Assembly: GCA_902806055.1 (NCBI GenBank)
Contig: CADCVD010000074.1
Location: 1-37,214 of the forward strand
Length of the DNA: 37,214 nt
Reading direction: 5' to 3'
From: an uncultured Rubrobacteraceae bacterium
Lineage (GTDB): Bacteria; Actinomycetota; Rubrobacteria; Rubrobacterales; Rubrobacteraceae
Shown: piece after piece, positions 1 through 37,214 of the stretch
Layout of the letters: each line of letters starts with the position of its first letter
How positions within the stretch are numbered: position 1 is the first letter of the stretch
Notes under the pieces: model-generated
Seen by the model: only the letters and a program-made list of their open reading frames with translations
What the model was told of the DNA's origin: nothing
The model's database searches: none
Made by a program: the position numbers and the translations under genes

Positions 1-190
1 CGAAGATGAACTCGATGACGAACCCGATCGCGCTGAGCTGGACGAACGAACGCACGACGGCGATCATGATGTCCCCCTGCAGACCCAGCCGCTCGTAGAG
101 GCTCAGGGCGACCGCCACAGCGACGAGCCCCAGGGCGAGCAGGGCCGTCGCTAAGGTTCCCAGGCCCTCCGTTCCCAAGCCTCCTGTCAC
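1..190 (-). CDS. ABC transporter permease, UPF0014/FetB-like (N-terminal part, runs off the window start)
   Basis: Reverse-strand translation from GTG at 190: [63 protein letters not shown]. The VRxxxQLxxxG pattern after the first TM is typical of UPF0014. It starts one codon past the stop of the ATPase gene. Confidence 0.75.
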
Positions 191-913
191 TCAGAGCTCC
201 CCGTGAACGAAACGCTCGGCCTTCTCGTTGCCCACTCTACAGGAGAGAAACTCCTCCTTGCCCCAATTTCCCTCGCTTCTACCGTTCACAAGGAGCACCA
301 CGCGGTGCGCTATGCGCTCGACCTGGAGCAGGTCGTGACTTACCAGCAGGATGGTCAACCCGGCCCTCTCGTTGAGTTCCCGGATAAGCTGCTCCACTTG
401 ACGGCGCGCAGCTTCATCGAGCGAACTCGTCGGCTCGTCCATGAGCAGCACCTCCGGGTCAAGCGCCAAGGCGCGGGCGATCGAGACCCGCTGCTGCTGG
501 CCTACGGAGAGGCTCTCGGGGATGCGGTTCTTGAGATCTGGGTCGAGGCTTACCTTCTCCAGCAACTGGCGCGCGTCCGCCTCATGAGCGCGCCCGGCCA
601 GACGCGGACCATAGAGGATAGCGTCTTCGACCGTCTCCCCGAAGAGCGTGGGGAGCTGGAAGACCATCCCCACCCGCCGCCGCAGCTCCAGCGGGTTTAT
701 CGTGCTGGTGGGCGTACCGTCCAGGTAAACCTCGCCCGAGCTCGGCTCTATGAGCCGGTTCACGGCGCGCAGCAGCGTGCTTTTGCCTGCCCCGGAGGGG
801 CCTACGATAGAGGTGATCTCACCCTCGGAGCCTCTTACGTCTACCCCTTTTAGTATCTCTGCGTCGCCTGCCGAGTACCGGAGGCCAGAGATCTCAATCT
901 TATACGGCCCTAT
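191..913 (-). CDS. ABC transporter ATP-binding protein (FetA-like), full length extends upstream of the track ORF
   Basis: Track ORF 191..763 begins inside the protein. In-frame upstream translation gives [53 protein letters not shown]..., with Walker [10 protein letters not shown], signature LSVGQQQR and Walker B VLLMDEP. No ATG/GTG/TTG exists between the upstream in-frame TGA and the conserved N-terminus; ATA at 911-913 is the best-placed codon. Confidence 0.85.
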
Positions 914-1485
914 AGTGGATCACCTCCAGGCTCTGCTGTAACCTGGGTTTACAAGGCGGCCTGGGTTTCAAGCGGTGGGATATCCAAGTTCACTAACATA
1001 AGACATTGAGATATTGTTCCATCGGACGCCTGCGTACGCTACGCCGATACCTCCGAGTCTCCCGGGAAACTCTCCAGGTTACAGTGCACAACACCGACTC
1101 TGTGGCGCATCGGGTTAATAAATCAGGCACAAGCCAGGCTTCTCTTTAGAGCTTTCAGGAGAGCATGTTCGCGCGCCTACTATCGTGCTTTCGTCTTCGA
1201 TCCGGGTAGAAGAATATTGAAGTAGTCTGTCACAACCCTGCGGCGTTGGCTTAGTTGGTCGACGTATCCCTTCTAGTCTATAGAACTCTTCTGCCGGAAG
1301 GCTCTAAAAAGGTGTATCCTCGACGGCTTGTTAGTATATGTAACTCGCAGTCTGATCAGGTGAAGCTGTTCTTCTACGCGGATAACTCGGCGTGCTGCCA
1401 GAGGGTAGTTTGGAGGAGACCCGTCCAGGGATCAGGCACAGCGTAGAGGCTATACTGCTCGCGGAACACTTCAGGAGGGGGATAT

Positions 1486-1950
1486 ATGAGCGGCAGGCAG
1501 GTGCGGTACTGGCTGATCGAACACAGGCGTCTTGTTCCGGACTCGGACGAGACGACGTCGATGGAGGACTTCGCCTTCAGGAGTTTCGTGTGCTGTGAGG
1601 TGCCGGTAGGGGAGGGCTTCGACAGGGCTCTCGAGGTCTTTACCTCGCGGGAGGGCGCGGCTGCGGAGGCGCGGGGCATCAACAGCCTGGGCCGGACGAA
1701 AAACCTGACTATGGCGGAAGCACAAGTAGGATGGGCGCGTGAGGAGACAGACTGTGCGACAGCCGGCGAACCGGTAGAGTTGTCCGGCCCCGAGGTCTTC
1801 GATGTGCTTGAAAGCTCCGGCGTACCTTACGTTCTGCTCGACCCTCCGCCCGTAGACAGGCCCGTCATCGGGGGCCTGTGCATAGAGTCGGCTTCAGTCT
1901 TTGCGAACCGGCTGAGGCAGCGGCTATTTGCCGCGCTTAGAGAAGACTGA
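1486..1950 (+). CDS. hypothetical protein
   Basis: 154-aa ORF starting ATG, preceded by aggaggggg (Shine-Dalgarno-like); no family recognised. Confidence 0.6.
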   Translation: MSGRQVRYWLIEHRRLVPDSDETTSMEDFAFRSFVCCEVPVGEGFDRALEVFTSREGAAAEARGINSLGRTKNLTMAEAQVGWAREETDCATAGEPVELSGPEVFDVLESSGVPYVLLDPPPVDRPVIGGLCIESASVFANRLRQRLFAALRED

Positions 1951-2099
1951 GCGTTACAGGGTCGACTCATGTGAACTACACCTAAAAGCGATCATCGGGC
2001 CCGTCCTCGTGTGGCAGAGGTTTGTAGAGAGGCACGGGCTACTATCGAATGCGTATTAGAATCACTATGCAAACTCCATGAAGGAGACGTATAGAGTAC

Positions 2100-2718
2100 A
2101 TGTTCACTAGCCTCGCTCAGTGGGCAGTCGAGGTCATCTACTACTTCGGATACTCCGGGGTGGCTGTACTAATGTTGCTCTCCAACCTCTTTCTACCCAT
2201 ACCCTCTGAGCTAGTATTGCCGTTCGCGGGTTTTCTGGTCGGGCGAGGGTTCTTCTCGTTCCCCGTGTTGCTGTTGGCGGCAACGGCTGGGTCTCTGGTC
2301 GGCGCGCTGGTCGTCTATGCGCCCGCCGCACCGGCTCTGCCCCGAGCCGGTGCGGCGGTTCGTCAAGCGGTACGGACGGTTCGTGTTGTTGAGCGAGTCG
2401 GATCTCGACAAGGCGGGCGGATGGTTCGAGCAGCACGGGGGGAAAGCCGTGCTGCTCGGACGCCTCGTTCCCGGCGTGGGCGCCATGATCTCGGTGCCCG
2501 CCGGTATCGAGCGGATGCCGATCAAGGCATTCTTGATCTACACGCTTATCGGTAATGGTATCTGGAACGGGATGTTTATAGCTCTTGGTTGGGCACTGGG
2601 TTCGCAGTGGGAGATCGTGCGCGAGTACACCTCGGTCATCGAGTACGCGGTGCTGGCCGTCCTGACAGGGGTGATACTCCGGTTCGTTCTGCGCCGGTCG
2701 AAGAGGCGCGACAAGTAG
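2100..2718 (+). pseudogene. DedA family membrane protein, interrupted by a frameshift
   Basis: ORF 2100..2555 gives the DedA N-terminus (FGYSGVAVLMLLSNLFLPIPSELVLPFAGFLVGRG...AGSLVGALVVYA). ORF 2317..2718 in another frame gives the rest (PEPVRRFVKRYGRFVLLSESDLDKAGGWFEQHGGKAVLLGRLVPGVGAMISVPAGIERMPIKAFL...). The shift lies around 2320-2342. Confidence 0.8.
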
Positions 2719-3176
2719 CCTCGGGCTGATATTACGAGAAAGCAATCGCCGCCGAGCAGATAAAGGCATTAGAGACGCTACGAAGCGAGGCGAGATGGTG
2801 CCGGTGGAGAAGCCAAAGGGCAAGGTTTCACGTATACGGGACCATAAGCGCTCTCGTCTACGTAGCTCGCATCCGGGTCTGGACAACCTGTCCTGACGCG
2901 GTTATCCGGGTCAGGCAGCCGGTTCGCCTCTCGAACGGGGGTATCAGAGTTAAGGACCGTGACGGGTACGAAGAGCATTAGCAGGTAAAGAAGATGCTCC
3001 TGGACGACCAAGACCGGTGTTGCCATGCGCACGCTCGCCCCGATCTACAAACACTACGGCGCTAGAATACGGTAGATGGTGGTCTCTCTTCTGCTGCGCT
3101 TGCAGCGTGCGGGATCATAGGCGTGGGGTAGATAGTGATGTTGGATAAGGGCTATTCAGAGAGCGGGGTAAGCGGC

Positions 3177-3380
3177 ATGGCGGATACTAAGTTCGTTTGC
3201 GCGGTGTGTGGGAGCGCGTTCTCGGAGCACGAGGCAAGCGCGAGCACCTTTGAGTCGGAAGAAGATGAGATCCGTTGCCCCAACTGCGGCTCGGCGCAGG
3301 TGGAGACAGACCACTTCGACCCGAACGAGCCTCTGGTCGACCCGCGGGAAGGATCCGAGGACGAAGGTTATATCTCCTAA
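3177..3380 (+). CDS. small zinc-ribbon protein
   Basis: MADTKFVCAVCGSAFSEHEASASTFESEEDEIRCPNCGSAQVETDHF..., two CxxC knuckles. The start at 3177 is chosen over 3135 by similarity of the N-terminus to zinc-ribbon proteins. Confidence 0.6.
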   Translation: MADTKFVCAVCGSAFSEHEASASTFESEEDEIRCPNCGSAQVETDHFDPNEPLVDPREGSEDEGYIS

Positions 3381-3521
3381 AGCTTCCTTCGCGACTCGGT
3401 CAGGTTGGCTCGAAGCCCGGTAGAGCTTTGGTCTGGCTCTATGACTAACTGTCTCCACCGGCTTCGTTTCGCGTCTTTCTGCTGCGGGTACACGGGGCGG
3501 GTAACCCGAAAGGAGAGGCGT

Positions 3522-3917
3522 TTGCAGTACGATGAGTTTATCGATCGTATCCGGCAGCGGGCGGGTCTCGGCACGCCTGAGGAGGCGCAGAGGGTTTCGC
3601 AAGCGGCGCTAACGGTGCTAGGGGAGTACCTGGCCGGGCGCGAGGCGCTGGATCTCGCCGCGCAGCTCCCGCAGGGTATAGCGGAGATACTCCGTCAGCA
3701 GCCGCCGGATCGCAGCATGGTCTTCTCGTTCGCGGACTTCGTTCAACGCGTGTGTGAGGAGGAGGGGATAGAAAAGTTCGAGTATGCCCTGGCTCACGCC
3801 CGCGTCGTCATGGGAGTGCTGGAAGAGGCGGTCAGCGGAGGCGAGATGGAGGACGTCCGCCGGCAGTTCCCGTCCGAGTTTGATCCCCTCTTCGAGTCTG
3901 GAAGCGGAGCTTCCTGA
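3522..3917 (+). CDS. DUF2267 domain-containing protein
   Basis: From TTG at 3522 after aggagagg: LQYDEFIDRIRQRAGLGTPEEAQRVSQAALTVLGEYLAGREALDLAAQLPQGIAEIL..., the classic DUF2267 pattern. Confidence 0.8.
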   Translation: MQYDEFIDRIRQRAGLGTPEEAQRVSQAALTVLGEYLAGREALDLAAQLPQGIAEILRQQPPDRSMVFSFADFVQRVCEEEGIEKFEYALAHARVVMGVLEEAVSGGEMEDVRRQFPSEFDPLFESGSGAS

Positions 3918-3929
3918 GGTGCGGGTTCC

Positions 3930-4718
3930 GTGGGGGAGACGCGGATGATCCGGGAACCTTCTTTCGATGATGAACAGGCCGAGTTCTACGGAGAGGCTAT
4001 CGATGCCCTGGACCGGGCGGGCATCCGCTACATGCTCGGTGGAGCCCTGGCTCTGCACGCTTACACGGGCATCTGGCGAGACACGAAAGACCTCGATGTC
4101 TTCGTTCCCGAGGGCACTGTGGGACAGGTGCTAGAGAAGTTGACGGAGGCGGGTTTCGAGACGGAGATCACCGACCCTTGCTGGCTCGCCAAGGCGCACA
4201 GCGGCGACCTGTTCGTAGACATCATCCATGCCAGTCACAACGGTACCGGACCCGTGGACGAGTCCTGGCTCGCCAACTCGAAAGAGATCTCGCTGCTAGA
4301 GCGGCGGGCCTTCGTGATCCCTGCCGAAGAGATGATACTCTCGAAGATCTTTGTCGTCGCCAAGGACCGTTGTGACGTGGATGACGTACTGCATCTGATC
4401 TTCGCCGCCCGCGGAGACCTCGACTGGGGCCGTATGCTAGCCAAGATAGACGAGCACTGGGAACTGCTCCTCGCATACCTCCATTTCTACCGTTACGTCT
4501 ACCCGAGCCACGTCCACTACTTGCCCGACCCGGTCCTGGACTCTCTACATGAACGTTGCGAGCAAGGAGCCGAAACGGCGACGAACGACCCCCCGCGTTT
4601 CCGCGGGACGATGCTCGACAAGGATTCGTTCGCGGTGGACGTCGAGGAATGGGGTCTACCCGACGAGCGAACGGAGACGAGGCAGGCACGGGGATGCGAG
4701 GATGGGGAGCAACGGTGA
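3930..4718 (+). CDS. nucleotidyltransferase family protein (MNT/AbiEii-like fold)
   Basis: GGALALHAYTGIWRDTKDLDVFV fits the hG[GS]...DhDh nucleotidyltransferase motif, with a later FVDII acidic strand. The start may be internal at 3945. Confidence 0.7.
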   Translation: MGETRMIREPSFDDEQAEFYGEAIDALDRAGIRYMLGGALALHAYTGIWRDTKDLDVFVPEGTVGQVLEKLTEAGFETEITDPCWLAKAHSGDLFVDIIHASHNGTGPVDESWLANSKEISLLERRAFVIPAEEMILSKIFVVAKDRCDVDDVLHLIFAARGDLDWGRMLAKIDEHWELLLAYLHFYRYVYPSHVHYLPDPVLDSLHERCEQGAETATNDPPRFRGTMLDKDSFAVDVEEWGLPDERTETRQARGCEDGEQR

Positions 4719-5433
4719 GCCGGCCGTGAGGATCGCCGCTACCGCCGACGTACACGCCCGTGAGGGAGACGCCGAACGCCTGCGATCCATCGTCGAAGAG
4801 GCTGTGAGAGAAGCGGACGTGCTCATTATCGGCGGTGACCTGACCGATCTCGGACGACCCGAGCAGGCGGAAGTTCTCCTGGAAGCTTTGGAGGGTAGCC
4901 CTGTTCCAATCGTCGCTACCCTTGGCAACCACGACCACGAGAGCGGCCTGGCGGATGAGGTCTCACGCGTCTTTACGAGGGCCGGAGTTCACCTTTTGGA
5001 TCGCTCCAGCGTCGTAATAGACGGGGTGGGCTTCTCGGGCGTGAAAGGTTTTTGTGGCGGCTTCGACAGGAACTTGGCAAACCCTTTCGGCGAGAACCTC
5101 TTCAAGGACTGGGTCAACGAGGGTATAGAGGATGCAAAGGCGCTCGAAAGCGAGTTGTGTGGTCTCGAAGCTCAGCGGCGCGTAGCGGTGCTTCACTACG
5201 CGCCTATCAGGGCTACTGTGGAGGGCGAGCCACCGGAGATACACGCTTTTTTGGGTACGAGCCATCTCGCTCACGCCCTCGACGAAGGACGCGCCACGAT
5301 AGCCTTCCACGGGCACGCGCACGCCGGTAGCTTCGAAGGGAGAACCCCCGGGGGCGTCCCGGTCTTCAACGTCAGCGTCCCGGTCCTCGAGCAATCAGGG
5401 TTCGGGCGCCCCTATCATGTCTTTGAAGTCTGA
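4702..5433 (+). CDS. metallophosphoesterase (calcineurin-like)
   Basis: RIAATADVHAREGD...IIGGDLTDLG...ATLGNHDHE...HYAP...FHGHAHAG: all calcineurin-like phosphoesterase motifs. Overlaps the end of the nucleotidyltransferase gene. Confidence 0.85.
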   Translation: MGSNGEPAVRIAATADVHAREGDAERLRSIVEEAVREADVLIIGGDLTDLGRPEQAEVLLEALEGSPVPIVATLGNHDHESGLADEVSRVFTRAGVHLLDRSSVVIDGVGFSGVKGFCGGFDRNLANPFGENLFKDWVNEGIEDAKALESELCGLEAQRRVAVLHYAPIRATVEGEPPEIHAFLGTSHLAHALDEGRATIAFHGHAHAGSFEGRTPGGVPVFNVSVPVLEQSGFGRPYHVFEV

Positions 5434-6042
5434 GGATCAGGGCTTCTCTGTCAATCGATTGGATCTAGCCACCTTATGACGAAGCATTGGGGGCGGCGAG
5501 CCGCCCATATTCCTCAACAGCCTTGTCCGCGACCGTCTTTACCTCACGGTTCAGGTGAGATTGGTGCTCAGGGCGACCATCTCGCTATCCCCGTTTCTTA
5601 TCCTCAGCTTGCCGAGGGTACGAACCTCAAGCTCCACTACGGAACCATCAGCTCCGGCCCATCGATCCGCGACATACCGTAAGCAGTACTACTTCCAGCC
5701 GCAGCCGGGGCTCTTGGAGAAGGCGGCACTGGGCACGTAGTGCAAGCGTGCGGCCCGCGAGGAGCCCCGCAACGGTCTTTTACAGAGCTTACCAACGACC
5801 ATTCTTGCTTCTATGAGCCCGTAGAATAGTTACGTTCGAGTTTTTGTAGGGTATAGCGGATAGCAGTTCTATATGGCTCTCACCTAAAGAGAATTCAGCA
5901 ATGAGAAAGTGAGATGCTATCAACCGTTTTAACTGGCTTGCTATAGCTGAGGCGTGTATGTAAGGAGGTGAAAAGGTCTACCTCGACAGATGCTTCCGCT
6001 TGTAAGGAGCAGTTGGGAATTGAATAGCGAGGAGAAGCTACG

Positions 6043-7356
6043 ATGAGCGAAGCAAGGCAGATAAAGGAACAAACCGGAAGGCTTGGGGTGCTGACGCCGG
6101 GGATGGGGGCGGTAGCGACCACTCTGTTCGCGGGTGTCGAGATGATAAAGAAAGGCCTCGCGCAGCCGGTGGGCTCGCTGGCCGAGTCCGGCACCATACG
6201 GCTCGGCAAGCGCACCGAGAACCGCGTCCCGAAGATAAAAGAGTTCGTCCCTCTAGCAAAGACAGAGGATCTCGTCTTCGGCGGCTGGGATGCCTTCCCC
6301 GACGACGCCTATGAGGCCGCCGCCGTCGCCGGGGTTCTAGAGAAGGAGCATCTCAACGCAGTTCGGGACGAACTCAAGGAGATCCGGCCGTTCCCGGCGG
6401 TCTTCGATCCCGCCTACGTCGCCAGGATCGAGGCGACCCACAAAAAGGAGTACGGGTCCCTGCGCGAGGCCGCCGAGCAGGTGCGCGAGGACATCCGCGC
6501 CTTCAAGAGCGAGAATGGTCTCGACTCCGCGGTGATGGTCAACTGCGCCTCGACAGAGGCGTACGCCCAGCCCCAGAAAGCTCACTTCGATCCCGACGCT
6601 TTCGAGTCTGCGCTCGATCGCTCGGACCCCGCGATCTCCCCGGCGATGGTCTACGCTTACGCCGCCATTATGGAGGGCGTCCCTTATGCCAACGGCGCAC
6701 CGAGCCTCGCTGCCGACATCCCCGCCCTCGTGGAGCTCGCCGATGATAGGGGCGTGCCTGTGGCCGGCAAGGACTTCAAGACCGGCCAGACCTTGATGAA
6801 GACCATGATCGCCCCGGGTCTCAAGGCGAGGATGCTCGGCCTCGAAGGCTGGTACTCGACCAACATCCTCGGCAACCGTGATGGGGAGGTGCTCGACGAC
6901 GCGCAGAGCCTCAAGAGCAAGGAGGTCAGTAAGCTCTCGGTGCTCGATACGATACTCCAGCCCGAGAAGAACCCCGAGCTTTACGGGGACATCACGCACG
7001 TAGTCAAGATCAACTACTACCCTCCTCGCGGCGACGCGAAGGAGGGCTGGGACAACATAGACATCTTCGGCTGGCTCGGCTACCCGATGCAGATTAAGAT
7101 AAATTTCCTCTGCCGTGACTCGATCCTCGCCGCTCCCATAGTCCTCGACCTCGCCCTCTTTTTGAACCTCGCACAGAGGGCCGGTATGAGCGGCATCCAG
7201 GAGTGGCTCTCGTTCTACTTCAAGAGCCCTATGACCGCCCCCGGGCTCTACCCCGAGCACGACCTCTTTATCCAGCAGATGAAGCTAAAGAATACTTTAA
7301 GGGCGATAAAGGGCGAGGACCTCATAACCCACCTCGGCCTCGACTACTACGAGTAG
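6043..7356 (+). CDS. ino1: myo-inositol-1-phosphate synthase (inositol-3-phosphate synthase)
   Basis: 437 aa; LGVLTPGMGAVATTLFAGVEMIKKG nucleotide-binding N-terminus; GKDFKTGQTLMKTMIAPGLKARMLGLEGWYSTNILGNRDG...SKLSVLD... and FLCRDSILAAPIVLDLALFLNLA...SFYFKSPM are hallmark MIPS segments. Confidence 0.93.
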   Translation: MSEARQIKEQTGRLGVLTPGMGAVATTLFAGVEMIKKGLAQPVGSLAESGTIRLGKRTENRVPKIKEFVPLAKTEDLVFGGWDAFPDDAYEAAAVAGVLEKEHLNAVRDELKEIRPFPAVFDPAYVARIEATHKKEYGSLREAAEQVREDIRAFKSENGLDSAVMVNCASTEAYAQPQKAHFDPDAFESALDRSDPAISPAMVYAYAAIMEGVPYANGAPSLAADIPALVELADDRGVPVAGKDFKTGQTLMKTMIAPGLKARMLGLEGWYSTNILGNRDGEVLDDAQSLKSKEVSKLSVLDTILQPEKNPELYGDITHVVKINYYPPRGDAKEGWDNIDIFGWLGYPMQIKINFLCRDSILAAPIVLDLALFLNLAQRAGMSGIQEWLSFYFKSPMTAPGLYPEHDLFIQQMKLKNTLRAIKGEDLITHLGLDYYE

Positions 7357-7431
7357 GAAAGGAATCTGCTGTGAGGCTGAGGGAACCTACCCTACGCCCT
7401 CGGCAAGACCTAACTAGTTGAGGAGAATGCG

Positions 7432-8595
7432 GTGAGGCGCGGCGCATCATCGGCAACGGGCGAGTCTAGTCCCGTCAGGCTGCTGCTCGTCACGGACTCC
7501 CTCGAAGTAGGGGGAGCAGAGCGTCACGTCGTTGACCTAGCGGTCGAGCTTGCTCAGGGAGGTTACGAGGTTGCGGTTGCCTGCTCCGTCTCGGGCTCGC
7601 TCGGGAAGCCGCTCGTAGAGGCGGACGTACCTGTCATACCGCTGCTCGACCGGAAGGTCAAGCGCCGCGTGAGCTTGGCCTACGCATTCAGGCTTCGGCG
7701 GCTCGTGAAGGGGAGACAGTTCGATCTCGTGCACGCGCACGTCTACGCCAGCGCCGCGGCCGCCGCGCTGGCTTGCCTGGGGACCGGTGTTCCCCTCGTG
7801 CTCACCGAGCACACCGATGCCCTTTGGCAGGGCCGGAGGGCACAGTTGCTCAGCCGGTTCGTCTACGGACGCGCGAGGCGCATCATCGTGGTCTCCAGCG
7901 CGATACGCCAGCGTCTCATAAGGCGCGATGGCGTACCACCGGACCGCGTTACCCTCGTGCCGAACGCTGTGGCTGGCGCCTGCGGGACGGTCGCGTCCCC
8001 GCCGGAGCTACCGGCGGGGCTGGGGGATGGGCCGCTGGTTGGGGTCGTCGCCCGGCTGCAGCCGGAGAAGGGGCTGGACCATTTCCTAAAGGCCGTCGCC
8101 CGCGTCGCGCCGTTGGTCCCGGAGACACGTTTCATCATCGTGGGCGACGGTCCTTTACGCGGAGAGTTGGAGGCTCTGGCGAAGCGTCTCACGGTGGGGG
8201 AGAGCGTATGCTTTCTCGGATTCCGGTCCGACGCGCGCGAGATCACCAGGCTGCTGGACGTGCTGGTGGTCCCCTCGCTGACTGAGGGCTCGCCGTTGGT
8301 CGTTCTGGAGGCGATGGCGGCTGGCGTCCCTGTGGTCGCCAGCGACGTGGGCGGGATACCTGACCAGGTCCGGCACGAGAAAGAAGGGCTTCTGGTCCCG
8401 CCCGGTGAACCGGAGGCCCTGGCAGACGCTCTCTTTCGTTTGCTACGCGACCCGGCGTACGCGCGTTCTTTGGGCGAGGAGGGCCGGCGACGGGCGCATT
8501 CCGAGTTCGCCTACCGGACGATGGTAAGACGGATCGAAGACGTCTACCGTAAGGTCCTCGGCCGACCTGCCGGACGAAACGCTTCCCCCGAGTAA
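7432..8595 (+). CDS. glycosyltransferase family 4 (GT-B)
   Basis: LLLVTDSLEVGGAERHVVDLA...VGVVARLQPEKGLDHFLKA...FLGFRSD...VVPSLTEGSPLVVLEAMAAGVPVVASDVGGIPDQV: GT4 pattern; GTG start with upstream gaggag. Confidence 0.9.
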   Translation: MRRGASSATGESSPVRLLLVTDSLEVGGAERHVVDLAVELAQGGYEVAVACSVSGSLGKPLVEADVPVIPLLDRKVKRRVSLAYAFRLRRLVKGRQFDLVHAHVYASAAAAALACLGTGVPLVLTEHTDALWQGRRAQLLSRFVYGRARRIIVVSSAIRQRLIRRDGVPPDRVTLVPNAVAGACGTVASPPELPAGLGDGPLVGVVARLQPEKGLDHFLKAVARVAPLVPETRFIIVGDGPLRGELEALAKRLTVGESVCFLGFRSDAREITRLLDVLVVPSLTEGSPLVVLEAMAAGVPVVASDVGGIPDQVRHEKEGLLVPPGEPEALADALFRLLRDPAYARSLGEEGRRRAHSEFAYRTMVRRIEDVYRKVLGRPAGRNASPE

Positions 8596-9038
8596 CCGGA
8601 GCTTAACAAGAACCTCTGAACGAAGGCAGACATCGCAGCGGGATACTACCTTTCTAACCAGAACCTCGTTCAAATCTACGCGAAACTGGTATGCTCCCGG
8701 ATCTCTGAACCTGATATTTACCGTAGGAGACGGTTACATCGGAAGCGTAGCGACGGCGGTACTAGTGGAGATGGAACACGTGGCAACGCCCGGAGCTTAT
8801 CAGTCGCCCTGCAGCATCAAGCAAAAAAACGGCCACTGTACTCTAGTGGATGTCGCAGAAGCATTGCTTTTCGGCCACGATCTCCGACGCCTGGACTGAA
8901 TGCAAACCTACTCGTACACTCACGCCTCCAACTTCGCCACGACTCAAGAGCCGTACGTAGACCTACCTCGCCCCCGGGCTCCGGCGAGTACCCAGAGCTT
9001 CCTCGACAACCTTCTCACCAACTCGCCAAGTTCTTCTT

Positions 9039-9878
9039 CTAGCCCTTCTTGACCCAATCTCGGTTCTTCTCGTAGTCCAGTAGGATCAGCTCGCGCCCGG
9101 CGTGCCGGTCGAAGACTTCCCGGGCCTCCGGGCTGAACTGCTCCTTCCAGTCCCCGACCATACCCTTGCGCAGAAAGCTCTTCTTATTCTCCTCACCGGA
9201 GCGCCGCCCCGACTGCCGCTCGAAGGAGAACTCGTCCGCTACCGCGACGGCTTCTTCCGCATCGAGCTTGCTTCCGGTAAGCTCCCGGACGATCCTTTGC
9301 AATTCAGTCGGGGTATCCCGGCGCAAGTCTTCATAGCGGACGTGGACTACGTTTTCCAGGTGGTGCCAGCGGCGTACGAAATCCGCCCATGAGAAACCCG
9401 GGGAGTGGGGCTTCGTGAAGGCGTACTCGATGAACGCGGGCAGGTTCTCGTAGACGTTTTCGTAATTGTTGAAGGAGATTTCCCGGCGTGTCCTCTTGAT
9501 CTGGGCATCGTTGCGATGTTCGTGCGGGAACAGCTGCTGGTGGTACCAGGAGACCATCACGTCGCGGCCGTCCCGCCAGACGGCGACGGTGTTCTTCAGG
9601 CCGAAGGGGCTAAGGTAGTGACCGTGCATGATCGAGGGCCGCAACACCGGAAAGCGGTTTCTCGGGAAAGGTACGCTCAACACTCGGCTCAACATCTGCC
9701 CGACCCACGTCCCGCCGGATTTCGGAAACTCGTTGACCACGTACAGCGGCACCGCTCCGGAGAGCAGATGCACCATGCCCAGCCTGACAAGTTCGTTCGC
9801 CCTCGCCGAGAGAGTATCCGGGACGCCGCTCTTCAAGATCGCCTCCCGCAACCTAAACCCCTTCAAGAATGAGTTCAA
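9039..9878 (-). CDS. sulfotransferase domain protein
   Basis: VVNEFPKSGGTWVGQMLSRVL (5' PAPS-binding loop), AVWRDGRDVMVSWYHQ (3' phosphate motif), and the C-terminal segment RKGMVGDWKEQFSPE typical of sulfotransferases. Confidence 0.85.
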   Translation of the reverse strand: MNSFLKGFRLREAILKSGVPDTLSARANELVRLGMVHLLSGAVPLYVVNEFPKSGGTWVGQMLSRVLSVPFPRNRFPVLRPSIMHGHYLSPFGLKNTVAVWRDGRDVMVSWYHQQLFPHEHRNDAQIKRTRREISFNNYENVYENLPAFIEYAFTKPHSPGFSWADFVRRWHHLENVVHVRYEDLRRDTPTELQRIVRELTGSKLDAEEAVAVADEFSFERQSGRRSGEENKKSFLRKGMVGDWKEQFSPEAREVFDRHAGRELILLDYEKNRDWVKKG

Positions 9879-10106
9879 GATCTTCCTCCGTTCTTGTCCC
9901 GCGCTTTCGGGCGCAGGGATGTCTGGCGGCCACTTTTCATATTACTCGGGCTCGCTCGTCGCATACACTCGTCCTTGATAGGGTATATATCTCATCGAGT
10001 GAGAACCGACCATGACTTACGATTTCAAGGCCTGGAAGATTCACTCTAATGCTTGAGAGCTAGATCTCAGCATCGGTTTGGTACGGGTTCGAGAAAGGAA
10101 AGACTA

Positions 10107-10610
10107 ATGGCACAAGAGCATCTACGCAGGAAGCTCATCGAGTACGTGCAGAACGTGCACGCGTTGGAGCAGAACGTCTTGCTCATGCTCGACGCGATGA
10201 TTCTGACTACGGACGACGAAGAGATCAGGGAAATCCTCCGCCAGCACAAAGAGGAGACCCGTCTCCAGGAGCAACGCTTGGCCGAGCGCCGCACCGCTCT
10301 GGGCGGGGTGGGGCTGGCCTCCATGGGCAAGGACCTCTCAGCGATCCTGGTAGCCCAGGCGAAGGGCGCCGCCGATCTGTGGCGATCCGATAAGCCCGTG
10401 CAGAACGCCCGCGACGCGTTCGTAACCGAGCATCTGGAGATAGCCGCTTATGAGATCCTCGAACGCCTCGCTGAGCGGGCCGGCGACCATGAGACCGCCG
10501 AGGTGGCGCGCATGAACCGCGCCGAGGAAGAGGCCATGGCGCAACGTATCGCCGCCAACTGGGACAGATTCTTGGACCTGACCCTCGCCAAGGCGGGCGT
10601 GAGGGGCTGA
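10107..10610 (+). CDS. DUF892 ferritin-like (YciE/YciF-type) protein
   Basis: LRRKLIEYVQNVHALEQNVLLMLDAMI...EEIREILRQHKEETRLQEQRL...EHLEIAAYEILERLAERAGD; start ATG at 10107 after aaaggaaag. Confidence 0.7.
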   Translation: MAQEHLRRKLIEYVQNVHALEQNVLLMLDAMILTTDDEEIREILRQHKEETRLQEQRLAERRTALGGVGLASMGKDLSAILVAQAKGAADLWRSDKPVQNARDAFVTEHLEIAAYEILERLAERAGDHETAEVARMNRAEEEAMAQRIAANWDRFLDLTLAKAGVRG

Positions 10611-10689
10611 ATAACAGTCCCCGTTCCGTGCCGCTCCCGCTCGGGTAGTAGGGGAGGCGAACGAGCGGGAGGATGCGAGGGAGGACGGG

Positions 10690-11075
10690 AGCTTGCGGTA
10701 AAAAGATCTTGTCGAGCGGGTAAGAAGACAGGCCGGGCTCGGCTCGTTCTCCGAGGCCGAAACCGCTACTAAAGCTACGTTAGCGGTCCTCGGGGAGTAC
10801 TTGACGGGAGATGGAGAGCCAAGCCTCGTCTCCCGCCTCCCGCCTCCCGGCGCAACTAGCCGGTCACCTGCGCAGGGAGCCGTCGGGTACTATCGTCTCG
10901 TCCTCGCTGGACGCCTTTATGGAAGAGGTTGGAGAGCGCGAAGGGGCGAATACGGACGCGGCCTCGGCTCACGCCCGCGCCGTCGTGTTGGTCTTAAAGG
11001 ATGCTGGCGGACCAGACGAGGTGCAGAGCCTCCGTCGGCGTCTCCTGCGACGAGCTAGACCCCCTCTTCGACTGA
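10690..11075 (+). pseudogene. decayed DUF2267 family gene (at least two frameshifts, no usable start)
   Basis: Spliced frames read DLVERVRRQAGLGSFSEAETATKATLAVLGEYLTGDGEPSLVSRLP / RLPAQLAGHLRREPSGTIVSSSLDAFMEEVGEREGANTDAASAHARAVVLVLKDAGGPDEVQSLRRRL / VSCDELDPLFD*. This is colinear with the intact DUF2267 protein at 3522..3917. Confidence 0.75.
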
Positions 11076-11160
11076 GATACGACATCGGGTAACCAGGCGG
11101 GTACGCTAACTCTTCCGAGGTAGGCGTATGTCAAACCCCGCGAACTGTCCGGCGGCGAAA

Positions 11161-12156
11161 TCAGCCGCTGAGCCAGCCGTCGAACGCCTCGGAGATCTCC
11201 TCTCTCGAAGCCCCGGCCCTGAGCAGTAGCGCAAGGTAGAGGCGCGCCTTTAGCCCGTCGAGCATGCCCGCGCTGACGAGGCCGCGGGAGAGGAGGTCCG
11301 TCTCAGAGCCGGTGAAGCCATATGTGCTACGCAGGGCTTCACCGCCACCGGTGCGCGACGCCAGGACGACCGGCATCTCTGCCGCGAGCGATTCTAGAGG
11401 CTCGGCCATCACCGAGGGCACGTGGCTTCCGCCCATCCCTTCGACTACAAGCCCCTCGTAGCCTGCGTTGCTGATGTACTGCAGTAGCGTGCCGTTGTCC
11501 CCGAGGCCGACCTTATAAAGGGCGACGGGGCGGTTACGCGTACCCGCAGGAAGGTCCACGTGACGACGTCCTACGGGGCGGGTGGCGACTCCAACGTTGC
11601 CCTCCGAGACCCAGCCTATGGGGCCGGCGAGCGGAGAACGGAAGGCCGCGGGGTTTGAGGTGTGCTTTTTCTGGACGAAGCGGGCCGCGTGTATCTCTTC
11701 GTTGAAGACCACGACCGCGCCAACGCCGCGCGCGACACTGCTCACGGCTGTCTGCACCGCGGAGAGCAGGTTCGCGGGCCCCTCGGCGCCCGGGAGAGAG
11801 GGATGGCGCATCGCGCCCGTCACGACCACGGGCGCGTCCCCGGCGACGAGCAGGTCGAGCACGAAAGACGTCTCCTCTATGCTGTCGGTACCCTGAGTCA
11901 CCACCACGCCCGCGGCACCCTCCTCGATGCGGTTTTTTATCTCGCCGGACAGCTCGATCAGGTCTTCGAGCGTGACCTCCGATCCGGGTACTTGCTGTAG
12001 AGAGGAGGCCTTGACCTCAGCGACCTCTGCGATCTCCGGCACGTCCTCGACGAGCGCCTCGCCGGTGAGCGTGGGCGTGACCCCTGAGCCGCCCTCTATC
12101 TGCATCGAAGAGATAGTCCCGCCTAGGGAGAGCACCGCTACTTTTGGAAGGGTCAC
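11161..12156 (-). CDS. L-asparaginase (type I/II asparaginase family)
   Basis: From GTG at 12156: VTLPKVAVLSLGGTISSMQ...VVVTQGTDSIEETSFVLDLLV...PVVVTGAMRHPSLPGAEGPANLLSA. Both active-site Thr motifs are present. The longer track start (12489) lies in non-homologous sequence. Confidence 0.9.
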   Translation of the reverse strand: MTLPKVAVLSLGGTISSMQIEGGSGVTPTLTGEALVEDVPEIAEVAEVKASSLQQVPGSEVTLEDLIELSGEIKNRIEEGAAGVVVTQGTDSIEETSFVLDLLVAGDAPVVVTGAMRHPSLPGAEGPANLLSAVQTAVSSVARGVGAVVVFNEEIHAARFVQKKHTSNPAAFRSPLAGPIGWVSEGNVGVATRPVGRRHVDLPAGTRNRPVALYKVGLGDNGTLLQYISNAGYEGLVVEGMGGSHVPSVMAEPLESLAAEMPVVLASRTGGGEALRSTYGFTGSETDLLSRGLVSAGMLDGLKARLYLALLLRAGASREEISEAFDGWLSG

Positions 12157-12311
12157 CTTGCCTCCTTGTTTGGGGTTACGATGACTGCTATTCAATATTA
12201 CAGGACCAGTCGACGCCAGACTTATGCGTCGGAGAGATATAGCCCCGGTATACAAGTTCGGAACCCGGGTAGAATCACGGAGGTGAGCAAGAGGGAGAAA
12301 GGGCGAGGAAG

Positions 12312-13226
12312 ATGGCGCGAAAAGAGATACTCTGTGCCTTCGGCGTGGACGTGGATGCGGTAGCGGGATGGCTCGGCTCCTACGGGGGCGAAGACTCGCC
12401 GGACGACATCTCGCGGGGGCTGTTCGCCGGCGAGATCGGTTCGCCCCGTCTCCTGGATCTCTTCGCAAAGTATGACATGAAGACGACATGGTTTATCCCC
12501 GGACACTCCATCGAGACCTTCCCGGAGCAGATGAAGATGGTCGTGGACGCCGGGCACGAGGTCGGCACCCACGGCTACTCGCACGAAAACCCGGTCGCTA
12601 TGACGCCCCAGCAGGAGCGGGACGTCCTCGAGAAATGCATCGGGCTGGTCGAGGACCTTACCGGCAAGAAACCCGTCGGCAACGTCGCGCCCTGGTGGGA
12701 GCCGTCGAGCACGACGAACGAGTTGCTGTTGGAGTACGGTTACAAGTACGATCACTCATTGCAGCACAACGACTTCACGCCCTACTACGCTCGCACGGGC
12801 GACCAGTGGACCAAGGTCGACTACTCTAAGTCGGCCGAGGAGTGGATGAAGCCGCTCGTGCGCGGCGAGGAGATAGACCTCGTCAAGATCGCCGCGAACT
12901 GGTACCTGGACGACCTGCCCCCGATGATGTTCATCAAGGGCTCGCCGAACAGCCACGGTTTCGTAAACCCGCGTGACATCGAGGACCTCTGGCGCGACCA
13001 GTTCGACTGGGTCTACCGCGAGATGGACTACGCAGTCTACGGCCTGACCATCCATCCGGACGTGTCGGGCAGGCCGCAGAACTTGCTGATGCTGGAGCGT
13101 CTTATCGAACACATCAATGCCCACGAAGGCGTCCGCTGGGTAACGTACGAGGAGATCGCCGACGACTTCAGGCAGCGCCAGCCTCGCGGCGAACAGGCCG
13201 CCGTCGAGGGCCTCGAACGGCCGTAA
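12312..13226 (+). CDS. polysaccharide deacetylase family protein (NodB homology domain)
   Basis: [11 protein letters not shown] (catalytic Asp region), [38 protein letters not shown] (HxxxH-type metal motif), [14 protein letters not shown]. Confidence 0.85.
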
Positions 13227-13236
13227 GCCTCCTGTT

Positions 13237-13578
13237 ATGTGCGTGCTCTGCGGCAGGGACTTCGTCGGCGGGGCTCACTGGACCGACCGGCACGTCGAAG
13301 ATAAGGCGCGCGCCTCCGGCAGAGACCCGGCAGAGTACCAGGGCGACCGCCGCCGCGACCGGCTCCACCGCGCCGCTTTAGCCAACGAGGTGCTGCGTCA
13401 CTACGGCCTTCGGGTACAGGAGTGGAGCGGGAGCAAGTACCTTTTGCGCGACGGCAAGGGCCGCTCCGAGATAGTGCAGGACCTGGGGGCACTGTGGCCC
13501 GCCGCCCAAAGACTCGCGGGACGTCCGCTCGACCCGCTCGACCCTGCCTTGCACACTGAGCTCGCGAGGGGAGTATGA
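13237..13578 (+). CDS. small Cys/His-containing conserved hypothetical protein
   Basis: MCVLCGRDFVGGAHWTDRHVEDK...; CxxC plus clustered His near the N-terminus; sits between the deacetylase and the COG0523 GTPase, all on +. Confidence 0.6.
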   Translation: MCVLCGRDFVGGAHWTDRHVEDKARASGRDPAEYQGDRRRDRLHRAALANEVLRHYGLRVQEWSGSKYLLRDGKGRSEIVQDLGALWPAAQRLAGRPLDPLDPALHTELARGV

Positions 13579-13582
13579 GACG

Positions 13583-14578
<996 letters not shown>

Positions 14579-14690
14579 CGCAGGAGAGCGAGGGAGAGCT
14601 CTCGAGAGTATGATGCGTGGAGGTCACTGATGCGGTACGGACTCTGTCTATGGAGAGGGATGTACCCGAAGAAGGGGGTACCTCGAGCTT

Positions 14691-15314
14691 ATGGACATTG
14701 CAACGGCAGCGCAGCTCTTGTCTTCTCTTGGCACCTTGGTCGTCGCGCTCGGGATTCTTTATCAAGGCAGGCAGGCGCGCAAGGCGCGCCAAGACGAGGA
14801 TCGTCCGCAGATCATAGTAGACGCGGACTACACCGGGCGTTTCACGACAAACATTGTGGTGCGCAATATCGGGCACGGTATGGCCAAGAACATTACGTTC
14901 GAGTTCTCTGCTCCCATGGAAACGACGGAAGGCAGAGACATCACCGATCTGCCCTACTTCAAGTACGGTATAAACTTCATGGCCCCGCAAACCGACCTTC
15001 CTACCGTCTGGGACTCCTATCAGAACGTGGTTCAGAACCTCAGAGCCAAGGGCTTGATGGAAGGCATTACGATTACCTCGAGGTATGAGGACCGTCAGGG
15101 GGAGTACTACGAGACCGCGTGGACGATCAACCCGCTGCTCTTGGAAGGGAGCGGATACTCCGAGTACAAGGGTTATGAGGACCAGGTGCAGGCGTTGGAG
15201 GATCAGGCGAGGGCCTTGGAGAGGATCGCCGAAGAAATCCACAGAGCGGCCGGGCAGAATCAAGAAGACGGCAAAGAAGCGGTAGAGCCGTCCCGCCAGC
15301 AAAACATGACTTAG
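14691..15314 (+). CDS. hypothetical protein, N-terminal TM segment and C-terminal coiled coil
   Basis: MDIATAAQLLSSLGTLVVALGILYQGRQARKARQDEDRPQI... then EDQVQALEDQARALERIAEEIHRAA heptad-like region. Confidence 0.6.
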   Translation: MDIATAAQLLSSLGTLVVALGILYQGRQARKARQDEDRPQIIVDADYTGRFTTNIVVRNIGHGMAKNITFEFSAPMETTEGRDITDLPYFKYGINFMAPQTDLPTVWDSYQNVVQNLRAKGLMEGITITSRYEDRQGEYYETAWTINPLLLEGSGYSEYKGYEDQVQALEDQARALERIAEEIHRAAGQNQEDGKEAVEPSRQQNMT

Positions 15315-15390
15315 CAGGATAGTACGGCAGAGAAAGTTAGCCCGCCGAACGTGTCTGTGCCGCGTCCGCCTTCGCGTATACTTCTTCTTT

Positions 15391-16287
15391 ATGGAACGGA
15401 CCTTATGGACGACTGGAAGCGTACTGGGAGAGGTCCGGCTGGCGTTCGGACGCGTGGGAGAGGGCGCCGAGCCGGTCTTGGCCCTGCACGGTATAACGGC
15501 CCAGCACCGTGCGTTTAACAGCTCGGCCAGGCTCCTTGGACCTGCAGCGAACGGAATGGTCGCCCTGGACCTCCGGGGTAGAGGTAACTCCGACAAGCCT
15601 TCCTCTGGAAGCTATGGCCTTGCGAGGCACTCAGAGGACGCTGTTCGGACTCTCGACTCTCTAGAGATAGAGCGCGGCGTCCTCGTCGGGCATTCGATGG
15701 GGGCGTTCGTGGCCCTTAATACCGCGCTATCGTACCCTGAAAGGGTAGCGGCGCTCGTTCTCCTCGACGGCGGCTGGCCCAGACCGGAGGAGGAGGAGGT
15801 GAACGAGGAGGAGTCGGCAGCTATAGAGGAGGGCCTCGCCCGCGCGTTCAGGCGGCTGGATATGGTCTTCGAGACGCCGGAAGACTACCTCGATTTCTGG
15901 TTCCCGGGGCAGGGGTTGACCTTCGAGGACCTGCCGCCCGATCTCGCGGACTACTACCGCTACGATCTCGGGGAGGTGGAAGGCGGCTACCAGCCAAAGG
16001 CCTCACATGAGGCGGCCGAGGAAGACACAGAATCTTTCTCCTCCGAGAGTCCGACCGTGGCGCAAATGGGAAATATCGAGTGTCCCGTGGCGCTCGTCCG
16101 GGCGGCGGAGGGGTTCTTTCCCGACAGTAAGCCCCTGATCTCCGACGAGACCCGGGATGTTATGGCGGAGGCCCTCAACCTGCGCTCCGAGACCTTGCTC
16201 CAAGGGGCAAACCATTACAGTATGCTCTTCGAGCCGTTCGCCGGCCGGTGGGCCGGACTGCTCTCCAGTGACTGGTGGAGAGGTTGA
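15391..16287 (+). CDS. alpha/beta hydrolase
   Basis: VLALHGITAQHRAF, ALDLRGRGNSDKP, VLVGHSMGAFVALNTAL (nucleophile elbow GHSMG), terminal GANHYSML His. Confidence 0.9.
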   Translation: MERTLWTTGSVLGEVRLAFGRVGEGAEPVLALHGITAQHRAFNSSARLLGPAANGMVALDLRGRGNSDKPSSGSYGLARHSEDAVRTLDSLEIERGVLVGHSMGAFVALNTALSYPERVAALVLLDGGWPRPEEEEVNEEESAAIEEGLARAFRRLDMVFETPEDYLDFWFPGQGLTFEDLPPDLADYYRYDLGEVEGGYQPKASHEAAEEDTESFSSESPTVAQMGNIECPVALVRAAEGFFPDSKPLISDETRDVMAEALNLRSETLLQGANHYSMLFEPFAGRWAGLLSSDWWRG

Positions 16288-16452
16288 CAGCCACTGCGTT
16301 ATATATCCCCGGCTAAAGCTACGCAGCGAGGCGGAGAAATTATCTCCTGAGCTTCCGTATTGGTGACGGTGGTTCTAAGTAGTTTCGAGGTTTGGGCGTG
16401 ATCAGGTTGCGTCGATGCGCCCCCAACAGCCATTCAAGATAAAATCCCGTGC

Positions 16453-16884
16453 ATGAAGGCGAAGAGTTGGTTCAAGCTGAGCCCGGAGACGGTAATAGCC
16501 ATACTGGTAACGGCCATTATCGCCCCCGTTCCGTTGGCCTGGACGGCCAACTCGAACCACCTGTTCGACACCGCGAACGTCACGCTGGTACACACATCCT
16601 CGCCAAGCCCCCCTTACGACAACGGTACCTACTCCGATATTGAGGTATCCGTCGAGAATCAGGGCAACGCTACGGCGGTGGGCTGCCTCCTGAAGGTACT
16701 TGGCTTCCCTCCCGACTCTGAAGACCCCGCCGACGCCGTAGAGTTAGCTGAGTCCGAGCGGTTCGACCTCTCCCCACAGGACGGCCGCGTTTTGACCATG
16801 AGCGTCTACCTGCCCGACGCGGATGATAAGGAGATCTCCTTTAGCACTACGTGCGAGCAGATGAGGTCATCACAAGACGCCTGA
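16453..16884 (+). CDS. hypothetical membrane-anchored protein with CARDB-like beta domain
   Basis: N-terminal TM PETVIAILVTAIIAPVPLAW then YSDIEVSVENQGNATAVGCLLKVLGF..., resembling CARDB/Ig-like adhesion repeats. Confidence 0.5.
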   Translation: MKAKSWFKLSPETVIAILVTAIIAPVPLAWTANSNHLFDTANVTLVHTSSPSPPYDNGTYSDIEVSVENQGNATAVGCLLKVLGFPPDSEDPADAVELAESERFDLSPQDGRVLTMSVYLPDADDKEISFSTTCEQMRSSQDA

Positions 16885-16934
16885 ACTAGAGTAGATGAGT
16901 GAGAAGCACCACGACGTGGTATACACTCTCTCAC

Positions 16935-16964
16935 GAGGACCTCTCCGGGCGGGGAGAGGTCCTC
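16935..16964. terminator. stem-loop, 12-bp perfect inverted repeat (gaggacctctcc/ggagaggtcctc)
   Basis: 16935-16946 pairs with 16953-16964, 6-nt loop; lies downstream of the 16453..16884 gene. No strong U-tract. Confidence 0.6.
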
Positions 16965-16986
16965 GATTTGTCTCGGGATGACAAAC

Positions 16987-17019
16987 GGGGCAGAGGCGCT
17001 TGACGCGCGCTTCTGCCCC
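16987..17019. terminator. stem-loop ggggcagaggcgc...gcgcttctgcccc, flanked by acaaa/tttgt
   Basis: 13-nt arms with one G-U pair, 7-nt loop; between convergent genes 16453..16884 (+) and 17049..17372 (-). Confidence 0.6.
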
Positions 17020-17048
17020 ATCTTTGTCCGAGTGGGCTTGTCTCGTCC

Positions 17049-17372
17049 TTACTGCTCGTCCATCGGCCGCGTTACCTCTTCGCAAGCCACGTAGTGAACC
17101 CTATCGGCGGGAATCAAGAATATCCTGTGTGAGTGCGTGTTTATCCGGAGCGGTAGATTCTGCTGGAGGTTGTTGGAGATCTCCTTGAGCGTGCCCTCGG
17201 CCTCGTCCTGGCTCTCGTAGACGCCGTAGACCATCCGGGGGATAGCGGGTCCCATGTTCACGCCAGAAGATGCGCCAGGAGCCCGGCCGTGCTCTTCCCG
17301 AAGGATCTGCTCCTCCTCTTCCTGCGGGTGCTTGCCCGGATCGACCAACCACACCATTACGCTGTAGGCCAT
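17049..17372 (-). CDS. hypothetical protein
   Basis: 107-aa ORF with ATG start: MAYSVMVWLVDPGKHPQEEEEQILREEHGRAPGA...VYESQDEAEGTLKEISNNLQQNLPLRI. Preceded by gaggacgag on the reverse strand. Confidence 0.55.
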   Translation of the reverse strand: MAYSVMVWLVDPGKHPQEEEEQILREEHGRAPGASSGVNMGPAIPRMVYGVYESQDEAEGTLKEISNNLQQNLPLRINTHSHRIFLIPADRVHYVACEEVTRPMDEQ

Positions 17373-17949
17373 TCTCGTCCTCCTCTTACGTAGCTATCCG
17401 CAAAACACGATCACCAGGATTCGCGGAGACACCCGGAATTCTCTCCTACCGCGCCATCTTCTCTCACACGGTATCCGCTGCCTGGCTCGGTCCTGTATTA
17501 CCCGCTGCGGTTCTGTATAAACTGCGCGATCGCCGCGTTGCTGCAGATACGCAAAGGTAAGCGCTTGGTACCGCTTGGCCTGGGTACGGAGGTGAGAGGT
17601 CGTGTTCCCCGTTTGTTACCTCCTCTCGCCTCCTCTGAGCGGGGGGGCGGTCAGACTAGCCTTGTTCTTTACACTTTCCCTCCAGGATCTTCTCCCTGAG
17701 CGCTCTCTACTCCTGTGGTCGCGCCAAGCTTGCGCACTCTACCCTGCCCGACGCCCCACAGGTCCTTATATCGTTGCTTGGCGGATCGTCATGCTCCGTG
17801 AGCAGCACCAACTCCTCCTCTCATCTAATGCCGTGGTCTTGGCCTGTCAACGTCTGACCGATTGACTGCAGGCGTAGGAACTGCGGGATACGGAGCGCAG
17901 GCTTATAAAGCTCTCATCTCTTGAGCGGAGCCCACCAAAACGCGCGCCT

Positions 17950-18498
17950 GTGATTGTTACACTTGCGGACGGCGTGAATGTAGAGAGGTGGTTCGAGGAA
18001 GAGAAGGCTCGCATAGAGACCCGGTACCGAAAGGTGCTGAAGAGTTCGGTAGAGTTCGAGAAGAGAATCCGGAACCGCTGGCGCCAGAAGAACCGCGAGA
18101 AGAACGTGCGCATCGCCCGGCTCGAAGCACGCATAATGGAGCTTGAGAAAGAACTGAGAACGTTGAAGATCGACCCCGAGGAGGACGTAGTGGCGAACCG
18201 TGGTACGAAGGAGAGGAAGCTCTTGATCCTCATGACCAACGACATGGGGATGGTGGATATCGAAGAGGCGGAGATGGCCGAGATGGAGAAGGAGGTGCGC
18301 GGGCTACCCGACGAGGAGCTAGACCGAATGCTCGCCACCCGGCTGGACCTACCTTACCCCGTGGACGCAGAGGTGATGGACCGAAGCCTCGCGCGTATTG
18401 AGGGGCCCGAGCGGCTCTCGCAGGGTGAAGGTTATACCGGCGCACCGGACATGAGTCACGAGCCGCGCCCCGACGAGAGACCCTCTGGAGAGGGCTAG
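17950..18498 (+). CDS. coiled-coil hypothetical protein
   Basis: RNRWRQKNREKNVRIARLEARIMELEKELRTLKID heptad region; stop codon overlaps (CTAG) the stop of the convergent dynamin-like gene. Confidence 0.5.
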   Translation: MIVTLADGVNVERWFEEEKARIETRYRKVLKSSVEFEKRIRNRWRQKNREKNVRIARLEARIMELEKELRTLKIDPEEDVVANRGTKERKLLILMTNDMGMVDIEEAEMAEMEKEVRGLPDEELDRMLATRLDLPYPVDAEVMDRSLARIEGPERLSQGEGYTGAPDMSHEPRPDERPSGEG

Positions 18499-20255
18499 GA
18501 GGCTCCGACCCCGGGAGCCTCGATCTCGTCGCGCAGGGCTTCGGCCTCGGAGGTTATCCCCGAAAGCGTCGAACGGGCCTCGGTCATGCGGACATGCTCG
18601 GTGCGGACGAAACGGGTGTAGGGGGCTATCGCCTCGCGCATCCGCTCTACAGAACGCTCGATCTCCGTGTCGAACTGTCGGCTTACTACCTCGCCTAACC
18701 GCCTGCGTAAGCTATCGGTCTTCTCGCGGAACTCCTCGCGGGCCTTTCGGCGTCGGTGTGGGAGGATAAACAGCCCCAAACCGGCGATCAGGAGCGCCGC
18801 CGTTATCCCCGTGATGTCCGCCGCCGCTGTCGTCGCGACCGCCACTGCCGCCGCCCCGAGGCCCAGAGCCCCGACCTCGACCGCCGCCGTCTGGGCCACG
18901 GCGCCCTGCAGGGAGAGGGCGAGCTGTTGCGACTCGTACTCGCGGTCGTAGCGCTGGACCACGTCGTTTGCGTTCTTGCCGACCGACTGTAGTAGCTGGC
19001 TGCGGTTGTACTCGAAGTTGTCGCCGACCTCGCCGATGATGTGTTCATCGTACCGCGCCTGCTTGCGGCGGTTGACGTACTCGACGATCGAGCGCCACTG
19101 CTTGAGGTTCCGGTCGATCATCCAATCTATAAGCTCTTGAACGCGCTCGTCTATACGCTTCTCGGTATCCGCAACGACCTCTTCCTGGAAGCGGTCCTGG
19201 ACCTTGTCGCGCCTCACCAGCTCCCGAACGTTCGAGAGGCGGATGTTCTCCTCGAACCACTCGTCGCCCCGTTCGTTCATCTGGAGGATGATGTTCTCGA
19301 TCTCGGCCATCCGCGCCTCGAAGTCACGCTGCATATCCTCTTTGTAGAGTTCGAGTTGTGACTCGACGTTCTCGGTCATCTTGAAGTCGTCTTCGAGGAG
19401 GCTCACCCGCTCTTCGACGGAGAGCCCGTAGCGGCGGACGATCTCCTCGACGACCCCGAGGGGACTCTCCAGCTTAAGCCGTACCCGTCCCTCCTCGTCC
19501 AGGAGGTCCATGATGTAAAGCTCAAGCTCCCCGAAACCGCTCGCGTTTAAAAGGGCGTCCGACTCCAGGCCTGGACCTGTAGCCTTTGCCTTTCCGGCCA
19601 GATAAGCCGAGACGAAGAAGATCGGAGGCTTCAGGCCGAGCATCGAGCGTACCCCCTCCTCGATAAAGAGGCGCACTTTCTCGCGGTCCTCCTCCCCGCG
19701 AAGCAGATCGAGCTTGTTCACGACGAGGATTATCTTCTTGCCCCAGTCGCGGATGAGCTCCAGATACTCGCGCTCGGACTCGGTGAAAGGGCGATCCGAG
19801 GAGGTGACGAAGAGTACCAGGTCACTACGGGGCACGAAGCCGCGGGACAGCTCTTCGTGATGGCGGATGATCGCGTTCGTCCCCGGCGTATCCACGATGG
19901 CGACCTCGCGCAGGAAGTCGCTCGGGTACTCCCTCTCGACGACACCCTCCCGCCGCTCGCGCTCGGAGGGGCTCTCACCGTATCTCAAAACCGTGATCCG
20001 GTCGGTCGTCGGGGTAACGCCCTCCCGGGCCAGCTCAGACTCGCCGAGCAGCGCGTTGATGAACGCCGACTTGCCCGCGTTAAACTCGCCAACGACGACG
20101 AGCAGGAAGAGTTCTTCTAGGTCCGCGAGCTTACGCTCTACGAGGTCCGTATCCTCTTGTGGCGCCCCGAAGGACTTCAGAAACGCGGACAGACTTTCGA
20201 GCAGCGTCTGCTCTCTTTCGACCAGGGCCTTGTGTCGTTCGTCGAGGATCCGCAC
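18495..20255 (-). CDS. bacterial dynamin-like GTPase (dynamin family protein)
   Basis: VVVGEFNAGKSAFINALLG (P-loop), EGVTPTTDRITVL (switch I), VAIVDTPGTNAI (DxPG), LVVNKLDLL (NKxD), and a C-terminal hydrophobic paddle-like segment AAVEVGALGLGAAAVAVATTAAADITGITAALLIAGLGLFILP. Confidence 0.9.
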   Translation of the reverse strand: MRILDERHKALVEREQTLLESLSAFLKSFGAPQEDTDLVERKLADLEELFLLVVVGEFNAGKSAFINALLGESELAREGVTPTTDRITVLRYGESPSERERREGVVEREYPSDFLREVAIVDTPGTNAIIRHHEELSRGFVPRSDLVLFVTSSDRPFTESEREYLELIRDWGKKIILVVNKLDLLRGEEDREKVRLFIEEGVRSMLGLKPPIFFVSAYLAGKAKATGPGLESDALLNASGFGELELYIMDLLDEEGRVRLKLESPLGVVEEIVRRYGLSVEERVSLLEDDFKMTENVESQLELYKEDMQRDFEARMAEIENIILQMNERGDEWFEENIRLSNVRELVRRDKVQDRFQEEVVADTEKRIDERVQELIDWMIDRNLKQWRSIVEYVNRRKQARYDEHIIGEVGDNFEYNRSQLLQSVGKNANDVVQRYDREYESQQLALSLQGAVAQTAAVEVGALGLGAAAVAVATTAAADITGITAALLIAGLGLFILPHRRRKAREEFREKTDSLRRRLGEVVSRQFDTEIERSVERMREAIAPYTRFVRTEHVRMTEARSTLSGITSEAEALRDEIEAPGVGAS

Positions 20256-20275
20256 CTAACACCCTCCGAAAGGTC

Positions 20276-20311
20276 GCCGTCGGCGAGTATTGTAACCTAG
20301 TCGCCGACGGC
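20276..20311. promoter_or_regulatory. 11-bp perfect inverted repeat in the gap between the CAP-protein stop and the dynamin-like start
   Basis: gccgtcggcga (20276-20286) and tcgccgacggc (20301-20311), 14-nt loop containing TTACAATAC on the minus strand (-10-like). Confidence 0.5.
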
Positions 20312-20343
20312 AGAGCTCTAACCTGTCGTGGCCCGCCCTCTGC

Positions 20344-21642
20344 TTAAAGGCCTCTTTGTTTATAGGAGATCCCATAGAGCAGCAAGCCACCCATTACGAG
20401 GACCTCGCCTCCCAACAATGGGAGGGGAGTCCCACCCGTCCTGGGGAGCTCCGTCATCTTCGGAGCGCTGCTCGAAGTATTTCTGGAGGTATCAGACGTC
20501 GGGGCCTGACTAGTACCTGAATCCAGTTTGGATGATTCTTCCTCGGTGGCGGCATCCTCCGAGACCTGCTGCGCGAGCGCACTCTCCGAAGGATTCTCGT
20601 CCTCCACGGTGGTGGCTTCTACAGTACCTGATTCTGCGGTTCCCGCGGCATCGGCGGCTTCCGAGGGCGTAGCTTCCGTGACTGAGGCTTCTGAAGCACC
20701 TTCGTCGGGTCGCTCGGAGGGAGCGGCGGAGGCTGTATGCATGGTGTTCTCGGCATTTGGTTCGCCGCCAGTTTCGCTGGCAGCTTGCTCCCCGGCGGCG
20801 GACTGAGCATCCTCAGTGGAATCCGTCTCTTCAGTAGTCTGAGAGGAGGCTGTCCTGACTGCTGCTTCTCCTGTGGGCTTCGCGGCGACCGCTGCCTGTT
20901 TCGCTTGTCCGTCGGCCTTACGTTTGGCGGGCTGCTCTGCTTGAGGCTGGGTTTGCCCGGTGCTCGATAGCTCGGCGTCAGGCGTTTCTGCAGGTGACCG
21001 GGTCGTGGGTTGAGGTGCGGCAGCAGGATTTGCGGCGGGCGAGGCCGCTGTTTGCTTCGATTGCTCGTCTACCTTACGCTCGGCGGATTGCTCTGCTTGA
21101 GGCTGAGGTGCGGCGGCAGGTTTCTGAGGCGTGGATGGCGCTGGGGCGGTGTCGCTTGCGGAGCCGAAGTTGGCGGTCCAGTAGGGGCCGACGTGCCCTA
21201 TCCCTACCGCTGTATAGTTTGCATCGAGCATGTTGGCGTTATGCTCCTCCGAGGTGCGCCAGGCTTCGAAGACCTCCTCGGCGGTCGTCTGGCCCCAGGC
21301 TATGTTCTCCGCGGTATAGGAGTGCGCGGGATAGCCCTCCTGGGCAACGCGCTCAGCTTGGCCGGAACCTACCGGATAGTAAGAGCTGGCCTCGGTCGTG
21401 TGGGAGAAGAAGCTGTAGGTCGCCATGTCCTCCGAGTGGCGCCCGGCGGCCAAAGACAAGGTCTCTGAGGCGGCGAGCGGACCCACGCCGTTGGCCTGAC
21501 GGTACTCGCTTATAAGCTCCAGAAGCCGCTGTTCTTCGGCCTCCAGGGCCCGGGCGTCGAGTAACAGGACCGGACTGAGGACAAGAAAGAGACTCAAGGC
21601 CGAGCACAGCACCGCAAAGGTGAACCAACGATAGACGCGCAT
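20344..21642 (-). CDS. secreted CAP-domain (SCP/PR1-like) protein with LPXTG sortase anchor
   Basis: N-terminal signal/TM; CAP core LLELISEYRQANGVGPLAASETLSLAAGRHSEDMATYSFFSHTT...YTAENIAWG...WRTSEEHNANML; long Ala/Pro/Gln/Ser-rich linker; C-terminal LPRTG + hydrophobic helix + KQRGL. Confidence 0.9.
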   Translation of the reverse strand: MRVYRWFTFAVLCSALSLFLVLSPVLLLDARALEAEEQRLLELISEYRQANGVGPLAASETLSLAAGRHSEDMATYSFFSHTTEASSYYPVGSGQAERVAQEGYPAHSYTAENIAWGQTTAEEVFEAWRTSEEHNANMLDANYTAVGIGHVGPYWTANFGSASDTAPAPSTPQKPAAAPQPQAEQSAERKVDEQSKQTAASPAANPAAAPQPTTRSPAETPDAELSSTGQTQPQAEQPAKRKADGQAKQAAVAAKPTGEAAVRTASSQTTEETDSTEDAQSAAGEQAASETGGEPNAENTMHTASAAPSERPDEGASEASVTEATPSEAADAAGTAESGTVEATTVEDENPSESALAQQVSEDAATEEESSKLDSGTSQAPTSDTSRNTSSSAPKMTELPRTGGTPLPLLGGEVLVMGGLLLYGISYKQRGL

Positions 21643-21828
21643 ATTTCCCCCTCCACATCGCGGCCAGCGAATGCTGGCTCAACGCAGTACGGGCGCAAGT
21701 CTACTGGAAGTAAGGCCAGCGTTGTCAAGTGGCCGCCGATCAAGAGGGGTTCTGATAGGGGAGATGCAATCTCTAAGAGTGGTCAGATACAGGCGATCAA
21801 CTGCCAGTGAAACCGAAAGACATTATAG

Positions 21829-22818
21829 CTACCCCTTCGGCAGCGTGACGAGCTTGCCGTGGGTCTTACGGCTCCCCAGAAGCTCCAGCGCCTCGGGCAG
21901 ATTCTCGAAGGGGACCGTTTCGTAGATCAGCGGGTCTATACGGCCTTCTTCGTAGAGCCTTACGAGGGCCTGATGAGTCTCCTTTACTATGTCCGGCATG
22001 AGCTTGTTATAGAGGCCCCAGTGCAGGCCGACGACCGAGTAGTTCTTTACAAGGGCGTGGTTGGTAGGGGCATCGGCGATCCTGCCGCCCGCGAAGCCCA
22101 CCACGACTATGCGCCCCTCGAAGGCGATACACTTTCTGGAGAGGTCGAAGACGTCGCCGCCGACAGGGTCAAAGATCACATCCGCCCCGCGCCCGTCCGT
22201 CGCCTCCTTGACGGCCTCGACGAAGTTCTCTTCCCTGTAGTCCAAGGCGATCTCCGCGCCCAACTCACGGCACACCTCTACCTTCTCGGCGCCGCCGGCT
22301 GTAGAGATAACCCGCGCCCCTGCCGCATTTGCAAGCTGTATCGCCGCCGAGCCTACGCCCCCTGCTCCCGCGTGTACGAGTACGGTCTCCCTCTCTTTTA
22401 GATCCGCCCGCCGGTGAAGGCCGACGTAGGCAGTCTGGTAGACGGTATGCATCGCCGCCGCCGCCGAGAAGGGCATCGTCTCCGGGACGGGGAAGACGGA
22501 GCCGTCGGCCGGGGCGACGGCCCTCTCGGCGAAGCCTCCTCCGGGGAGCGGGGGGGTGGCGAGCACGCGCGTCCCCGGCGTGAGGTCCACGCCTTCGCCT
22601 ACCTTGGAGGCCGTACCCGCGACCTCTGCTCCCGGGGTGAAGGGGAGATCCGGGCGCTCCTGGTACTTCCCCTGACAGAGCAGTATGTCGAAGAAGTTGA
22701 GCGCCGCCGCCTCGACCTCGACCAATACCTCGCCGGGTCCCGGCTCCGGCTCTTCTACCTCCCCTAACGTGAGTGCGCTCTTCGGATCTCCGAGTTCGTG
22801 TACCTGCCAGGCGCGCAT
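21829..22818 (-). CDS. zinc-independent MDR family NADPH:quinone oxidoreductase
   Basis: MRAWQVHELGDPKSALTLGEVEEPEPGPGEVLVEVEAAALNFFDILLCQGKY...TVLVHAGAGGVGSAAIQLANAAGARVI; start MRAW at 22818 fits the family. Confidence 0.9.
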   Translation of the reverse strand: MRAWQVHELGDPKSALTLGEVEEPEPGPGEVLVEVEAAALNFFDILLCQGKYQERPDLPFTPGAEVAGTASKVGEGVDLTPGTRVLATPPLPGGGFAERAVAPADGSVFPVPETMPFSAAAAMHTVYQTAYVGLHRRADLKERETVLVHAGAGGVGSAAIQLANAAGARVISTAGGAEKVEVCRELGAEIALDYREENFVEAVKEATDGRGADVIFDPVGGDVFDLSRKCIAFEGRIVVVGFAGGRIADAPTNHALVKNYSVVGLHWGLYNKLMPDIVKETHQALVRLYEEGRIDPLIYETVPFENLPEALELLGSRKTHGKLVTLPKG

Positions 22819-23007
22819 AAAAGGGTCTCCTTCCACTATCCCTGAGGGCTTGAGCTTACCAACACCTATCCTCCCGGGCTATAGTCGAAGGCGGGCAGAG
22901 GCTCGCTCTGGCGGGAGCACCGGTCCGCTGGTAAGCTCAGTAAAAGTTTTCGAGCGCCGGGTTAGCGACGCTCGTTATTGCGGGGAACGAGAAGAAGGAG
23001 TTCGGGG

Positions 23008-23670
23008 ATGCTGAGGGTTAGGGACGCCATGACCCGAGAGGTCATCACGTTGGAGCCGGAGGCGAGCGCGGTCCAGGCCCTGGGTCTGTGCCGGGAGCAC
23101 GGTATTCGGCACCTGCCGGTCGTGGAGAACGGGCGGCTCGTCGGGCTAGTCTCCGACCGGGACCTGAGGGACGTGAGCCCGCCGCGGGGTACCGGAGACG
23201 AGGAGAACACGCTAGGGTGGGTGCGGGTGCGGGACATTATGTCCACCAACCTCGTTACCATACACCCGCTCGACACGATCGAGCACGCGGCGCGAGATAT
23301 ACACGCTCATAAGTTTAACTGTCTGCCCGTGGTCGCCGAGGGCGAGCTCGTGGGGATCATCACCTCGTCGGATATGACGCGCATGCTCATAGAGCTTATC
23401 GGGGCGCACGGGGCGGGTAGCTGGATCGAGGTCGAGGTCCCGAACGAGCCGGGTATGCTTCACGAGGTAACCGACGTGGTCAAGGATAGCCACGTCAACA
23501 TCGCCAGCGTCTTCCTCGGTCCGGCCAGCCGCGCCACCAACCGTGTCATCGTACTCCGCCTGGAGACGACCGACCCTTCCAGCATCGCCGAGAGCCTCAC
23601 CAACGCCGGGTACGTCGTGACCTCCATGGAGTCAACCGCCCCTACGGAGCGTAGCCTCGAACGCAGGTAG
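23008..23670 (+). CDS. tandem CBS domain protein with C-terminal ACT-like domain
   Basis: MLRVRDAMTREVITLEPEASAVQALGLCREHGIRHLPVVENGRLVGLVSDRDL and VRDIMSTNLVTIHPLDTIEHAARDI...LPVVAEGELVGIITSSDM, followed by IEVEVPNEPGMLHEVTDVVKDSHVNIASV. Confidence 0.9.
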   Translation: MLRVRDAMTREVITLEPEASAVQALGLCREHGIRHLPVVENGRLVGLVSDRDLRDVSPPRGTGDEENTLGWVRVRDIMSTNLVTIHPLDTIEHAARDIHAHKFNCLPVVAEGELVGIITSSDMTRMLIELIGAHGAGSWIEVEVPNEPGMLHEVTDVVKDSHVNIASVFLGPASRATNRVIVLRLETTDPSSIAESLTNAGYVVTSMESTAPTERSLERR

Positions 23671-23711
23671 GAGGAGCGGGGTAGCTAAAGCACGCCAGAG
23701 AAGCTCTCGCC

Positions 23712-24599
23712 TCAGCCCGGCTTGAGCCTTCCCTCTTCGTCCAGGTAATCACGCCAGGAGCGTTTGGGGGAGTAGCCGAGCATCTCCCGGGCCTTTGTGA
23801 TAGAGATGCCGGAGGCGTCCTCGCGAGGAAGAGGGGTCTTTATCTGGACCTGATCTCCGTAGTACTCGCGCACTAGCTCTTTAAAGGGCCGTCCGCCTAC
23901 GTTATCCGGCGAGGCGATGTAGAAGACCTCGTGACCGGACAGGTCCGACTCAGCCGCGAGTACTATCGCGTCCGCGAGGTCGTAGACGTCTATGTAGCTC
24001 CAGAAGTTCGGTGAGAGTACCGAAGCGTTACGCACCTGCGGTCCCAGGTTGCGCTCGTAGTTCCCCTCGTGCTGCACCCAGCTCGGGCGGATGGAGATGC
24101 ACCGTATGTCGCTGCGCCGTATCGCCCCGTCCATTAGCAATTCGCCGAAGTACTTCGCGGTCGCGTACGGGTCCTGCGGCCTTATCGGGTGCTCCTCGTC
24201 CACCGGGACGTAGTCTGGCAGGAACTCCCGCTCCGGAAAGAAGAAGCCCGGCACGGTCTCGCTGGAGATGTTCACGAACCGCGGAACGCCGAACCGTATC
24301 GCCGCCTCCAACATGTTGAACGTAGCCATGAGGTTGTTCTGAAAGACCACGTGTGCCGGGTTGCGCGTCGGCTCAGGGATCGCGGCAGCGTGGACGACCG
24401 ACTCGGCTCCGCGAACCACGGCGAACGCGTCGCCCGCGTCCGTGAGATCGGCCTGAACGTAATCGGCTTCGCCCTCTTCAGGCCGCTCGAAGACGGGAGG
24501 GGAGAGGTCGCTCGCCCGCACGTCGTGACCGGCGGCCTGTAGCGCCGTCACCGCCGCCCTGCCGACCTTGCCCCGCGCTCCGGTTACCAGCACCCTCAT
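23712..24599 (-). CDS. NAD-dependent epimerase/dehydratase (extended SDR)
   Basis: MRVLVTGARGKVGRAAVTALQAAGHDV; VVHAAAIPEP; YATAKYFGE (YxxxK). Confidence 0.9.
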   Translation of the reverse strand: MRVLVTGARGKVGRAAVTALQAAGHDVRASDLSPPVFERPEEGEADYVQADLTDAGDAFAVVRGAESVVHAAAIPEPTRNPAHVVFQNNLMATFNMLEAAIRFGVPRFVNISSETVPGFFFPEREFLPDYVPVDEEHPIRPQDPYATAKYFGELLMDGAIRRSDIRCISIRPSWVQHEGNYERNLGPQVRNASVLSPNFWSYIDVYDLADAIVLAAESDLSGHEVFYIASPDNVGGRPFKELVREYYGDQVQIKTPLPREDASGISITKAREMLGYSPKRSWRDYLDEEGRLKPG

Positions 24600-24702
24600 T
24601 AACGCCCTCCTACCGTAGACATAACCTCGTCGATAGTACAGTAGACTTCTCTCGGCGGCGAGGACGGTTTCCTCCCGGGATGCCCGGGGTAAAGGGGCTG
24701 CT

Positions 24703-25755
24703 ATGAGAGTAGTAATCTTGGGAGCAACCGGGAACGTCGGTACGAGCGTTCTCCGTTCGCTTCAGATGGAGGAGAAGGTCGATTCGGTTCTAGGTTTAGC
24801 CCGGCGGTTGCCGGGGCTCCGGATGCCGAAGGTCGAGTGGGCTACGGCTGACGTGGTCAGGGATGATCTCGTGCCGCACTTTCGGGGGGCGGACGCGGTT
24901 GTTCTACTCGCCTGGCTCATACAGCCCTCGCGTGATCTGAACAAGCTGTGGATGACCAACGTCGAGGGGACCATGCGCGCGGCGCGCGCCGCCGCGGAGG
25001 CCGGGGTGCCCTCGCTTCTCTATGCCTCGTCGGTCGGCGCGTACTCGCCGGGACCGAAGGACCGGGCGGTCGACGAGAGCTGGCCCACGGGCGGCGTGCC
25101 CACCTCCTACTATGCGCGGCATAAGGCAGAGGTCGAGCGGCGACTGGATCATTTCGAGAGCCAGAACCCGGGGATGCGGGTCGTAAGGTTCCGCCAGGCG
25201 CTCGTCTTCAAGAAGGAGTCGGCGGAGGGCCAGCGGCGTCTCTTCGGCGGGCCTCTCTTCCCGAGCTTCCTCGCGCGCCCGAACTTGATCAACTTGGTCC
25301 CCGAGATACAGGGGCTGCGCTCCCAAGTGATCCACTCCTACGACGTCGGTGAGGCTTACCGGCTCGCCCTCCTAAACGAGGCGCACGGCGCCTTCAACCT
25401 CGCCACCGAGCCTGTGCTAGACCCGCAGGAGATAGGCAGGATCCTGAACGCCCGAACCGTCTCCGTGCCCGTCCAGCTCGCCCGCGCGGGCGCCCGTCTG
25501 AGCTGGCAGCTAAGGCTCCAGCCCGTGCCGGAGGGCTGGCTGGACCTCGCGCTAAACGTACCCATCATGGACACGACGCGCGCCCGCCAGGAGCTCGGCT
25601 GGACGCCGCAGTACGATGCCGGAGAGACCCTGCTGGATATCCTCCAAGGCTTCAGGACAAAGGCGAGTCTTGATACCCCGCCGCTCGCGCGGGGCACCAG
25701 CGGACCGTTCCGCATCCGTGAACTGCTGACCGGAGTAGGGAGGAGGGAGCCGTGA
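24703..25755 (+). CDS. NAD-dependent epimerase/dehydratase (SDR)
   Basis: MRVVILGATGNVGTSVLRSL; VVLLAWLIQPS; SYYARHKAEVE (YxxxK). Overlaps the next start by 4 nt. Confidence 0.9.
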   Translation: MRVVILGATGNVGTSVLRSLQMEEKVDSVLGLARRLPGLRMPKVEWATADVVRDDLVPHFRGADAVVLLAWLIQPSRDLNKLWMTNVEGTMRAARAAAEAGVPSLLYASSVGAYSPGPKDRAVDESWPTGGVPTSYYARHKAEVERRLDHFESQNPGMRVVRFRQALVFKKESAEGQRRLFGGPLFPSFLARPNLINLVPEIQGLRSQVIHSYDVGEAYRLALLNEAHGAFNLATEPVLDPQEIGRILNARTVSVPVQLARAGARLSWQLRLQPVPEGWLDLALNVPIMDTTRARQELGWTPQYDAGETLLDILQGFRTKASLDTPPLARGTSGPFRIRELLTGVGRREP

Positions 25756-26921
25756 AGGCGGTAGTCTGGCACGGTAAGGAAGACGTGCGGGTAGACAACG
25801 TGCCCGACCCGATCATCCAACAACCCACCGACGCTATAGTACGCATAACCTCGACCGCTATCTGCGGCTCGGACCTCCACCTCTACAGCAAGCTCTTCCC
25901 CATCATGCGTGAGGGCGACATTATCGGCCACGAACCGATGGGCATCGTCGAGGAAGTCGGCAGGGACGTTGAGCACATCTCGCCCGGCGACCGGGTGGTC
26001 GTCCCGTTTAACATCTCTTGCGGTTACTGCTACTTCTGCAACGAGCAACTCTACTCCCAGTGTGAGACGACGCGCGACCGGGGCAAGCTCGCTGAAGCTG
26101 CTAGCCTTCTAGGTCGAGGCAAGGGCGCAAGCCTCTTCGGCTACACGCACGTGTACGGCGCCGTCCCGGGCGGCCAGGCCGAATACTTGCGCGTCCCCCA
26201 GGCGCACTTCGGGCCCATCAAGGTCCCAGAAGGTCCCCCTGACGAGCGCTTCCTATACCTCTCGGATGTGCTGCCGACCTCCTGGCAGGCAGTCGCTTAC
26301 GCCGACGTGCCCCAGGGCGGTACTCTAGGCGTCTGGGGGCTTGGTCCTATCGGGCAGATGTGCGCGAGGATAGCTCTGAACCAGGGGGCGGGGCGGGTGA
26401 TCGGGGTGGACAACGTCCCCGAGCGGCTCTCGCTCGCGGCGAAGTACGGTATCGAGACCGTTGACTACTCGGCGGTTGAGGACGTCAAGGAGATCATGCT
26501 GGAGCTAACGGGTGGTTACGGCGTGGATTCTGCGATAGACGCGGTGGGAATGGAGGCTGAGGGTTCTGTCATAGACTCGTTTCTTCAGGCTACGAAGATG
26601 CAGGTCGACAAGGCGTACGCCCTGCGCCAATGCATCGCCTCGATTCGGCGTGGCGGTACTCTCTCGATCTCCGGCGTCTACGCAGGCCCGGTGCAGATGT
26701 TCCCTCTCGGCGACCTCTTCGATATGCAGATACAGGTCCGAATGGGCCAGGCTAACGTGCGCGCATACGTGGACGACATCATGCCGCTCCTGACCGACGA
26801 AGACCCTTTGGGGACCCAGGATCTAAAGACCCACGAGATGCCGCTGCAGGATGCGCCTCTGGGGTACGAGATCTTTCAGAAGAAGCAGGACGGCGCCATC
26901 AAGTGCGTCCTGAAGCCGTAG
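25752..26921 (+). CDS. zinc-dependent alcohol dehydrogenase (glutathione-independent formaldehyde dehydrogenase-like)
   Basis: MKAVVWHGKEDVRVDNVPDPIIQQPTDAIVRITSTAICGSDLHLY...GHEPMGIVEEVG...CGYCYFCNEQLYSQCE...LGVWGLGPIGQMCARIA. Confidence 0.9.
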   Translation: MKAVVWHGKEDVRVDNVPDPIIQQPTDAIVRITSTAICGSDLHLYSKLFPIMREGDIIGHEPMGIVEEVGRDVEHISPGDRVVVPFNISCGYCYFCNEQLYSQCETTRDRGKLAEAASLLGRGKGASLFGYTHVYGAVPGGQAEYLRVPQAHFGPIKVPEGPPDERFLYLSDVLPTSWQAVAYADVPQGGTLGVWGLGPIGQMCARIALNQGAGRVIGVDNVPERLSLAAKYGIETVDYSAVEDVKEIMLELTGGYGVDSAIDAVGMEAEGSVIDSFLQATKMQVDKAYALRQCIASIRRGGTLSISGVYAGPVQMFPLGDLFDMQIQVRMGQANVRAYVDDIMPLLTDEDPLGTQDLKTHEMPLQDAPLGYEIFQKKQDGAIKCVLKP

Positions 26922-26959
26922 ATTGAATCTTTCGGTCTCTACAATCGGGGCGTGCAATA

Positions 26960-27190
26960 ATGCTATATGGCATGAATACTGCGCGTGAAGGATGGAAACG
27001 GGTGTACGAGCAGAAGAGGGCGAGGCGTCAGGAGGTACTGCGGTGCTTGAATGCGGACGAGGAACTGCTCGGGCGGCCGAAGGCGAGCCCCGAGCCCGGG
27101 GAGGAAGAGCGCGAGCGTAGGCTCAAGGAGGGTGTGAAGAGAGAGCACTCGTGGAACCGGGCCATTATGGAGAGAAACGGCGGTGGGTAG
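26960..27190 (+). CDS. small highly charged hypothetical protein
   Basis: 76-aa ORF, Lys/Arg/Glu-rich; ATG start follows the preceding gene; weak support beyond ORF. Confidence 0.4.
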   Translation: MLYGMNTAREGWKRVYEQKRARRQEVLRCLNADEELLGRPKASPEPGEEERERRLKEGVKREHSWNRAIMERNGGG

Positions 27191-27242
27191 GGACGTAAAG
27201 CCCGCGTAACTGAGAGAAGGGTGTTGCCGGCTCTTACATGGC

Positions 27243-28271
27243 CTATGCTGGGCCGTTTACCGATCCTATCACCGCCCGCCAGAACTCGTCCTTCTCGCCT
27301 GGGACGAACGGCAAGTATAGGGCGACGCGGTCTATGAGTCCCTCGTAGCGTTTTACGAGGGTGGGTCCAACCTCGTCGGGGTGGGCTTCTATGGCGAAGG
27401 TATGGAGCATCTCGTCGGTTATTAGCTCCGGCATCTCGTCCCACTTCTTCTCCCTGGCGAGTTGCCCGAGCTTCTCACCAACCTCGCTCCAGCCGTGGAC
27501 GTCGAGCACGGTCCGGTAGGTAGGGGTGGAGGCGTAGAAGGCAGCCTGGGCGCGCATCTTCTGGCGCTGCTCGGCGATTTGCTCTTCGCTCTCGCCGGTG
27601 ACGACGAAGACGCTCGTCGCTAACTCTACGTCCTTGGGGCTCCGGTTCTCTCTCGCGGCGCCTTCTTGAATAGCCGGTTGGACGACCTGGCGTACGTACT
27701 CCGGGGAGTGAAAGGGGTGGACGTGGAAGCCGTCGCAAAGCTCACCGGCCAAAGTCGCCAGGCGGGTATTGACGCCGGCGATATAGATAGGGATCGTAGG
27801 ATGCTCTATAGGACCCGGGTTGAAGAACGGCGTCATGAGAGTGTGACGGTAGAACTCGCCCTCGTAGTTCAACGGCCCCTCGGTCTGGAAGGATTCCCAG
27901 ATGGCGCGTATGGCCTGGATATAGTCTTTCAGGCGGACGGCGGGTTTCTCCCAGGGCATGCCGAAGCGACGGGTAACGTGAGCCTTGACTTGGGTGCCCA
28001 GGCCGAGGATGAAGCGGCCTCCCGAGAGGTCTTGGAGGTCCCAGGCCACCTGCGCCGTCACCATCGGGGAGCGGGAGAAGGCGATGGCGATGGAGGTGCC
28101 TAAAGAGAGCCTCTCGGTAGCGTTCGCTGCCACGGCCAGGGGAAGAAAAGAGTCGTGCTTGGTCTCGCTGGTCCAGAGGCCGGCGAAGCCTAACGATTCA
28201 GCGGCGTGGCCGGTCTCGTCTATCCCCGGGAGATGTTTGCCTTCGACGGCGAGGCTCGCGTCCAGTTTCAT
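27243..28271 (-). CDS. LLM class F420-dependent oxidoreductase
   Basis: MKLDASLAVEGKHLPGIDETGHAAESLGFAGLWTSETKHDSFLPLAVAA...SLGTSIAIAFSRSPMVTAQVAWDLQDLSGGRFILGLGTQVKAHV. Confidence 0.88.
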   Translation of the reverse strand: MKLDASLAVEGKHLPGIDETGHAAESLGFAGLWTSETKHDSFLPLAVAANATERLSLGTSIAIAFSRSPMVTAQVAWDLQDLSGGRFILGLGTQVKAHVTRRFGMPWEKPAVRLKDYIQAIRAIWESFQTEGPLNYEGEFYRHTLMTPFFNPGPIEHPTIPIYIAGVNTRLATLAGELCDGFHVHPFHSPEYVRQVVQPAIQEGAARENRSPKDVELATSVFVVTGESEEQIAEQRQKMRAQAAFYASTPTYRTVLDVHGWSEVGEKLGQLAREKKWDEMPELITDEMLHTFAIEAHPDEVGPTLVKRYEGLIDRVALYLPFVPGEKDEFWRAVIGSVNGPA

Positions 28272-28283
28272 GGCCTCTGACTA

Positions 28284-29255
28284 CTACGGGATGAGGATGA
28301 GCTTGCCGGTCGTCTTGCGGCCTTCGAGGTCGCGGTGTGCCTGATCCGCCTCGGAGAGCCTGTAGCTACCGCCGACACGGACGTTGAGGTTGTTCTGCCC
28401 GATCCAGGTGAAGAGGCTCTGCGCCCGCCAGAGTAGCTCCTCGCGGGTAGCGACATGGTCGGCGAGCTTGGGACGCGTGACGAAGAGGGAGCCCTTCTGG
28501 TTCAAGACCTGGAGGTCTATCGGCGGTACCTGTCCGCTAGACCCGCCGAAGAGGACGAGGTAGCCGCGCGGCCGCAGGGAGTCGAGGCTCTTGTCGAAGG
28601 TATCCTTGCCTACCGAATCGTAGACGACGTGAACCCCCTCGCCGTCGGTGATGCGCCTCGCCTCTTCGGCGAAGTCCTGCTCGGTGTAAAGGATCACCTC
28701 ATCCGCCCCGGCGCTCTTGGCGAGTTTCGCCTTCTCGTCGGTCGAGACGGTCCCGATAACCCTCGCACCGCGCATCTTCGCGAGCTGGCATAGAATAAGC
28801 CCGACCCCGCCTGCCGCCGCATGAACGAGCGTGGTCTGCCCTTCCTGCAGGGGAAAGGTGCTGTGGGTAAGGTAGTGGGCCGTCATTCCTTGCAGCATGA
28901 CCGCCGCAGCCATCCGCGCCTCGACGTAGACGACGTTGAAGGGTACTAGCTTCTCCACCGGGGCGACGACGTATTCGGCGTAGGACCCCATTACCCCCGC
29001 GAAGGCGACGTGGTCGCCGGGCGAGATCTCCTCAACCCCCTCACCGACGGCCTCTACCTCGCCCGCTCCCTCCTGACCTAGAGTGAACGGCGGGTCTATC
29101 GGGTAGACGCCCGTGCGCTGGTAGACGTCTATGAAGTTGACCCCGGAGGCTGCGAGTCGTACGCGCGCCTGGCCGGGGCCGGGCTCCGGGATCTCCACGT
29201 CCTCGTAGCTCAAGACCTCCGGCCCGCCATACTCGTTTACCCTTATCGCCTTCAT
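28284..29255 (-). CDS. quinone oxidoreductase (zeta-crystallin-like MDR)
   Basis: MKAIRVNEYGGPEVLSYEDVEIPEPGPGQARVRLAASGVNFIDVYQRTGVYP...TTLVHAAAGGVGLILCQLAKMRGARVIGTVS. Confidence 0.92.
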   Translation of the reverse strand: MKAIRVNEYGGPEVLSYEDVEIPEPGPGQARVRLAASGVNFIDVYQRTGVYPIDPPFTLGQEGAGEVEAVGEGVEEISPGDHVAFAGVMGSYAEYVVAPVEKLVPFNVVYVEARMAAAVMLQGMTAHYLTHSTFPLQEGQTTLVHAAAGGVGLILCQLAKMRGARVIGTVSTDEKAKLAKSAGADEVILYTEQDFAEEARRITDGEGVHVVYDSVGKDTFDKSLDSLRPRGYLVLFGGSSGQVPPIDLQVLNQKGSLFVTRPKLADHVATREELLWRAQSLFTWIGQNNLNVRVGGSYRLSEADQAHRDLEGRKTTGKLILIP

Positions 29256-29387
29256 GGTCGCCCCCTGTATGTCGGTCTCGCTGTGTCTCCTCCTGATGCG
29301 TCATTGTACCGGTGAACCGGGCATCGCCGCTCGCTTTAAAAGGGGTGAAGACTTCCTGGCGGTCTCCGGTAGGTATAGAATAATGGC

Positions 29388-30848
29388 ATGCAGCGCACCG
29401 TCGTGGATAACCGCTACGAGTTGGTAGAGCCCCTGGGGAGCGGGGGCATGGCCAACGTGTACCTAGCGCATGACCAGGTGTTGGCGCGAGACGTGGCGAT
29501 CAAGGTGCTAAGAGGCCAGTATGCAGACGACGAGGAGTTCGTCGGACGCTTCCGGCGCGAGGCGCAGAGCGCAGCCCGCCTCTCGCATCCACACATAGTT
29601 CAGATCTACGACTGGGGACGCTCTGAGGAGGGGGCGTACTACATAGCGATGGAGTACGTGCCCAAGGGAACGCTCAAGGACCGCATCAAGCGCGACGGAG
29701 CGCTCGCGCCGTCCACCGCCATCGGGGTGGCTATTCAGATCTCCGATGCCCTCTCCGCCGCCCACGAGCAGGGCGTGATCCACCGCGACATCAAACCCCA
29801 GAACGTACTCGTCACCCGGAATGGTGACGTCAAGGTCACGGACTTCGGCATCGCCCGGGCCGCCTCTTCGCCCGTCACGACGACTAACGCCGTACTCGGC
29901 ACCGCCGGCTACATGTCTCCCGAACAGGCTACGGGCAAACCCGTGAGCCCGGCGACCGATCTGTACTCATTGGGCGTCGTCCTCTATGAGATGCTGACCG
30001 GCGCCCTTCCTTACGAGGCCGACAACCCGGTCGCACTCTCGATGATGCACGTCAACGAACCGCCTCGCTCGCCCCGGGAGGCGAACCCCGAGGTCCCACG
30101 CGCCCTCGACTCCCTGGTGATGAAGCTCCTCGCCAAAGACCCCGAGGACCGCTACCCGAGCGCGGGCGCTCTTGCAGACGACCTCGAACGTATCCGCTCC
30201 GGCCTTCTCTCGTCTGCGACAGGTTCGGAGGCGACAAAGGTGATGACCGCGCCCCTCATCGGGAACCGGGGAGACCAAACGAGGAGAACGACCGTCAGCC
30301 CGCCGGTCTCTGCGTCCGCTAAAGCCCCGGCTCGCTACACGGATCGCAGAGGTAAGCTCTTACCCATCCTCGCCGCTCTGCTCTTCGGCGTGCTCTTGAT
30401 CGGCGGCCTCGCCTTGGCCTACTCCAACGGCTTCCTCGGCGGCTTCGACCCGACGGGATCAGGCGAGTCAGACTCCGCCGGACAGGAGTCCGAGACCAGC
30501 AAAGGCAAAGACTCCGCCCAGAACAACGTAGCCCCGGCGGTGAACCAGCAGGTCTCTTACCCAACCTATGTCGAGGACCTCGCATTTGTTGAGGAGCCGC
30601 GGGCCAGAGAAATCCTCTCCAACATGGGCCTCCGAGTTGGGAACCGCTTCGAGGAACCGAACGACGTGATACCAGCGGGCAGCGTCGTGAGGACGAACCC
30701 CGCGGCCGGTACCTCTCTGAATTCGGGTAATGCCGTCGATATCTATGTCAGCACCGGTCCTCAGAGGGCCGCGTTTGGGCAACCCGGTGGTGAAGTCGGT
30801 GGCGAGGACAAAAAGGATAAAGAAAAGAATAAAGAGAAAGATGACTAG
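29388..30848 (+). CDS. Ser/Thr protein kinase with single TM and extracellular PASTA domain (PknB-like)
   Basis: YELVEPLGSGGMANVYLAHD, VIHRDIKPQNVLV, VKVTDFGIARA, TM LPILAALLFGVLLIGGLALAY, PASTA AREILSNMGLRVGNRFEEPNDVIPAGSVVRTNPAAGTSLNSGNAVDIYVSTG; Lys/Glu tail. Confidence 0.93.
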   Translation: MQRTVVDNRYELVEPLGSGGMANVYLAHDQVLARDVAIKVLRGQYADDEEFVGRFRREAQSAARLSHPHIVQIYDWGRSEEGAYYIAMEYVPKGTLKDRIKRDGALAPSTAIGVAIQISDALSAAHEQGVIHRDIKPQNVLVTRNGDVKVTDFGIARAASSPVTTTNAVLGTAGYMSPEQATGKPVSPATDLYSLGVVLYEMLTGALPYEADNPVALSMMHVNEPPRSPREANPEVPRALDSLVMKLLAKDPEDRYPSAGALADDLERIRSGLLSSATGSEATKVMTAPLIGNRGDQTRRTTVSPPVSASAKAPARYTDRRGKLLPILAALLFGVLLIGGLALAYSNGFLGGFDPTGSGESDSAGQESETSKGKDSAQNNVAPAVNQQVSYPTYVEDLAFVEEPRAREILSNMGLRVGNRFEEPNDVIPAGSVVRTNPAAGTSLNSGNAVDIYVSTGPQRAAFGQPGGEVGGEDKKDKEKNKEKDD

Positions 30849-31018
30849 CGGCGCGGGCGCCTAAAACTAATGTCGCTTCCGGTTCGTGACGTCGTTCTGC
30901 AATTCTTTTTGTCTGTATTACCCTGTACGCGGACCGAGTGCTTTATCGGGGCGTGTCCCAGCTGCTTCCTGCAGGTATAGTTTGTCATGAGGACAAGCTT
31001 CGGGAGGGAGTAGGAATC

Positions 31019-32614
31019 ATGACGACGGTACGCGATGCGACCTTCGAGCTGCTGCGTGATCTTGGGATGACCACGGTGTTCGGCAACCCTGGCTCTACGG
31101 AGCTACCTTTCTTGAAGGATTTTCCGGACGACTTCCGCTACATCCTGGGGTTGCAGGAGGCGACCGTGTTGGGGATGGCCGACGGGTACGCGCAGGGGAC
31201 GGGAAAGGCGGCTCTGGTCAACCTGCATACGGGGCCAGGCCTGGGCAACGCGATGGGGGCGATGGTTACCGCCTGGCACAACCGTACGCCGCTGGTTGTG
31301 ACCGCCGGTCAGCAGGACCGTAGGCACATCTCGCTGGATCCCATGTTGAGCGGCAAACTCGTCGAGCTTGCACAGCCGTATGTAAAGCGGAGCTACGAGC
31401 CGTACAGGGCTGAGGACGTACCGCGAGAGATGCTTCGTGCCTACCATCTCGCCATGCACGCTCCGCGTGGCCCGGTCTTTCTCGGGATTCCGATGGATGA
31501 CTGGGACAAGGAGGGAGAGAAGCCTCCCGATCACGAGGTCTTTCACGAGCCCGCCCCCGACCCTAAAGGACTCGAAAAGTTCGCGGAGGTGCTCGCGGGA
31601 GCGGAGAGACCGGCGGTCGTGGCCGGGGCCTGGGTAGACCGGAAGGGTGCCTTCTACGACACGGTCGCGCTCGCCGAGAGGTTGAACGCGGCCGTCTGGG
31701 AGGCCCCGCTCGCCTCCAGGGCGGGCTTCCCGCAGGATCATCCCCTCTTTCAGGGTAGCCTGGCCCCGGCTCAGAAGCAGGTCTCGGAGCAGCTATCGGA
31801 CTATGATGTCGTCCTCGTCCTCGGTGCTCCGGTGTTTCTCTATTACCCCTATGTCCCCGGCCCCGTCGTCAAAGAGGGTACACAGGTGCTCCAGATCACT
31901 GGCGACCCGGATAAGGCTACCCGCGCCGCCCTCGGGACGAGCCTGTTCGGGAACGTGGCGTACTCCGTGCGCCGGCTCATAGAGCTACTGCCGGAGGACC
32001 CGGGCCGCCCCGCCCCGCCCGAGCGCGAGGCGCCGCCCGTCCCGGAGGCCGCAACGCCGATACCTCCCGCTTACCTCATGCATGTACTCGCGGAGGCGAT
32101 GCCGGAGGGGACTGCGTTCTTCGAGGAGTCGGGGTCTTCCAGGGGGACGTTCCACGAGCACGTGAGGCCCGGCTGGCCTGGCGCCTACTTTAACGCCGCC
32201 TCGGGAGGTTTGGGCTACGCGATGCCCGCCGCCGTCGGGTACAAGCTCGCGCAGCCAGAGACGCCGGTCGTCTGCCTGATCGGGGACGGCTCCAGCATGT
32301 ATTCTATTCAGGCTCTCTGGACCGCCGCTCGCTACGGCGCGAACGTTGTCTTCGTAATCGTTGACAACAGCGGCTACTACATCCTCAAGGGCTTCCGTGA
32401 CGCCATCGGTATAGGTGATACCGTCCCCGGGCTCGACGTTCCCGGCCTCGACCTCGTCAAGGTTGCCGAGGGCATGGGCGTCCGGGGCGAACAGATCGAG
32501 AAGCCTGACGACCTCAAGTCTGCCCTCAAGCGCGGCCTGGCCGCGAGATGGCCCTACATCATCAACGTCGCCGTAGAACCAGAGGTGCCCCAAATCCCTA
32601 GCGTCCCGGATTAA
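31019..32614 (+). CDS. mdlC: benzoylformate decarboxylase (ThDP-dependent enzyme)
   Basis: TVRDATFELLRDLGMTTVFGNPGSTELPFLKDFPDDFRYILGLQEATVLGMADGYAQGTGK...VVCLIGDGSSMYSIQALWTAARYGANVVFVIVDNSGYYILKGF; start ATG 31019 preceded by gggaggga. Confidence 0.9.
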   Translation: MTTVRDATFELLRDLGMTTVFGNPGSTELPFLKDFPDDFRYILGLQEATVLGMADGYAQGTGKAALVNLHTGPGLGNAMGAMVTAWHNRTPLVVTAGQQDRRHISLDPMLSGKLVELAQPYVKRSYEPYRAEDVPREMLRAYHLAMHAPRGPVFLGIPMDDWDKEGEKPPDHEVFHEPAPDPKGLEKFAEVLAGAERPAVVAGAWVDRKGAFYDTVALAERLNAAVWEAPLASRAGFPQDHPLFQGSLAPAQKQVSEQLSDYDVVLVLGAPVFLYYPYVPGPVVKEGTQVLQITGDPDKATRAALGTSLFGNVAYSVRRLIELLPEDPGRPAPPEREAPPVPEAATPIPPAYLMHVLAEAMPEGTAFFEESGSSRGTFHEHVRPGWPGAYFNAASGGLGYAMPAAVGYKLAQPETPVVCLIGDGSSMYSIQALWTAARYGANVVFVIVDNSGYYILKGFRDAIGIGDTVPGLDVPGLDLVKVAEGMGVRGEQIEKPDDLKSALKRGLAARWPYIINVAVEPEVPQIPSVPD

Positions 32615-32619
32615 ATCCC

Positions 32620-32930
32620 AACCTCAGGACGTTCGAAGAGGTCGCGCGGGTCCTGGCGCCGGCTCGGCGTCCCGTGCTCTTGCCGGGGCGGGCGTTGCGC
32701 GGGCGGGGGTAGTCTACGCTGGCGAAGAGGCTGCGGACGGGGTATTGGCAGAAGCTTCTAGCCAGCCTTAGCCGCTCTTCCGGGGACGCCTCGCTGCGTC
32801 CAGAAGGATCGCTGGGCAACTCCCGCTCTACGATGTGGCCCTGGGTTGGGAGTTCGGGTCCTGCTTTACTACCCTTACGTTGGCGGAGAGAGGGTAGAGG
32901 AAGCACCTGCTAGTTCGTCTCCGGCACGCC
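32620..32930 (+). pseudogene. remnant of a second benzoylformate-decarboxylase-like gene (central domain)
   Basis: TFEEVARVLAPARRPVLLPGRALRGRG*STLAKRLRTGYWQKLLASLSRSSGDASLRPEGSLG then, frameshifted, LPLYDVALG / LGVRVLLYYPYVGGE. Colinear with LEKFAEVLAGAERPAVVAGAWVDRKGAFYDTVALAERLNAAVWEAPLASRAGFPQDHPLFQGSLAP...LSDYDVVLVLGAPVFLYYPYVPG of the intact upstream gene. Confidence 0.8.
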
Positions 32931-33000
32931 GACGGACTTTGTGGCCTCGACGTGATCTTGGCCTCGGGCCGAAACTACTGGGCTGAGACTCTGCTTGAGG

Positions 33001-33747
33001 CTACGAGCTCTGCTCACCTTCACGGGTCTTTTTAATCTGGCCCTGATACTCCTTGACCATCCGCTGGTAGCGGTCGACTTCCTTGAAGGCGTCCCTGTCT
33101 TTGAGCTCTCCGAAACGGCGCTTGAGGGCGACCGTAGTGAAGAAGATGCCCCGATAGTAGGGAATTAGATGCTCCAGTGGCATCGCCGGTCTCTCTGGCC
33201 TGACCGTCGATGACTCGGCCTCGTCAGCGGTAGCCCTTATCTCCGGCTCCTCGACGCTGCCGCTCTCGCTAGCCTCTGGTATCTCTTCGAGGGCGGCAAA
33301 AACCTCCTCGTCGCCGGGTCTATCGGCGAAATCTCTTCCCGCGTAGAGGTAGCGGACGATGCCCTCGCGATCCAAGACCACGATAGCCGGTATAGCGACG
33401 CTCTCTTCAGCGTTCCACAGGTCGCAGCGCTTTGCGAGTTCGCCCTTAGGGTCGCTCAACAGCGGGAAGGGGAGGGAGAGCTTCTCGACCATGTCCTTGT
33501 TGTGCGTGGGCGGGTCCACGTTTACGCCCGCGATCCTCGTACCACGCTTCTCGAATTCCTCGTACTTCCTGGCGTAGCTGACCAGCTGCCCGTTGCAATA
33601 CGGTCACCAGTCGCCCCGGTAGAAGACAAGGATTATCGGACCCTCTCGAAGCTGCTCCGCCAGGTTAAAGGGACGGCCTTCCTGGTCGGGCAACTCGAAG
33701 TTCGGTATCCGTCGGCCGACCTCTGTACCACTGCTCGTCTCGGTCAT
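33001..33747 (-). CDS. peroxiredoxin (AhpC/TSA-like), candidate selenoprotein with in-frame UGA at the peroxidatic Cys position
   Basis: ATG at 33747 with GGAGGAGGAG upstream. Translation: MTETSSGTEVGRRIPNFELPDQEGRPFNLAEQLREGPIILVFYRGDW[TGA]PYCNGQLVSYARKYEEFEKRGTRIAGVNVDPPTHNKDMVEKLSLPFPLLSDPKGELAKRCDLWNAEESVAIPAIVVLDREGIVRYLY..., 249 codons including the final TAG. Single TGA (33604-33606, codon 48), otherwise one uninterrupted frame. Track ORF 33001..33519 is only its 3' part. Confidence 0.8.
33571..33606 (-). promoter_or_regulatory. putative bacterial SECIS element following the in-frame UGA
   Basis: RNA-sense: UGA-CCGUAUUGCAACG-GGC-AGCU-[GGUC]-AGCU-AC-GCC. 7 bp stem (AGCU/AGCU and GGC/GCC) with a 2-nt bulge, GGUC apical loop 20 nt after the UGA. 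Confidence 0.6.
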
Positions 33748-33924
33748 GCGCTCCTCCTCCAACAGCTTTCTTAAAGAAACAGTTTACCCTTCCTCATACG
33801 ACCTCAAGCCGGGTCATCCTCCAACGACAGGTGAGGCGAGGCTGCCGGTCGGTTAACATTGTGCTCTATAGGATAGGTGAAGAGGAGACAAGGAGGGGTG
33901 TTCGACCGAAGTAAGAGGATCTAT

Positions 33925-34010
33925 CAGCTTACGGGGGCCAGCCTTCCCGAGAGGGGGCTGAGAACAAAGGGTATCGTCCTACCTCTGAGCAGTTGATCAG
34001 GGCAGCCTCC
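33925..34010 (+). promoter_or_regulatory. possible degenerate TPP (THI-box) riboswitch
   Basis: acgggggccaGCCTTCccgagaGGGGGCTGAGAacaaaggg...acctctgagcagTTGATCAGGgcagcc. The 5' THI-box half including the CUGAGA motif is well matched; the 3' half (ACCUGAUC..GG..AAU.CC.GCGNAGGGA) is only partly present. Confidence 0.4.
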
Positions 34011-34173
34011 GTGGTTCCAGTCTTTGTAGTTTGGAACTTCGTTACGCGCTTTGATCCTGTTTCGAGCATTCTTGTCTCCTCTCCGGCATTGGTTGGACAC
34101 TAATCTAGGGTGGAGCCATACGCGTGAGATATTTTAACTTGGGGAGCGTCGTGGACGGATTGGTCATACCGTT

Positions 34174-34404
34174 GTGGCCGTCGGCGGCGGCGTGGCGCTT
34201 CTGAGCCGGTCGGAGCTTCTGGTGGCGGGGATGCCGATCGTGTATTTTTGGGTCTTGCTCTGGTTTATTCTGACTTCGGTATGCCTCGCGGCTAGCTGGC
34301 ACTTCTTCGACCGTAAGGACTGCGGGGACGAAGAGGCAAACGAAGAGCGGCGTACGGAGAGGGAGGGCTCGTTGTCCTCAGAGCTATCATCGTATTCTCG
34401 CTAG
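34174..34404 (+). CDS. DUF3311-like small membrane protein (SSS symporter partner), possibly a remnant
   Basis: VALLSRSELLVAGMPIVYFWVLLWFILTSVCLAASWHFFDRKD: single-TM DUF3311 pattern, N-terminus unclear. Confidence 0.5.
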   Translation: MAVGGGVALLSRSELLVAGMPIVYFWVLLWFILTSVCLAASWHFFDRKDCGDEEANEERRTEREGSLSSELSSYSR

Positions 34405-34876
34405 TCCTGGCTTTTCTGCCGGTGCGGGCCGGGACGTGATCCAGATCGAGGAGTACCTGGTTGCGGGTCGCTCGTTCAGCGGGTTCCTGCTCTTCTTTTT
34501 GGCGGTCGGTGAGATCTGCAGTATCGGGACGATGGTGGGGCTGCCGGATGGAATCTACGCCAACGGCTCGAGCTACGGGATCTGGTTCCTCTTCTTCGTC
34601 ACGCAGTTGCTCCCGGCACTCTTCGGGCTCCTCTTCGTGCGGCAGTTCAGCGCTGTGGGGCTCACCACCGGTCTGATCGCCGGGAACGCGGCGGTGCTCG
34701 TGCTGCACTTCTCGCAGGCGAACGTCTCGGGTATCAACATCGGCCTGATAGCGCTGCTCCTGAACTTCTTGGTGACCTTCTCGGTAAGCGCCGTCGCCAA
34801 GAACGATTCATCTCCCGCGCCGCTGGCTACATCCCGTCGGTCGGATGAACGGCGAGCCGAAAGGAGCACCGCATGA
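34373..34876 (+). pseudogene. sodium:solute symporter (SSS family) remnant with N-terminal frameshift and large internal deletion
   Basis: VVLRAIIVFSLVLAFL (one frame) / GRDVIQIEEYLVAGRSFSGFLLFFLAVGEICSIGTMVGLPDGIYANGSSYGIWF, running directly into LFFVTQLLPALFGLLFVRQFSAVGLTTGLIAGNAAVLVLHFSQANVSGINIGLIALLLNFLVTFSVSAV. About 146 aa remain in place of an SSS protein of roughly 450-500 aa. Confidence 0.7.
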
Positions 34877-36486
34877 CGGATGACGAACTTATACTAATTG
34901 GGAAGATCTACACCCTCTACGAGGCGCGGCCGGAGGCGGAGGCCGTCGTGATCCGCAACGGCAGGATCTCCTACGTCGGGGACGCGGGCGAGGCGCGACG
35001 CGTCGCGGGGCCGCGCTGCGAGATTATAGACCTCGGGGAGAGGGTCGCCTTCCCGGGTTTTATCGAGTCGCACAGTCACCCCATCTTGCTGGGCCGGTAC
35101 CTTGAGGAGGTCGATTGCCGCAACTGCGCTTCTATCGAGGAGATCGTGGAGGCGCTGCGGCGACGGGCCTCCGCCACCCCTCCGGGCGAATGGGTCATCG
35201 GCAACGGCTATGACCACACGCTGCTGAGAGAGTCTCGACACCCGACTCGTCACGAACTGGACCGCGCCAGCGAGAAGCATCCCGTTCTACTCAGAAACAT
35301 CACCGTTCACAACGTTGTCGCGAACAGTGAGGCTCTACGACTGGCCGGTATCAACGCCCGAACGCCCGACCCGGAGGGCGGCCGGATCGGGCGGGAAAAG
35401 CACGGCGAGCCGGACGGCGTGCTCTGGGAGTGGGCCCAGAGCCTGGTGCAGTCTCATCTTCCCGAGGCGTCGGTCGACGATATCCGCCGCCAGCTTGAGC
35501 GCGCCGCTGACGAGTACCTCGCCGCGGGCGTAACCTCGGTCGTTGACGCGGCTCTGGGGCTAGCCAACGGGATGCGAGACGCCGAGGCTTACGCGGACAC
35601 CGCCGGGGACGGGGGACTGCCGCTACGGATGGGCGCGGCGATCACCTACCCGTTGTGGAAGGAGTTGCAGGGGGGCGCGGGACCGGGGCTTGCGTGGCCT
35701 GGAGACCCTGAGAAGGTACGCCCCGTGGCGGTCAAGTTCTTTCAGGACGGATCTATTCAGATAGGCACCGCTGCGTTGCGCCAGCCCTACTTCGGCGAGG
35801 CTGAGCCGGCGGACCATCACCTCATATGGTCCCAGGAAGAGCTGAACCGCGCGGTGGCCGATGCCCACTCGTCCGGCTGGCAGGTCTGGACGCACGGGAA
35901 CGGCGACGTTGCGATACGCTCGATCCTCGACGCTTACGAGAAGGCTCTCGCTGACGAGCCGCGAGAGGATCACCGGCACAGGGTCGAGCACTGTCAGACG
36001 GCGGGTGAGGATCAGCTCGACCGTATCAGGAACTTAGGGGTCGCGGTCTCCTTCTTTACCGCTCACGTCTGGTACTGGGGCGACAGACACCGGGACGTCT
36101 CTCTGGGGCCCGAACGCGCCGCTCGCCTTGACCCGCTCGCGTCGGCCCTGAAGAGAGGGACCCGTTTCGGGCTACACAACGACAGTCCGGTAACGCCTAT
36201 TAGTCCGCTGCTCTCCATCGGCACCGCCGTAAGCCGCATGACCAGCGGCGGCGAAGTGCTCGGAGCGGAGCAAACCATAACGTTGTACCAGGCGCTGCGC
36301 TCGATGACGCTGGACAGTGCTTTCCTGGCTTTCGAGGAGGATGTGAAGGGGACGTTGACGGAAGGCAAGCTGGGGGACGTGACGATCCTGGAGCTGGATC
36401 CGTATAAGGTGAGGCCAGAGGAGATCAAAGACATCCCCGTAGCCGCGACCGTCGTAGGCGGCAAGGTGGTTTACGGTGCCTTATAG
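34873..36486 (+). CDS. amidohydrolase (YtcJ-like metal-dependent hydrolase)
   Basis: AVVIRNGRISYVGDAGEARRVAG...VAFPGFIESHSHPILLG...WVIGNGYDHTLLRESRHPTRHELDRASEKHPVLLRNITVHNVVANSEALRLAGI...GLHNDSPVTPISPLLSIGTAV. ATGA overlap with the upstream ORF. Confidence 0.9.
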   Translation: MTDDELILIGKIYTLYEARPEAEAVVIRNGRISYVGDAGEARRVAGPRCEIIDLGERVAFPGFIESHSHPILLGRYLEEVDCRNCASIEEIVEALRRRASATPPGEWVIGNGYDHTLLRESRHPTRHELDRASEKHPVLLRNITVHNVVANSEALRLAGINARTPDPEGGRIGREKHGEPDGVLWEWAQSLVQSHLPEASVDDIRRQLERAADEYLAAGVTSVVDAALGLANGMRDAEAYADTAGDGGLPLRMGAAITYPLWKELQGGAGPGLAWPGDPEKVRPVAVKFFQDGSIQIGTAALRQPYFGEAEPADHHLIWSQEELNRAVADAHSSGWQVWTHGNGDVAIRSILDAYEKALADEPREDHRHRVEHCQTAGEDQLDRIRNLGVAVSFFTAHVWYWGDRHRDVSLGPERAARLDPLASALKRGTRFGLHNDSPVTPISPLLSIGTAVSRMTSGGEVLGAEQTITLYQALRSMTLDSAFLAFEEDVKGTLTEGKLGDVTILELDPYKVRPEEIKDIPVAATVVGGKVVYGAL

Positions 36487-36522
36487 AGGATTAGAAAGGG
36501 AGAGAACACGGCGGATCAACGC

Positions 36523-36540
36523 CGCCGCTCTCTAGCGGCG
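36523..36540. terminator. stem-loop cgccgct-ctct-agcggcg between convergent genes
   Basis: 7-bp perfect arms, 4-nt loop, overlapping the stop codon of the minus-strand methyltransferase. Confidence 0.45.
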
Positions 36541-37214
36541 TGTAGCCCCGGCGAAGAAGACGGTGCCGTGGGTTAGGAGCGGGTCAGGCTCGAAGCCGGC
36601 ATGGTCCAGGAGGCTCTCTACCTCCTCTGGCTTGACGAAGCGCAGGCCGCCCTTTGAGAGGAAGCGTTGCAGTAGGCGCCCTCGCGTCGTCGTCGCCTGG
36701 AGGAGACCCATGATCGCTACCCGCCCGCCGGGCGCCAGCACCCGCCGTGCCTCCCGCAACGCGCGCGCAGGGTCGCCGAGCTCGTTTAGAGTGCCGCCAC
36801 ACACGGCCCCGTCGAACGACTCATCCGCAAACGGCAGGTTCTCCGCGTCCGCCCTGGCGAAGGAAGGCCTAACCCCGGCTCGGCGCGCACGGCGGACGGC
36901 CTCCTTGAGCATGGTAGGGGCGATGTCTATGCCGAGGACCGTGCCCCTGTTTCCGAGTTTCGCGGCGAGGCTTCTCGTATATAGGCCGGCAGAGCAGCCC
37001 AGATCGAGGACAAGCCCGCCACGGTCCAATCTTGCAAGGCCCGCTATGACTTCGATCTCACGGTCGTTCGGGAACTTCTCACCGGTGAGGAGCGTCAGGG
37101 AGCGCGTTCGCCACAGCGGCTCGTAAGCCGGGCCAGCGCCGGGCGAAAAGTTGGTGAGGTTGGCTATGTTGTGCGCGCCGGTTCGTCGGCCGAGGAGGTC
37201 TAGGTAGCCATCCT
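36532..37214 (-). CDS. class I SAM-dependent methyltransferase (N-terminus beyond the window end)
   Basis: VLDLGCSAGLYTRSLAAKLGNRGTVLGIDIAPTMLKEAVRRARRAGVRPSFARADAENLPFADESFDGAVCGGTLNEL. Open in frame to 37214: DGYLDLLGRRTGAHNIANLTNFSPGAGPAYEPLWRTRSLTLLTGEKFPNDREIEVIAGLARLDRGG. Confidence 0.9.
   Translation of the reverse strand, partial: DGYLDLLGRRTGAHNIANLTNFSPGAGPAYEPLWRTRSLTLLTGEKFPNDREIEVIAGLARLDRGGLVLDLGCSAGLYTRSLAAKLGNRGTVLGIDIAPTMLKEAVRRARRAGVRPSFARADAENLPFADESFDGAVCGGTLNELGDPARALREARRVLAPGGRVAIMGLLQATTTRGRLLQRFLSKGGLRFVKPEEVESLLDHAGFEPDPLLTHGTVFFAGATRR

Follow-up and report, generated by a model that had tools for sequence, protein, structure and literature searches.

A predicted selenocysteine-containing UxxC peroxiredoxin-like oxidoreductase gene in an uncultured Rubrobacteraceae bacterium

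The window analysed here is a stretch of 37,214 nucleotides from the draft genome of an uncultured Rubrobacteraceae bacterium. On its minus strand, 248 codons lie in a single frame from an ATG at 33747 to a TAG at 33001-33003, with a Shine-Dalgarno-like sequence before the ATG and in-frame stops further upstream (Table 1). Re-reading all 248 codons confirmed the original prediction that this frame is continuous and interrupted by one TGA only, at codon 48. The Pfam AhpC-TSA model matches residues 10-133 as one domain across the TGA (121.8 bits). The standard ORF list, as the prediction had also noted, keeps only 33001-33519 (172 aa, GTG start), and thereby loses the active site and with it the catalytic half of the protein. 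The Cys three residues after the TGA is invariant among 21 aligned orthologs, in line with the predicted U-x-x-C motif with a retained partner Cys.

The gene converges with a gene for a thiamine-pyrophosphate enzyme, an arrangement common only to the nearest relatives among those examined. No operon partner was found when the neighbourhood was compared with that of relatives, and the gene stands alone; a plasmid DNA search gave no matches.

Table 1. Features of the locus (positions in the window)
Feature	Position	Strand	Basis or remark
Thiamine-pyrophosphate enzyme (benzoylformate decarboxylase-like), convergent neighbour	30938..32614	+	Likewise convergent in nearest relatives
Predicted Sec-type gene (UxxC Prx-like thiol/disulfide oxidoreductase), 248 aa with TGA as Sec	33001..33747	-	Intact frame; Pfam AhpC-TSA on both sides of TGA
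C-terminal extension, about residues 158-248 (~90 residues), mainly two long helices	33004..33276	-	AlphaFold2 model
CCG, P120, invariant Pro where peroxiredoxins have the catalytic Arg	33388..33390	-	Ortholog and peroxiredoxin alignments
Predicted SECIS upper stem-loop, GGCAGCU-GGUC-AGCUACGCC	33571..33590 (loop 33580-33583)	-	Folding; criteria of PMC13188914
TGC, C51, partner of U48 in U-x-x-C	33595..33597	-	Invariant in 21 aligned orthologs; aligns with peroxidatic Cys of peroxiredoxins
In-frame TGA, codon 48, U48 (predicted Sec)	33604..33606	-	Context FYRGDW-TGA-PYCNGQL; sole internal stop
Shine-Dalgarno-like GGAGGAGGAG, 5' of ATG	33751..33760	-	Sequence

The prediction of a selenoprotein pointed to orthologs with TGA or a Cys codon at position 48, and both were found. 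A search of 61 genomes (the focal genome and 60 relatives) yielded 18 further genomes whose long homologous frame holds a single TGA, and others in which it is open throughout. A second search covered 84,980 named species genomes with the patterns PYCNGQL[VA] and LVFYRGDW, which leave codon 48 outside, and returned 80 loci. When the two collections were pooled into 110 aligned loci (some genomes occur in both, and duplicates are included), codon 48 was TGA in 86. In the remainder, where TGC predominates, it was TGC or TGT (19 loci), GAC (2), TCC (2) or TCG (1), and thus encoded Cys, Ser or Asp and in no case Trp. The recurrence of TGA in 86 of the 110 loci, seen although the patterns are blind to codon 48, excludes a chance TGA. 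The named relatives of the gene belong to Rubrobacter and other Rubrobacteraceae. Outside Rubrobacteraceae, Sec is encoded in loci of Acidimicrobiia, Euzebyaceae, Actinomycetospora, Chloroflexota, Thermomicrobiota (Thermomicrobiales) and Myxococcota, and in single bins of Armatimonadota and Acidobacteriota.

On a tree of the 87 rows left after removal of duplicates (70 Sec, 14 Cys, 2 Ser, 1 Asp), the state of codon 48 changes 7 times, compared with 16.2 times in shuffles. The Cys, Ser and Asp forms of Rubrobacteraceae nest within Sec forms, which indicates that Sec was lost in this family; inspection of the tree suggests that this probably happened at least twice.

Several individual loci deserve description. 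Two entries of Rubrobacter LC3_4 (L027 and L062, genome G020) carry Asp (GAC) in place of Sec, reading FYRGDW-D-PYC, and their genome has no tRNA-Sec over the cut-off. Codon 48 is TCC, with Ser for Sec, in L061 and L037; the latter has also lost C51 (AYD), so that the whole redox pair is absent from a frame that is still open. The Rubrobacter CP_BM_ER_31 locus (L038/L113, genome G003) has a 12-bp tandem duplication that doubles the Sec codon (GDW-U-PDW-U-PDC), and a TAG further on breaks the frame, making this a decayed copy. In Rubrobacter marinus (L064/G064) the match falls into two frames past residue ~191, the C-terminal extension being frameshifted in this isolate; its genome appears to be identical with G002, as tRNA-Sec has the same coordinates in both.

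To compare selection on the two sides of the TGA, as the original prediction had proposed, the focal gene was set against nine relatives. Values of dN were 0.14-0.34 before the TGA and 0.10-0.28 after it, dS was higher on both sides, and dN/dS was mostly well below 1 before and after alike. Selection is thus similar on the two sides, and the comparison with these nine relatives gave no sign of relaxed constraint 3' of the TGA.

The source genome is a 3.15 Mb draft (91.8% complete, 5.1% contamination) in which the gene lies on contig C74. All components of the Sec machinery whose presence the prediction had left to be checked were found. A tRNA-Sec with anticodon UCA (65.6 bits) lies on contig C30, adjoined by SelB and, past SelB, by the C-terminal part of SelA, in a single cluster on a different contig from the TGA gene; selA is broken by a run of N and hence read only in part. 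Two near-identical copies of selD (L041 and L042, on contigs C109 and C188), probably the product of a strain mixture in the bin, each carry a TGA at the Sec site (KYSTKAGU), and a formate dehydrogenase alpha-like gene (L126, contig C123) carries an in-frame TGA where Sec canonically lies (NQARIUH). By prediction, therefore, this genome decodes UGA as Sec in no fewer than three gene families.

Relatives G016 and G027, each consisting of a single contig, have the TGA gene and tRNA-Sec together on it, and G002, with two contigs, has both on its main one, which makes a binning error a poor explanation for the pairing. Four of the 19 TGA carriers among Rubrobacteraceae relatives show no tRNA-Sec, and three of these four genomes are <83% complete. 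Since tRNA-Sec exceeds the cut-off in 30 of 40 genomes within the family, its relation to TGA status is uninformative there. Among the named genomes, tRNA-Sec is present in 21/24 TGA carriers compared with 4/9 others (Fisher p 0.02, kinship ignored).

These data bear on two alternatives to selenocysteine. A pseudogene whose active-site codon has mutated to a stop would find parallels in the decayed copy of G003 and in the late frameshift of the R. marinus gene. However, the conservation of TGA at codon 48, in 86 loci from several phyla, makes this explanation very unlikely; the low dN/dS downstream and the presence of Sec machinery and other Sec genes in the genome speak against it as well, and we give it hardly any weight. 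The second alternative, that UGA is decoded as another residue (Trp or Cys) through a changed code or near-cognate readthrough, has nothing specific in its favour, although Trp readthrough would likewise keep the frame. Against it, TGA is the normal stop of other long ORFs in the window, which argues against a code with UGA as Trp, and some orthologs of the gene themselves end in TGA; codon 48 is never Trp where it is not TGA, and a tRNA-Sec is present. We consider this decoding exceedingly improbable. Rather, the gene is very probably a selenoprotein gene and not a pseudogene, a reading drawn from comparative sequence data; the prediction of a selenoprotein in place of a broken gene is thus upheld by the TGA in 86/110 loci, the Sec machinery and the selection maintained after the TGA.

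Just downstream of the UGA, a predicted hairpin with a 7-bp stem and a bulge presents a GGUC loop 20 nt from the UGA. Published limits for bacterial SECIS elements place a loop of 3-9 nt with an early G at 16-37 nt from the UGA (PMC13188914), and the focal hairpin lies within them for distance, loop size and early G. Its energy is -12.7 for the 54-nt fold; the local piece of 22 nt reaches -7.4 kcal/mol, borderline against the published limit of -7.5. Compared with shuffles that preserve protein sequence and codon usage, the hairpin of the focal gene alone is unexceptional (p about 0.22). Over the TGA loci, however, the best hairpin averages -8.85 kcal/mol compared with -5.84 in shuffles, and over the non-TGA loci -3.67 compared with -4.06. 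The SECIS signal is strong across the set of TGA loci only, and not in the focal gene singly.

The hairpin coincides with a pattern in codons 55-56. Among the TGA loci these are CUN-Val in 50, UUG-Ala in 16, CUN-Gly in 4 and UUG-Val in 1, the last two combinations being confined to distant forms; CUN-Ala does not occur there and is found in 8 of the non-TGA loci. The UUG-GCC loci have an alternative hairpin, typically GGCC-AGUU-GGCC, with its loop 16 nt from the UGA. This second register, with Ala instead of Val at 56, was observed in Acidimicrobiia and Thermomicrobiales (for example L069, L071, L072, L078, L099, L103, L104, L106 and L108). Among carriers of Ala56, TTG precedes it in 16/16 TGA loci compared with 2/10 non-TGA loci (Fisher p 2.9e-5, kinship ignored); a tree-aware test of SECIS and Sec rests on 3-4 independent changes, too few for significance.

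The AlphaFold2 model of the protein (pLDDT 84.3) has a peroxiredoxin-like core, and Foldseek matches it to AhpE and Bcp with target-normalised TM-scores of about 0.87-0.90. The original prediction had placed Sec at the peroxidatic Cys. Alignment to solved peroxiredoxins does not support this assignment: U48 is matched with the Thr of PxxxTxxC and C51 with the peroxidatic Cys, while R44 stands at the motif Pro and P120 at the catalytic Arg (R116 of AhpE, the residue mutated in structure entry 4xih). R44, like C51 and P120, is invariant in the 21 aligned orthologs. With R44 for Pro, U48 for Thr and P120 for Arg, the classical site, PxxxT(S)xx(C/U) plus catalytic Arg, is absent from the alignments except for C51, and what is left are thioredoxin-type UxxC features. 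In the model, U48-C51 sits at the start of helix 49-60, and P120 is, from its place in the alignment, probably a thioredoxin-type cis-Pro. The C-terminal extension matches no Pfam family, and no membrane anchor or signal is evident in the sequence.

The PrxU-type label attached to the gene by the prediction is likewise not supported. A TxxU-type Sec peroxiredoxin, with Sec as the peroxidatic residue and a peroxiredoxin mechanism, would share the fold and Pfam family, and a UxxC protein could still reduce peroxide. However, the four aligned positions just described speak against it, and the NCBIfam model of PrxU (NF040737) scores 39.7 bits, under its cut-off of 270; we regard a PrxU-type enzyme as improbable.

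In our preferred account, which we hold with high confidence, the gene encodes a selenoprotein in which UGA48 is decoded through SelB, tRNA-Sec(UCA) and a SECIS element, and a thioredoxin-type W-U-P-Y-C site is carried on a peroxiredoxin-like fold. SelB and tRNA-Sec(UCA) would insert selenocysteine at UGA48, a step with strong comparative support, probably aided by the hairpin just 3' of it. The modelled product would adopt a peroxiredoxin-like thioredoxin fold with W-U-P-Y-C opening helix 49-60. The U48 selenolate may then act as the nucleophile on a disulfide, possibly also on a hydroperoxide, after which a U48-C51 selenenylsulfide would form and be reduced back by the cellular thiol system. 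For the helical extension, a role in binding a partner or in oligomerisation is probable, although this is a guess.

Standard ORF calling removes the active site of the focal gene and, by the same logic, would do so in no fewer than 70 distinct homologs, of which many come from soil and desert lineages rarely regarded as selenium users. The family adds a broad branch of redox selenoproteins, shows Sec giving way to Cys (also to Ser or Asp) inside a single family, and supplies clean material for examining the constraint that a SECIS hairpin places on protein sequence. We further propose, with chances that we judge evenly balanced, that it forms a large unnamed subfamily, found mainly in Actinomycetota and Chloroflexota, in which a Prx-like UxxC core is joined to a new helical C-terminal domain and the protein is under constraint from the SECIS loop. 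Sec genes would keep either Leu-Val, mostly as CUG-GUC with a GGUC loop 20 nt from the UGA, or Leu-Ala, as UUG-GCC with an AGUU loop 16 nt from it, and CUN-GCN without the G-U loop would be allowed after Sec has been replaced by Cys, Ser or Asp.

Among known systems, AhpE of Mycobacterium tuberculosis and archaeal Bcp, both of solved structure, have the core fold in common with the focal protein; unlike it, they carry the classical PxxxTxxC plus Arg site and have neither Sec nor the C-terminal extension. PrxU resembles the focal protein in fold, AhpC/TSA domain and an active-site Sec, but the focal Sec lies three residues earlier and the peroxiredoxin Pro, Thr and Arg are replaced. The SelL-related redox protein (NF040769) has a weakly similar AhpC/TSA-like redox domain; it is UxxU, in contrast to Sec-x-x-Cys here, and its model scores 49.6 bits, far below the cut-off of 120. 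ResA/TlpA thiol-disulfide oxidoreductases combine a CxxC site with a Pro at the cis-Pro position, as the focal protein combines UxxC with P120; the ResA model scores 44.6 bits, below its cut-off of 170. No NCBIfam model reached its cut-off against the focal protein.

The closest description is that of the Prx-like UxxC/UxxU oxidoreductase selenoproteins of PF00578, in which an AhpC/TSA-type domain carries a thioredoxin-like UxxC instead of TxxU (PMC1088965; PMC1794560; PMC13188914, matched by description in their available text). Such UxxC proteins have been on record since 2005-2006, and the same available text distinguishes them from TxxU peroxiredoxins (PMC1088965, PMC1794560). The focal protein likewise has an AhpC/TSA (PF00578) domain with UxxC replacing TxxU, and the gene is a member of this known kind, in a branch missed by every curated NCBIfam model. 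It probably represents an unnamed subfamily, which may overlap with the five selenoproteins that the available text of a 2006 paper credits to R. xylanophilus (PMC1794560). Compared with the published UxxC proteins, the focal one adds the ~90-residue helical C-terminal extension, and its branch is broadly spread in Actinomycetota and Chloroflexota.
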